Positions 1 to 55,442 of a stretch of 55,442 nucleotides of DNA are shown here, piece by piece (the stretch's first letter is position 1; each line of letters begins with the position of its first letter). The stretch comes from Methylophilaceae bacterium. Lineage in GTDB: Bacteria; Pseudomonadota; Gammaproteobacteria; Burkholderiales; Methylophilaceae. The stretch covers positions 1 through 55,442 of the forward strand of contig JAABQZ010000002.1 in assembly GCA_011391175.1 (NCBI GenBank), written 5' to 3'. The notes beneath the pieces were generated by a model. It had not been told where the DNA came from. It made no database searches and saw only the letters and a program-made list of their open reading frames with translations. The translations under genes were made by a program, and so were the position numbers.

Positions 1-582
1 AAAGCTCAGCAGCGGCGAATCGCGCAACTGATCTTTGGCGGACGTGCCTTTATCGATATAGTCTTCGGCGTCACTGGCATAATTGGTAGGAAACTCCAGC
101 ACCACCAACCCTAAATTCGCACGCATGCCCATTTGCTCCGCAGCTTCAGCAGCGGCAAGTGGGTAAAAATACATATCGTTAAAAGTGGTAATACCGCCGC
201 TCAACATTTCTGCACAAGCTAACAACGTACCATCACGTACAAAACTCTGCGAAACCACCGCGTGCTCTGCAGGCCATATATGTTGCTCCAGCCAAGGCAT
301 GAGCGGTACATCATCGGCTAAGCCGCGCATCAAGCTCATTGCGGCGTGTGTATGCAAATTAATTAACCCTGGGATTAATACATGCTCACCTAATAAGATG
401 GTTTCCGCAGCTTGGTAATGTTGGCTGTCAGCAATTGGACAAATAGCAATGATGACGCCTGCTTGAATCACTACTGCATGGTTTTCTAATAAAACATTAC
501 TAGGGACAATAGGGTAAAGCCAGCGTGCGCTGATAATTAGATCAACATTAACTTCACCTTGTGTTGTGTGATTTTCAACCAT
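1..582 (-). CDS. TRZ/ATZ-family amidohydrolase (MTA/SAH deaminase-like), partial, truncated by window edge
   Basis: Minus-strand translation from ATG at 582: MVENHTTQGEVNVDLIISARWLYPIVPSNVLLENHAVVIQ...IPGLINLHTHAAMSLMRGLADDVPLMPWLEQHIWPAEHAVV; metal-binding HTHAAM motif. Reading frame open to window start. Confidence 0.85.
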   Translation of the reverse strand, partial: MVENHTTQGEVNVDLIISARWLYPIVPSNVLLENHAVVIQAGVIIAICPIADSQHYQAAETILLGEHVLIPGLINLHTHAAMSLMRGLADDVPLMPWLEQHIWPAEHAVVSQSFVRDGTLLACAEMLSGGITTFNDMYFYPLAAAEAAEQMGMRANLGLVVLEFPTNYASDAEDYIDKGTSAKDQLRDSPLLSF

Positions 583-630
583 GTGTTTATTATAGCGGCT
601 TAAGCAGTCCATTCTAAATCGCAAACAATA

Positions 631-656
631 AAAAACCCCGCAATGCGGGGTTTTTT
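631..656 (-). terminator. Rho-independent terminator downstream of the OmpA-family gene (bidirectional hairpin)
   Basis: aaaaaccccgcaatgcggggtttttt: perfect CCCCGCA/TGCGGGG stem with flanking A/T runs. Confidence 0.85.
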
Positions 657-683
657 AAACTACTAATTACTTAATGCTGTTAC

Positions 684-1775
684 CTAGTTACAACCTGTTT
701 CTTTTTGACCTTCGGCTTGAATTGTTACACGACGGTTTGGTTGTAAACACTCAATCAATTTTTTAGTTGCTTTGTTACCAGTACACTGCACCACTGGCTC
801 TGACTCACCTTTACCAACTGCTTCGATAATAGATGGATCAACACCTTGCGCAGCTAAGTAATCTTTTACTAAGTTAGCACGGCGCTCAGAAAGTTTTTGG
901 TTGTAAGCGTCAGAACCGATACGATCGGTGTGACCAGTAACAATCACTGCTTTCAATTCAGGATTTGCCTTAATTTTAGCAGCAGCCTCATTTAGAGCAT
1001 CTTTACCCTCATCACTAATGTTAGCCTTGTCAAAACCAAATAGTTTTTCAGCGCCCACAGTGATAGTGTCCATTTGAGGTGTACATTTCACTGGTTCTGG
1101 CGCCGGAGCTGGCTCAGGCATTGGCTCTGGAGCTGCTGCGATTGGTGCTGGCTCTGGAGCTGCTTCAGCCACTACTGGCGCTGGTGCGCCAAAACGGAAG
1201 ATACCGCCCACGTTGAATAATGTGTTGCCGATAGTTTCATCCGCATCTACTGTTCTTGCTGCATTCTGAGCTTCAGCTTTGCTCCATTGATGACGTAAGT
1301 CTGCTTGCAAACCAAAAGTATCATTGAAAAGGTATTGTGCACCCAAGCCCAAACCTGCTAACCATGATGTTTTCTTTTTGTCTGTTAAGCCCAAACCACT
1401 GTAGTCTACGTCGTTACGTGCTGCGCCTATACCAGCCAGTAAAAATGGACGGAATTTATCACGACTAAACATATATAAAGCGTCTAATCCTAACGTAGTT
1501 TGTTTGTATTTGCCACCTGCGCCAGCAATACCGGTGTCTTCATCGGCACGGTTGTAGCCTAGACGGCCTTGTAAATCCCAGCTTGGTGAAAGTTCTTTAC
1601 CAATACTGATAAAACCACCAGCACCATTGTCAGCTTCTAAATCGCTATCCGTATTCATATAGCTAACGCCTGGTACTGCATACCAAGCGCCGCGAAACAT
1701 ATCTTCAGCAGACGCTGTAATTGCAGTTAGGCCTAAAGTTGCCGCTACTGCTAAACTAACTAATTTCTTATTCAT
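684..1775 (-). CDS. OmpA-family outer membrane protein (beta-barrel, Pro/Ala/Glu linker, OmpA/MotB peptidoglycan-binding domain)
   Basis: Signal peptide MNKKLVSLAVAATLGLTAITASA; C-terminal VIVTGHTDRIGSDAYNQKLSERRANLVKDYL motif. Listed ORF begins at 1835 but the signal-peptide Met is at 1775. Confidence 0.9.
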   Translation of the reverse strand: MNKKLVSLAVAATLGLTAITASAEDMFRGAWYAVPGVSYMNTDSDLEADNGAGGFISIGKELSPSWDLQGRLGYNRADEDTGIAGAGGKYKQTTLGLDALYMFSRDKFRPFLLAGIGAARNDVDYSGLGLTDKKKTSWLAGLGLGAQYLFNDTFGLQADLRHQWSKAEAQNAARTVDADETIGNTLFNVGGIFRFGAPAPVVAEAAPEPAPIAAAPEPMPEPAPAPEPVKCTPQMDTITVGAEKLFGFDKANISDEGKDALNEAAAKIKANPELKAVIVTGHTDRIGSDAYNQKLSERRANLVKDYLAAQGVDPSIIEAVGKGESEPVVQCTGNKATKKLIECLQPNRRVTIQAEGQKETGCN

Positions 1776-1850
1776 TATTAAACTCCTTGTTTTAAATCGT
1801 AAACAAACCATTACTGCTAAAATCTTAGCCTTCACTATACTAAATCTGCA

Positions 1851-2579
1851 TTAAGTATGCAACGCTAAACCTAGGATTAATTGCGCTTTTGTGCTATTTC
1901 TGTTGCCATTACGCAACATACCTATCACCTCATGCACCTTTGCCTGACTGAGGGCAGACTTTCGCTGCGAACTATCACAGACGCCGCCTCTAAAACCAAT
2001 GTATATTGGATTGGTTTCGACAAGCTGATCTATATGTTGTGGTTGTAATGAGCCAGCCAAACCAGACTTTAATTGATATTGGTGACATTGCTGTGTAAAA
2101 AAATGTAAAGCCTGTTGATGTTGTACCTGTAACAAGTTTTTATGCTTATTTTTAGTATCTAACATCGCACCATAAACACCTGCATTTTTGAGTGCTGGCA
2201 ATAAATTAAGATTAATTTCTTCGTCTGCAAAAAAAACGACGACTATTTTTACCCCTGCTTTGGTTAACTGGGTAATTGCATCATAAAAATTGGCTTGGTA
2301 AAAAAAAGCAGATACCGCAACTTTAACAATATCCACTCCCGCATTAGCCCGTAATTGAATATCTGCCACTAGCTCATCTATATTGGTGTGTAGCTCGCCC
2401 ACTGTGGCGCTAATTAGGCTGTGGCCATAGACTAGTCGCACGATTTTTCGTGTTAAAACTAAATCTAGCGCGCCAAGTGCTCCCAGATTTGGGTCTTTTA
2501 GGTCAATAATATCAACGCTGGCCTCAAGCGCAATCTTGGCTTCTTCAATATTTTTTACACTAATGAGTAGTTGCGTCAT
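1851..2579 (-). CDS. mfnB: (5-formylfuran-3-yl)methyl phosphate synthase (DUF556), methanofuran-type cofactor biosynthesis
   Basis: MTQLLISVKNIEEAKIALEASVDIIDLKDPNLGALGA: characteristic MfnB N-terminus. Confidence 0.85.
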   Translation of the reverse strand: MTQLLISVKNIEEAKIALEASVDIIDLKDPNLGALGALDLVLTRKIVRLVYGHSLISATVGELHTNIDELVADIQLRANAGVDIVKVAVSAFFYQANFYDAITQLTKAGVKIVVVFFADEEINLNLLPALKNAGVYGAMLDTKNKHKNLLQVQHQQALHFFTQQCHQYQLKSGLAGSLQPQHIDQLVETNPIYIGFRGGVCDSSQRKSALSQAKVHEVIGMLRNGNRNSTKAQLILGLALHT

Positions 2580-2600
2580 ACTTTTTGGTAGTTGTAAAAA

Positions 2601-3155
2601 TTAATTAGCATAAAAATCGTCTATTTTTTGAGTCAGCCATCCCCACGCTTCAAGCTCGCGCTCACCCGCCGTTTTATCAATGGCGATTTGCAAGTACTGT
2701 ATTTCACCTTCAATTTTTTCGCGTGGCAACAAGTGTAAACGGCTTACTAATACGGCTAGCTCAATGACTGCAGCTTGCGCGCGATTAAACCCTGCGAAAG
2801 GTTGATGATTAAATTCGGCTATTTTTTTCATTAATAACTGGGGACGCGTCGCATCATCGCGTATTTCCACCAGTTCCAATTCAACGTGTGCCAAACAATC
2901 CTCCAGCCTGCCAGCTATGATTTTATCAGCTTGTATCAACTGCCATGGTTGCCTGTTTGTTAGCGCGCCAGCAAACACTCGCACATCATCTGTTAAGTTC
3001 ATTACGGCACATTTGGTGGCGAGAATATTGTCCAACGTCGTTGATGGTTTATAAGGCGAAATGACAGTAAAATCACCATCATACTTCACGCCAAACGGCG
3101 TTACATGCGGCACACCCGTCAAACTGATGGTTGAAATAATTGTTTCAATAATCAT
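2601..3155 (-). CDS. DUF447-family protein (predicted flavin-type split barrel), H4MPT-linked C1 gene set
   Basis: MIIETIISTISLTGVPHVTPFGVKYDGDFTVISPYKPSTTLDNI; DUF447-like and located within the C1 cluster. Confidence 0.75.
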   Translation of the reverse strand: MIIETIISTISLTGVPHVTPFGVKYDGDFTVISPYKPSTTLDNILATKCAVMNLTDDVRVFAGALTNRQPWQLIQADKIIAGRLEDCLAHVELELVEIRDDATRPQLLMKKIAEFNHQPFAGFNRAQAAVIELAVLVSRLHLLPREKIEGEIQYLQIAIDKTAGERELEAWGWLTQKIDDFYAN

Positions 3156-3184
3156 GGCTTCATGTCTTTAATTCTTGCCTTTAA

Positions 3185-4597
3185 TTATTGGTCTTTCTGC
3201 TTGGCTTGCTTTTCTTTTAAAGAAGCCTCGCGATGACTTTTTCTATCATCTTTGTTTTGTTCAGTTACCAAACCCCAACTGAGCCCTTCATCTTGCACAT
3301 AGCGCTTGCCAAGTTGATGCGCAATCTGTGCTCTTGCTAGCTCCACACCCAAATAAAACGCATGGCTAGCATCATTTTGCACGCCCAAATTGGGGTAAAA
3401 CGCAAACGGGTCGATATCAATTTGCAAGCCATCACGGTTAAACACATGCACACCAGCCTCACTCACCATGATGCGGAAACTGGGGTCTTTGATTTGCGCA
3501 GAAATTTCCACAATTTCATCCGCTTTATAGGGAAATGGTCGCCGGTCATGTAGGCCATTCAATGCAGTAGAATAACCACGCGGCAATCGACTATCGCGTT
3601 TGGCAGCATGCATCACGCGCCGCGCAATGTCGGCCTCGACAATCGCATTCACTGCGTGTGGGCTGACAGACGTCGCCAAAACGGCATTGATATCCAGTTC
3701 GCTAATCATGCCAAACAGCATGGCATTGATGCCTGTGGTGTCGGCATCAGTAAGCTCCGTCAGGTTACCAATGCCCATCATGATTTGGATATTTGGGTAT
3801 TTTTTGCGTAGTTTGTGATAGCGCACAATCGAGTCTGTCAGTCCAAAATGAATGGGGTCTAAGATTGCATCTGCAATAAACGGTTTGTTATTTTTAAGGC
3901 AAGCTTCGATTGCTTTATATAGCGAAGCCATATGACCGGGACTACTAGGAATCAATACCGGCGTACTTTCTACAGCATCGGCAATCCACAGTGTTTTTTC
4001 GGTGAGGCTTAACAAGTAATCAGCGCCCGCCCTGCCCGCCAGTAACAGTTCGTCGCTATTCATGCTGTCCACGCTCACCTTAAAACCAGCTTGCTTTAAG
4101 GATTTAATGGTGTCAGCCAAATGGGTGAATGGCTTATTCGGCAAGCAACCCAAGTCAATCACATTGGCGCCTTGCGCCTTGAATTGATTGGCTTTAGCAA
4201 CAATCTCGTCCACCGTTAAATCGGGTGCGTTCACAATCTCGGCAAAAATCTGGCAGCTATATTGGCTTAAATCGGGTGCAATGCCTTGTTGGCCAAAATA
4301 CTGTGGTAAATCTTTTAAATCCTCTGGACCGCGCTCAGCCGGGATGCCGTATTGGCGGTGCAATTGGCTTAAATCACCTTGGCAAAGGCCTGGCAAAATC
4401 ATCTTGTTAGCCTCGCCGGTACTTTTTAGGCGGCGCACGATCATTTCTGGCGTCATCAGTGCGGCTACAGAAACACCAATCTGTTCTACACGATAATTAA
4501 ATGGGGGGGTTTTTGGATTAGCCACAACTTCAGACAACACTTTGTTTAGGCTTTTTTCGGCCAACTTACCCGTTAAAAAAAGAAGTTTGTCAGACAT
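3185..4597 (-). CDS. Dihydropteroate-synthase-like protein (DUF6513 type), tetrahydromethanopterin-linked
   Basis: 470 aa; central DHPS-like stretch GANVIDLGCLPNKPFTHLADTIKSLKQAGFKVSVDSMNSDELLLAGRAGADYLLSLTE; cluster context. Confidence 0.75.
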   Translation of the reverse strand: MSDKLLFLTGKLAEKSLNKVLSEVVANPKTPPFNYRVEQIGVSVAALMTPEMIVRRLKSTGEANKMILPGLCQGDLSQLHRQYGIPAERGPEDLKDLPQYFGQQGIAPDLSQYSCQIFAEIVNAPDLTVDEIVAKANQFKAQGANVIDLGCLPNKPFTHLADTIKSLKQAGFKVSVDSMNSDELLLAGRAGADYLLSLTEKTLWIADAVESTPVLIPSSPGHMASLYKAIEACLKNNKPFIADAILDPIHFGLTDSIVRYHKLRKKYPNIQIMMGIGNLTELTDADTTGINAMLFGMISELDINAVLATSVSPHAVNAIVEADIARRVMHAAKRDSRLPRGYSTALNGLHDRRPFPYKADEIVEISAQIKDPSFRIMVSEAGVHVFNRDGLQIDIDPFAFYPNLGVQNDASHAFYLGVELARAQIAHQLGKRYVQDEGLSWGLVTEQNKDDRKSHREASLKEKQAKQKDQ

Positions 4598-4622
4598 GAT
4601 TTTTTAGCATGGTTTTTAAGTA

Positions 4623-5195
4623 TCATTTTGGCATGTCTGCAAGCCGCATGGATATTGCCTGCTGGAGCATATGCATATCGCTCGCAATTAGAGTATGTTC
4701 AAAGGTGGCCAGTTTTGTCACGTTATCTAAATCAATTTGGCGTGGAAACACTTGCACCATGTTGTCACGTGGCGCTTCTGATTCAATAAAACCAGAGGTT
4801 AAAACTGGCACAGTATCGCAAGCAAATATAATGCTTGGCACCATTGTTTTTCCTGCTTGAGCATAAAGGTTAGTCACAAGGGAATCTGAAAATCCATAGG
4901 CCATTTTGGCGATTGTATTAGAAGTGGCAGGCGCAATCACCAGCGTGTGGTATTTGCCTGCGTAAAACAGTTCCACAGGTACGCTGCTGGCGGTTTTGTC
5001 TTGGTAAACTTTATGGCCAGTTGCGTCTAATTGTGCTTGAAAGCCGTATTGCTGGATAATTTCTGCTGCGGCACGGCTTAAAAAAATATCCACATGCCCT
5101 AAGTTTTTATCTTTGAGCGCTTGCAATATCGCGAGCGATTCGCGCAGGTAATGACCAGAACCTGTAATTGCCCAAGCAAGGCGCTGATTTTGCAT
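4623..5195 (-). CDS. Flavoprotein, dihydromethanopterin reductase (DmrB/DmrX)-like
   Basis: MQNQRLAWAITGSGHYLRESLAILQALKDKN...LVIAPATSNTIAKMAYGFSDSLVTNLYAQAGK...FACDTVPV: flavoprotein fold (UbiX/Dfp-like), C1 cluster context. Confidence 0.7.
   Translation of the reverse strand: MQNQRLAWAITGSGHYLRESLAILQALKDKNLGHVDIFLSRAAAEIIQQYGFQAQLDATGHKVYQDKTASSVPVELFYAGKYHTLVIAPATSNTIAKMAYGFSDSLVTNLYAQAGKTMVPSIIFACDTVPVLTSGFIESEAPRDNMVQVFPRQIDLDNVTKLATFEHTLIASDMHMLQQAISMRLADMPK
4633..4669. repeat. Palindromic repeat copy inside the 3' end of the DmrX-like gene
   Basis: CTGCAAGCCGCATGGATATTG: 21 contiguous bases identical to the reverse of the consensus; one palindrome arm degenerate. Confidence 0.75.
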
Positions 5196-5204
5196 TACTT
5201 TAAT

Positions 5205-6527
5205 CTATGCAAAAGGGTGCTCGATGACAATGGTCTCATCGCGCTCCGGCCCCGTCGATATAATCGCAATTGGCACACCACATAAAGCCTCAAGACGTTT
5301 GAGGTAATGCTGCGCAGCTTTTGGTAAGCCATCCCAAGTTTTTACACCAAACGTATTGTCATGCCAACCTGCAACTTTTTCGTAGATTGGCTTGCAACGC
5401 GCCACATCATCTGCGCCAATCGGCAACATATCCACTGTCTTGCCATCTAGCTCATAACCCGTGCAGATTTGCAGTTCATCAATGCCATCAAGTACATCTA
5501 GCTTGGTGATACACAAGCCTGTGAGGCCGTTAATACGCGCAGAACGACGTAACGCCGCCGCATCAAACCAACCGCACCTTCTTTTTCTTTTGGTGACAGT
5601 ACCAATTTCTTGGCCTTTAACCGACATTTGATTGCCAGGACAGCTTGCAGATTCAATATCTAACTCGCTAGGGAATGGTCCACCGCCCACGCGTGTGGTG
5701 TAAGCTTTGGTGATGCCCAGCACATAGTGCAGCATATTGGCGCCAACACCTGTACCCCCTGAGGCTTGACCTGCAATACAGTTGCTAGAAGTTACATAAG
5801 GGTAAGTACCATGATCGATATCCAGCAAGGTACCTTGTGCGCCTTCGAATAATAGGTTTTCGCCACGCGCATTTGCTGCGTACAACTCGGCAGAAATATC
5901 TGAAATAAGCGGCTTAAGTGCCACTGCATGCTGCATGCTGGCATCATATTGTCGATTAAAATCAACGGGTTGTGCGTCAAGATAATTAGTTAAAACAAAA
6001 TTGTGATAGTCCATCACTTCGCGCAATTTATCGGCAAAGCGTTCTGGATAGAATAAATCGTAAACCCTTAAAGCGCGACGGGCGACTTTGTCTTCATAAG
6101 TCGGGCCAATGCCTTTGCCAGTGGTGCCAATTTTTACAGCACGTTTCGCTTCACGCGCGGTGTCTAAAGCCACGTGGTGGCTTAATATCAGTGGGCAGCC
6201 AGGGCTGACTTTTAAGCGGCTTTTTACTTCCAAACCACCCTTTTCTAGACTTTCAATTTCGCTGAGCAAATGCGCAGCATCAAGCACCACGCCGTTGCCG
6301 ATATAGCAATTAACGCCGCTGCGCACAATACCAGAAGGAACTAGGTTAAGCTTGTACACTTTTTGCGCCGCGCCTTGACCAACGACCAGCGTATGACCTG
6401 CATTATGACCACCCTGAAAGCGCACTACACCTTGGGCGTGGTCAGTGAGCCAGTCGACAATTTTACCTTTGCCTTCATCGCCCCATTGCGTGCCAATAAC
6501 AACAACATTTTTTGCTACTTTATTCAT
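5205..6527 (-). CDS. purA: Adenylosuccinate synthetase
   Basis: [41 protein letters not shown] motif. Confidence 0.97.
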
Positions 6528-6546
6528 AAGTTCTAGACTTTTATAA

Positions 6547-7713
6547 TTAATGTTTTAATGCTTCTATGCGCCACTCACCATCGCGCATCACCAGCGCACT
6601 ATCGCAATTTAGCTCCACAGCACTAACTTGCGTGTGTGGCAATACTTGAATCACCACCAAACCTTCGGCACGCAACGCTTCTATCTTAGCCAATAATGTT
6701 GGATTGTTATCCTCTGGTGCAAGGATAGTTTTCGGTAGATGCGCAGGCGGTAGCGTAGCCACAATGCCTCGTAAATCAACACTAAAACCTGTGGCGGGTC
6801 GCGCGCGACCAAATGCAACACCGACTTCATCATAACGCCCGCCCAGTGCCACTGGCCCTGTGTAGCCTTGAGCATAGGCGGCAAACACAATGCCACTATG
6901 ATAGTGATAACCGCGGAGCTCACCCAAATCAAACGAGACTTGCACGTTTAAATCGCTCAATTTGTTGGCTACAGCGCTTAAATTTGCCAGTGCCTGAGTA
7001 ATTTCTGGCAATTTTGGCAAGGTTTTTAAGGCCAAATCTAACACGCTGATATCGCCATTTAACTCAGTTAAACTAAGCAAAGCTTGCTGAAGAGTTAGAT
7101 CTAATTCTTTTGCCAAGCTGGCCACAGCAGCTTTATCTTTGCTTTGCAAAGCGCCATATAAAGCTTGTTCTAAGTCAGCATCAATATTGCCAGCTTTTAC
7201 CAGACTTTCAAAAATCGCGACGTGACTGAAATCGATGTGTATTTTTTCCAGGCCTAGCAATTGCAGGGCTTTAATCATCAAGCGTTGAATCTCAACATCA
7301 CTTTCGATACCCGCGTGGCCAAATAGCTCGGCGCCTATTTGCAAGGGCTCTCTCGTGCGCGCAAGACCATCTGGCTTAGTACGTAATACGGTCCCCGCAT
7401 AACATAGCCTGCAAACACCCTTCAAATTCAGCATATGCGCATCAATGCGTGCCGCTTGTGGTGTCATGTCAGCACGAATACCCATAAGGCGACCAGTGAG
7501 CTGATCCACCACTTTGAAAGTGGCTAAATCTAAATCGTGCCCAGTGCCAGTAATAAGTGATTCCATATATTCCAAAGTGGGTGGAATTACATATTGATAG
7601 CCATGCACTTTAAATAAATCAAGCAAATGACGGCGCAGTTGCTCTATACGCGCCGCCTCAGTGGGCAACACATCTTCAATGAATTCGGGGAGTAACCAGT
7701 TACGCATAACCAT
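6547..7713 (-). CDS. hisZ: ATP phosphoribosyltransferase regulatory subunit (HisRS-like)
   Basis: [30 protein letters not shown]...HisRS-like without anticodon domain; next to purA. Confidence 0.92.
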
Positions 7714-7763
7714 TATTATACTAGCAAAAGTGGTAAATCCAGCGTTCGAGCTAGTGACTTAGG

Positions 7764-7946
7764 CTAGCGACTTAATAGGATGAGCAATAAACCAGCAATA
7801 ATGGAGACGATGCCAACAAAACGTAATTGACCATCTTTGAGTTCTATCATGCGCTTAAAAGTTTCGCGCCACGCTTGTGGTGCAATAAATGGCAGCAAAC
7901 CCTCTAAAACCAACATTAAGCCCAGCGCAATCAGCAGCGTATTCAA
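7764..7946 (-). CDS. DUF2065 family inner-membrane protein
   Basis: 60 aa MNTLLIALGLMLVLEGLLPFIAPQAWRETFKRMIELKDGQLRFVGIVSIIAGLLLI; conserved neighbour of hflC. Confidence 0.85.
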   Translation of the reverse strand: MNTLLIALGLMLVLEGLLPFIAPQAWRETFKRMIELKDGQLRFVGIVSIIAGLLLILLSR

Positions 7947-7970
7947 ATAGCCCTCATCTTATCATTGGGC

Positions 7971-8843
7971 TTATTTACCAGCACCACGCATGTATTTAAA
8001 GAATTCTGAGCTTGGGTCTAATACCATCACGTCAGATTTACTTTTAAAGCTATTTTTGTAGGCTTCTTGGCTGCGGTAAAACGCATAAAACTCTGGATTT
8101 TTACCATAAGCGCTTGAGTAAATTTCTGCCGCTTTGGCATCACCTTCACCTTTCATTTTTTGCGCATCGCGGAAAGCCTCCGCAATAATCACTTCGCGTT
8201 GTTTATCAGCATCAGCACGAATTTTCTCAGAAGCAGCAGAACCTTCAGAACGCAATTGGTTAGCGATACGCTTACGCTCTGCAATCATACGGTCATACAC
8301 TGATTTCGAAATATCTTCAGAATAGTCCACTCGTTTCAAGCGTACGTCCACCACCTGGATACCGATTTGGCGCGCCTCTTTATCGGCACGTATTTTCATA
8401 TTTTGCATAATGGCACCACGCTCGCCAGCAATTACCTCACGCACGGTACGTTTACCAAACTCATCGCGCAGCCCCGCGTTCACTACTTGCGATAACCTGT
8501 CTTCTGCCGCAGCTTCGCCGCCCTCTTTGACTGAAACATAATATTTAGCAGGATCAATAATGCGCCATTTCACAAATGAATCTACAGTCATGGTTTTATT
8601 TTCGCTTGTCACAATCTCTGCTGGCTGCTCCCAATCTAGCGTCACAATACGTTTTTCAAAATATTTTAAGTCGTCCAGCAAAGGCACTTTAAAATACAGG
8701 CCAGGCTCTTTTTTAACCGAAACTAACTCACCCAACCTAAACACCAAGGCATATTCACGCTGGTCGACAATGAACAAAGACATCGTCAGAAGCATTAAAG
8801 CAACCAACAGTCCAATTAAAGCTGTTCCAATACTTTTCATCAT
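7971..8843 (-). CDS. hflC: Protease modulator HflC (SPFH/stomatin family)
   Basis: FIVDQREYALVFRLGELVSVKKEPGLYFKVPLLD; SPFH domain; hflX-hflK-hflC order. Confidence 0.95.
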   Translation of the reverse strand: MMKSIGTALIGLLVALMLLTMSLFIVDQREYALVFRLGELVSVKKEPGLYFKVPLLDDLKYFEKRIVTLDWEQPAEIVTSENKTMTVDSFVKWRIIDPAKYYVSVKEGGEAAAEDRLSQVVNAGLRDEFGKRTVREVIAGERGAIMQNMKIRADKEARQIGIQVVDVRLKRVDYSEDISKSVYDRMIAERKRIANQLRSEGSAASEKIRADADKQREVIIAEAFRDAQKMKGEGDAKAAEIYSSAYGKNPEFYAFYRSQEAYKNSFKSKSDVMVLDPSSEFFKYMRGAGK

Positions 8844-8890
8844 TTCTCTACCTTTATTTCTTATTTAGATATCACGCTTAAATATTACTT

Positions 8891-10099
8891 CTAGCGATCG
8901 CGCGATAAGCTACGCGTATCTTCAATTGACGCTTCTTCTTCTCTCGCAGCGCTAGCTGCTGCCGCAGAAGCTGCGCCAATATTGGTGCTACGGGTTTGTT
9001 CCATCAGCTTATCCAGCGGTAAATAGAGCATACTGTTACCGCCTTTTTGGTCGACGATAATTTTGCTGGTGTTCGACATAATTTGTTCTTGTGCGTCTAA
9101 ATATAAACGTTGGCGAGTGACTTCTGGCGCTTTGTTGTATTGCGTTAAAATTTGCTCAAAGCGGCTAGCATTACCAGTCGCCTCGCTTTCTACTTTTAGC
9201 TTATAACCCGCCGCCTCTGCCGCTAGGCGAGATGCGTTACCGCGTGCTTTAGGAATTACATCATTGGCATAAGCTTGGCCTAAGTTAATTTGCCTCTGGT
9301 AATCTTGGTTGGCGCGGTTAACATCGTCAAACGCCTCTTTTACCTGTTCTGGCGCTGCGCCTTTTTGTCTAGAAACACTGGTAATGAGTATGCCCGTGTT
9401 ATAGCTATCTAAAATGGCTTGCATGCGAGCAGAGGTGTCTGGTAAGCCCTTTTGTAGCAAATCATCCAGTTTGCTTTTACCCACGATTTCACGAATCGCC
9501 GTTTCAGCTGCCGACATCACCGATTTATCTGTATCACGATTATTAAAAATAAAGTCTTTAGCGCTTTTAAGTTTGTACTGCACGGCCACTTGCATATCGA
9601 TGATATTTTCATCTTCGGTCAACATCAACGCTTCCCTAGGCACTTTGGTTTTGCTAGCAGCGCCTTCACTGCTACTGCGATAGCCCACTTCCAGACGACG
9701 CACTTGTTCCATATTCACCACGGTCACCGATTCAATCGGGAATGGCCAATGCCAGCGGGGACCGGGTTCAGTGTTGGTCGTGTATTTCCCAAAACGCTGC
9801 ACAACGCCAACAGAACCTTGGTCAACAATATAAAAGCCTGTCGCCAACCAAATGACCACAATAATGGCCAGAATTGGTGCGATTGGCACATTAAAGTCTT
9901 TATTATCGGCAGGCTGTTGATTACTATTAAAGCCACCTGAGCCTTTACTCTTGCCAAAAAGGTTGTTAATTTTTTGGCTTAAATCGCGCAATACCTGGTC
10001 TAAATCGGGCGGGCCTTCATTGTTTTTTTGGCCAAAGCCTGGGAATTTAATTCCTAGAAATTTAAACTCAGGCAATCTAATCTGAGGTATTTTAATCAT
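8891..10099 (-). CDS. hflK: FtsH protease activity modulator HflK
   Basis: GPPDLDQVLRDLSQKINNLFG...GFYIVDQGSVGVVQRFGKYTTNTEPGPRWHWPFPIE. Confidence 0.95.
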   Translation of the reverse strand: MIKIPQIRLPEFKFLGIKFPGFGQKNNEGPPDLDQVLRDLSQKINNLFGKSKGSGGFNSNQQPADNKDFNVPIAPILAIIVVIWLATGFYIVDQGSVGVVQRFGKYTTNTEPGPRWHWPFPIESVTVVNMEQVRRLEVGYRSSSEGAASKTKVPREALMLTEDENIIDMQVAVQYKLKSAKDFIFNNRDTDKSVMSAAETAIREIVGKSKLDDLLQKGLPDTSARMQAILDSYNTGILITSVSRQKGAAPEQVKEAFDDVNRANQDYQRQINLGQAYANDVIPKARGNASRLAAEAAGYKLKVESEATGNASRFEQILTQYNKAPEVTRQRLYLDAQEQIMSNTSKIIVDQKGGNSMLYLPLDKLMEQTRSTNIGAASAAAASAAREEEASIEDTRSLSRDR

Positions 10100-10133
10100 T
10101 CAAAAACTCCGAACTAATTTTTTAATATACATT

Positions 10134-11363
10134 TTATGCATAAGCACTTTCTTCGGTACTTAATCTTTTTAACAATTGCTGATGCTCTGCTAATGCAAGC
10201 TTGATAAATTCTAAGCCTGCACCTGTCTTAGCGGACACGCGCACTTGATAAATTCTACCATATTCATCTCGCTCAAAGCCCGCAGCAGTATCGTTTAAGG
10301 CACTATCAAGCCTATCAATTTGATTGAGCACCAACACCTGCGACACATCAGCGGCGCCAATTTCATTCAGCACTTTATTCACCTGCGCAACCTGCGCATC
10401 GCGATTGCTGCTGGCCACATCCACCACATGCAACAATAAGTCCGCTTGCGCGGCCTCTTCTAAGGTGGCGCCAAACGCTTCTATCAAAGTGGTAGGCAGG
10501 TGTTTAATAAACCCTACTGTATCTGACATCACCACTTCGCTATGACCTAAGTACCGACCATGCTCATCGTAATTGGATTGCGTATTGCCCAAATATAGCT
10601 TGCGCGAAGTAGTATCTAGCGTTGCAAAAAGCTGATCTGCCGCCAAAACACCAGATTGCGTCAGCCGATTAAACAGCGTTGATTTGCCTGCATTGGTGTA
10701 ACCCACTAGCGATACGGTCATCACATTGCCACGTTTGCGCGATTTGCGTTGCATGCTACGCTGCAGTTTAAGTTTAACCAGCTTTTCACGCAATTGTTTG
10801 ACGCGTACACCAATCATGCGCTTATCAAGCTCTAATTGTTTCTCGCCTGGGCCGCCGCGCACGCCGATACCGCCTTTTTGCCGCTCTAAGTGGGTCCAAC
10901 CACGCACTAAGCGCGTAGATAAATGCTCTAAGTGCGCCAATTCAACTTGTAATTTACCTTCATGACTTTTTGCACGTTGTGCAAAAATATCCAAAATTAA
11001 GCCAGTTCTATCAAGCACCTTGGCCTGCAAAAACCGCTCCAAATTTCGCTGTTGCGAAGGGCTTAGATCGTGATTAAAAGCAACCAAATTAGTTTCGCTT
11101 GCTTCTAACGTCAACTTTAATTCATCAGCTTTACCACTACCGATAAACAGCTTTGCGTCTGGCGCACTGCGTTTGCCTTCAATGGTGGCGCGCACGTGCA
11201 TGCCCGCAGAAGTCACTAGTTGACGCAGCTCTTGCAAGCTTTCTGCATAATCAGGCTCGTCAAAATCAATACTCACTAAAACAACTGCGCCATCAGACGC
11301 AATTGTTTGAGTGCTGGGATTTGCTAAGGTATTTTCGCCGTAACCAGAAGGTTTAATTGCCAA
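10134..11363 (-). CDS. hflX: GTPase HflX
   Basis: [38 protein letters not shown]; GGRGxxE-like region GIGVRGGPGEKQLELDKR. Confidence 0.95.
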   Translation of the reverse strand: MAIKPSGYGENTLANPSTQTIASDGAVVLVSIDFDEPDYAESLQELRQLVTSAGMHVRATIEGKRSAPDAKLFIGSGKADELKLTLEASETNLVAFNHDLSPSQQRNLERFLQAKVLDRTGLILDIFAQRAKSHEGKLQVELAHLEHLSTRLVRGWTHLERQKGGIGVRGGPGEKQLELDKRMIGVRVKQLREKLVKLKLQRSMQRKSRKRGNVMTVSLVGYTNAGKSTLFNRLTQSGVLAADQLFATLDTTSRKLYLGNTQSNYDEHGRYLGHSEVVMSDTVGFIKHLPTTLIEAFGATLEEAAQADLLLHVVDVASSNRDAQVAQVNKVLNEIGAADVSQVLVLNQIDRLDSALNDTAAGFERDEYGRIYQVRVSAKTGAGLEFIKLALAEHQQLLKRLSTEESAYA

Positions 11364-11365
11364 GC

Positions 11366-11605
11366 TTAATCTTCCGGATGTTCTGGCATCACCATGCTGA
11401 CAGCACGTGCTGGCACAATGGTTGATATCGCATGTTTATACACCATTTGCGTGACGGTGTTTTTAAGTAGAATCACGTATTGGTCGAAAGAATCTACTTG
11501 GCCCTGCAGTTTAATGCCATTTACCAAATAAATAGACACTTGCACATGTTCTTTTCTCAGTGCGTTTAAAAATGGGTCTTGTAACATCTGGCCTTTATTA
11601 TTCAT
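11366..11605 (-). CDS. hfq: RNA chaperone Hfq
   Basis: [58 protein letters not shown]. Confidence 0.98.
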
Positions 11606-11757
11606 ATTGTGCTCCTTGTAGTTTTAGTAAAATTGGAGTTGCTTCTTTTCTAAGAAACTCTTTATGCCGACTAACTTAATGAGTGTCTAGCATACGACTA
11701 TGATTGCGTCTTTTTGTTCTATTTTCAAGTGCCAACTGGTAATTATTTGCTTAATAT

Positions 11758-13152
11758 TTATTTAAGGTATGCGTTGATTCTTGATAAGGTCTCATTTTGG
11801 CCTAATAAAGCCATCACTTGGTCGATACTGGGCGATTGTGCAATGCCTGTCAGCATCACGCGCAACGGCATGGCAAGCTTAGGAAACTTCAAGCCAAATT
11901 CAGTCACCACCGCATTGATTGCCTGATGAATCGCCTCGGCAGTCCACTCAATATGCGCAAGTTGCTGATGCAGTTTTTGCATAGCGGGCATAATTTCTGG
12001 CGTAATATGCTTTTCTACATCGGCGGCACTGGCTTGTGGCAACGCATAAAAATACGTCACATCATTAGCCAGTTGATTCAAGTTATTGGCACGTTCACGA
12101 TACAGATTTAACACAGCCTTCAAATCAGGTGCTCCAGAGGCCTTATGGATATTGGCTTGCAGGCGTGTCGAAATGTCCTCGGCCAGCGCATCCAAGGTAG
12201 CTTCTTTAATATAATGTGCATTCAGCCAGTTAAGTTTTTCCGTATTAAATTGCGCAGCTGATGGCGTAATGTGGTCTAAATCAAACCATTCGCAAAATTG
12301 CTGCATATTAAAAATTTCTGCGTCGCCATGGCTCCAGCCTAAGCGCGCCAGATAATTTAAAACAGCTTCTTTTAAATAACCATCTTCGTGATATTGCATG
12401 ACACTAACGGCACCATGGCGCTTAGACAGTTTTTGTCCGTCATCGCCCAAAATCATCGACAAATGTGCGTACTCTGGAATAGTGGCGCCAAGCGCCATCA
12501 ACATATTAATTTGGCGTGGCGTGTTATTCACATGATCATCACCGCGAATTACTTGGGTAATGCCCATTTCAAAGTCATCCACCACCACGCAAAAATTATA
12601 AGTTGGCGTGCCATCGGCGCGCGCAATAATCAAATCGTCCAACTCTGCATTGGCAATTTCAATACGGCCTTTCACCAAATCATTCCAAGCAACAACACCA
12701 GTTTGTGGGTTTTTAAAGCGTACTGTAGGCGTAATACCAGTTGGGATTTGTGGCAGGGTTTTCCCTGTCTCTGGCCGCCAGCGTCCATCGTATCTTGGCT
12801 TCAAACCTTGCTGCATCTGGCTTTCACGTAGCGCGTCCAACTCCTCTTTACTACAATAGCAATGGTAAGCCGTGCCCTTATCCAGCATGGTTTGCAGCAC
12901 TTTTTTATAGGTTTCCATGCGCTGCATCTGGTAAAACGGGCCTTCGTCATAATCTAAGCCGAGCCAATGCATACCGTCTAAAATGGCTTGCACTGCTTCT
13001 GGCGTACTGCGCTCTACATCGGTATCTTCAATACGTAGAATAAATTTTCCGCCATGCTTTTTAGCATAAGCCCAAGAAAATAGCGCAGTGCGGGCGCCGC
13101 CGATGTGTAAAAAACCAGTAGGACTGGGTGCGAAACGGGTGCGAATTACCAT
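11758..13152 (-). CDS. gltX: Glutamyl-tRNA synthetase
   Basis: TRFAPSPTGFLHIGGARTALFSWAYAKKHGG...; KLSKRHGA motif. Confidence 0.97.
   Translation of the reverse strand: MVIRTRFAPSPTGFLHIGGARTALFSWAYAKKHGGKFILRIEDTDVERSTPEAVQAILDGMHWLGLDYDEGPFYQMQRMETYKKVLQTMLDKGTAYHCYCSKEELDALRESQMQQGLKPRYDGRWRPETGKTLPQIPTGITPTVRFKNPQTGVVAWNDLVKGRIEIANAELDDLIIARADGTPTYNFCVVVDDFEMGITQVIRGDDHVNNTPRQINMLMALGATIPEYAHLSMILGDDGQKLSKRHGAVSVMQYHEDGYLKEAVLNYLARLGWSHGDAEIFNMQQFCEWFDLDHITPSAAQFNTEKLNWLNAHYIKEATLDALAEDISTRLQANIHKASGAPDLKAVLNLYRERANNLNQLANDVTYFYALPQASAADVEKHITPEIMPAMQKLHQQLAHIEWTAEAIHQAINAVVTEFGLKFPKLAMPLRVMLTGIAQSPSIDQVMALLGQNETLSRINAYLK
12130..12166. repeat. Palindromic repeat copy inside gltX coding sequence
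   Basis: ATGGATATTGGCTTGCAG: 18 contiguous bases matching the consensus (reverse) plus outer TGCT flank; other arm degenerate. Confidence 0.65.
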
Positions 13153-13360
13153 AAAAATATCGTTTTAACTTGAAAACGAGATTCTAACACGCAACGAGAC
13201 ACAGTTAATTAGCAAAATAAATGCATTTATTATAAAATTAAACTTGATTATTCAATGATTTACAATTATATTTTAAATTAATTTATTATGAGAACCCGTT
13301 AAATTTAATTAAATATGGTTATATTAAATAGAAACTGGGTTAAGTATTGTTGAATCTGCA

Positions 13361-15079
13361 ATGAAAAGCATGCTTAAGCAAATATTTGGTAATACCCCGC
13401 TGATAAAATCCAATCAGCATAAAGCTTGGTTAGCCGACCTAAAAGAATTAGATGACTTAGCAGCTTTGCAGCTCTCTACTAGACACTTAGCGCAATGGCT
13501 AAGCCTCTCCGACACCCCTGAATCACTTAATTTTGAACAACAAATTGATTTAATTATTGAACTTGAAGCGCTAAATCAGCTGCGCTTAGAAAAACTTTCT
13601 GCTCAACTTGCCTATGTAGAAAACATGAAAATTGAGCTAGAAAATACAATTTTTGACACTTGCTACAATTACTGCCGACAATCTTATATATTCCACTTAA
13701 AAGTCATCGAACAGGCGTTTAACGCCGAAAAAACCAGTCCAGAAAAACCAAATACAGAAAAAGCCTACCAACCCAGTGAAAGCATGCTGGTGCTGCTGGT
13801 TGCGCGTGCACTAAACACTGCATTTAACATGCTTAAATGGCGCTTATTTAGTCAAACTAATCCACCTGCAAAAGTGTGGTTGCAGGTCAATATGCTGTAT
13901 AAAATTGCCACGCAACGTGCGCTACTCAATAACCCTATAGAACTATTTAACCTATCACCTTCAGCAACACTGGCCGCGAACTTTGTGCAATGTTGGATGT
14001 TAGGTAGCTTGTCGCAGGCGAGCATGCAAAAATACCAAGTAGAAATTAGCGCGCGCATTTTAACCACGCTACTTACACGCGCCCACATTAGCCATAAATA
14101 TACGCTGGAACAATATTTATTCTTTATCGATTTAGAAAAAGATGTAATAGCAAAACGCATGCGTGATGCCTATGCCAGCGATAGTTGCCGCTATTGGGAG
14201 CTAGACGAGCTAGAGAAACAGCTAACGGTAGCGGTTACCGTGTCTGATCGCGGCGAGATTCCACAGAGTTTGGCGTTCTCAAAAATTGACCATGCACAAA
14301 AATTGAATGAAACACTAATATTGTTGATTGAAGAATGGAAAAGGCATGGCTATGTTCGTCAGCGCCGCAAAGTAGTACGGCAAGCAAGCTCTAAAACTGC
14401 CCGCGTTAATGCTGGCGTTGTAGATATTTGTAAGCAAGTGCACCAATCCAATCAAATTAAAAATGGCTTGCGATTATCACGTGATGGCAGCACGCTGGAT
14501 CAGCGCCTTCAAGCACACACGACACTCAGACAAAACAGCAATTTAACCATCAACAGTGGTTCTCTAGACACTTGGATTATCACCGACGAAAGTCCGCAGG
14601 GCTTAGGCACGCGCGTCAATAAATATGCCAATATTTTGGCAAGGCCAAACAAGTTACTTGGTTTGATGGTAGACGACGATCCAAGCAAAATCATTATCGG
14701 CATGATACGTTCGGTAAAGCCAACACAGTCTAATCAGCTTAGAGTAGGCATAGAAATTATTTCTCACCACCCCACTTGGATTCAACTCAAACAATCGCAC
14801 TATGACGACAATTTTGCAGATACTGTTTTGGAAAGACAAGCGCTAAGCAACTTAAGCGCTAAAAGCTCAAGCGCAGCCGCCGATATTGGGGTTTTTGCTG
14901 GCATTTATTTACCAATTGAAGCAGGCTTATCAGAAACATCCATGATGATACTGCCGAAATCGCAATATCAGGCCAATAGCAATTACCTTGTCACGATTGA
15001 TGGTGAAACAAAACAAGTATTACTAGAAGACCCCATCGAATCACGCGATGATTGGGTGCGCGTCATTTTTCCGTTCTAG
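13361..15079 (+). CDS. Hypothetical 572-aa protein; C-terminal region has weak PilZ-like character
   Basis: Long ORF in an otherwise empty strand between gltX and the RND operon; C-terminus ...LGLMVDDDPSKIIIGMIRSVKPTQSNQLRVGIEIISHHPTWIQL... resembles a PilZ-type barrel (inference only). Confidence 0.6.
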   Translation: MKSMLKQIFGNTPLIKSNQHKAWLADLKELDDLAALQLSTRHLAQWLSLSDTPESLNFEQQIDLIIELEALNQLRLEKLSAQLAYVENMKIELENTIFDTCYNYCRQSYIFHLKVIEQAFNAEKTSPEKPNTEKAYQPSESMLVLLVARALNTAFNMLKWRLFSQTNPPAKVWLQVNMLYKIATQRALLNNPIELFNLSPSATLAANFVQCWMLGSLSQASMQKYQVEISARILTTLLTRAHISHKYTLEQYLFFIDLEKDVIAKRMRDAYASDSCRYWELDELEKQLTVAVTVSDRGEIPQSLAFSKIDHAQKLNETLILLIEEWKRHGYVRQRRKVVRQASSKTARVNAGVVDICKQVHQSNQIKNGLRLSRDGSTLDQRLQAHTTLRQNSNLTINSGSLDTWIITDESPQGLGTRVNKYANILARPNKLLGLMVDDDPSKIIIGMIRSVKPTQSNQLRVGIEIISHHPTWIQLKQSHYDDNFADTVLERQALSNLSAKSSSAAADIGVFAGIYLPIEAGLSETSMMILPKSQYQANSNYLVTIDGETKQVLLEDPIESRDDWVRVIFPF

Positions 15080-15087
15080 TTGTCAAA

Positions 15088-16599
15088 TTACTGACTGTTA
15101 GGTGCTACTGTATTGACTGTTGAGGCATCAGGACTTAACTGCACCTCTTCTCGCCAATCACCACCTAAGACTTTAAACAACTCAACGCTAGCTAAACTTG
15201 TCGCTTGTCTAGCCTGCACATTAGTTAAAGCGGCATCGTTGTATACGCGTTGTGCATCCAGCACTTCTAAATAAGCAGAATAGCCCGCCTTATAGCGATT
15301 TTCTGCCACAGCTAGCGCATTTTTAGCCGAAGCTTCACTTGCAGCTAAACTTTGTTCGCGCTCTACATTTAAGCGCCGCGTCACTAGCGCATCGTTCACT
15401 TCCCTGAATGCATTTTGAATGGTGGTTTGATATTGTGCCAATGCTTGCTTTTGCCTTGCGGTCGCCTGTTCCACCTTGGATTTACGTTTACCAGAATCAA
15501 AAATTGGCAAATCCAGACCTAAACCCAATGTCCAAATACGTGCACCCGATTTCAATATATCGCTCAACTCTAAACTTTCGCCGCCATAGCTGCCCGTTAG
15601 GCTAATACTAGGATACAAGGCTGCTTTTGCAATGCCAATTTGCGCATTTTCAGCAATTAACGCTTGTTCCGCTTGGCGAATGTCAGGTCGATTTTCTAGC
15701 AAGCTAGATGGTAAGCCCGCTGGTGGAATTGGCGGGAGAGGTAATGTGCGAATATCCGCTTGCTTCTCTTCATCCAATTTTAAATCTAGCACACCTGTTA
15801 ACACCGCAAGTTGATGCAAAGTTAACGCACGTAAACGGTTCAATTCAATCAGCTGCGCGTTTAAATTGCTGACCGCCACCTCTGCTTGGCTCACTTCTAA
15901 GCTACTGGCAATACCGCCCTCCAGTCTACGCTGTGTTAACTTGAGCGACTCATCACGACTGCGCTGATTATCTTTGGTCACCGCAATTTGTGCCTCAATA
16001 CCACGCAATTGCAGGTAATTGCTACTTACCAAGCCGATTAATGAAAGCTCAACCGTTTGTTTTGAATAGCGCGAAGCCAACGCATTTGCGGTTGCCGCTT
16101 CTTTAGCACGCCTGATTTTTCCCCAAAAATCCAGCTCATAATTGGTACTAAACCCAAACGTATAATTATTACGAATAGGTGCTATAAATACTGGGAAAGC
16201 CCCCAGCTCAGTCACTTTAGTGCGTGTAGCACCAGCTGAAAAATTCACTTCAGGATATAAAGATGCGCCAACTTCACGCATACTGGCATCGGCTTCTTCA
16301 ATCCGTGCAACGGCTAATTGAATATCGCTATTATTTTGCAAACTTAATGCAACCAACTCGTTTAATTTTGCATCTTGATAATGTTTCCACCATGCTTTTT
16401 TCTCTATATTTTCAGCCGTTTCTGTAACTACAGGCTCGCTAAACTTTGGCGGCAAATTAAATACTTGACGGAAATAATCAGGCCCAATTGCTTGGCAACC
16501 AGATAATAAAGACGCAGCAACAGCCAAAGAAACCAGCTTCACGTTAATACTCATAGCAATATTGTCAGTGATATTATTTGATTTTTTGTACTGCATCAT
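15088..16599 (-). CDS. RND efflux outer-membrane lipoprotein (NodT/OprM family)
   Basis: LAVAASLLSGCQAIGPDY lipobox; ARIEEADASMREVGASLYPEVN; TolC-like repeats. Confidence 0.93.
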   Translation of the reverse strand: MMQYKKSNNITDNIAMSINVKLVSLAVAASLLSGCQAIGPDYFRQVFNLPPKFSEPVVTETAENIEKKAWWKHYQDAKLNELVALSLQNNSDIQLAVARIEEADASMREVGASLYPEVNFSAGATRTKVTELGAFPVFIAPIRNNYTFGFSTNYELDFWGKIRRAKEAATANALASRYSKQTVELSLIGLVSSNYLQLRGIEAQIAVTKDNQRSRDESLKLTQRRLEGGIASSLEVSQAEVAVSNLNAQLIELNRLRALTLHQLAVLTGVLDLKLDEEKQADIRTLPLPPIPPAGLPSSLLENRPDIRQAEQALIAENAQIGIAKAALYPSISLTGSYGGESLELSDILKSGARIWTLGLGLDLPIFDSGKRKSKVEQATARQKQALAQYQTTIQNAFREVNDALVTRRLNVEREQSLAASEASAKNALAVAENRYKAGYSAYLEVLDAQRVYNDAALTNVQARQATSLASVELFKVLGGDWREEVQLSPDASTVNTVAPNSQ

Positions 16600-19500
16600 A
16601 CGGTTTCCTTAGAGTGATCCACTTCTGGCGCCAAGCCTTTGTCATGATGTTTTCTATCTACATGCGTATTACTTAACCATGTGAAGAACAATGGAATGAA
16701 TATGGTCGCCACAAATGTCGCCAATATCATGCCACCAAACACGCCCGTACCCATACTGCGGCGTGCTGCAGCACCAGCACCTGTTGCAACCACTAACGGT
16801 ACAATACCAAGCACAAACGCCATCGAAGTCATGACAATTGGCCTAAAGCGCATCCTTGCAGCTTCAAGTGCCGCTTGCGCTATAGGCATACCATCTTCCA
16901 TTTTTTGACTGGCAAATTCCACAATTAAGATGGCATTTTTTGCCGCCAAGCCCACTAGGGTAATTAAACCGATTTGGAAGTAAATATCATTTGGCATACC
17001 GCGCATGAATACAGCCAATAGTGCGCCCGCCAAAGCAAATGGCACCGCCATAATCACGGCTAGCGGTAAGGCCCAAGTTTCAAACTGCGCAGCCAAAATC
17101 AAGAACACCATAATGATGGCAAAACCAAAAGCAAAAATGGCGGCTGAACCTGTGCGCTTTTCTTGGTAGGCTTGGCCTGTCCAAGCAATTTGATAGCCAT
17201 CAGGTAAGTTTTCAGCTGCAATTTTCTCTACCATGGCAATCGCATCGCCAGAGCTAACGCCAGCTGCACCACCGCCTAATATTTTGGCTGAGAGCAAGCC
17301 GTTATAACGCTCTAGCTGCTCAGCACCGACAATATTGCTGACTTTGCTTAATGCTGAAAGTGGCACCATTTGTCCTGCATTAGAGCGCACATACACTTTA
17401 CCTAAATCTTCGGCTTTCATGCGGTACTCGGCCTCGGCCTGCAATTGCACCCGGTACGTTCGACCCGATTTATTAAAGTCATTTACATAAAGCGAGCCCA
17501 TGGTACTTTGTAGAGTTGCATAAATACCTGCGACTGGCACGCCTAGTGAAATGGCTTTTGCTTCATCTACTTCAACAAATAATTGCGGCACTGTCGGCCG
17601 GAAAAATGAGTTAATGCCAGTTAAGCGTGATTCTTTACGCAAAGCATCCATAAAGTTATTCACCACAGCAGAAAGGCGCATTGGATCCGAATCACTACGA
17701 CTTTGCACATAAACCTCAAAGCCGCCTGAGCTACCTAAACCACGAATCGCGGGCGGATTAAAGGCAATCGCCATCCCATCTGGCTGTTGCCCACCAATGC
17801 CAAACAGCTTACCCACAATATCTTCAGCTGTAGTTTCACGTTCAGCCCAATCTTTCAATCGAACGAACATGGTAGCAGCACTGGTTTTATTGCCACCACC
17901 AATCAAGTCAAACCCATACACTGCAAATTCAAATGCAACAGCAGGATCTTTTGCTATCTCCGCGCGTACAGCTTCTGTAGTCTTAGTGGTACGACCTAAT
18001 GTTGCACCATCTGGCATAATCACTGCAGAAATCACATACCCCTGATCTTCAGCTGGCACAAAGCTACCTGGCACAACCCTTAATAAAATAACCACTACTG
18101 CAATAATTGCGCCAAAAACCAGCGTACCAATAATTCTATGATGTAACGTTAAATCAACGGTTTTTGCATAAAAATTAGTTAACTTCAAGAAACCACGATT
18201 AAACGGTTTGAAGAATGCCGACTCTTCATGAACCGATTTTAATAAAATGGCACATAAAGCAGGCGTTAAGGTGAGTGCTACGATGCCAGAAATAACAACG
18301 GCCACGGCAACAGTAACTGCAAACTGGCGGTACATTTCACCGGCAATACCACCTAAGAAGGCAACTGGCACAAACACTGCACACAACACCAATACAATCG
18401 CAACTACGGCACCAGATACTTGCTCCATAGATTTAACGGCTGCTTTAATCGGCGATAATTTTTCTTCTGACATCAATCGCTCAACGTTTTCCAGCACCAC
18501 AATCGCGTCATCAACCACAATACCAATAGATAACACCATGGCAAATAAGGTCAACGTATTAATAGAGAAGCCAAACATCCACAACCCTGCAAATGTACCT
18601 ATCAACGAAATCGGCACCGCAATTAACGGAATCAATGTTGCACGCCAGCTTTGCAAAAACACAAAAACGACGAGTACAACTAAAAACATCGCTTCACCCA
18701 ATGTTATCAGTACTTCTTCAATTGAGGACTTAACAAAGTCACTAGTATCGTAAGGTACTTCCCAATCTACACCCTCTGGAAAGCGCTGTTTAAGCTCTGC
18801 CATTTTTTCTTTAATGGCTTGAGCTGTGTCGAGTGCGTTGGCACCTGTTTGTAAGAAAATCGGAATGCCTACACCTGGTAAGCCATTTAATGCAGTACGC
18901 ACGTTATAACTTTGTGAGCCCAGCTCAATACGTGCGACGTCTTTTAAATGCAGCACCCCACTTGGTCCATCGGCGCGAATTATAATATTGCCAAACTCGC
19001 TTGGCTCAACTAAACGCCCCTTGGCGGTAACGGTATACACCAACTGCTGCGAGCTTGGCGATGGTTCTTGACCAATTTTACCTGCTGCATACTGTGCATT
19101 TTGTGATTGAATTGCGATGGCAATATCGGTCGTAGTCACGCCCAGTTGCGCCATACGGTCAGGGCGTAACCAAATGCGCATGGAGTAGTCTTGTGCGCCA
19201 AATATAGTGGCATCGCCCACACCTTTAATACGTTTTAACTCATCCAGCACATTTAAAGTGCCGTAATTACTTAAATAAAGTGGGTCATATTTACGCTTTT
19301 TATCCGTTAACATCACCACCAACAAAATGTCATTAGAGCGTTTTTGCACCACTAATCCAGTACGACGTACCTCATCTGGCAAGCGCGGCAAGGCAATATT
19401 CACACGGTTACTCACGTTAAATGTGGCCTGATTCACATCAGTGCCCACTTCAAAAGTTGCCGTAATCGTCAATGTACCGCTAGAGTCGGCACTAGAGTTG

Positions 19501-19733
19501 AAATACAGCAAGCCTTCAACACCGCTTAACTGCTCTTCAATTGGCGCTGCAACGGTTTTAGATAAAGTATCGGCACTGGCACCTGGATAAGTTGCTGTAA
19601 TCAGGACAGTTGGCGGCGCAATCTGTGGATATTGCGCAATTGGTAACTTCAACGCGGCGGCCAAACCAGCCAGCACAATGATGATGGATAAAACGCTGGC
19701 AAAAATAGGCCTAGTAATAAAAAATTTGGTCAT
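16596..19733 (-). CDS. RND multidrug efflux permease, HAE1 family (AcrB/MexB-like)
   Basis: 1045 aa MTKFFITRPIFASVLSIIIVLAGLAAALKLPIAQYPQIAPPTV; overlaps the outer-membrane gene. Confidence 0.96.
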   Translation of the reverse strand: MTKFFITRPIFASVLSIIIVLAGLAAALKLPIAQYPQIAPPTVLITATYPGASADTLSKTVAAPIEEQLSGVEGLLYFNSSADSSGTLTITATFEVGTDVNQATFNVSNRVNIALPRLPDEVRRTGLVVQKRSNDILLVVMLTDKKRKYDPLYLSNYGTLNVLDELKRIKGVGDATIFGAQDYSMRIWLRPDRMAQLGVTTTDIAIAIQSQNAQYAAGKIGQEPSPSSQQLVYTVTAKGRLVEPSEFGNIIIRADGPSGVLHLKDVARIELGSQSYNVRTALNGLPGVGIPIFLQTGANALDTAQAIKEKMAELKQRFPEGVDWEVPYDTSDFVKSSIEEVLITLGEAMFLVVLVVFVFLQSWRATLIPLIAVPISLIGTFAGLWMFGFSINTLTLFAMVLSIGIVVDDAIVVLENVERLMSEEKLSPIKAAVKSMEQVSGAVVAIVLVLCAVFVPVAFLGGIAGEMYRQFAVTVAVAVVISGIVALTLTPALCAILLKSVHEESAFFKPFNRGFLKLTNFYAKTVDLTLHHRIIGTLVFGAIIAVVVILLRVVPGSFVPAEDQGYVISAVIMPDGATLGRTTKTTEAVRAEIAKDPAVAFEFAVYGFDLIGGGNKTSAATMFVRLKDWAERETTAEDIVGKLFGIGGQQPDGMAIAFNPPAIRGLGSSGGFEVYVQSRSDSDPMRLSAVVNNFMDALRKESRLTGINSFFRPTVPQLFVEVDEAKAISLGVPVAGIYATLQSTMGSLYVNDFNKSGRTYRVQLQAEAEYRMKAEDLGKVYVRSNAGQMVPLSALSKVSNIVGAEQLERYNGLLSAKILGGGAAGVSSGDAIAMVEKIAAENLPDGYQIAWTGQAYQEKRTGSAAIFAFGFAIIMVFLILAAQFETWALPLAVIMAVPFALAGALLAVFMRGMPNDIYFQIGLITLVGLAAKNAILIVEFASQKMEDGMPIAQAALEAARMRFRPIVMTSMAFVLGIVPLVVATGAGAAARRSMGTGVFGGMILATFVATIFIPLFFTWLSNTHVDRKHHDKGLAPEVDHSKETV

Positions 19734-19765
19734 GTTTACTTATTTTCCCTATTTTCTTGATTTTC

Positions 19766-20959
19766 TTACTTTTTAGTATCGCCAGCAGGCAACATTGGTG
19801 GGGATCCCAGAGCATGCGGTGCTACTGATGCACCAGCGCGCAATTTGATTAAATTATCGACAATCACTTTATCATTCGCATTTAAGCCTTCAGTCACTAT
19901 CCAATCTTCACCTTGCCACTCTGCCACTTTAACTGGACGGGGCGTTGCCACATTTTTCTCATTTGCCACATACACAAACTTACCTTGATCATTGGTTAGC
20001 ACGGCTGTTTGTGGCACTAAAAAAACACCTTCTCTCGTGCCAGTGGTCACGCGTGCACGCACAAACTGTCCTGGCATTAAATTTTTATCTTTGTTTTCAA
20101 AGGTTGCACGCAACTCTTGCGTGCCCAAAGCTGGATTGATTTGACTGGACATGAAATTGAGCTTACCTTTTTGCTCGTACTCTTTACCATTTGGTAGTAT
20201 CAAGCTCACTTCGCTGATATGGCTCGCATCCACATGTCCCCCTAAACTAGCTAACTCGCTGTCTGATAAACTAAAACGCACCCATATCGGCGAAACTTGA
20301 ACAATTGTAGTAAGTAAGCTGGTGTTTGCTTCTACTAACGCACCTTCTGAAAATTGAAAACGCCCTGCAATGCCAGAAACAGGCGCGGTTACTTGTGTAT
20401 AAGAAAGATTGAGTTCAGCTTCTTTAATGTTGGCCTGCGCTTGCATCATGTCGGCCTGAGAAATGCTCACATCCGAAGTCGCATTATCGTACTCACGCTG
20501 ACTCACCGATTGTGTTGCTAATAATTCTTTTAAACGATTAGATTCGCGTGAGGTTTGCGTAATGCGAGCACTTTGAGCAGTCGCTTGCGCTTTGGCTTGG
20601 TTGAGTGCAATTTGAAACGGCACAGGGTCAATTAAAAAAAGTGTCTGCCCTGCTTTTACCGGTTCACCTTCTTCAAACATTTTTTTAAGTATGATGCCGC
20701 CAACACGTGGCCTAACTTCCACCTCTTTTGCACCCTCGGTTTGCGCTACCGCTTCTACACTCATGGGGACTGATGTAGGCGCCACACTAATATAACTCAC
20801 AGGCATCGCGGCAGGTGCTGGTGGCGCGGCATCTTCTTTTTTACCGCATGCAGTCAAAATAACAGCAACAAATACTGATGCAAGTACTGCTGAAAATGTA
20901 CTGTTAGATTTTTCACTATTTAATTTTTTATAGTGACAATGTTGCGGCAAAAAGTGCAT
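19766..20959 (-). CDS. RND efflux periplasmic adaptor (AcrA/MexA-like lipoprotein)
   Basis: Lipobox VAVILTACGKKED; EVRPRVGGIILKKMFEEGEPVKAGQTLFLIDP lipoyl-like domain. N-terminal start uncertain. Confidence 0.93.
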   Translation of the reverse strand: MHFLPQHCHYKKLNSEKSNSTFSAVLASVFVAVILTACGKKEDAAPPAPAAMPVSYISVAPTSVPMSVEAVAQTEGAKEVEVRPRVGGIILKKMFEEGEPVKAGQTLFLIDPVPFQIALNQAKAQATAQSARITQTSRESNRLKELLATQSVSQREYDNATSDVSISQADMMQAQANIKEAELNLSYTQVTAPVSGIAGRFQFSEGALVEANTSLLTTIVQVSPIWVRFSLSDSELASLGGHVDASHISEVSLILPNGKEYEQKGKLNFMSSQINPALGTQELRATFENKDKNLMPGQFVRARVTTGTREGVFLVPQTAVLTNDQGKFVYVANEKNVATPRPVKVAEWQGEDWIVTEGLNANDKVIVDNLIKLRAGASVAPHALGSPPMLPAGDTKK

Positions 20960-21030
20960 GATGGCGACCCTGTTGAATTAATTTTTATGATGATAAATAG
21001 TTTATTTATCATAGTAATTGAGGTATATTA

Positions 21031-21054
21031 TATACAAACAAGAATGTATGTAAA
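21031..21054. promoter_or_regulatory. Putative TetR/AcrR-family operator in the divergent efflux/regulator intergenic region
   Basis: tatacaaacaagaatgtatgtaaa: imperfect inverted repeat TACAAACA-AGAA-TGTATGTA resembling AcrR/TtgR operators. Confidence 0.6.
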
Positions 21055-21174
21055 CAATTTTTAGCGGTTAGCGGTAAATTTACAATTTAATTCAAAGGTT
21101 ATTAATTAGCTCGTAAAAAACTTATTTTTTAAGTAATTAATATGTTGAGTAACTAATATAAAGTGCAATAAATT

Positions 21175-21795
21175 ATGGTCAGAAAAACGAAAGAAGACGC
21201 TGAGCTCACTAGGCAACGCATTATCAACGCCGCAAGAACGGTATTTTTAACCCGTGGCGTTAGCCGTTCTACGCTTGAACACATTGCCGCCCAAGCAGAA
21301 GTGACGCGTGGGGCGGTTTATTGGCACTTTAAAAATAAAACTGAAATTTTTTATGCTTTACGTGATCGCGCATTTTTACCTTTAATCGACCGCATGTACG
21401 ACACACTCGCCATACAAACTGACGACATAGACCCACTGACCCAAATTGAAAATAGCTTGAGTGACACCATTAATGAGCTCAATGAAAACATTGAAATGCG
21501 TCAGATTTATGAAATCATGATGATTAAATGTGAGTATGTAGATGAGTTTGCCACGGTGTTACAGCAAATTTTAAATAACTGTTCCAATATTACTGAAAAA
21601 ATTCAACTTGCTTACGAACGCGCACATGAGCAAAACCTGCTAACCCCTACCCTCACGCCGCATACACTGGCGCTCGATACGCATTTGTTTTTTAGCGGCT
21701 TGTTACATATGTGGGTAAAAGATGCCGATGGTAGCCGCTTTCGCCATCAAGCTAAACAGTTAATACAATCCCACATCAATTTGCGCAGAAAATAG
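21175..21795 (+). CDS. TetR/AcrR-family transcriptional regulator of the efflux operon
   Basis: MVRKTKEDAELTRQRIINAARTVFLTRGVSRSTLEHIAAQAEVTRGAVYWHFKNKTEIF; divergent from RND operon. Confidence 0.95.
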   Translation: MVRKTKEDAELTRQRIINAARTVFLTRGVSRSTLEHIAAQAEVTRGAVYWHFKNKTEIFYALRDRAFLPLIDRMYDTLAIQTDDIDPLTQIENSLSDTINELNENIEMRQIYEIMMIKCEYVDEFATVLQQILNNCSNITEKIQLAYERAHEQNLLTPTLTPHTLALDTHLFFSGLLHMWVKDADGSRFRHQAKQLIQSHINLRRK

Positions 21796-21859
21796 CATAA
21801 ACCTATTGTAAATCAATCACAAAGGCGATATTATCGATAAAACACTTTAGGAGTCGCTA

Positions 21860-22216
21860 GTGAAAGTTCAAACAGGCGAAATTTACGGCAAACAGACATC
21901 CAACAAATTTGTGATGTACAACGTGCTTAAAGTAAGTAAAACTAAAGGCACTAATAAAGCAAATACAGACCAAGAGATTGTCACCCTGCAGAATATTGAC
22001 AACTTGCTCAGCTTATTTGAAACAACCTCACAAAAGCTGTTCAGTTCTGGCTATATCCTGATTAGCCAAACGCCTTATATTGATTTAAACGCAACCACAC
22101 CCAAAAAACGCAAAGCCGCTAAAAAACCAACGCGTTGCCCACTTACCTTAGATTTTTTAGAAGCTCGCGCCGATAGCGAACGTCCAGCGCCAGTACTACA
22201 AGATTTATTTAGTTAG
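21860..22216 (+). CDS. Hypothetical 118-aa protein
   Basis: GTG start with nearby AGGAG; ends before a palindromic repeat. Confidence 0.5.
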   Translation: MKVQTGEIYGKQTSNKFVMYNVLKVSKTKGTNKANTDQEIVTLQNIDNLLSLFETTSQKLFSSGYILISQTPYIDLNATTPKKRKAAKKPTRCPLTLDFLEARADSERPAPVLQDLFS

Positions 22217-22250
22217 TTTTATTTACAAAAACCCACACCTTCAAAACACC

Positions 22251-22287
22251 TGCCCTGCAGGCCAATACCCATGGGGCTTACAGAGCA
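22251..22287. repeat. Palindromic repeat copy (intergenic)
   Basis: TGCCCTGCAGGCCAATACCCATGGGGCTTACAGAGCA; aligns without gaps to copies at 35487-35523 and 55052-55089 (reverse). Confidence 0.85.
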
Positions 22288-22325
22288 TAATTTTTCTCTC
22301 GCACATCGATTAGATGTATTACACA

Positions 22326-22865
22326 CTATTCTTGCATATCCCGCCATTCATCAGTTTGGGGCTCACGTTGTAGATTTATTTTCTTCGGGTAGTCTTGACC
22401 AACTGCTCGGAATACGCTGATTACTTGTGCGAGCGGCACAAAGTAAAGCTTTTTATGGCGCATCTTATCTGAGGTGAGATAGAAACCTTCAATTATCCCA
22501 TCTTCCGTCAAGCCAATGATGAAAACATAGCTATGAATGACCTGATTACAAAGAAACTCAAGGTCATGTTGCTCTTGTGTCACCGAGTCTAGGTCAAATA
22601 ACTCTTCGAAATTGTGCCTGTTAAAATAGTCAACGATTTCGCCTTGTATTGCAGGAAATGACTCTAGGGTTACACTTATCTGCTTAGTTGATATTGAAAG
22701 CTTGAAAGTCGAAATTAGTTTGCGAATAGCATAGAAGCCTATAAAAATCTCTCGTTCGACACGCATAAGTGATTTCTCACTTGTTTCTTCTTCAACACGA
22801 AGTCGCTGGAGCCATGTGGCAGCCCTAAGAAGAGGTGTTTTCCAATAACGCGACACACTAATCAT
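22326..22865 (-). CDS. Hypothetical 179-aa protein, possible accessory gene
   Basis: Intact ORF ending near the palindromic repeat, immediately upstream region of rimO; no family recognised. Confidence 0.5.
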   Translation of the reverse strand: MISVSRYWKTPLLRAATWLQRLRVEEETSEKSLMRVEREIFIGFYAIRKLISTFKLSISTKQISVTLESFPAIQGEIVDYFNRHNFEELFDLDSVTQEQHDLEFLCNQVIHSYVFIIGLTEDGIIEGFYLTSDKMRHKKLYFVPLAQVISVFRAVGQDYPKKINLQREPQTDEWRDMQE

Positions 22866-22875
22866 AAATAAAATA

Positions 22876-24234
22876 CTAACCTCTCGGTGGCCCGCCCCTC
22901 AAATCATGCCCATCCGCACTATAAATCTCCACTTCCACAAAATCACCAGGCGTTAAGCCTTCAGCATCTTCCATATACACCACGCCATCAATCTCTGGCG
23001 CATCAGCTTTGGTGCGACCAATCGCCTCAATATGGCCTTCAGCATCTTGCACAATTTCATCCACCAACACCGTTTGCATGCTGCCGATTTTATTATGTAA
23101 CTTAGCCGCGCTAATACGCTCTTGCACTGCCATAAAGCGGCTTAGCCGCTCTTGTTTCACTTCTTCTGGCACATGGTCTGGCAACTCATTGGCTTTTGCC
23201 CCATCCACTGCAGAATAAGCAAAGCAGCCTACCCTGTCCAACTGGGCTTCTTCTAAAAAGTCCAATAGCATTTGAAAATCGTCTTCCGTCTCACCCGGGA
23301 AGCCTGCGATAAACGTACTACGCACGGTAATATCTGGGCAGATTTCGCGCCAAGCTTTAATGCGTGTCAAGTTATTCTCGGCGTGTGCTGGGCGTTTCAT
23401 GGCTTTTAAGATTCTAGGACTAGCATGCTGAAATGGCACGTCTAAATACGGCAAAATCAGGCCATCGGCCATTAAAGGAATCACTTCATCCACATGCGGA
23501 TATGGGTATACATAATGCAAGCGTGTCCATACACCAAGCTCAGATAAGCTTTGGCACAATTCAGTCATGCGCGTTTTCACAGGGCGACCGTTCCAAAAAC
23601 CCGGGCGGTATTTCACATCTACGCCATAAGCAGAGGTATCTTGCGAGATAACTAAAATCTCTGAAACACCTGCATTGACAAGATTCTCTGCCTCGTTCAA
23701 AACCTCACCAATTGGGCGACTGACTAAATCGCCGCGCATGCTGGGGATAATGCAAAAGCTGCAACGATGATTACAGCCTTCTGAAATCTTCAAGTACGCA
23801 TAATGGCTGGGCGTTAAGCGGATGCCTTGCGGCGGCACTAAATCGATAAACGGCTCGTGTAATTTGGGTAAATTAGCATGCACATGCGTCATCACTTCTT
23901 CTAGCGCATGTGGCCCAGTGACCGCTAAAACACTAGGATGTGCGGCCTCTACTACGCCTTTTTTGGCACCTAAACAACCAGTGACAATCACTTTGCCATT
24001 TTTGTGAATGGCCTCACCAATTGCATCCAGCGATTCTTGCACTGCAGAATCGATAAAGCCGCAGGTATTTACCACCACCAAATCAGAATCTTCATAACTG
24101 GGTGAGATTTCGTAGCCTTCAGCACGCAGTTGCGTAAGGATGCGCTCAGCATCACTACCCGCTTTGGGGCAGCCCAGCGACACAAAGCCAACTTTAGGGG
24201 CTGTGGATTTTAGAGATTGTGTTGAAGTTTTCAT
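22876..24234 (-). CDS. rimO: Ribosomal protein S12 methylthiotransferase RimO
   Basis: [28 protein letters not shown]; radical [18 protein letters not shown] domain end. Confidence 0.96.
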
Positions 24235-24265
24235 CTGTAGAACCTACTAATAATTCGTGCTAAAT

Positions 24266-25180
24266 TTAATGTAACCAAACGCCGACCAACCACACTGTCA
24301 TCACACCCAAGCCGATTAGGCAAAGTTGTGAAACGGTGGCGTTAAGCTCGGTGCGTTTGTGTAAACTGGGGATTAAATCGGCGACTGACACATAGAGCAG
24401 GCTAGCGGCGGCAAGCCCTAAAATATAAGGAATTGCACCAGTTGCTTGCTGCAAGAAATAATATGCCAACACAGCGCCCAGCAAGGTAGCTAAACTACTG
24501 CCTAAGTTAAACCATAACGCTTTTTTCTTGCTGTAGCCTGAGTGTAGCAAAATTAAAAAGTCGCCTACTTCTTGCGGGATTTCGTGCGCGATAATTGCCA
24601 GCGCAGTCACAATACCCACTTTTATGTCCACCATAAATGCAGATGCAATCAATACCCCATCCACAAAATTATGGAAGGTATCGCCGATTAAAATCATGGT
24701 AGCGCTTCTGCCGTCATCATGAGCATGAGTATGTGCTTGAGGTTTAGCAGAAATATTGGGCTGCAACTTTAAAACTGGTTTAAATTTAGTGGTGGTGACT
24801 AGACTTGTATTTTCAGCACTTACATTTTCAGAGCCCACATTCTCAGGACAGTGTGCATCATCATGCGGTGCGTGCACTTCGCAATGGTCACCATGACAAT
24901 GGCGCCATATCACCAGCTTTTCTAACGCAAAAAATAGCAATATGCCAATTAACACAGTACCCGTTACGGCTTGTACGCTAGTGGCGTGTTCAATTGCCTC
25001 TGGCAAAATCTCCAAAAATACTGCACCTAACATTGCGCCAATGGCATAGCTGATAAGCACGGGCAAGCCTGCGCGGCTAATATTAAGCGACACCAATGCT
25101 GCGCCTGCTACGCTGAGCACACCGCCCAATAAGCTAAAGAGCGTAATCCACGTGAGTATAGAAAATTCGGGAAGGTTCAT
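24266..25180 (-). CDS. ZIP-family metal transporter
   Basis: Multi-TM with His-rich loop HCHGDHCEVHAPHDDAHC...HTHAHDDGRSA and GDTFHNFVDGVLIASAFMVD, AHEIPQEVGDFLIL motifs. Confidence 0.93.
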   Translation of the reverse strand: MNLPEFSILTWITLFSLLGGVLSVAGAALVSLNISRAGLPVLISYAIGAMLGAVFLEILPEAIEHATSVQAVTGTVLIGILLFFALEKLVIWRHCHGDHCEVHAPHDDAHCPENVGSENVSAENTSLVTTTKFKPVLKLQPNISAKPQAHTHAHDDGRSATMILIGDTFHNFVDGVLIASAFMVDIKVGIVTALAIIAHEIPQEVGDFLILLHSGYSKKKALWFNLGSSLATLLGAVLAYYFLQQATGAIPYILGLAAASLLYVSVADLIPSLHKRTELNATVSQLCLIGLGVMTVWLVGVWLH

Positions 25181-25247
25181 GCCGTGCTAAGTATTTGAAA
25201 GGATGGGCATTATATATCAATTAAGCCTGAATTTAAGTTTGGTCTAG

Positions 25248-26030
25248 TCAAGCTAACCAAATGAGAGTTGCCATACGACCTGTGTCGCCATCGCGGCGAT
25301 ATGAAAAAAAACGTTCTTCATCGCTAAACGTACAAAAATCTTCGTCATATCCACCGCCATAAATATGGGCAACGCCCAAATTGTTTAAGCGCAGCGTAGC
25401 TAGTTGGTAAATATTGGCTAAGAATTTATTACCTTGCAATTTAAAGGCGCTGGCGGCATTTTTATCTTTTCCCACAAATTGCGCACGCACTTCTGCACCT
25501 ACTTCAAACGCCTTCGGGCCAATTGCAGGGCCAAGCCAAGCCATTAAATCAGCAGGCTTTAATTGTGCTGTCCTGCAGAGCTCATGAATACTGGCTTCCA
25601 GCACACCATCACATAGCCCGCGCCAACCCGCATGTACCGCAGCCACCACGCTACCCGCCTTGTCACACAACAGTACAGGTAAACAATCGGCGGTCATGGC
25701 CACACACACCACATTTTTTTGAGTAGTAAAACTCGCATCAGCACTGGGTATACAATTTATATCCACGCAGTTTGTATTAGCGGCATCAACCACCTCAATA
25801 CCATGCACTTGATTTAACCACACTGGTTCGCTAGGTAACAATTGACTCAGCAATTGGCGGTTTTGCGCAACATGCATCGGGTTATCTTTAACATGCGTGC
25901 CAAAATTTAAGCTGTTATAAGGTGCTAGGCTGTAGCCAGCTTTGCGAGTGGTCTGCAAGGCATGCACATTTGCTGGTGCTGGCCATTTTGGAACGATAAA
26001 ATCAGGACTAATCATCCTCTCACTCGTCAC
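25248..26030 (-). CDS. pgeF: Peptidoglycan editing factor PgeF (laccase-domain, YfiH)
   Basis: TADCLPVLLCDKAGSVVAAVHAGWRGLCDGVLEA; GYDEDFCTFSDEERFFSYRRDGDTGRMATLIWL. Confidence 0.94.
   Translation of the reverse strand: MTSERMISPDFIVPKWPAPANVHALQTTRKAGYSLAPYNSLNFGTHVKDNPMHVAQNRQLLSQLLPSEPVWLNQVHGIEVVDAANTNCVDINCIPSADASFTTQKNVVCVAMTADCLPVLLCDKAGSVVAAVHAGWRGLCDGVLEASIHELCRTAQLKPADLMAWLGPAIGPKAFEVGAEVRAQFVGKDKNAASAFKLQGNKFLANIYQLATLRLNNLGVAHIYGGGYDEDFCTFSDEERFFSYRRDGDTGRMATLIWLA
25569..25605. repeat. Candidate degenerate repeat copy inside pgeF coding sequence
   Basis: Core CTGCAGAGCTCATGAATACTGGCTTCCAG; 22/29 identity to reverse consensus without gaps. Confidence 0.4.
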
Positions 26031-27147
26031 CTTCTAAATCACTATCTTGCAAGTCTTCATCTTCAAAGTCTTCGTCGTCGCCATCTAAATCGAAATCGTC
26101 ATCGTCCTCACCTACATATAAGCCATTTTCATCCACTGCAAAATCAAAAGGCTCTTCTTCTATTGGTGCATCTTCATGGCGCATGGCTTCTAGCAAGACT
26201 TTCATGTCATCTGCCAGCTCAATTTGCCATTCCATAAACTCGTTGGTTTTAGGGTGAATTAAACCTAGTTTCACCGCATGTAATGCCTGCCGATTAAATC
26301 CAGTTACCGCATCGCGTAACGTTTGCGTCATCAATTTATGCGGAATAATATTGCCAATGCCATATACAGGGTCGCCTAACATAGGCGCTTTTAAAAACTG
26401 CATGTGCACACGAATTTGATGAGTGCGACCAGTTTCTAACTGGCAACGCAAATAGGTATGCACGCCAAAACGTTCTAGTACTTCATAATGGGTAATGGCG
26501 GGCTTGCCTGTACGCGATATGGCCATTTTAGTACGCGCATGCGAATGCCGACCAATCGGCTGATTAATGGTGCCATTGCGCCACAATTGCCCCCATACAA
26601 TCGCACGATATTCGCGTTTGACCTTGCGCGCTTGCAACTGCCGCACCAAACTCGTTTGCGCTTCTAGCGTCTTTGCCACCACCAGCAAACCACTGGTATC
26701 TTTATCTAGCCGATGCACAATGCCCGCGCGCGGCACATCATTTAGTTGCGGCGCGTGGTGCAATAATGCGTTCAACAATGTACCACTCCAATTGCCAGCC
26801 GCTGGGTGCACCACCAAGCCTGCGGGCTTATTAATCACTAGAATAGTGTCATCCTCAAACACAATATCCAGTGGGATATTTTCTGGCTTAAAGGCATTGT
26901 CTTGGGCGTTTTCTGGCGGGATTATCAGCACCTGCTCGCCACCCCACATCTTGGTTTTGGCAGTTGTCGCCTCACCATCTAAAGTCACCAAACCCGCTTT
27001 AATCCAAGCTTGCAGACGGCTTCGCGAATGCTCAGGCAAAAGCTGCTGCAAGGCCACATCTAGGCGCTGCCCGCCCATAGCCATAGGAATGCTTAGCATA
27101 ATATTTGCTGGGTTTTCGGTGTTGCTTTGCGTTTGTGTTTGGGGCAT
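26020..27147 (-). CDS. rluD: 23S rRNA pseudouridine synthase RluD
   Basis: S4 domain plus GIVHRLDKDTSGLLVVAKT; ends in a very acidic tail. Confidence 0.94.
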   Translation of the reverse strand: MPQTQTQSNTENPANIMLSIPMAMGGQRLDVALQQLLPEHSRSRLQAWIKAGLVTLDGEATTAKTKMWGGEQVLIIPPENAQDNAFKPENIPLDIVFEDDTILVINKPAGLVVHPAAGNWSGTLLNALLHHAPQLNDVPRAGIVHRLDKDTSGLLVVAKTLEAQTSLVRQLQARKVKREYRAIVWGQLWRNGTINQPIGRHSHARTKMAISRTGKPAITHYEVLERFGVHTYLRCQLETGRTHQIRVHMQFLKAPMLGDPVYGIGNIIPHKLMTQTLRDAVTGFNRQALHAVKLGLIHPKTNEFMEWQIELADDMKVLLEAMRHEDAPIEEEPFDFAVDENGLYVGEDDDDFDLDGDDEDFEDEDLQDSDLEGDE

Positions 27148-27197
27148 CGGTTATAATAGTGCTAATTAATTTTAGGTATTTCGTATTGAAATTGCTA

Positions 27198-28043
27198 ATG
27201 AAACATATTGCTAAGTATATTTTACAGCTTTTATTGCCATTGCTTGCCCCTTTATTTCTTGGCCTATTACTTGGAGGTTGCGCTATTTTTGGCGACCCGA
27301 CAGAATTAGATGACACCAAAGGCTGGCAGGCTGAGCGCATTTACCGAGCTGGCGAAGAAAAAATGATCGATAAAGATTATGATAAAGCTATTGGTTATTT
27401 TCAAAAGTTAGAATCACGCTTTCCACATGGCAAATATGCAACGCAAGCCCAATTAGAGATTGCTTACGCTTATTATAAAAAAAGTGACCCAATCTCTTGC
27501 ACTGCAGCAGCTGAACGCTTTATCAAGCTACACCCCAACCATCCCAATGTGGATTATGCTTATTATTTGAAAGGCCTTGCCACCTTTAACGAACGTGGCT
27601 TTATTGAAAAATATACCCTGCAAGAAATCAGCGATCGCGACCCAAAAACGCTTAAACTATCTTTTGCTGCCTTTAAAGAGCTGACCGACCGCTACCCAAA
27701 AAGCCGATATTTTAAAGACGCAACGCAACGCATGGTGTATTTAGTCAATTCACTCTCGCAGCACGAATTGCACGTGGCACGCTACTACATGAAGCGCCAA
27801 GCTTATTTGGCGGCATTGAATCGCGCAAAATATGTGCTGGAATATTATCCGAACTCAGCCTCTGTAGAAGAGGCGCTGGTGATAAGTATCAGCGCTTATG
27901 ATTATATGGAGCTAGATGATTTAAAGCAGGACACAGTGCGCGTGCTTAAAACCAACTACCCACAAAATCCGATGGTAACTGGCAAAGTAGTAGAAGATGA
28001 ACGCGTGTGGTGGAAATTCTGGGAAAGTCTGACTGAGAAATAG
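27198..28043 (+). CDS. bamD: Outer membrane assembly lipoprotein BamD
   Basis: Lipobox LLLGGCAIFG; TPR region AERIYRAGEEKMIDKDYDKAIGYFQKLESRFPHGKYATQAQLEIAYAYYK. Start moved to 27198 (MKHIAKY) from ORF start 27105. Confidence 0.95.
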   Translation: MKHIAKYILQLLLPLLAPLFLGLLLGGCAIFGDPTELDDTKGWQAERIYRAGEEKMIDKDYDKAIGYFQKLESRFPHGKYATQAQLEIAYAYYKKSDPISCTAAAERFIKLHPNHPNVDYAYYLKGLATFNERGFIEKYTLQEISDRDPKTLKLSFAAFKELTDRYPKSRYFKDATQRMVYLVNSLSQHELHVARYYMKRQAYLAALNRAKYVLEYYPNSASVEEALVISISAYDYMELDDLKQDTVRVLKTNYPQNPMVTGKVVEDERVWWKFWESLTEK

Positions 28044-28068
28044 GCAAGTAAAACGCTAACTGCTTTAG

Positions 28069-29502
28069 TTATCGCTTCTTATCTTCTGCATCTTTTTTAG
28101 CTTTTAGCTCGGCACGCTGGGCCGTTTTTCGTCGACGCATACTCACGATACCCTCGCCTGCTTTACGTTTGTTATCTGGCTCAGCGAAAGGGTTGTCGCC
28201 TTGTTTAAATTGCACCCGCAATGGCGTGCCTGTCAGTTGGAATGTCTTGCGAAACACACCCTCTAAAAAGCGCTTATAGCTGTCTTTTACGCCATCCACA
28301 TGGTTGCCATGCACCACCACAATCGGCGGATTCATGCCACCTTGGTGTGCATACCGCAACTTGGGTCTGGTGCCACGACTGACGGGTGGTTGATGTTGCG
28401 CGACTGCGTCTATTAAAACTCTCGTCAATTGTGGCGTGGCAAGCTTAGCCATGGCGGCTTTAAATGCGCCATCTACTGACACAAATAACTCTGGCAAGCC
28501 TTTTTTGCGTAGCGCTGAAATGTAGTGAAATTTAGCAAAATCTAAAAATTTCAGTTTCCGATCAATTTCGTTTTTAATAAACTCGCGCTCATCGTCAACC
28601 AAGCCATCCCATTTATTGATCGCCACCACTAGCGCCCGCCCTGCATCCAATATATAGGCGGCGACATGAGCATCTTGCTCAGTAATACCTTCTTGTGCAT
28701 CCACCACCAAAATCGCCACATTGGCGTCTTCAATGGCTTGCATGGTTTTTATCACAGAGAATTTTTCAATCGACTCGAACACGCGGCCGCGCTTACGTAC
28801 GCCAGCAGTGTCAATAATGATGTAATTTTTACCGTTTTTTTCGAGTTCAATTTCAATTGAATCACGCGTGGTGCCTGGTTCGTCAAACGCAATCACGCGC
28901 TCCTCACCCAGCAAAGCATTGACTAGCGTTGACTTGCCAACGTTAGGCCGTCCTACAATTGCGATTCTAGGGACTTTATTATTGGGCGATTTCTCATCAA
29001 AGTCAGGCTCAGGAAAATCCTCTAAAGCTAACTCGATTAAATCTTTAACACCTTCCCCGTGTGCAGATGAAATCGATAACGGTTCGCCAAGGCCCAATTC
29101 ATGGAAATCTGCCGCTACTACTGCGCGATTCATGCCTTCTGTTTTATTCACTGCCAGCAACACTGGGCGTTGAGCGCGGCGTAATTTATCCGCAATAATA
29201 AATTCCTGCGGTGTCATGCCTGCACGACCATCAACAATAAAAATCACTACATCGGCTTCATCAATTGCCAGCAAAGTCTGCTTGGCCATTTCTTTTAAAA
29301 TGCCTGATTCTGCGGTGGGCTCAAACCCACCAGTATCAATCACCAAATAGGGTTTACTGCCACCAATGCCGCGACCATAGTGGCGGTCGCGCGTAAGGCC
29401 TGGCAAGTCCGCCACCAGTGCGTCGCGACTTTTGGTTAAACGATTAAAAAGGGTGGATTTGCCAACGTTGGGGCGGCCAACGAGTACGATAGTAGGTAGC
29501 AT
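28069..29502 (-). CDS. der: Ribosome biogenesis GTPase Der (EngA)
   Basis: Two G domains: [18 protein letters not shown] and [18 protein letters not shown]. Confidence 0.97.
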
Positions 29503-29523
29503 ATGTTTACTGAGGCGCTTTGT

Positions 29524-30963
29524 TTATTGCTGCTCTGGGCTAGGCAATCTGATGCCCGGGCCGCTGTTGTCTTGGTTGTTGCTATCTGGAAGCAAAATTG
29601 AGTCTTTGTTTTGGAACAAAATACTACGCTCAGAATTAGGCTCGTTGGAAGACTCTGGCACAGCAGGCTCTTGCATCTCTGAGGGCGATATTTCCGGCTC
29701 GGGTAATGTTAACCTTGCTGGTGCGGGCTCTGTAGCCACCTCAGTATCTGGTTTTGAAACTGCTGGTGTTGGCTTAACATTGTTTTCATTAATGCTAATC
29801 GCGTACAAACCGCCATCACGCGTTTCTGCAATCAATTGATTTGATTTAGTCCCTGCAACTAATGACATCACTGCGTTACTGTCAAGTTGAACGCGCGCGG
29901 CAAATTTACCTTCTTCGCGCGTTAAAAAGTGCACATAACCTTCTAAGTCACCCACTGCAATCACACCACCCATCGGTAATGGCGCAGTTAAGCGGCGATT
30001 TGACAACGCCCCTTGCCGCCAAAATGTCTTGCCAGAAGTATAATCAAGTGAGTAAACAGCACCCAACGTGTGCGAAACAAATATTTTGGCATCTTCAGCA
30101 CTTAGACCACTGTAACTTGAAATATCACGATTCCAAAGAACGCGGCCAGACGCACGGTCTACTGCTGCAATTTTTCCTTGATATGCAACGGCATACACCA
30201 ATGCGCCGTCTACCACAGGCAAACTAGTAATGTCGGCAATGCGCTCAATCTCTGTAACGCCCCTGGGTTGCGCAACTGTGGCCTCCCATATCAGCTTACC
30301 GTTATCGGCACGAATAGCCACCATCTTACCACCCGCAAACCCTGCGTATATCGCACCACTATCCACCACCACACCCACACTACTACGCAAGGTAAGTGCT
30401 GGGTTAATCCGCTCATACACCCACTTACGGCTACCATCCGCCGCATCTAGGCCATAGATACGATTATCTCCAGAGCGCGCAATGACGACGCCGTCAAAGT
30501 AACGTGGCACACTTAAAATTTCGCTAGAAAGCTTAGCTTTCCACAGCTGTTTTCCAGATATATCGTAAGCAAACACATTGCCTTTGCTGCTGCCCACCAA
30601 CACAATACCAGCACCAAGGCCCACGCCACCACTAATTGGCTCACCCACATTAACAAGCCATATTTGACGACCATTGGTGGGGTCTAGTTTAGAAATTTCG
30701 CCTTCGGCATTAGCCGCATAAACCGCAGTCGAGTCAAGCGCAGGCGTGTAATCAAATGTTTCGGTTTTGCCAGTGTTGCTAGACCAATCCATTTTCACGG
30801 AATGCGTTGCTTGAATATCTTCTAATTCCGCTGGCGGGTTGGGTGGCTCACGGCCGAACACCTTGTCGGCAAAATCTAGGCGCAACTCAGTAAGCGTGCT
30901 ACATGCCGTGATGCCAAACAGGCTTAACAATAAAAATAATCGGATATATGATGTGCGTAACAT
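29524..30963 (-). CDS. bamB: Outer membrane assembly lipoprotein BamB (PQQ-like beta-propeller) with extended Pro-rich C-terminus
   Basis: Lipobox LFGITACSTL; repeated PQQ-like blades; upstream of der. Confidence 0.94.
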   Translation of the reverse strand: MLRTSYIRLFLLLSLFGITACSTLTELRLDFADKVFGREPPNPPAELEDIQATHSVKMDWSSNTGKTETFDYTPALDSTAVYAANAEGEISKLDPTNGRQIWLVNVGEPISGGVGLGAGIVLVGSSKGNVFAYDISGKQLWKAKLSSEILSVPRYFDGVVIARSGDNRIYGLDAADGSRKWVYERINPALTLRSSVGVVVDSGAIYAGFAGGKMVAIRADNGKLIWEATVAQPRGVTEIERIADITSLPVVDGALVYAVAYQGKIAAVDRASGRVLWNRDISSYSGLSAEDAKIFVSHTLGAVYSLDYTSGKTFWRQGALSNRRLTAPLPMGGVIAVGDLEGYVHFLTREEGKFAARVQLDSNAVMSLVAGTKSNQLIAETRDGGLYAISINENNVKPTPAVSKPDTEVATEPAPARLTLPEPEISPSEMQEPAVPESSNEPNSERSILFQNKDSILLPDSNNQDNSGPGIRLPSPEQQ

Positions 30964-30991
30964 GGGGTAGTAATTAGCCTAGGGCGTAAAT

Positions 30992-31618
30992 TTAAGCCCC
31001 TAAAGATTCAAGTTTTTGCTGTGTGTATTGATGTAATCTACCTTGTACATCCAAATTACCCAGTGCGCTTTCAAATGCTTTTTTTGCCTCGGCTTGTTTA
31101 CCTTGGGCTAAATACACGTCACCTTGCAAGCTTGCTTTTAGGCCTTCGTAGCCTTTGTCATTAATGCCCGCTAAAACTTTTTGTGCGCCATCGTAGTCTT
31201 TTTCTTCGAACAAAACACTTGCTAAGTGCAAACTGGCAATCGCTTTTACAGCACCTTCTTTGGCATTTTTAATGGCCCACTCTAATTGGGCTTTGGCACT
31301 TTTGTCATCATTGGCAGCAAAATTGGCTTTTGCTGCAAACACTGCAGCCCGGCCTGCATAAGGCGTACCAGAGTAACTATCCATCAATTTGGCAGACTGC
31401 ATTTTAATTTCTGCAGTTTTGCTGATATCCGTTACCACAAGAGCTTGATATAGTTCAGAGGCTTCTACTGCTTTTCTATTCTGAAAATAGCCATAAGCTT
31501 GCCAGCCTGCGTAAGCGATTAAAGCGGCTAATACCAGATTAATCGCCATTTTGCCATTTTTATTCCACCAAGCTTTAAACTCGTCTAACTGCTCTTGCTC
31601 TTCTAAATCGTATGCCAT
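30992..31618 (-). CDS. YfgM-family TPR protein (SecYEG ancillary subunit)
   Basis: MAYDLEEQEQLDEFKAWWNKNGKMAINLVLAALIAYAGWQAYGYFQ; adjacent to bamB/der. Confidence 0.92.
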   Translation of the reverse strand: MAYDLEEQEQLDEFKAWWNKNGKMAINLVLAALIAYAGWQAYGYFQNRKAVEASELYQALVVTDISKTAEIKMQSAKLMDSYSGTPYAGRAAVFAAKANFAANDDKSAKAQLEWAIKNAKEGAVKAIASLHLASVLFEEKDYDGAQKVLAGINDKGYEGLKASLQGDVYLAQGKQAEAKKAFESALGNLDVQGRLHQYTQQKLESLGA

Positions 31619-31691
31619 ATTTTTAAATCCACCGAAATTTTAATATCTAAAGCTTAATCCAAAATTCTAAAATAACTCTCTAATTTGCTAT

Positions 31692-32504
31692 CTAGGCTAC
31701 TTTCCGACCTGGTATTGCACTTAGCAATTGCTGCGTGTAAATCTGCTGTGGTGCATTATAAATAGCTTCCACTGCGCCTTGCTCTACAATTTTACCTTTG
31801 TGCATAACTATAATTTCATCCGCCACATGCCGCACGACGCGTAAATCGTGGCTAATAAAAATATAACTCAAGCCCATTTCTTGTTGCAACTCTTTGAGTA
31901 ATAACAAAATTTGCGCCTGTACAGACACATCTAAGGCTGATACCGGCTCATCGCACACCACTACTTTTGGATTTAACACCAAAGCACGCGCAATACCAAT
32001 CCGCTGACGCTGTCCGCCCGAAAACTGGTGAGGATATTTCAACGCATCATCTGCGCTTAAACCCACACGCAACAACATTTGCAACATTTTCTGTTTTTGT
32101 TCAGCGGCAGAACCCATGCCATGAATCAGCAAACCCTCACCCACAATTTCGCCTACTTTCATGCGTGGATTCAGCGACGCAAAAGGATCTTGAAATACCA
32201 TCTGCAAATACTTACGCACATTGCGTAGTGCTGGGCCTTGCAGCTTGGCGAGATCCTGTCCTTCAAAAATCACTTCACCGCTATCAAACGGGTGCAATTG
32301 TAACAGACAACGTGCCAAAGTGGATTTACCGCTGCCAGATTCGCCTACAACTGCCAGCGTTGAACCTGCTTTCAAGGAAATACTCACGTCATCCAGTGCT
32401 TTCACCTGACTGCTACCAAAACCAAAGCGGCCACTGCGTTGGCTGTAGCATTTAACTAAGTGATTGGCTTGTAAGATAACGTTTTCTGAAATTTGGTGAC
32501 TCAT
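31692..32504 (-). CDS. ABC transporter ATP-binding protein (oligopeptide/dipeptide type)
   Basis: [52 protein letters not shown] extends to 32543, likely Met at 32504 (MSHQISENV). Confidence 0.9.
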   Translation of the reverse strand: MSHQISENVILQANHLVKCYSQRSGRFGFGSSQVKALDDVSISLKAGSTLAVVGESGSGKSTLARCLLQLHPFDSGEVIFEGQDLAKLQGPALRNVRKYLQMVFQDPFASLNPRMKVGEIVGEGLLIHGMGSAAEQKQKMLQMLLRVGLSADDALKYPHQFSGGQRQRIGIARALVLNPKVVVCDEPVSALDVSVQAQILLLLKELQQEMGLSYIFISHDLRVVRHVADEIIVMHKGKIVEQGAVEAIYNAPQQIYTQQLLSAIPGRKVA

Positions 32505-33349
32505 GCGGTGGCCTTGTCGTCTTTGAGCCCGTCCTTCAACCAAGCATAATCAATCGGCTTAAGCTGTTTTTTGCCTTCTGCATCTGGCACGCAGGCTAAC
32601 AGTGCCTTGGTGTAAGGGTGTTTGGGCTTTGTCAGCACCTCTTTTTTGCTGCCTGTTTCAACAATCTCACCGCGAAACATCACGATGACGTCATCGGCAA
32701 TATCAGCTACCACACCAAAATCATGAGTAATAAACAGCATGGCCATATTCATGCGCGTTTTTAACGCATCTAATAATTGTAAAATTTGCGCTTGCACCGT
32801 CACATCTAATGCTGTGGTTGGCTCGTCTGCAATTAGCAACGCAGGCTCACACGCAATACTCATAGCAATCATCACGCGTTGGCGCTGCCCACCAGAAAGC
32901 TCATCAGGATAGCTATTAGCTCGCTCGGCAGGGATGCCAACTTGTGTGAGCAATGCGGCAATTTTATCTTTTAAGGCCTGACCTTTTAAACCCAAATGCG
33001 CGGTTAAACTTTCACCAATCTGGAAACCTACTGTGAGCACAGGGTTGAGTGAAGTCATTGGCTCTTGAAATATCATACCGATTTTTGCACCGCGAATGGA
33101 TTGCAGCGATTTTTCGTCTAACTTGGTAATATCTTGGCCTTGAAACACAATGTTTCCGCTGGCTTGCAACTGCTTTGAAAGCAAGTTCATAATACTCAAC
33201 GCAGTGAGACTTTTACCACTGCCCGATTCGCCCACAATACAGGTGGTTTTACCTGCCGATAAAGTGAGGCTGACGTTATTGACCAGCAAACGGTTTGGTG
33301 CGTTATGTGGGGTAATACTTAGGTTAGCAATCTTTAAAATCTCAGACAT
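32501..33349 (-). CDS. ABC transporter ATP-binding protein (oligopeptide/dipeptide type)
   Basis: [63 protein letters not shown]; 4-nt overlap with the downstream ATPase. Confidence 0.92.
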
Positions 33350-33379
33350 AAACCCTCAAAAAATTGATGAGTTTTTCCA

Positions 33380-34147
33380 TTATTCAATATTGTAGACAAT
33401 CGTTACGACCACACGCGCTGTTTTTTCGATGGTGGATTTATCGTAAGTACCGCCGTAACTGTCGTCACTAGCCTCGCCACCTTTGGCCAAAATGTAGAAT
33501 GCACCTTGGTTGGCAGATTTCATCACGCCCACTTTTACGCCATCTTGCTTCACAAATTCGGTGGCGCGGCTGCGCGCATTTTTGGTGGCATCAGAAATTA
33601 ACGACATTTTGACTAGCTCTAAGCCACTCACTAAATACTGAGGTGGTTGCGCAGTAATCGGGTGATTGTCAGCACGTAGTTGCAAAATAGCTTGATTCGC
33701 TTGGGTGATTTTATCTAAATCTTTACTGCTGATGACCACTGACTGGTAAGCATCAAAGCCTTTACGCACTTGGCGCGGCGTATCTTTAATAAAGATTTCT
33801 TCATAATGGTCAGCAATACCTTCCACACTCCAATCCCAAGTCTGTTTGGGCAAGCCTTGTTTAATCAAAAAGGCTTCCAGCACTTTACGCTCTGTGGCTA
33901 ATTTTTCTAATGCGCTGCGTTGTTCAGCGTCGGTCACGCCAATATTCAGCATCCAAGTGGCACTATCAGCAGAAATAGGCTTTTCAGCCAAGCCTTTCAC
34001 AGTAATACTTTGCTGGCCTGACACGGCGCGCTTGGCTTGCACGCCTAAAATAAACGCAGCGCTTGCCATGCCGATAGCGAGCAATAAGCCCAACACGATA
34101 ATGGCATTTGAAAATTGGCTAGAATTTAATTGTTTGGTTTCGCTCAT
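33380..34147 (-). CDS. SIMPL domain-containing protein
   Basis: QSITVKGLAEKPISADSATWMLNIGVTD...; SIMPL/DUF541 pattern with N-terminal TM. Confidence 0.85.
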   Translation of the reverse strand: MSETKQLNSSQFSNAIIVLGLLLAIGMASAAFILGVQAKRAVSGQQSITVKGLAEKPISADSATWMLNIGVTDAEQRSALEKLATERKVLEAFLIKQGLPKQTWDWSVEGIADHYEEIFIKDTPRQVRKGFDAYQSVVISSKDLDKITQANQAILQLRADNHPITAQPPQYLVSGLELVKMSLISDATKNARSRATEFVKQDGVKVGVMKSANQGAFYILAKGGEASDDSYGGTYDKSTIEKTARVVVTIVYNIE

Positions 34148-34150
34148 GCT

Positions 34151-35431
34151 TTACTCCCCAATAAAACTGCGCACTTCGTTTAGTTTACAGCGTTTTTGTT
34201 CGCCCGTTTGCAATAAGGGCTTGAGCGAGATTTCACCTGCTGCCGCTTCGTCGTCACCCAGAATCGCCGCATAACGCGCACCGCTTCGGTCCGCCTTTTT
34301 CATTTGCGATTTAAAACTACCACCACCCGCATGTAGTAACACATTCAGGCCGGCTTCGCGCAAAGTTTCCGCAGCTGCAAATGCTTGTTGTTCCGCCAAT
34401 GCGCCAACATTAACCAAATAAATGTCTGGCACATTATTAGCGGTCACTCCATATTCTTGCATAAGCAAAAATACACGCTCTAACCCAATAGCAAAGCCAC
34501 AGGCAGGCGTTGCATTACCGCCTAAACGCTCAACCAACGTGTCATATCTGCCACCACCAGCAATAGTGCCTTGCGCACCCAACTTGGTCGTCACCCACTC
34601 AAACACGGTACGGTTGTAATAATCCAAACCGCGTACTAAACGATGATTGATGCTATAGGCAATGCCGGCTTGCTGCAACAATTGACATAGTTTTTCAAAA
34701 TGGGTTCGACTAGCTTCACCTAAACCCTCCATTAATTTAGGTGCAGCCTCGCACATGGCTTGCATGCGGGGATTTTTGCTATCTAAAATACGTAAAGGAT
34801 TGGTGTGCAAACGGCGTTTTGCGTCTTCATCTAGCAACTCTGCGTGTTTTTCAAAGTAAGCAATCAAGGTATTTCGATAAGCTGCGCGCTCATCTGCATC
34901 GCCGATGCTATTAATCTGCAGCGCCACATCTTTAATTTCAAGCGCCCGCCATAGCCTTGCCAGCAACACTATTTGCTCAGCATCAACTTCTGGCGAATCA
35001 AAACCAAACGCTTCTACGCCGATTTGGTGAAATTGTCTTTGCCGTCCCTTTTGTACGTTCTCATGCCTAAACATCGCCCCGCTATACCAAAGCCGCACTG
35101 GGCCGTTGTAGGTCAGATTGCTTTCGATTACCGCACGCACGCAACCCGCCGTGCCTTCTGGGCGTAAGGTGAGCTTGTCGCCATTGAGCGCATCTGTCCA
35201 AGCGTACATTTCTTTCTCAACAATGTCGGTATGTTCACCCACACTGCGCACAAATAAATCAGTAGCTTCTACAATCGGCATGCGAATATTGTTGTAACCA
35301 TATTGGCTAAGTATAGCTCTGGCCGCGTCTTCTAGCTTAAACCACAATGGCGTATGCTCAGGCAAGATATCGTAAAAGCCTTTAATACTTTGAATTTTTT
35401 GCTGCGGTTTTGGTGTTAATTCTTCTGCCAT
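34151..35431 (-). CDS. hisS: Histidyl-tRNA synthetase
   Basis: IQSIKGFYDILPEHTPLWFKLED; LVRGLDYYNRTVFEWV. Confidence 0.97.
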   Translation of the reverse strand: MAEELTPKPQQKIQSIKGFYDILPEHTPLWFKLEDAARAILSQYGYNNIRMPIVEATDLFVRSVGEHTDIVEKEMYAWTDALNGDKLTLRPEGTAGCVRAVIESNLTYNGPVRLWYSGAMFRHENVQKGRQRQFHQIGVEAFGFDSPEVDAEQIVLLARLWRALEIKDVALQINSIGDADERAAYRNTLIAYFEKHAELLDEDAKRRLHTNPLRILDSKNPRMQAMCEAAPKLMEGLGEASRTHFEKLCQLLQQAGIAYSINHRLVRGLDYYNRTVFEWVTTKLGAQGTIAGGGRYDTLVERLGGNATPACGFAIGLERVFLLMQEYGVTANNVPDIYLVNVGALAEQQAFAAAETLREAGLNVLLHAGGGSFKSQMKKADRSGARYAAILGDDEAAAGEISLKPLLQTGEQKRCKLNEVRSFIGE

Positions 35432-35486
35432 TTTGATGGGTATTTGTTAATTAATTAATATTGTTTAGCAAGCGAGCAAAAAAATA

Positions 35487-35523
35487 TGCCCTGCGAGGCA
35501 ATGTCCATGCGGCCTGCAGAGCA
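35487..35523. repeat. Palindromic repeat copy (intergenic, hisS-ispG spacer)
   Basis: TGCCCTGCGAGGCAATGTCCATGCGGCCTGCAGAGCA preceded by aaaaaaata. Confidence 0.85.
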
Positions 35524-35566
35524 CTGTCCGAAAGGTACGTGTTTTAGCTTAGACGCTAGCTTGCAT

Positions 35567-36856
35567 TCAGGCATTATTCACTGCACGAATCGGAATCATT
35601 TTTTGTAACACTGGTGCAGTGCGTAGCTTGCCGCCTTCCGCATAGTTTTTTTGCACGTATTGTTCCACAATCGCTTGAAACTCTTGTGCAATATGGTCGC
35701 CTTTTAACGTGACGGTTTTTTCGCCATCAACAAACACCGGCGCCACTGGTGTCTCACCAGTGCCAGGCAGACTAATGCCAATGTTCGCCAGCTTAGACTC
35801 ACCTGGGCCATTCACCACACAGCCCATCACCGCTACGCTCATATCCTCCACGCCTGGGTAGGCTTTACGCCACACTGGCATTTGAGTACGCAAATAACCT
35901 TGTATTTGCATAGCGAGCTCTTGAAAGTAAGTCGAAGTCGTGCGGCCGCAACCTGGGCAGGCTGTGACTAAAGGGGTGAAGGAGCGAATACCCATGGTTT
36001 GCAAAATCTCTTGTGCAACCACTACCTCTTTGGTGCGTGATTCGTTGGGCTCAGGCGTTAAAGAGACGCGAATGGTGTCGCCAATGCCTTCCTGAAGCAA
36101 CAGAGAAAGTGCGGCGGTTGAGGCGACGATGCCTTTACTACCCATGCCCGCCTCGGTGAGCCCTAAATGCAAGGGATAATCACAACGTTTGGCCAGCTCA
36201 CGATACACCTTCACTAAATCCTGCACGTTACTCACCTTGCAGGAAATAATAATCTGATTCGGCTGTAAACCAATATCCACAGCTTGTTGAGCACTTTCTA
36301 ATGCTGATTGAATAAGCGCTTCGCGCATCAATTCGTCGGCAGATAATGGGCTGGCAAGCTTGCCGTTGTCATCCATCATTTGTGCCATTTTGGCTTGGTC
36401 TAGGCTACCCCAGTTCACCCCGATGCGCACACTTTTTTGGTATTGAATGGCCGCTTCAATCATCAAAGCAAATTGCTCGTCACGCTTGCTGCCTTTGCCG
36501 ACATTGCCTGGGTTGATGCGATATTTTGCCAGTGCTTTGGCGCAATCAGGATAAACCGCCAACAATTTATGACCGTTATAGTGAAAATCGCCGACTAAGG
36601 GCACATTGCAGCCCAAATCATCTAAGCCCTTGCGTATCGCCGCCACCTGTGCGGCCGCTTCTGGGGAGTTAACGGTAATGCGAACTACTTCGCTACCCGC
36701 CTGCCAGAGTTCGAACACCTGTTGAATGGTGGCATTTGCATCGGCGGTGTCGGTGTTGGTCATGCTTTGCACAACAACCGAAGCCACTGGCGTACCAGCT
36801 AAGCCGCCGCCTACAGGCACGTGGCCTATCATCACTTGTAAAGAATTACGCCGCAT
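35567..36856 (-). CDS. ispG: 4-hydroxy-3-methylbut-2-en-1-yl diphosphate synthase
   Basis: [36 protein letters not shown] Fe-S motif. Likely start MRRNSLQ at 36856; listed ORF starts 36928 and overlaps rodZ. Confidence 0.95.
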
Positions 36857-36863
36857 CGTATAA

Positions 36864-37874
36864 CTACTCAAGCTTAATGTGCGCAACGTTGTTACGTGAA
36901 TGTGGCGCCAAATCGATAGCTCTACCATTCATATTTAAACTAGTGGCACCCGCATTGCCCACCGTCACATTGACTGGCGGCGTCACGTCGATACTTTCAC
37001 GGCTCCCTGCAAATATGGTTTTGCTATAGATTTCCCGTCCGCTTGCATCTACGACGTTAACCCATGTTTCTTGCGTCGCATTAATCTCCAGCTTAGCTCT
37101 GCTTATTGATATTGGCGCAGAAATTGGCGCTGCTGGCGGAGGAGCTACTGGCGTAGCGACTGCTGAAGCTGGTGGTGGATTTGGTACCACTGTAGCAGGG
37201 GTTGCGATATCAATGGGTGTGCCAGCTGACGATGATGAAGTCGTATCTGCGGCTGGCGGCAGGGTGAGCTCGATTGAAGATTGCGACTCTGGTGTGCGCT
37301 CTGCCGCTGGCAAAGCAGGCTCAGGCAATGGCTCTAAATTTTCGTTACTTAAGCTTTCAATACTAGTACTGGGTAAAGTGGGGCTAGGTTTTTGAATATA
37401 ACTCTGATAAAACAACCAAATACCTAAAGCCAGTAATGCCGCCAAAACTACCCAAATGTAACTGCTGGGCTTAGGTTTATCACCGCCGGTCACCTGCATA
37501 TTAGTTGTGGGTTTTACTGTCAGGTCGTATTGTGTATTGCTAGGCACAATAACAATATAGGCATCCAACAAAGGCTCTGCATTCATTTTAAGCAGCTTGG
37601 CATAATTACGAATAAAGCCACGCACGATAGTTGGCTCGGGTAATTTAGCAAACTGGTCTGCTTCAATTGCTTCAATTTGTTTAGGGCCGAGCCTTAATTT
37701 GCTCGCTACGTCTTGCACCGACAGCCCTTGTGCCTCACGCGCCAAGCGCAATGCACCACCACAACGCGAGCGAGTATAAGTAGTGTTGTCTGCAGTTTGT
37801 TCAGCAGCGACTGGAGCTACCACAGCATCTTGCAACGTTGGTATATCAAACGTATTTTTTGGTTTGCGAGCCAT
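36864..37874 (-). CDS. rodZ: RodZ-like protein: N-terminal helix-turn-helix, TM, C-terminal DUF4115
   Basis: [76 protein letters not shown]-terminal [18 protein letters not shown]. Confidence 0.9.
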
Positions 37875-37951
37875 GATGCCACCTTAGAATTGACATAGTT
37901 ATCTTATTGAAAATACTACATTTTTGGTAAGAATAAACTGATTAAATACGC

Positions 37952-38722
37952 CTATTTTCCACTTAGCAGCAAGCGCGTCTGCTCAGAATTAGGATATTGT
38001 TGGCGCAATTGCAAAGCATAACTAGACACATTGTCTTTATCGCCCAACACCCGCTCTATTTTAATGCCTAACCACAAGGTTTCTGCACTGGGGCTTGCTA
38101 CCAAAGCGTTTTGCAAGGTTTGCTTTGCTGTAGCGGTATCACCTCGATTAAATTGAATCTCGGCTAACTGCGTGGCAGCTGAATGTGTCAATGGTTGTAT
38201 TTGCAGCGCTTTAATCAGGTAAGTTTCGGCGTTATTCATATCATTTTTACGTGCCGAGCAAATGCCAGCATTAGCGTATGCCAAATTTGGCGTGCTATAC
38301 AGTGGGTTTTTGACCGCCTCTAAAAAATGCTTAATTGATTCATCGTAGCGCTTTCTACTGCACAAAAAACTACCGTAGTTGTTGTGCGATTCTGAGCTTC
38401 TTGGCTGTAACTGAATCGCTTTTTTATAGCTAACATCTGCTTTGGCGTCTTCACCCAATGCGGCATACACCAAACCCAAGCCATTGTAGGCCAGTGCAAA
38501 GCTAGGATCTATTTGTACCGCTTCGTTAAACTCACTGAGTGCAATTTCATATTTTCCTTGCTGCAAGTAAGCGGCCCCTAAATCTGAATGTGCACGTGCG
38601 CGCCCAGCAAGTGCAGTTTCGTTGTAAATATTACTATTGCCGCCTGAACTATTTTGTCCTGATGTTGCACACCCACCCACTAGCAAAGTTAACCCCAATA
38701 ACATCCAATATCTATTAATCAT
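37952..38722 (-). CDS. pilW: Type IV pilus biogenesis/stability TPR lipoprotein PilW/PilF
   Basis: Lipobox [13 protein letters not shown] repeats; rlmN-pilW-rodZ-ispG-hisS order. Confidence 0.88.
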
Positions 38723-39834
38723 GCCGCTGCCTCTATGGGAATACCTTTTAACGTACGTTTAGTTTTATCAAGCACTTTACCTGCCAATTGCCCGCAAGCC
38801 GCGTCAATATCATCACCGCGTGTTTTGCGCACGGTCACAATATAGCCTGCTTGCATTAAAATATCACGGAACACCCGAATATGGCTAGGTTTAGATGTTT
38901 GATAGCCACTATTAGGAAATGGGTTAAACGGGATTAAATTGAGTTTGCAAGGAACATGTTTAATCACCTCAAGCAATTCATGCGCGTGCTCTACCGTATC
39001 ATTGACGCCTTCTAACATCACATACTCAAAGGTGACAAAGTCACGCGGCGCTTTTTCTAGGTAACGGTTGCAAGCTGCCATTAACTCTTTAATCGGGTAT
39101 TTTTTATTAATCGGAACTAATACGTCGCGAAGCGCGTCGTTAGGCGCGTGCAGGCTCACTGCCAGCGCTACTGGGCAATCTTCTTTTAGTTTATCCATAG
39201 CTGGTACAATGCCGCTTGTAGAAAGCGTGACGCGGCGGCGACTTAAGCCATACGCGCTGTCATCCAACATAATTTGCATGGCGGTGACGACGTTTTCATA
39301 GTTGGTCAGCGGCTCGCCCATGCCCATCATGACGACGTTTGAAATAATACGATCATTCGCAGACAGCAAATCATAACCAGCCTCACTGCGTAACGATTTA
39401 TTGGCTATCGCCAGCTGACCAATGATTTCTGACACACTCAAATTGCGGTTAAAACCCTGCGCGCCCGTGCTACAAAAGGTACACGCTAGCGCACAACCCA
39501 CTTGGCTAGAGATACACAAAGTACCGCGATCATCCTCTGGGATAAATACTGTTTCGATGCTATTCGCTACACCATTTTTATCGTCAGTACCGATTAACCA
39601 TTTGCGCGTGCCATCGTTAGAAATTTGCTCTAACTGCACATTCGGCAAGGTAATTTCTGTATCAAGCGCCAGTTTCTCACGCAAACTTTTGGCGATATCA
39701 GTCATTTTCGCAAAATCATGCACGCCAAAATGATGCATCCAGCGCATCAATTGCTTGGCACGAAAAGGCTTCTCGCCGATACTTGCGAAGTAATCGGCGA
39801 GTTGAGGTTGACTATAATTAAGTAGATTAATCAA
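38719..39834 (-). CDS. rlmN: 23S rRNA (adenine2503-C2) methyltransferase RlmN
   Basis: [34 protein letters not shown] radical SAM motif. Confidence 0.97.
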
Positions 39835-39845
39835 TGATTAAACGA

Positions 39846-40250
39846 TTATCCAAAAAAGTACTTAATCTCAATGGCTGCGTTTTCAGCTGAATCTGAACCG
39901 TGTACCGCATTAGCATCAATGCTTTCTGCAAAATCAGCACGAATGGTGCCTGCAGCTGCTTCTTTTGGATTAGTCGCGCCCATTAAGTCACGGTTTTTCA
40001 ACACAGCGCCTTCGCCTTCTAAGGCTTGAATCATCACTGGGCCAGAGATCATGAATTTAACTAAATCGTTAAAGAATGGACGTGCTGCATGCACAGCGTA
40101 AAAACCTTCTGCTTCGGCTTTAGTTAAGTGCGTCATTTTTGCCGCAACAATTTTTAAACCAGCGTTTTCAAAACGCGTATAAATTTGACCAATTACGTTT
40201 TTTGCCACTGCATCTGGTTTGATAATACTAAGGGTGCGCTCTACTGCCAT
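39846..40250 (-). CDS. ndk: Nucleoside diphosphate kinase
   Basis: [39 protein letters not shown]. Confidence 0.97.
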
Positions 40251-40384
40251 TTGAAACTCCAAGAAAATAATTAAATGAACTACTTAGAAAGGTGCAGATT
40301 CTAGCATTTTTGCAGGATTTGATAAACCATCAATTTGTAGCATTTTGTAAATATAGCGCTTAATTTGTGGCAAAATCTAGGCTG

Positions 40385-41602
40385 ATGAAATCTGCAAACA
40401 TAAATACTTTTCCAATCACTGCCACCTGCCCTGCATGCGGCTTGTTGTGTGATGACATTGCACTTGAAAATATCAATCATCAATTAAAAGTGACCAAGCC
40501 TAATTGCGCAAAAACAGTTGCATTTTTTGAGCGGGCTATAGGCGAAAATACATCGCTAATTGCAGGCAAACCAGCCACATTGCAAGAAGCCATTTTGAAG
40601 GTTGCTGAAATTTTAAAACAGGCTCACAAGCCAATATTCACTGGACTAGGCACCGATGTACAAGGCTATCGTGCCTTATACAGCTTATCTCAAAAAACTA
40701 GCGCTAGGCTTACCCACATGAACGCTACCAGCATGGCGCGCAACCTAAAAGTGCTGCAAAGTACGGGTTGGCAAACCACTACGCTAACCGAGGTGAAAAA
40801 CCGCGCTGATGTCATTGTGTGCTTTGGCAGCGATTTGTTAAGCCACAACGCACGCTTTTTTGAGCGCTTTGTAGATGCAGATGGCATGTTTGTAAGTGCC
40901 AAAAATCGGCAAGTTGTGGTATTGGGTGAAGCTAGCAATCAAGCCATTAAAAGTGATGCTCTGCAAGCCGCATGGGTATTGCCTTGCAGGGCAACTGATT
41001 TGCCCTCGATAACAATTGCTTTGCGTGCATTGGTTGCTGGCAAGCAGCTAAAAGCCACTAAAATTGCAGGCGTAAAGGTAGGTGACTTGCAAACGTTTGC
41101 CGATAAACTAAAAGCCGCCAAATATGCGGTACTGACTTGGGTGGCAAAAGATTTAGACTTTGATCATGCCGAATTGACTATTCAAAACATTACTGAAACA
41201 GTGGCTATTTTAAACAAAACAACGCGTGCGGCTGGTTTGCCACTTGGCGGTAGCGATGGCGACACTAGCGCCAATAACGCGAACACTTGGTTAAGCGGGT
41301 TTGCGTTAAATGATGACGCTTTAAATGACGAGCACGCGGAACATGATGCAATGCTGTGGGTAAATAGCTTCAGCCCAGAAAAAGCGTCTCCACAAACGGA
41401 TATGCCTTTGATTATCATTGGTAATTCAAACATCCAACATCAGGCTGAGGTATTTATCCCCATCGCCATACCTGGGTTAGATTGTAGCGGTACATTATTT
41501 AGAGTGGATTCATCGGTGGTTTTGCCGCTAAAAAAAGTGCGTGAGAATAACTTACCAACATTGGCTGAAGTGCTCTGCCAACTTGAAGAGCGGCTCAAAT
41601 GA
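40385..41602 (+). CDS. fhcB: Formylmethanofuran dehydrogenase subunit B homologue (formyltransferase/hydrolase complex FhcB)
   Basis: MKSANINTFPITATCPACGLLCDDIALEN; operon with fhcA/D/C. ORF listed from 40367. Confidence 0.88.
   Translation: MKSANINTFPITATCPACGLLCDDIALENINHQLKVTKPNCAKTVAFFERAIGENTSLIAGKPATLQEAILKVAEILKQAHKPIFTGLGTDVQGYRALYSLSQKTSARLTHMNATSMARNLKVLQSTGWQTTTLTEVKNRADVIVCFGSDLLSHNARFFERFVDADGMFVSAKNRQVVVLGEASNQAIKSDALQAAWVLPCRATDLPSITIALRALVAGKQLKATKIAGVKVGDLQTFADKLKAAKYAVLTWVAKDLDFDHAELTIQNITETVAILNKTTRAAGLPLGGSDGDTSANNANTWLSGFALNDDALNDEHAEHDAMLWVNSFSPEKASPQTDMPLIIIGNSNIQHQAEVFIPIAIPGLDCSGTLFRVDSSVVLPLKKVRENNLPTLAEVLCQLEERLK
40957..40993. repeat. Palindromic repeat copy inside fhcB coding sequence
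   Basis: Core 40961-40989 CTGCAAGCCGCATGGGTATTGCCTTGCAG; reverse complement matches consensus at 27/29 and flanks TGCC/AGCA also match. Confidence 0.85.
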
Positions 41603-43254
41603 TTACCTTATTAAAAAATGGTAAATTGTACGATCCTGCGCACAGTAAAAATGGCGTAGTAGAGGATATTTACATCCGTGATGGGCGTATTACCTCTAAA
41701 CCCAGCCAAACTGAAAAAATTAATCAAACCTATGATTTAACTGGAAAAATTGTGATGGCTGGCGCGATTGATATGCATAGCCATATTGGCGGTGGCAAAG
41801 TGAATATTGCGCGCATGATGTTGCCAGAGTTTCAAGAAACTAAAAATTACAGTGAACCCGAAGCCCATATTTGCACGCCGAATTGCAGCCATATGGCCAC
41901 ACCTAACACTAGCGATACTGGGTTTAGATACATTGAAATGGGTTACACCGCCGCATTTGAACCTGCCATTTTGCCGATTAACGCGCGCCAAGCCCATCTG
42001 GAGATGGCTGACACGCCGATGATAGACAAAGGCGGCTATGCCATGCTGGGCAATGATGATTACTTTTTACGATTACTGAGTCAAAAAGCAGACCAAAAAG
42101 TAATCAATAACTACGTCGCTTGGACGCTACACGCGACACAAGCCATCGGCATTAAAGTGGTGAATCCAGGGGGCATTTCAGCGTTTAAGTTCAACCAGCG
42201 CAGGTTAAATTTGGATGAAAATAATGTGCATTATCAGGTCACGCCACGCGAAATTCTAAAAAGTTTAAGTCGCGCGGTACATGACTTAGGCATCGCTAAG
42301 CCGCTGCATGTGCATTGCAATAACTTAGGTGCGGCGGGCAACTTTCAAACCACGCTCGACACCATGGGCGCATCTGATGGCGTGCCGATGCACTTGACGC
42401 ACATCCAGTTTCACAGCTATGGCACAGAAGGCGATAAGAAATTTTCATCTGCTGCTGCGCAAATCTCTGAGGCGCTGAATAATAACCAGCACATCACGGC
42501 CGATGTCGGGCAGATTTTATTCGGCCAAACGGTGACTGCATCAGGTGACAGCATGATGCAGCACTTAAACACCAAGCATGCCAACCCCAAAAAGTCAGTA
42601 ATTATGGATATTGAATGTGATGCAGGTTGTGGCGTGGTGCCATTTAAATATCGCGACCAAAACTATGTCAATGCCCTGCAGTGGGCTATTGGCTTAGAGA
42701 TTTTCCTGTCTGTTGAAGATCCATGGCGTATTTTCTTGACCACAGACCACCCCAATGGCGCGCCCTTTACCAGTTACCCACATTTAATTCGCTTGTTGAT
42801 GGATAAAAGCTTTAGAAACGAAGTCTTTGCAAAGCTTAATTTAGACGCGCAAGCCATGAGCAACCTCACATCGTTGAATCGTGAGTATAGCTTGTACGAA
42901 ATCGCTATCATGACGCGCGCAGGAGCAGCCAAATTAATCGGTTTAAATGACCGCGGTCATTTAGGCGCTGGCGCTGCAGCAGATATTACCATTTACACAG
43001 ATCAACCCGACCGTGAAGCCATGTTTGCCAAACCAGATTACGTATTTAAAGATGGTGAACTGGTTGTTAAAGATGGCAAAGTCGTGAAAGTAGTATGGGG
43101 TAAAACGCATACCACCAAACCTGCATTTGATATTGGCGTAGAACAAGATTTAAAAAAATATTTCGATAAATACCATACCATTCAATTAGATAACTTTAAG
43201 ATTTCAGATGACGAATTTGCTGATGATGGTCGTGGCAAAATAGTCACACACTAA
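41599..43254 (+). CDS. fhcA: Formylmethanofuran dehydrogenase subunit A homologue (FhcA)
   Basis: MITLLKNGKLYDPAHSKNG...VMAGAIDMHSHIGGGKVNIARMM; HVHCNNLG; amidohydrolase-type FwdA. Confidence 0.95.
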   Translation: MITLLKNGKLYDPAHSKNGVVEDIYIRDGRITSKPSQTEKINQTYDLTGKIVMAGAIDMHSHIGGGKVNIARMMLPEFQETKNYSEPEAHICTPNCSHMATPNTSDTGFRYIEMGYTAAFEPAILPINARQAHLEMADTPMIDKGGYAMLGNDDYFLRLLSQKADQKVINNYVAWTLHATQAIGIKVVNPGGISAFKFNQRRLNLDENNVHYQVTPREILKSLSRAVHDLGIAKPLHVHCNNLGAAGNFQTTLDTMGASDGVPMHLTHIQFHSYGTEGDKKFSSAAAQISEALNNNQHITADVGQILFGQTVTASGDSMMQHLNTKHANPKKSVIMDIECDAGCGVVPFKYRDQNYVNALQWAIGLEIFLSVEDPWRIFLTTDHPNGAPFTSYPHLIRLLMDKSFRNEVFAKLNLDAQAMSNLTSLNREYSLYEIAIMTRAGAAKLIGLNDRGHLGAGAAADITIYTDQPDREAMFAKPDYVFKDGELVVKDGKVVKVVWGKTHTTKPAFDIGVEQDLKKYFDKYHTIQLDNFKISDDEFADDGRGKIVTH

Positions 43255-43266
43255 AGGAGAGATAAT

Positions 43267-43926
43267 TTGAGTATTCACTACAGTAAACAACAACGGGCTT
43301 TGCAAGCGCAATTTGGCACAGAAAAAATGGCTGACCGCATTGAACAATTGGCTAGTCACAATGAGTTTAATGATGATGCCAAAGGATTTATTGAGCTCAG
43401 CGAGATGTTCTTTTTAACCTCCATTAATGATAAAGGTCAACCAACCGTTTCATATAAAGGTGGCGATGCAGGATTTGTAAAAGTGCTTGATTCTAATACA
43501 TTAATATTTCCTAATTACGATGGGAATGGCATGTTTTTGAGCATGGGCAACATCGTCGGTAACGCCAATATCGGCATGTTATTTATCTCGTTCGAGCGTC
43601 CGCATCGCATTCGCGTACAAGGTACAGCAACTATTTCGCAAGACCCTAAATTATTAGCACACTACAAAGAAGCAGATTTTGTAGTAACGGTAAAGTTAGA
43701 AGAGTTATGGCAAAACTGCCCAAGATATATCCCCAAATACGAAAAAGTGCGTAATTCACGCTACGTTCCACGCGCCGATTGCGAAACACCGCTGGCCGAA
43801 TGGAAGCGCGTCGATTTGTTGCAAGATGTGCTGTCTCCCTTAGATTTAGCCAAAGCGCAAGCCAAAGGCACGATTGATATTGTAGAGTGGGTAGGCAAGA
43901 TTCAAGCGGGCGCGGACGATGCTTAA
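43267..43926 (+). CDS. Pyridoxamine 5'-phosphate oxidase-family (FMN-binding split barrel) protein inserted in fhc operon
   Basis: TTG start preceded by aaaggagag; QPTVSYKGGDAGFVKVLDSNTLIFPNYDGNGMFLSMGNIVGNANIGMLFISFERPHRIRVQGTATI. Confidence 0.85.
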   Translation: MSIHYSKQQRALQAQFGTEKMADRIEQLASHNEFNDDAKGFIELSEMFFLTSINDKGQPTVSYKGGDAGFVKVLDSNTLIFPNYDGNGMFLSMGNIVGNANIGMLFISFERPHRIRVQGTATISQDPKLLAHYKEADFVVTVKLEELWQNCPRYIPKYEKVRNSRYVPRADCETPLAEWKRVDLLQDVLSPLDLAKAQAKGTIDIVEWVGKIQAGADDA

Positions 43927-43944
43927 TATAAATTCGCGTAGAAT

Positions 43945-44865
43945 ATGCTTTTAAACGGTATACATATTGACGACACCTTCGCTGAGGCATTTAATATGCG
44001 TGGCACGCGCGTCATCATCACTGCGCAAAATCATAAGTGGGCATACCACGCCGCCAATGCCATGACAGGCTTTGCCACTAGCGTGATTGGCTGTGGCGTA
44101 GAGGCAGGCATCGAGCGTGAGTTATCTGCCGACGAAACACCCGACGGCAGGCCTGGGGTGAATGTACTGATGTTCGCCATGGGCAGCAAAGTGCTGATGC
44201 AACAGTTGGAAACGCGTATGGGACAATGCATCCTGACCTGCCCAACTGCAGCAGCATTTGCTGGTATTGATTCTGAAGACCAGATTAACTTGGGCAAGCA
44301 TTTGCGCTATTTTGGCGATGGCTACCAAACTTCTAAGCTGTTAAATGGGATACGCTACTGGCGTATTCCTGTGATGGATGGCGAATTTTTAGTGCAAGAA
44401 ACCACTGGCATGGTGCGCGCCATCGGTGGCGGTAATTTTTTAATTCTCGCCACCAGCCAAGCCAGCGCTTTACATGCAGCAGAAACCGCCATTGTAGCGA
44501 TGAAACAAGTGCCGAATGTGATAATGCCGTTTCCTGGTGGCGTGGTGCGTAGTGGTTCTAAAGTGGGCAGTAAATACCCTAGTATGTTTGCCTCTACCAA
44601 CGATGCTTTTTGTCCCACACTCAAAGGCTTAGTTAACACCGAGCTAAGTGACGACATTGAAAGCGTCATGGAAATTGTGATTGACGGGCTGAGCTTTGAC
44701 GACATTGCAATATCTATGAAAGTCGGTATTGAAGCGATTTGTGCATTAAATAAAATCAGTGGTGAAAAAAGTGGCGTAAAACGTATTTCTGCAGGCAATT
44801 ATGGCGGCAAGCTTGGGCCACATCATTTTAAATTGCATGAGATTCTGGGTGGAAAATCAACGTGA
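43945..44865 (+). CDS. fhcD: Formylmethanofuran--tetrahydromethanopterin N-formyltransferase
   Basis: MLLNGIHIDDTFAEAFNMRGTRVIITAQNHKWAYHAANAMTGFATSVIGCGVEAGIE. Confidence 0.95.
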   Translation: MLLNGIHIDDTFAEAFNMRGTRVIITAQNHKWAYHAANAMTGFATSVIGCGVEAGIERELSADETPDGRPGVNVLMFAMGSKVLMQQLETRMGQCILTCPTAAAFAGIDSEDQINLGKHLRYFGDGYQTSKLLNGIRYWRIPVMDGEFLVQETTGMVRAIGGGNFLILATSQASALHAAETAIVAMKQVPNVIMPFPGGVVRSGSKVGSKYPSMFASTNDAFCPTLKGLVNTELSDDIESVMEIVIDGLSFDDIAISMKVGIEAICALNKISGEKSGVKRISAGNYGGKLGPHHFKLHEILGGKST

Positions 44866-45524
44866 AGCCACTTACCTTCACCCTTAAAAAACTCGCACCA
44901 TCCAAGGTGGATTGTCGCAGGTTAACGCCCGACAAACTAGAAGGTTTAAGCATTAAACAAATACTAGAAATTACTTTAAATAATACATTTAAAGTAATTG
45001 ATTTATTTGATATTATTGGTGAAGATTTTGAACAAATTGTGTTTAGAAACAGCAGCCCCCAGCTTGCCTACATCGGTCATGAAATGTCACGTGGCAGCAT
45101 CACTATTGAAGCCGATTGTGGTGATTTTTTAGGTGCCAATATGCGAGGTGGTCACATTATTTGCCATGGCAACGCGGGCGATAGAGTTGGCGACCAAATG
45201 CGCCGCGGCTTGATTTTGATTGACGGCAATGCTGGTGATTACTGCGGCAGCCGCATGCTGGCTGGCACTATCGGCGTGCATGGCCAAGTAGGCAACTATA
45301 CTGGTTTTGGTATGAAGCGTGGCACCATTTTATTGACCAAACCAACCAATCTACACGCTACACTGCAAGATTGCGGCGCGCACAATTTGCCTTTTTTAAA
45401 ACTACTACTTAACGCGATTAAACCACTAAAATCAAAATTCTCTGCCCTAAACAGCATACGCGTACAGCGCTATGGTGGTGACATTGCCTGCAGCGGCACA
45501 GGCGAAATTCTAGTGCTTCAATAA
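44862..45524 (+). CDS. fhcC: Formylmethanofuran dehydrogenase subunit C homologue (FhcC)
   Basis: GXXXG beta-helix repeats GDFLGANMRGGHIICHGNAGDRVGDQMRRGLILIDGNAGDYCGSRMLAGTI. Confidence 0.95.
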   Translation: MKPLTFTLKKLAPSKVDCRRLTPDKLEGLSIKQILEITLNNTFKVIDLFDIIGEDFEQIVFRNSSPQLAYIGHEMSRGSITIEADCGDFLGANMRGGHIICHGNAGDRVGDQMRRGLILIDGNAGDYCGSRMLAGTIGVHGQVGNYTGFGMKRGTILLTKPTNLHATLQDCGAHNLPFLKLLLNAIKPLKSKFSALNSIRVQRYGGDIACSGTGEILVLQ

Positions 45525-45560
45525 TCAATACTCTTAAAATTACAAACAGGAGCAAATAAC

Positions 45561-46088
45561 ATGGCAAATTTACTGACCAAATTAAAAGGCGACCATGCTG
45601 CACTACCTGCAGCATTTTCAAGCAAAGCCGTCTTGCTGGCTTGGGTCGGCGCATTTATAGCGATTGCCTCAGTAGCTTTACTCAGTAACCAGTTTTCTTA
45701 TTTATTAATATTAGGCTCATTTGGCGCTAGCTGTGTCGTCTTGTTTGCTTATCCTGATGCACCATTTTCACAACCTAGAAACGTCATACTTGGCCACTTT
45801 TTAAGCACACTGACTGGCTTAATTTTTATCAGCTTGTTTGGCGTGGCTTGGTGGGTACTGGCGGCCGCGGTGGCTAGTGCAATTGCTATTATGATGCTCA
45901 CTCGTACTGTGCACCCACCTGCTGGCTCTAACCCAGTGATTATTTGGTTGATGGCCGCCTCACACGCCGATTTGAGTTGGCAGTTTTTGCTGTTCCCCAC
46001 CTTAGTAGGCGCGATTGTGATTACGCTAGTTTCGCTGATTTACAATAACCTGACGCGCGAAGGCAATTATCCAAAATACTGGTTTTAA
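45561..46088 (+). CDS. HPP family membrane protein
   Basis: LGSFGASCVVLFAYPDAPFSQPRNVILGHFLSTLTGL...RTVHPPAGSNPVI (HPP motif). Confidence 0.93.
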   Translation: MANLLTKLKGDHAALPAAFSSKAVLLAWVGAFIAIASVALLSNQFSYLLILGSFGASCVVLFAYPDAPFSQPRNVILGHFLSTLTGLIFISLFGVAWWVLAAAVASAIAIMMLTRTVHPPAGSNPVIIWLMAASHADLSWQFLLFPTLVGAIVITLVSLIYNNLTREGNYPKYWF

Positions 46089-46162
46089 ACATGCGCCAGA
46101 TTTTCTGAATATAAATTTTGGCATGTTAAAATAGCATTTTTAGCTAAAGATTTATTGCAACA

Positions 46163-47116
46163 ATGTCATCGTCAACACACAAATATTTAACAGCCGCGCT
46201 GTATAAGTTCGTCTCATTACCTAATTACGCTGCCCTACAGCCCAATATTCATGCCGCTTGCGTGGCACACAAAATAAAAGGTACCATTTTATTAGCAGAA
46301 GAAGGTATTAACGGCACGATTGCAGGATTGCCAGCAGATATTCACGCTGTACTTGATTTTTTGCGCACCGACGCTACATTTGAGGGGAAATTTTCCACCT
46401 TAGAGCACAAAGAATCCTACGCCGACGAGCACCCATTTTATCGCATGAAGGTGAAGTTAAAGAAAGAAATCGTCACCATGGGCGTGCCTAGCGTAAATCC
46501 CAATAACACCGTCGGCACTTACGTAAAACCCGAGGACTGGAACGCACTAATTGCCGACCCTGACGTGATAGTATTAGACACGCGCAACGATTATGAGGTG
46601 CACATTGGCACCTTCAAAGGTGCAGTTAACCCAGTAACTACCACGTTTCGCGAGTTTCCCGAATACGTCTCGCAAAATCTGGATAAAACCAAACACAAAA
46701 AAGTGGCTATGTTTTGCACTGGCGGCATCCGCTGCGAAAAAGCCAGCAGTTATATGCTAGAACAAGGTTTTGAAGCTGTTTATCACTTGCAAGGCGGCAT
46801 TTTAAAATACCTAGAAACTGTGCCAGAAGAACAAAGCCTGTGGCAAGGTGAGTGCTTTGTATTTGACCAACGCGTCGCGGTAAAGCACGGCTTAGAAGTC
46901 GGCGAGTTTGATCAATGCTACGCCTGCCGCATGCCGCTTTCACCACAAGAACTTAAATCGCCGCTATACACGGCTGGCATTAGTTGCCCACATTGTTACG
47001 ACTCTCTCACCGAAGAAAAGAAAAAAAACCTCACTGAGCGCCAAAAACAGGTGATTTTGGCCAAACAACGTGGTGAAACGCATATTGGTGGAAATAAAAA
47101 ATCAAATGTCAGCTAA
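46163..47116 (+). CDS. trhO: tRNA uridine hydroxylase / rhodanese-domain protein (YceA/TrhO)
   Basis: [62 protein letters not shown]. Confidence 0.92.
46231..46267. repeat. Candidate degenerate repeat copy inside trhO coding sequence
   Basis: TGCCCTACAGCCCAATATTCATGCCGCTTGCGTGGCA; about 29/37 identity to consensus without gaps. Confidence 0.5.
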
Positions 47117-47275
47117 AGCCAGCATATTTACTCAGCCTTGTTTGAGCATTAAGTTTAGTTGAGCAAATATTAAGCGTAGTATAGTGCCTGATAACCTGCA
47201 TACATTAGATAGAGATAGCCCGTATGCATTTGGAAATACCTATAATATCTTGGCAAGCCCAATTGAAAGTATTTC

Positions 47276-48436
47276 ATGAGCATTGACTCTAAACCCCCTG
47301 CAGAATTAAATTCCGAGTCTTCAACAGGCAGCTTACCATCGCCTAACCCAATACAAGTAAAAAATGTCGCGTTAGTGATAATAACCACCATTGCCGTCAT
47401 CTTTGCATTGGATTGGGCTCAAAGTTTTATCATCACCATGCTGTTAGGTGTGCTTTTAGCCTATGCGTTAAATCCATTGGTAAACAAATTAGAGCATATC
47501 AAAATTAATCGGTTTATCGGCTCAACTATGGTTATTTTAGCGCTGATTTCCAGTATTGCATTTGGAGGCTACGCATTGCGTGGCCAAGTGCAATCTATTA
47601 TTTCGACTCTACCTGAAGCTGCAACTAAGTTTACCTCTGGGTTTGCTGTGAAGCGTGGGGAGCCACTGACCAACATGCAAAAAATACAAATTGCGGCAAA
47701 TCAAGTTGAAAAGGCTACTAGCGAGGCAGAAAATAATATTTCTAAGCCAAAAAAACCAACCATGCATGTTGTTTTAGATGAACGGAAATTTAAAATTGGT
47801 GACTTTCTTTGGCGAAGCTCTCTAGGCGTTTTTGGCTTTATTGCAGAGGCAGTAACCATGATATTTTTGGCGTATTTTATCTTACTATCTGGGGATTCTT
47901 TTAAACGTAAATTAGTAAAACTTACTGGGCCTTCGCTTACCAGCAAAAAAATTACCGTCAACATACTCGCTGACATCAATCATTCTATACAACGCTATAT
48001 ATACATGCTGATAGTAACCAATATTATCACTGGCGCTTTATCTTGGGTTGTATTCCGCTTACTAGGTTTAGAGAACGCTGGCGCATGGGCTGTTGCAGCT
48101 GGCTTTATGCACATCGTGCCTTATTTTGGCCCTGCTGCAACTGCTGTGGTCACTGGAATGGCGGCTTATATGCAATTTAATTCGCTATTAATGGCATTGG
48201 TCGTTTCAGGCGCGTCGGTATTAATCGCTACTATCGTTGGCGTGTTTATCACAACTTGGATGACGGGCCGCATCGCCAAAATGAATTCTGCAGCAGTCTT
48301 TATTGCACTTATCTTTTTCTCTTGGTTGTGGGGTTTATGGGGCATGCTACTTGGCATACCCGTTATATTCATAGTCAAAGTAGTCTGTGAACACATAGAG
48401 CATTTGCAGCCTATAGCTGAGTTACTTGGTGATTAA
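47276..48436 (+). CDS. AI-2E family transporter
   Basis: Multi-TM; ADINHSIQRYIYMLIVTNIITGALSWVVFRLLGLENAGAWAVAAGFMHIVPYFGPA. Confidence 0.9.
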   Translation: MSIDSKPPAELNSESSTGSLPSPNPIQVKNVALVIITTIAVIFALDWAQSFIITMLLGVLLAYALNPLVNKLEHIKINRFIGSTMVILALISSIAFGGYALRGQVQSIISTLPEAATKFTSGFAVKRGEPLTNMQKIQIAANQVEKATSEAENNISKPKKPTMHVVLDERKFKIGDFLWRSSLGVFGFIAEAVTMIFLAYFILLSGDSFKRKLVKLTGPSLTSKKITVNILADINHSIQRYIYMLIVTNIITGALSWVVFRLLGLENAGAWAVAAGFMHIVPYFGPAATAVVTGMAAYMQFNSLLMALVVSGASVLIATIVGVFITTWMTGRIAKMNSAAVFIALIFFSWLWGLWGMLLGIPVIFIVKVVCEHIEHLQPIAELLGD

Positions 48437-48491
48437 ATAAGTTGCCATGTGAGCGTTTGCTAAACACTTACAGATAAGAAAAACCACCTAT

Positions 48492-48713
48492 TTAGTCAAA
48501 ATCATCTGCTGCTGAACAGCTAGGTAAGTTCGGACTTTCATTCTTTTCAAACCCTTCGCGCTCTAGCTTTAATCGGTAAGCACAGTCGGGCAAGTGGCCT
48601 TGTAGGCTGCCATTAATTTTAGTCGTCACCACCTTACAATAAACACAGCGATAGGTATGCGCCTGACCTTCTAAATGCTCTTGAGGGTAATCAATATAGT
48701 AATTTTTTATCAT
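48492..48713 (-). CDS. Small hypothetical protein with zinc-finger-like CxxC/HxxxC
   Basis: YRCVYCKVVTTKINGSLQGHLPDCAYRLKLE. Confidence 0.55.
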   Translation of the reverse strand: MIKNYYIDYPQEHLEGQAHTYRCVYCKVVTTKINGSLQGHLPDCAYRLKLEREGFEKNESPNLPSCSAADDFD

Positions 48714-48993
48714 GCGCTAATTAGACACCTAACTTAATTAAATTTCCATCTTTACGCGTCAAAAATGACAATTTAATTACTCAAGATGCAATTCCAGCAA
48801 GCGTAAAAAAGCCTAGCAAGTTTAATTTACGGCTTTTAATATTACATTTACTACTCAAATTGGTGGCTGGCGTCAATCAAACAAAGCTATGTAAGCCAAT
48901 ATATAAGCTATTGTGTGCTTAGTAATAATGGTAAAAGCCCCCTATAAAGCCCCTGTAATTCTATGTAATTGCTGGTTAAATAATATTCTTATT

Positions 48994-49158
48994 TTATTTG
49001 ATAGCTTCAGACAAAGTAATAAGACGGGTGTCCAACTCAACTTGTAATGATTGCTTACCTTGCAGTAATGCAAAGCAATCAAGATTAGATTCGCGTTGGT
49101 TAGTGGCAGGTAAATGACCATCAGATGGTGATTGTTTTGGTTTGATATTTAGTTTCAT
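48994..49158 (-). CDS. Putative 54-aa small ORF
   Basis: Translation MKLNIKPKQSPSDGHLPATNQRESNLDCFALLQGKQSLQVELDTRLITLSEAIK; AAGGGA upstream of ATG; not in supplied ORF list (below length cutoff). Confidence 0.4.
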   Translation of the reverse strand: MKLNIKPKQSPSDGHLPATNQRESNLDCFALLQGKQSLQVELDTRLITLSEAIK

Positions 49159-49504
49159 TTATGAAAATTCCCTTTAAGTAGAGAAAGTATTATCTACCCT
49201 TTTTTTACGCAAATGGAATACATCACAAAAAATATTACATAGATGCATCATGAGGATTATTGCATATCGCGCGGGCGACAAAAGCCTACACCCAATAATT
49301 CAAATGCCCATGCTCCGCTCCAGCGCCAAACGTGTACTTATGGACTGCCCGCCCACCCATTGCATTGGGTGCTGACCGCCCAGTCAACTACGTTATGTTA
49401 AATGCATTACAATCTGTTACAAATATTTATAATGTATGATAAAAATATGAGTTATATTTATATGTATAGAATCAATAACTTATTAATTAAGGAGATCTAA
49501 ACTA

Positions 49505-49762
49505 ATGACTAACACTAATATAGCAATGCGTAACTCAATAATAGTTATTGCTTTGATTGCTTTTGCTACTAATGCCCTAGCTGATGAGTCACATGACTTC
49601 TATCAATCTGGCGATTATGCAAATAAAGAACTGGCTAAACGCATTAATAAAAAATTAGATGCTGAAGATACTGCGACTAAGCCAGATCCTGCTACTAATA
49701 GATTCTACGATAAGTTAGATGGGATATATGAAGATGCAAAGCATGAGATAGAAAATGAATGA
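49505..49762 (+). CDS. Small secreted hypothetical protein (85 aa, signal peptide)
   Basis: MTNTNIAMRNSIIVIALIAFATNALADESH; aaggagatc RBS upstream. Confidence 0.55.
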   Translation: MTNTNIAMRNSIIVIALIAFATNALADESHDFYQSGDYANKELAKRINKKLDAEDTATKPDPATNRFYDKLDGIYEDAKHEIENE

Positions 49763-49930
49763 GTCATAAGTTAAGTATGTCTATCCACTTGGTGTGGCTT
49801 TAATAGTGATTGTGTTTGCTACACGTATATTTCACTTATACAGCTGATACACCACCACTGCAACCCTCGCCAGTGCTTGATGTAGCTCATTTTAAGCGTG
49901 TATAAGCAACACAAAACTAACTTATACACC

Positions 49931-50090
49931 TTAGGCACCAAAGCTTAGCTTCTTTTCCTTATCTGCGTATCTGTACTTAAAATTCCATAGCTTTCCACCA
50001 GCTACCGTAATAAGTAAATACAGTCCGCAACTATCACCCAGCTTATAAGGCTTACCTTTTTCCTTCGCTGATTTAATCAGTCAATGCCAT
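49931..50090 (-). pseudogene. Remnant of a phage/island tyrosine-recombinase integrase (N-terminal arm-type DNA-binding, DUF4102-like)
   Basis: Minus-strand ATG GCA TTG ACT GAT (MALTD) then, after a stop/frameshift, GKPYKLGDSCGLYLLITVAGGKLWNFKYRYADKEKKLSFGA followed by stop; canonical integrase N-terminus; lies just downstream of ssrA. Confidence 0.85.
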
Positions 50091-50217
50091 ATCACACGCC
50101 CCTTCCATCTAGTTTGGGGGCTTTTCATTTAGCTATTTACAGAAAGCCCCACTACAAAGCCCCCAATTAAGTTAGCTTTAGTTAGACAACTTTAGACCGT
50201 ATAATTTAAAAAGGCAA

Positions 50218-50242
50218 TAAAAAACCAGCACTTAGGCTGGTT
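50218..50242 (-). terminator. Rho-independent terminator downstream of ssrA
   Basis: Minus strand AACCAGCCTAAGTGCTGGTTTTTTATT hairpin with T-run. Confidence 0.75.
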
Positions 50243-50277
50243 CTTTAGATATTACTGGACTACTTAAAACACTTAAA

Positions 50278-50645
50278 TGGTGGAGCTGGCGGGAATCGAA
50301 CCCGCGTCCGCAAATCCTCCACAGACAGTTCTACATACTTAGCCTGGTTGTTTAGTTTAATTTTGCATGCACCAACCGACAAGCGACTGCAAAACGAGTT
50401 ACCTTAAGGTTAATGAGGTGCTAAGTAACCCAACACTTCACGTATCCCGTGTATATGACGCTGCGTATGGGTTACCCCAATCCACCCCACGGGAGAGATG
50501 GTGCAGCGTCCAGCCGGTCTTAAGCGGCTAGAGCGTAAGTTTCGTCGTTTGCGACTATACTTGTTTCAGCTGTATTTACGAGGTAATCTGAGCCTCGGTA
50601 TGCCCTGCACTGCTTTGTAACCCACGTCGAAACCTGGTCAGCCCC
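50278..50645 (-). ncRNA. ssrA: Transfer-messenger RNA (tmRNA), tag peptide ANDETYALAA
   Basis: 3' end GGGTTCGATTCCCGCCAGCTCCACCA (rc of 50278 onward), 5' GGGGCTGA; tag ORF at 50520-50552 minus: GCA AAC GAC GAA ACT TAC GCT CTA GCC GCT TAA. Confidence 0.97.
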
Positions 50646-50721
50646 AAAACAATCCGCATTATACGCTTAAATCTCCAAAGCTGTTTCAGCCTCAAAGCAT
50701 TCTAAACTTCAGTAGATTGAA

Positions 50722-51411
50722 TTAGAAGTTTAAATAGAGTGTAGTAGACAGCACATGGTTCATTTTATCAGCACCACGCGCGTTAACGTATTGATTCAAA
50801 TAGCCGATTTCAAGCAGAGCATTGGGCTTAGCTACCCAAGAGGCGCCAACAAAAAGTCGATTTTGATCATAACCTTTGCGCGCGCCCCAATCAGTGTCAT
50901 TCAAATGCAAAAAAAACTCATCCCACGCGACAAGCGACACAGTTGAATATCCTGCCAGCGGTTTTGTGGCACGAACCATTTGCCTTAATCGATGGCCCGT
51001 ATCGTTGCCACCTTCTAAGTTGCGCTGTTCTAAACGCGTGCGACTTTGTAAGTTAACACCTTCAATTGGGTCAAAATTGTACAAAAATTGTTGCCACAAT
51101 CTATCTTCTTCTAGCTTAGCGCGCCCAGCAGGGTAAGTTTTAACGTTAGCATAACCTGCCCAAATACTGCTTTTTGCCGATAATTTATAAAAAATCGCTG
51201 GACGTAATATGAGCGAGTCAAAGTGGTCGCCCTCCTCCCGCCATCTGGGCTGAAATTCTGCGTACCAATTCAAATGCTCAATTAGCAATTTACCTTGCGC
51301 ATTAACGTTAAACCAGATGGCACCATCTTCCCCTAGGTCGGCGACTGCCATGCCTTGCGCAAACGCAAGCAAGATGACAAACAAAGTTTTAATAACAGAT
51401 TTAATATGCAT
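50722..51411 (-). CDS. DUF2490 family outer-membrane-like protein
   Basis: Signal peptide; WFNVNAQGKLLIEHLNWYAEFQPRWREEGDHFDSLILRPAIFYKLSAKSSIWAGY; C-terminal aromatic NF. Confidence 0.85.
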   Translation of the reverse strand: MHIKSVIKTLFVILLAFAQGMAVADLGEDGAIWFNVNAQGKLLIEHLNWYAEFQPRWREEGDHFDSLILRPAIFYKLSAKSSIWAGYANVKTYPAGRAKLEEDRLWQQFLYNFDPIEGVNLQSRTRLEQRNLEGGNDTGHRLRQMVRATKPLAGYSTVSLVAWDEFFLHLNDTDWGARKGYDQNRLFVGASWVAKPNALLEIGYLNQYVNARGADKMNHVLSTTLYLNF

Positions 51412-51457
51412 TTATGGTTACTTAAAAAGGCTTAACCCTAAAAATATCTAAGGATGG

Positions 51458-51907
51458 CTATTTATTATGTGCGCGCATGATTCTGCCTTTTTCGCGCTCC
51501 CAATCACGCGCTTTTTCAGTATCACGTTTATCATGTTGCTTTTTACCCTTGGCTAAACCAATTTGTACTTTGACACGGCCTTTTGAAAAATGCACATCTA
51601 AAGGCACAATCGTGTATCCAGCACGGTCGACTTTTTCGATGAGCTTAATAATTTCTTCGTTATGCAACAATAGCTTGCGGGTACGGATTGCATCTGGGCG
51701 AATGTGCGTAGAAGCCGCGCCCATGGGGGTGATATGGCAGCCAATAAGGTAAATTTCACCGCGCTGAATAATCACATATGCCTCTTTTAGGTTAGCACGA
51801 TTATCGCGAATGGCTTTAACTTCCCAGCCTTCTAGCACAATGCCAGCTTCGTATTTGTCCTCGATAAAATAATCGAAAAACGCTTTTTTATTTTGTGCGA
51901 TGCTCAT
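51458..51907 (-). CDS. smpB: SsrA-binding protein SmpB
   Basis: [60 protein letters not shown]. Confidence 0.98.
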
Positions 51908-51985
51908 ATTGCAAATATTTAGGGGTGTTATGACTTAAAATGGCATTTTACGCTAGTTTGACTAACTGACTCACATAAAAGCTGA

Positions 51986-52444
51986 ATGAATAAAGTTGAA
52001 AAAACGGTATTAGTGATGCACTCAGCCGCGCAAATGTTTGCACTGGTTGATGCTGTGGAAGATTACCCTAAATTTTTGCCTTGGTGTGGTGGTGTTGATT
52101 TGCTAGAACGTACAGAAACCAGCACCAGCGCCACTTTGCACATTAATTATCACGGCATTAAGCAACACTTTACTACGCAAAATAGCAAACAATTCCCGCA
52201 TAGCATGCAGATCAGCTTAAAAAATGGGCCGTTTAAACATTTGGATGGTGATTGGCGCTTTATTGAATTGCGCGCTGATGCATGTAAAATTGAATTCAGG
52301 TTAAATTACGAATTTGCCAATAGTTTTTTAGAGAAAATGATTGCCCCCGTATTTAGCCACATTGCCGCCACCTTTGTGGATGGATTTGTCGCCAGAGCAG
52401 ACAAAATATATGGCGCCGATAAACATATACAAGCAGCCAAGTAA
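51986..52444 (+). CDS. ratA: RatA/Coq10-family START-like protein
   Basis: SAAQMFALVDAVEDYPKFLPWCGGVDLLERTETSTSATLHINYHGIKQHFTTQN. Confidence 0.92.
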   Translation: MNKVEKTVLVMHSAAQMFALVDAVEDYPKFLPWCGGVDLLERTETSTSATLHINYHGIKQHFTTQNSKQFPHSMQISLKNGPFKHLDGDWRFIELRADACKIEFRLNYEFANSFLEKMIAPVFSHIAATFVDGFVARADKIYGADKHIQAAK

Positions 52445-52476
52445 CTAATAGTTAAAATCCTGTAAGAAAGGTCAAA

Positions 52477-52803
52477 ATGAGCAGTCTTGATATGACAGTA
52501 GAAGTGGCTTATGCACTTCCTCATCAACAGTTGATTATTCCAGTGCAAATAGCGCCAGATTCTAATGCAGACGCGGCGATTCAAGCCTCTGGTATTTTAA
52601 CTAAATTTCCTGAAATTGATTTACACGTCAATCAAATTGGCGTGTTTGGTAAACTTATTAAGTTAGATACGCCACTACGCCATTTAGACCGCGTCGAAAT
52701 TTATCGCCCACTCATTGCTGACCCGAAAGAAGTACGCAAACAACGCGCCGAGGAAGGTAAAGTGATGAAAAAAGGCGGTGGAGATGCAGCGCCTTTGGGT
52801 TAA
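52477..52803 (+). CDS. rnfH: RnfH family ubiquitin-like protein
   Basis: VEVAYALPHQQLIIPVQIAPDSNADAAIQASGIL...FGKLIKLDTPLRHLDRVEIYRPLIADPKEVRKQRAEE. Confidence 0.93.
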   Translation: MSSLDMTVEVAYALPHQQLIIPVQIAPDSNADAAIQASGILTKFPEIDLHVNQIGVFGKLIKLDTPLRHLDRVEIYRPLIADPKEVRKQRAEEGKVMKKGGGDAAPLG

Positions 52804-52822
52804 TATTTCAACAGCTTTTTAA

Positions 52823-53328
52823 CTAGCAGTTTTCGTTGATTTCCTGCTGGGCTTTTTCCCTGCCCGCTTTAAAGGCGCTATCATCTAAATATTCACGTTC
52901 GCCTTTCTCATTCATTTTGTATACACGTCCTCCTTGCGTATAGGTTTCCATGTTCGCTTTTGCTGCATTACAGTTTTCAGCCTTACGTTTGGCTTCTGCT
53001 TCTCTTTCTAGCTTATTATTTTTTTCAGCTTCTGCATTGCGCTGACGCGTCTCTGCCGCCGAATCTTCTAGACTAATGGGCGGCGCATTACCTTTTGGAA
53101 AGCCGGCACTACGGCAGCGCCATCAACAGACGCCAAAGGCGCCTTACCCGTTGGTGATACTGATTTTTTTTTGCCAGTTATAGACTCCTGTTTTACATTA
53201 GATGGCGGTGGCGTGTCACTGTATCTTACTTTGCCGTCTTTATCTTTCCACTTGTAAATTTCAGCTTGGCTTAAGCCAGAAACCGCTGTTAAAGCAAGCG
53301 TAGCAAGTAATAATGGTAACAATTTCAT
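52823..53328 (-). pseudogene. DUF4124 domain protein disrupted by a single-nucleotide frameshift near 53090-53105
   Basis: 0 frame: MKLLPLLLATLALTAVSGLSQAEIYKWKDKDGKVRYSDTPPPSNVKQESI...VVPAFQKVMRRPLV*; the -1 frame continues GNAPPISLEDSAAETRQRNAEAEKNNKLEREAEAKRKAENCNAAKANMETYTQGGRVYKMNEKGEREYLDDSAFKAGREKAQQEINENC*. Confidence 0.85.
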
Positions 53329-53443
53329 GTTAGTTCCCTAGTAATCAATACAAAACATCCTATCAAACAACGCATCTCCATAAACTTAAGTTTACCCAGA
53401 CCGCATTTTCATAGAAATTAATTGATATTTAAACGATTAATCC

Positions 53444-53469
53444 ATGTTTAAAAACATGTTTTTAAACAT
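53444..53469. repeat. Perfect 26-bp palindrome upstream of guaB
   Basis: ATGTTTAAAAACATGTTTTTAAACAT equals its own reverse complement. Confidence 0.9.
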
Positions 53470-53540
53470 ATTTTACGTTATTTCAGCTTACCAACTTTTA
53501 ATCAGCTTTGCAAATCTGTATAATCTCGTTTTGCAAATAA

Positions 53541-55010
<1,470 letters not shown>

Positions 55011-55051
55011 CATCGTATTGATTAAGCGCAGCAGCACCACGTAAAAAAATA

Positions 55052-55091
55052 TGCTCCTGCAAGCCTCACGGATATTGGCTTGCAGGCCTGC
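55052..55091. repeat. Palindromic repeat copy (intergenic, guaB-guaA spacer)
   Basis: TGCTCCTGCAAGCCTCACGGATATTGGCTTGCAGGCCTGC preceded by aaaaaaata; perfect 10-bp arms CCTGCAAGCC/GGCTTGCAGG. Confidence 0.85.
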
Positions 55092-55117
55092 TAAATGAAT
55101 GGCACCACCTAAATAAC

Positions 55118-55442
55118 ATGAATCACTCAAAAATCCTCATTCTCGATTTCGGCTCACAAGTCACCCAACTCATCGCGCGCCGCGTGCGTGAAGCGCACGT
55201 ATATTGCGAAATTCACCCATGCGATGTTACAGATGATTTTGTACGTAACTTTAATGCCGATGGCATTATCCTGTCTGGTAGCCATGCCAGTGTCTACGAA
55301 GCAGAAACTGACAGTGCACCAGAGGCAGTATTCGAGCTTGGCGTGCCTGTACTGGGCATTTGCTATGGCATGCAAACTATGGCGCAGCAACTTGGTGGTA
55401 AAGTTGAGGCTGGCACAAAACGTGAGTTTGGCTATGCCGAAA
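55118..55442 (+). CDS. guaA: GMP synthase (glutamine-hydrolysing), partial, truncated by window end
   Basis: [61 protein letters not shown]...[19 protein letters not shown]. Confidence 0.97.

Follow-up and report, generated by a model that had tools for sequence, protein, structure and literature searches.

How did the coding sequence of a conserved enzyme subunit come to carry, in frame, a palindrome that is dispersed through its genome? The question arises in fhcB, which lies in a window of 55,442 nucleotides (the whole stretch of DNA analysed here) from a Methylophilaceae bacterium. Its product, of 411 residues with an uncertain start codon, belongs to the FmdB/FhcB family (E 1.4e-70 in a profile search with TIGR03129, under the curated cut-off), and fhcA (41599-43254) and then fhcD (43945-44865) follow downstream. 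A first-pass annotation had reported a repeat copy embedded in frame in this gene at 40957-40993, had judged it very unlikely to be chance and had likened it to the Rickettsia palindromic elements (RPEs), which insert in frame into open reading frames. The in-frame copy is indeed there: a 36-mer at 40958-40993 (+) matches TGCAAGCCNNANGGNTATTGNCTTGCA with 0 mismatches, the end given earlier being right and the start one base early. It is also the best of the eight copies in the window, scored with a 41-nt weight matrix, and the surrounding stretch 40949-41002 resembles the intergenic stretch 22242-22295 over 54 nt (83%).

40367..41602, + strand: fhcB, formyltransferase/hydrolase complex subunit B
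40955..40995, + strand: dispersed palindromic motif within fhcB, 60.6 of 69.1 bits, encoding DALQAAWVLPCRA
12128..12168, + strand: motif copy in gltX (11758-13152, - strand), 41.9 bits
4631..4671, + strand: motif copy at the 3' end of a flavoprotein (AfpA-like) gene (4623-5195, - strand), 34.8 bits
25567..25607, + strand: degenerate copy, 29.0 bits, in a gene of the Cu-oxidase_4 / polyphenol oxidoreductase laccase family (25248-26030, - strand)
46229..46269, - strand: degenerate copy in a gene at 46163-47116 (+ strand), 29.8 bits
22249..22289, - strand: intergenic copy with A and T tracts, 55.9 bits, hairpin fold -18.7 kcal/mol
35485..35525, - strand: intergenic copy, 49.9 bits, common to the relative G009
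55051..55091, + strand: intergenic copy, 44.5 bits, no counterpart found at the orthologous G009 site

A long palindrome confined to one clade of Methylotenera

The consensus drawn from 146 copies, AAAAtnnATGCCCTGCAAGCC-KCATGGRTATT-GGCTTGCAGGGCATcwTTTT, is a 41-nt near-palindrome in which 15-nt inverted arms enclose an 11-nt asymmetric centre (KCATGGRTATT); the arms are often flanked on the outside by weak tracts of A and T, and the information content is about 50 bits. Copies were counted in two ways, as matches with at most three mismatches to a 27-nt core or with the 41-nt weight matrix, and the reversed motif served as control. The core count gave 64 copies in the genome of the window (G000) and 84 in the motif-rich relative G009, with 0 for the reversed control, and the matrix gave about 116 copies in the roughly 1.0 Mb of G000 and 137 in the 1.15 Mb of G009, again with 0 for the reversed motif. 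Both orientations are common among core matches genome-wide. Positions of the motif are linked mostly to their neighbours, a pattern that speaks against distinct families of copies, and no clear subfamilies appear. Selection for RNA structure was rejected because covariation between the arms is barely above that of independent columns, and separate half-motifs were rejected as the unit because half-only sites are few; the unit is the whole palindrome. Identical arms around other centres (for example TTATCTGGTGC) occur in G013, in G004 and at G000:C50:50945, hinting at more motif variants. The G009 tiles also hold a second overrepresented 12-mer, GTCATTCCCGCG (14 occurrences against 0.04 expected), which belongs to another repeat family.

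Across the genus, core copies number 84 (G009), 64 (G000), 37, 31, 30, 26, 16, 8, 8 and 4, and five further members (G006, G007, G011, G012 and G014) have 0 or 1. These five motif-free species group together in a tree of GltX and FhcB, and beyond the genus there are stray single matches only; the motif is confined to one clade within Methylotenera. A GTDB search returned 13 exact-core stretches, mostly labelled Methylotenera or unnamed Proteobacteria. On a contig labelled Saccharibacteria (L120, 1262-1284) there is a bare core with unrelated flanks that scores below 22 bits. Viral carriage was rejected, exact core matches in IMG/VR being 0. DNA specific to the lineage holds 3 copies in 32 kb, against 3.7 expected, and so shows no clear depletion. 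Among the open-licence papers we found no description of a repeat of this kind in Methylophilaceae.

Of the competence machinery, ComEC is found in 13 of the 15 genus members and the DprA domain, above cut-off, in 14 of the 15, and both are equally present in motif-free relatives, so that they do not discriminate. The Y1/RAYT transposase (PF01797) is absent from six motif-rich genomes (G000, G009, G003, G005, G010 and G013, metagenome-assembled and not all complete) and is present in G004 and in the motif-free G011.

The fhcB copy was assembled in place, and other genic copies are mostly ungapped

If the copy in fhcB had been inserted, its protein should carry some 12-15 residues that related proteins lack. 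Instead, the FhcB proteins of 29 relatives align through the motif segment with no net residue gain, and the segment stands in, residue for residue, for sequence of the ISPDGKQPTVLPCDLDRLPE type. Nor is the nucleotide stretch conserved in all fhcB genes, repeat-free genomes included: at this site the motif-free species have a strongly negative overall score. Between these extremes are partial states. Three species, G001, G003 and G008, combine a right arm of 18.5-19.8 bits (maximum 25.8) with a left half that is still the ancestral ISPxG.xP, and thus the right arm arose first in fhcB. The right arm scores 19.5 bits in G002 and is perfect in G010 (25.8 bits), and arms and centre together are full only in G000 and G009 and near-full in G005. 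Because there are species with the right arm alone next to an ancestral left half, the fhcB copy was assembled in place and stepwise, first the right arm and then the left arm and centre. The ungapped alignment and the right-arm-only relatives rule out insertion into fhcB, and with it the RPE-like reading of this copy.

The other genic copies are mostly ungapped as well, as judged from selected genes standing for the whole genome. The gltX and afpA copies of the window are ungapped against relatives, and those in FolP, FabD and RibF and the second of two in MutS are ungapped against PDB homologues; at the first of the two, MutS carries 2 residues more than a solved homologue. For a 59-bit copy in a JmjC gene, and for mutS, the match lengths in G000 give no sign of an extra 13 or so residues. 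Where genic copies sit, residues like those of the motif were already present in the protein; in FhcB, a partly conserved VLPC supplies part of the motif's right half.

Within genes the motif is maintained as DNA

A protein requirement does not account for the copies inside genes. When the codon order of genes was shuffled, 0 matches were obtained against 53 real genic copies in G000 and 50 in G009, and when synonymous codons were redrawn with the proteins kept, 2.4 and 1.4 matches were obtained against the same 53 and 50. The genic copies are thus neither chance nor protein-driven, as the first-pass annotation had judged for the one in fhcB. At the fhcB site several other members of the genus keep AGG, a rare codon for Arg (4.9% of the Arg codons in G000).

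In genic cores, 91.3% of third codon positions are identical in the two genomes G000 and G009, against 75.5% in flanks (p 1.3e-5), in a comparison restricted to copies that had no influence on which DNA was fetched, whereas codon positions 1 and 2 are 88.1% identical in cores and 94.7% in flanks. Since third positions are conserved above the flanks and the first two positions below them, the motif lies in tolerant segments in which the nucleotides are preserved, and it is the DNA sequence itself, at synonymous sites, that is maintained. These genomes are metagenome-assembled, gene calling relied on a simple coding score, and the DNA sampled from G009 was chosen around copies, which was corrected for in the codon-position comparison.

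Copies favour convergent gene ends and a preferred frame

Nearly half of all copies are intragenic. The remainder crowd into gaps between convergent genes, which hold 34 of 63 non-genic copies in G000 and 46 of 87 in G009 (p down to 1e-15), and just 2 in each genome fall in divergent gaps. At the intergenic copy near 22.25 kb a simple terminator scan found no terminator, and the A/T tracts beside the motif are weak. Genic copies in G000 favour one orientation, and a preferred frame, read as ALQANIHxA, accounts for 33 of 53 genic copies in G000 (p 1e-13) and 27 of 50 in G009 (p 2e-9).

Replication and repair genes make up 8 of about 52 copy-bearing genes, compared with 1 of 40 length-weighted random genes, an excess that is no more than suggestive (p 0.04, one-sided) and was noticed post hoc. 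Copies occur in mutS (two copies, L158:2532-5084), mutL (L141:14148-16115), polA (L144:2-2008) and dnaX (L155:18492-20000), and in an adjacent pair encoding a PD-(D/E)XK nuclease and a UvrD helicase (L151:3448-9623), which we ourselves read as addAB-like. Further copy-bearing genes are hda and one for a photolyase-related protein. Another C1 gene of G000, encoding methenyl-H4MPT cyclohydrolase (L155:4447-5403), has a copy of 48 bits close to the N-terminal end.

An in-frame 57-nt block and inverted centres

Two rearrangements distinguish this family. At 17 sites in G009 and one in G000, a 57-nt block interrupts the motif, always between CTGCAA and AAGCC, and lengthens it to about 97 nt, compared with 41-54 nt for a basic copy. 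The block encodes a peptide containing LQPQGLSPQNIPAKAGYS and is in frame in several genes, its 57 nt being 19 codons, so that the reading frame is kept. With it, G009 gains 19 residues in hda and 25 in all in gltX, and the block sometimes sits on an otherwise conserved local copy, as in hda. In this extended form the family resembles RPEs; the earlier comparison, which fails for fhcB, thus holds for the in-frame extension in G009 gltX and hda. In addition, several orthologous sites have the 11-nt centre in opposite orientations in G000 and G009. Neither feature is explained by simple allelic uptake.

G009, L207:3970-4024: 57-nt block in gltX
G009, L222:386-439: 57-nt block in hda
G009, L225:10816-10869 and L239:10853-10907: 57-nt block, with 13 more G009 sites
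G000, L174:8414-8468: 57-nt block, the sole G000 site
G000, L130:11514, L138:15591, L159:8878 and L174:8466, with the orthologous G009 sites: inverted centre

What drives the motif into genes?

The motif is restricted to one clade, biased in its genomic position and built in place in fhcB. We give roughly even chances to the explanation that the fhcB stretch is a copy of a clade-specific DNA recognition motif, driven in the way that DNA uptake sequences are. Both an uptake function and an uptake drive are suggested here by analogy with known systems. DNA with a better match to the motif would be preferentially taken up, or otherwise favoured, and would then be recombined into the homologous site, such that matches would improve stepwise wherever the protein tolerates change. 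Between convergent genes the palindrome may be kept because it could double as a two-way terminator-like hairpin. Several observations weigh against an uptake drive: ComEC and DprA occur just as much in motif-free relatives, the motif is long and sparse for an uptake sequence, lineage-specific DNA shows no clear shortage of copies, MutS has 2 additional residues at its first copy, and centres are inverted and a 57-nt block added at the sites described above.

The main rival, which we hold to be possible if less probable, is ectopic conversion, in which a self-spreading palindrome of REP or MITE type, without a gene of its own, has copies that convert each other and partly similar sites through short template switches or annealing. 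Such conversion would let copies arise in genes of unchanged length, flip the centre and move the 57-nt block from site to site, and it accounts better than an uptake drive for the inversions at orthologous sites and for a block that always lies at the same motif point. An information content near 50 bits also fits, and the half-motif states are compatible with short conversion tracts. However, linkage reveals no clear subfamilies of copies, synonymous sites are conserved between species at the same locus, the Y1/RAYT transposase is missing from G000, G009 and the four other motif-rich genomes, and genic copies are located where the protein had similar residues beforehand. An uptake-type drive and ectopic conversion could also act together. 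It seems rather unlikely that the motif is a self-propagating sequence of an undescribed kind, one that writes into coding DNA arm by arm and without insertion, converts sites that match it in part, inverts its centre and bears, at a single fixed position, an optional cassette of 57 nt (19 codons), all with no transposase.

Somewhat less likely again is a site at which a regulatory or chromosome-organising protein binds, kept by ordinary selection unrelated to uptake. A near-palindrome without clear base-pair covariation, maintained inside genes and common in both orientations, would suit such a site, but about 50 bits is more than a binding site needs, and binding predicts neither the crowding at convergent 3' ends nor the 57-nt insertion nor the wide spread of copy number in one genus. 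An RPE-like palindromic element inserted in frame into fhcB is very improbable: palindromes do lie in frame in conserved genes, and the 57-nt extension is a true in-frame gain in length in G009, but fhcB, gltX and afpA align without the expected insertion, and right-arm-only states stand beside an ancestral left half in fhcB. Chance or protein-driven likeness of fhcB to the repeat, for which the partly conserved VLPC is the one point in favour, can be dismissed given a reversed control of 0, codon controls of about 0-2 against 53 and 50, and the retained AGG codon.

Relation to known systems and significance

Assembly in place is also the proposed origin of the DNA uptake tags that transformable bacteria carry, and the known uptake units are asymmetric, 10-12 nt long and present in roughly 1,500 copies per Neisseria genome. 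Like the DUS of Neisseria and the USS of Pasteurellaceae such as Haemophilus, the Methylotenera motif is clade-specific and plentiful at the ends of genes in the form of terminator-like hairpins made of inverted repeats; like them, too, it lies inside genes in preferred frames, is more conserved than the sequence around it where core genes are permissive, and occurs in repair genes. High conservation of uptake sequences has been reported where the core genome is permissive (PMC2397512). They favour one orientation in reading frames, are biased toward gene termini in Pasteurellaceae and reportedly toward genome maintenance genes, and have been proposed to act as terminators (PMC2346458). Unlike them, the Methylotenera motif is about 41 nt long, is itself palindromic with about 50 bits, is sparser (about 120 per Mb), and undergoes centre inversion and a 57-nt extension.

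Other repeat families share fewer of these features. RPEs are likewise palindromes in frame in conserved protein genes, with a preferred frame, and the 57-nt form adds residues to gltX and hda as they do, but RPEs are insertions of 105-146 bp (PMC2229807), whereas the basic 41-nt Methylotenera copies, including that in fhcB, are shorter and were not inserted. REP/RAYT elements are similarly short intergenic palindromes that avoid promoter-type gaps, but identity with them was rejected because six motif-rich genomes are without a Y1-type transposase, and nearly half of the Methylotenera copies are intragenic. MITEs such as Correia/NEMIS and ERIC share terminal inverted repeats and, with the extended form, in-frame fusions, but the basic Methylotenera copies show no target insertion and are held at synonymous sites. 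HIP1 of cyanobacteria is also an overrepresented palindrome present in genes, though at 8 nt and far denser than the Methylotenera motif.

The established cases of sequence-specific DNA uptake tags come from two bacterial families. If the uptake explanation is true, the Methylotenera motif would be a third, independent case, long and palindromic, in freshwater methylotrophs, and the origin of a tag, whether by insertion, point mutation or recombination, would be traceable within a genus whose species range from 0 to more than 100 copies. Should the uptake explanation be wrong, the motif would still exemplify a distinct route by which repeats enter proteins, since it reshapes conserved enzymes without insertion.
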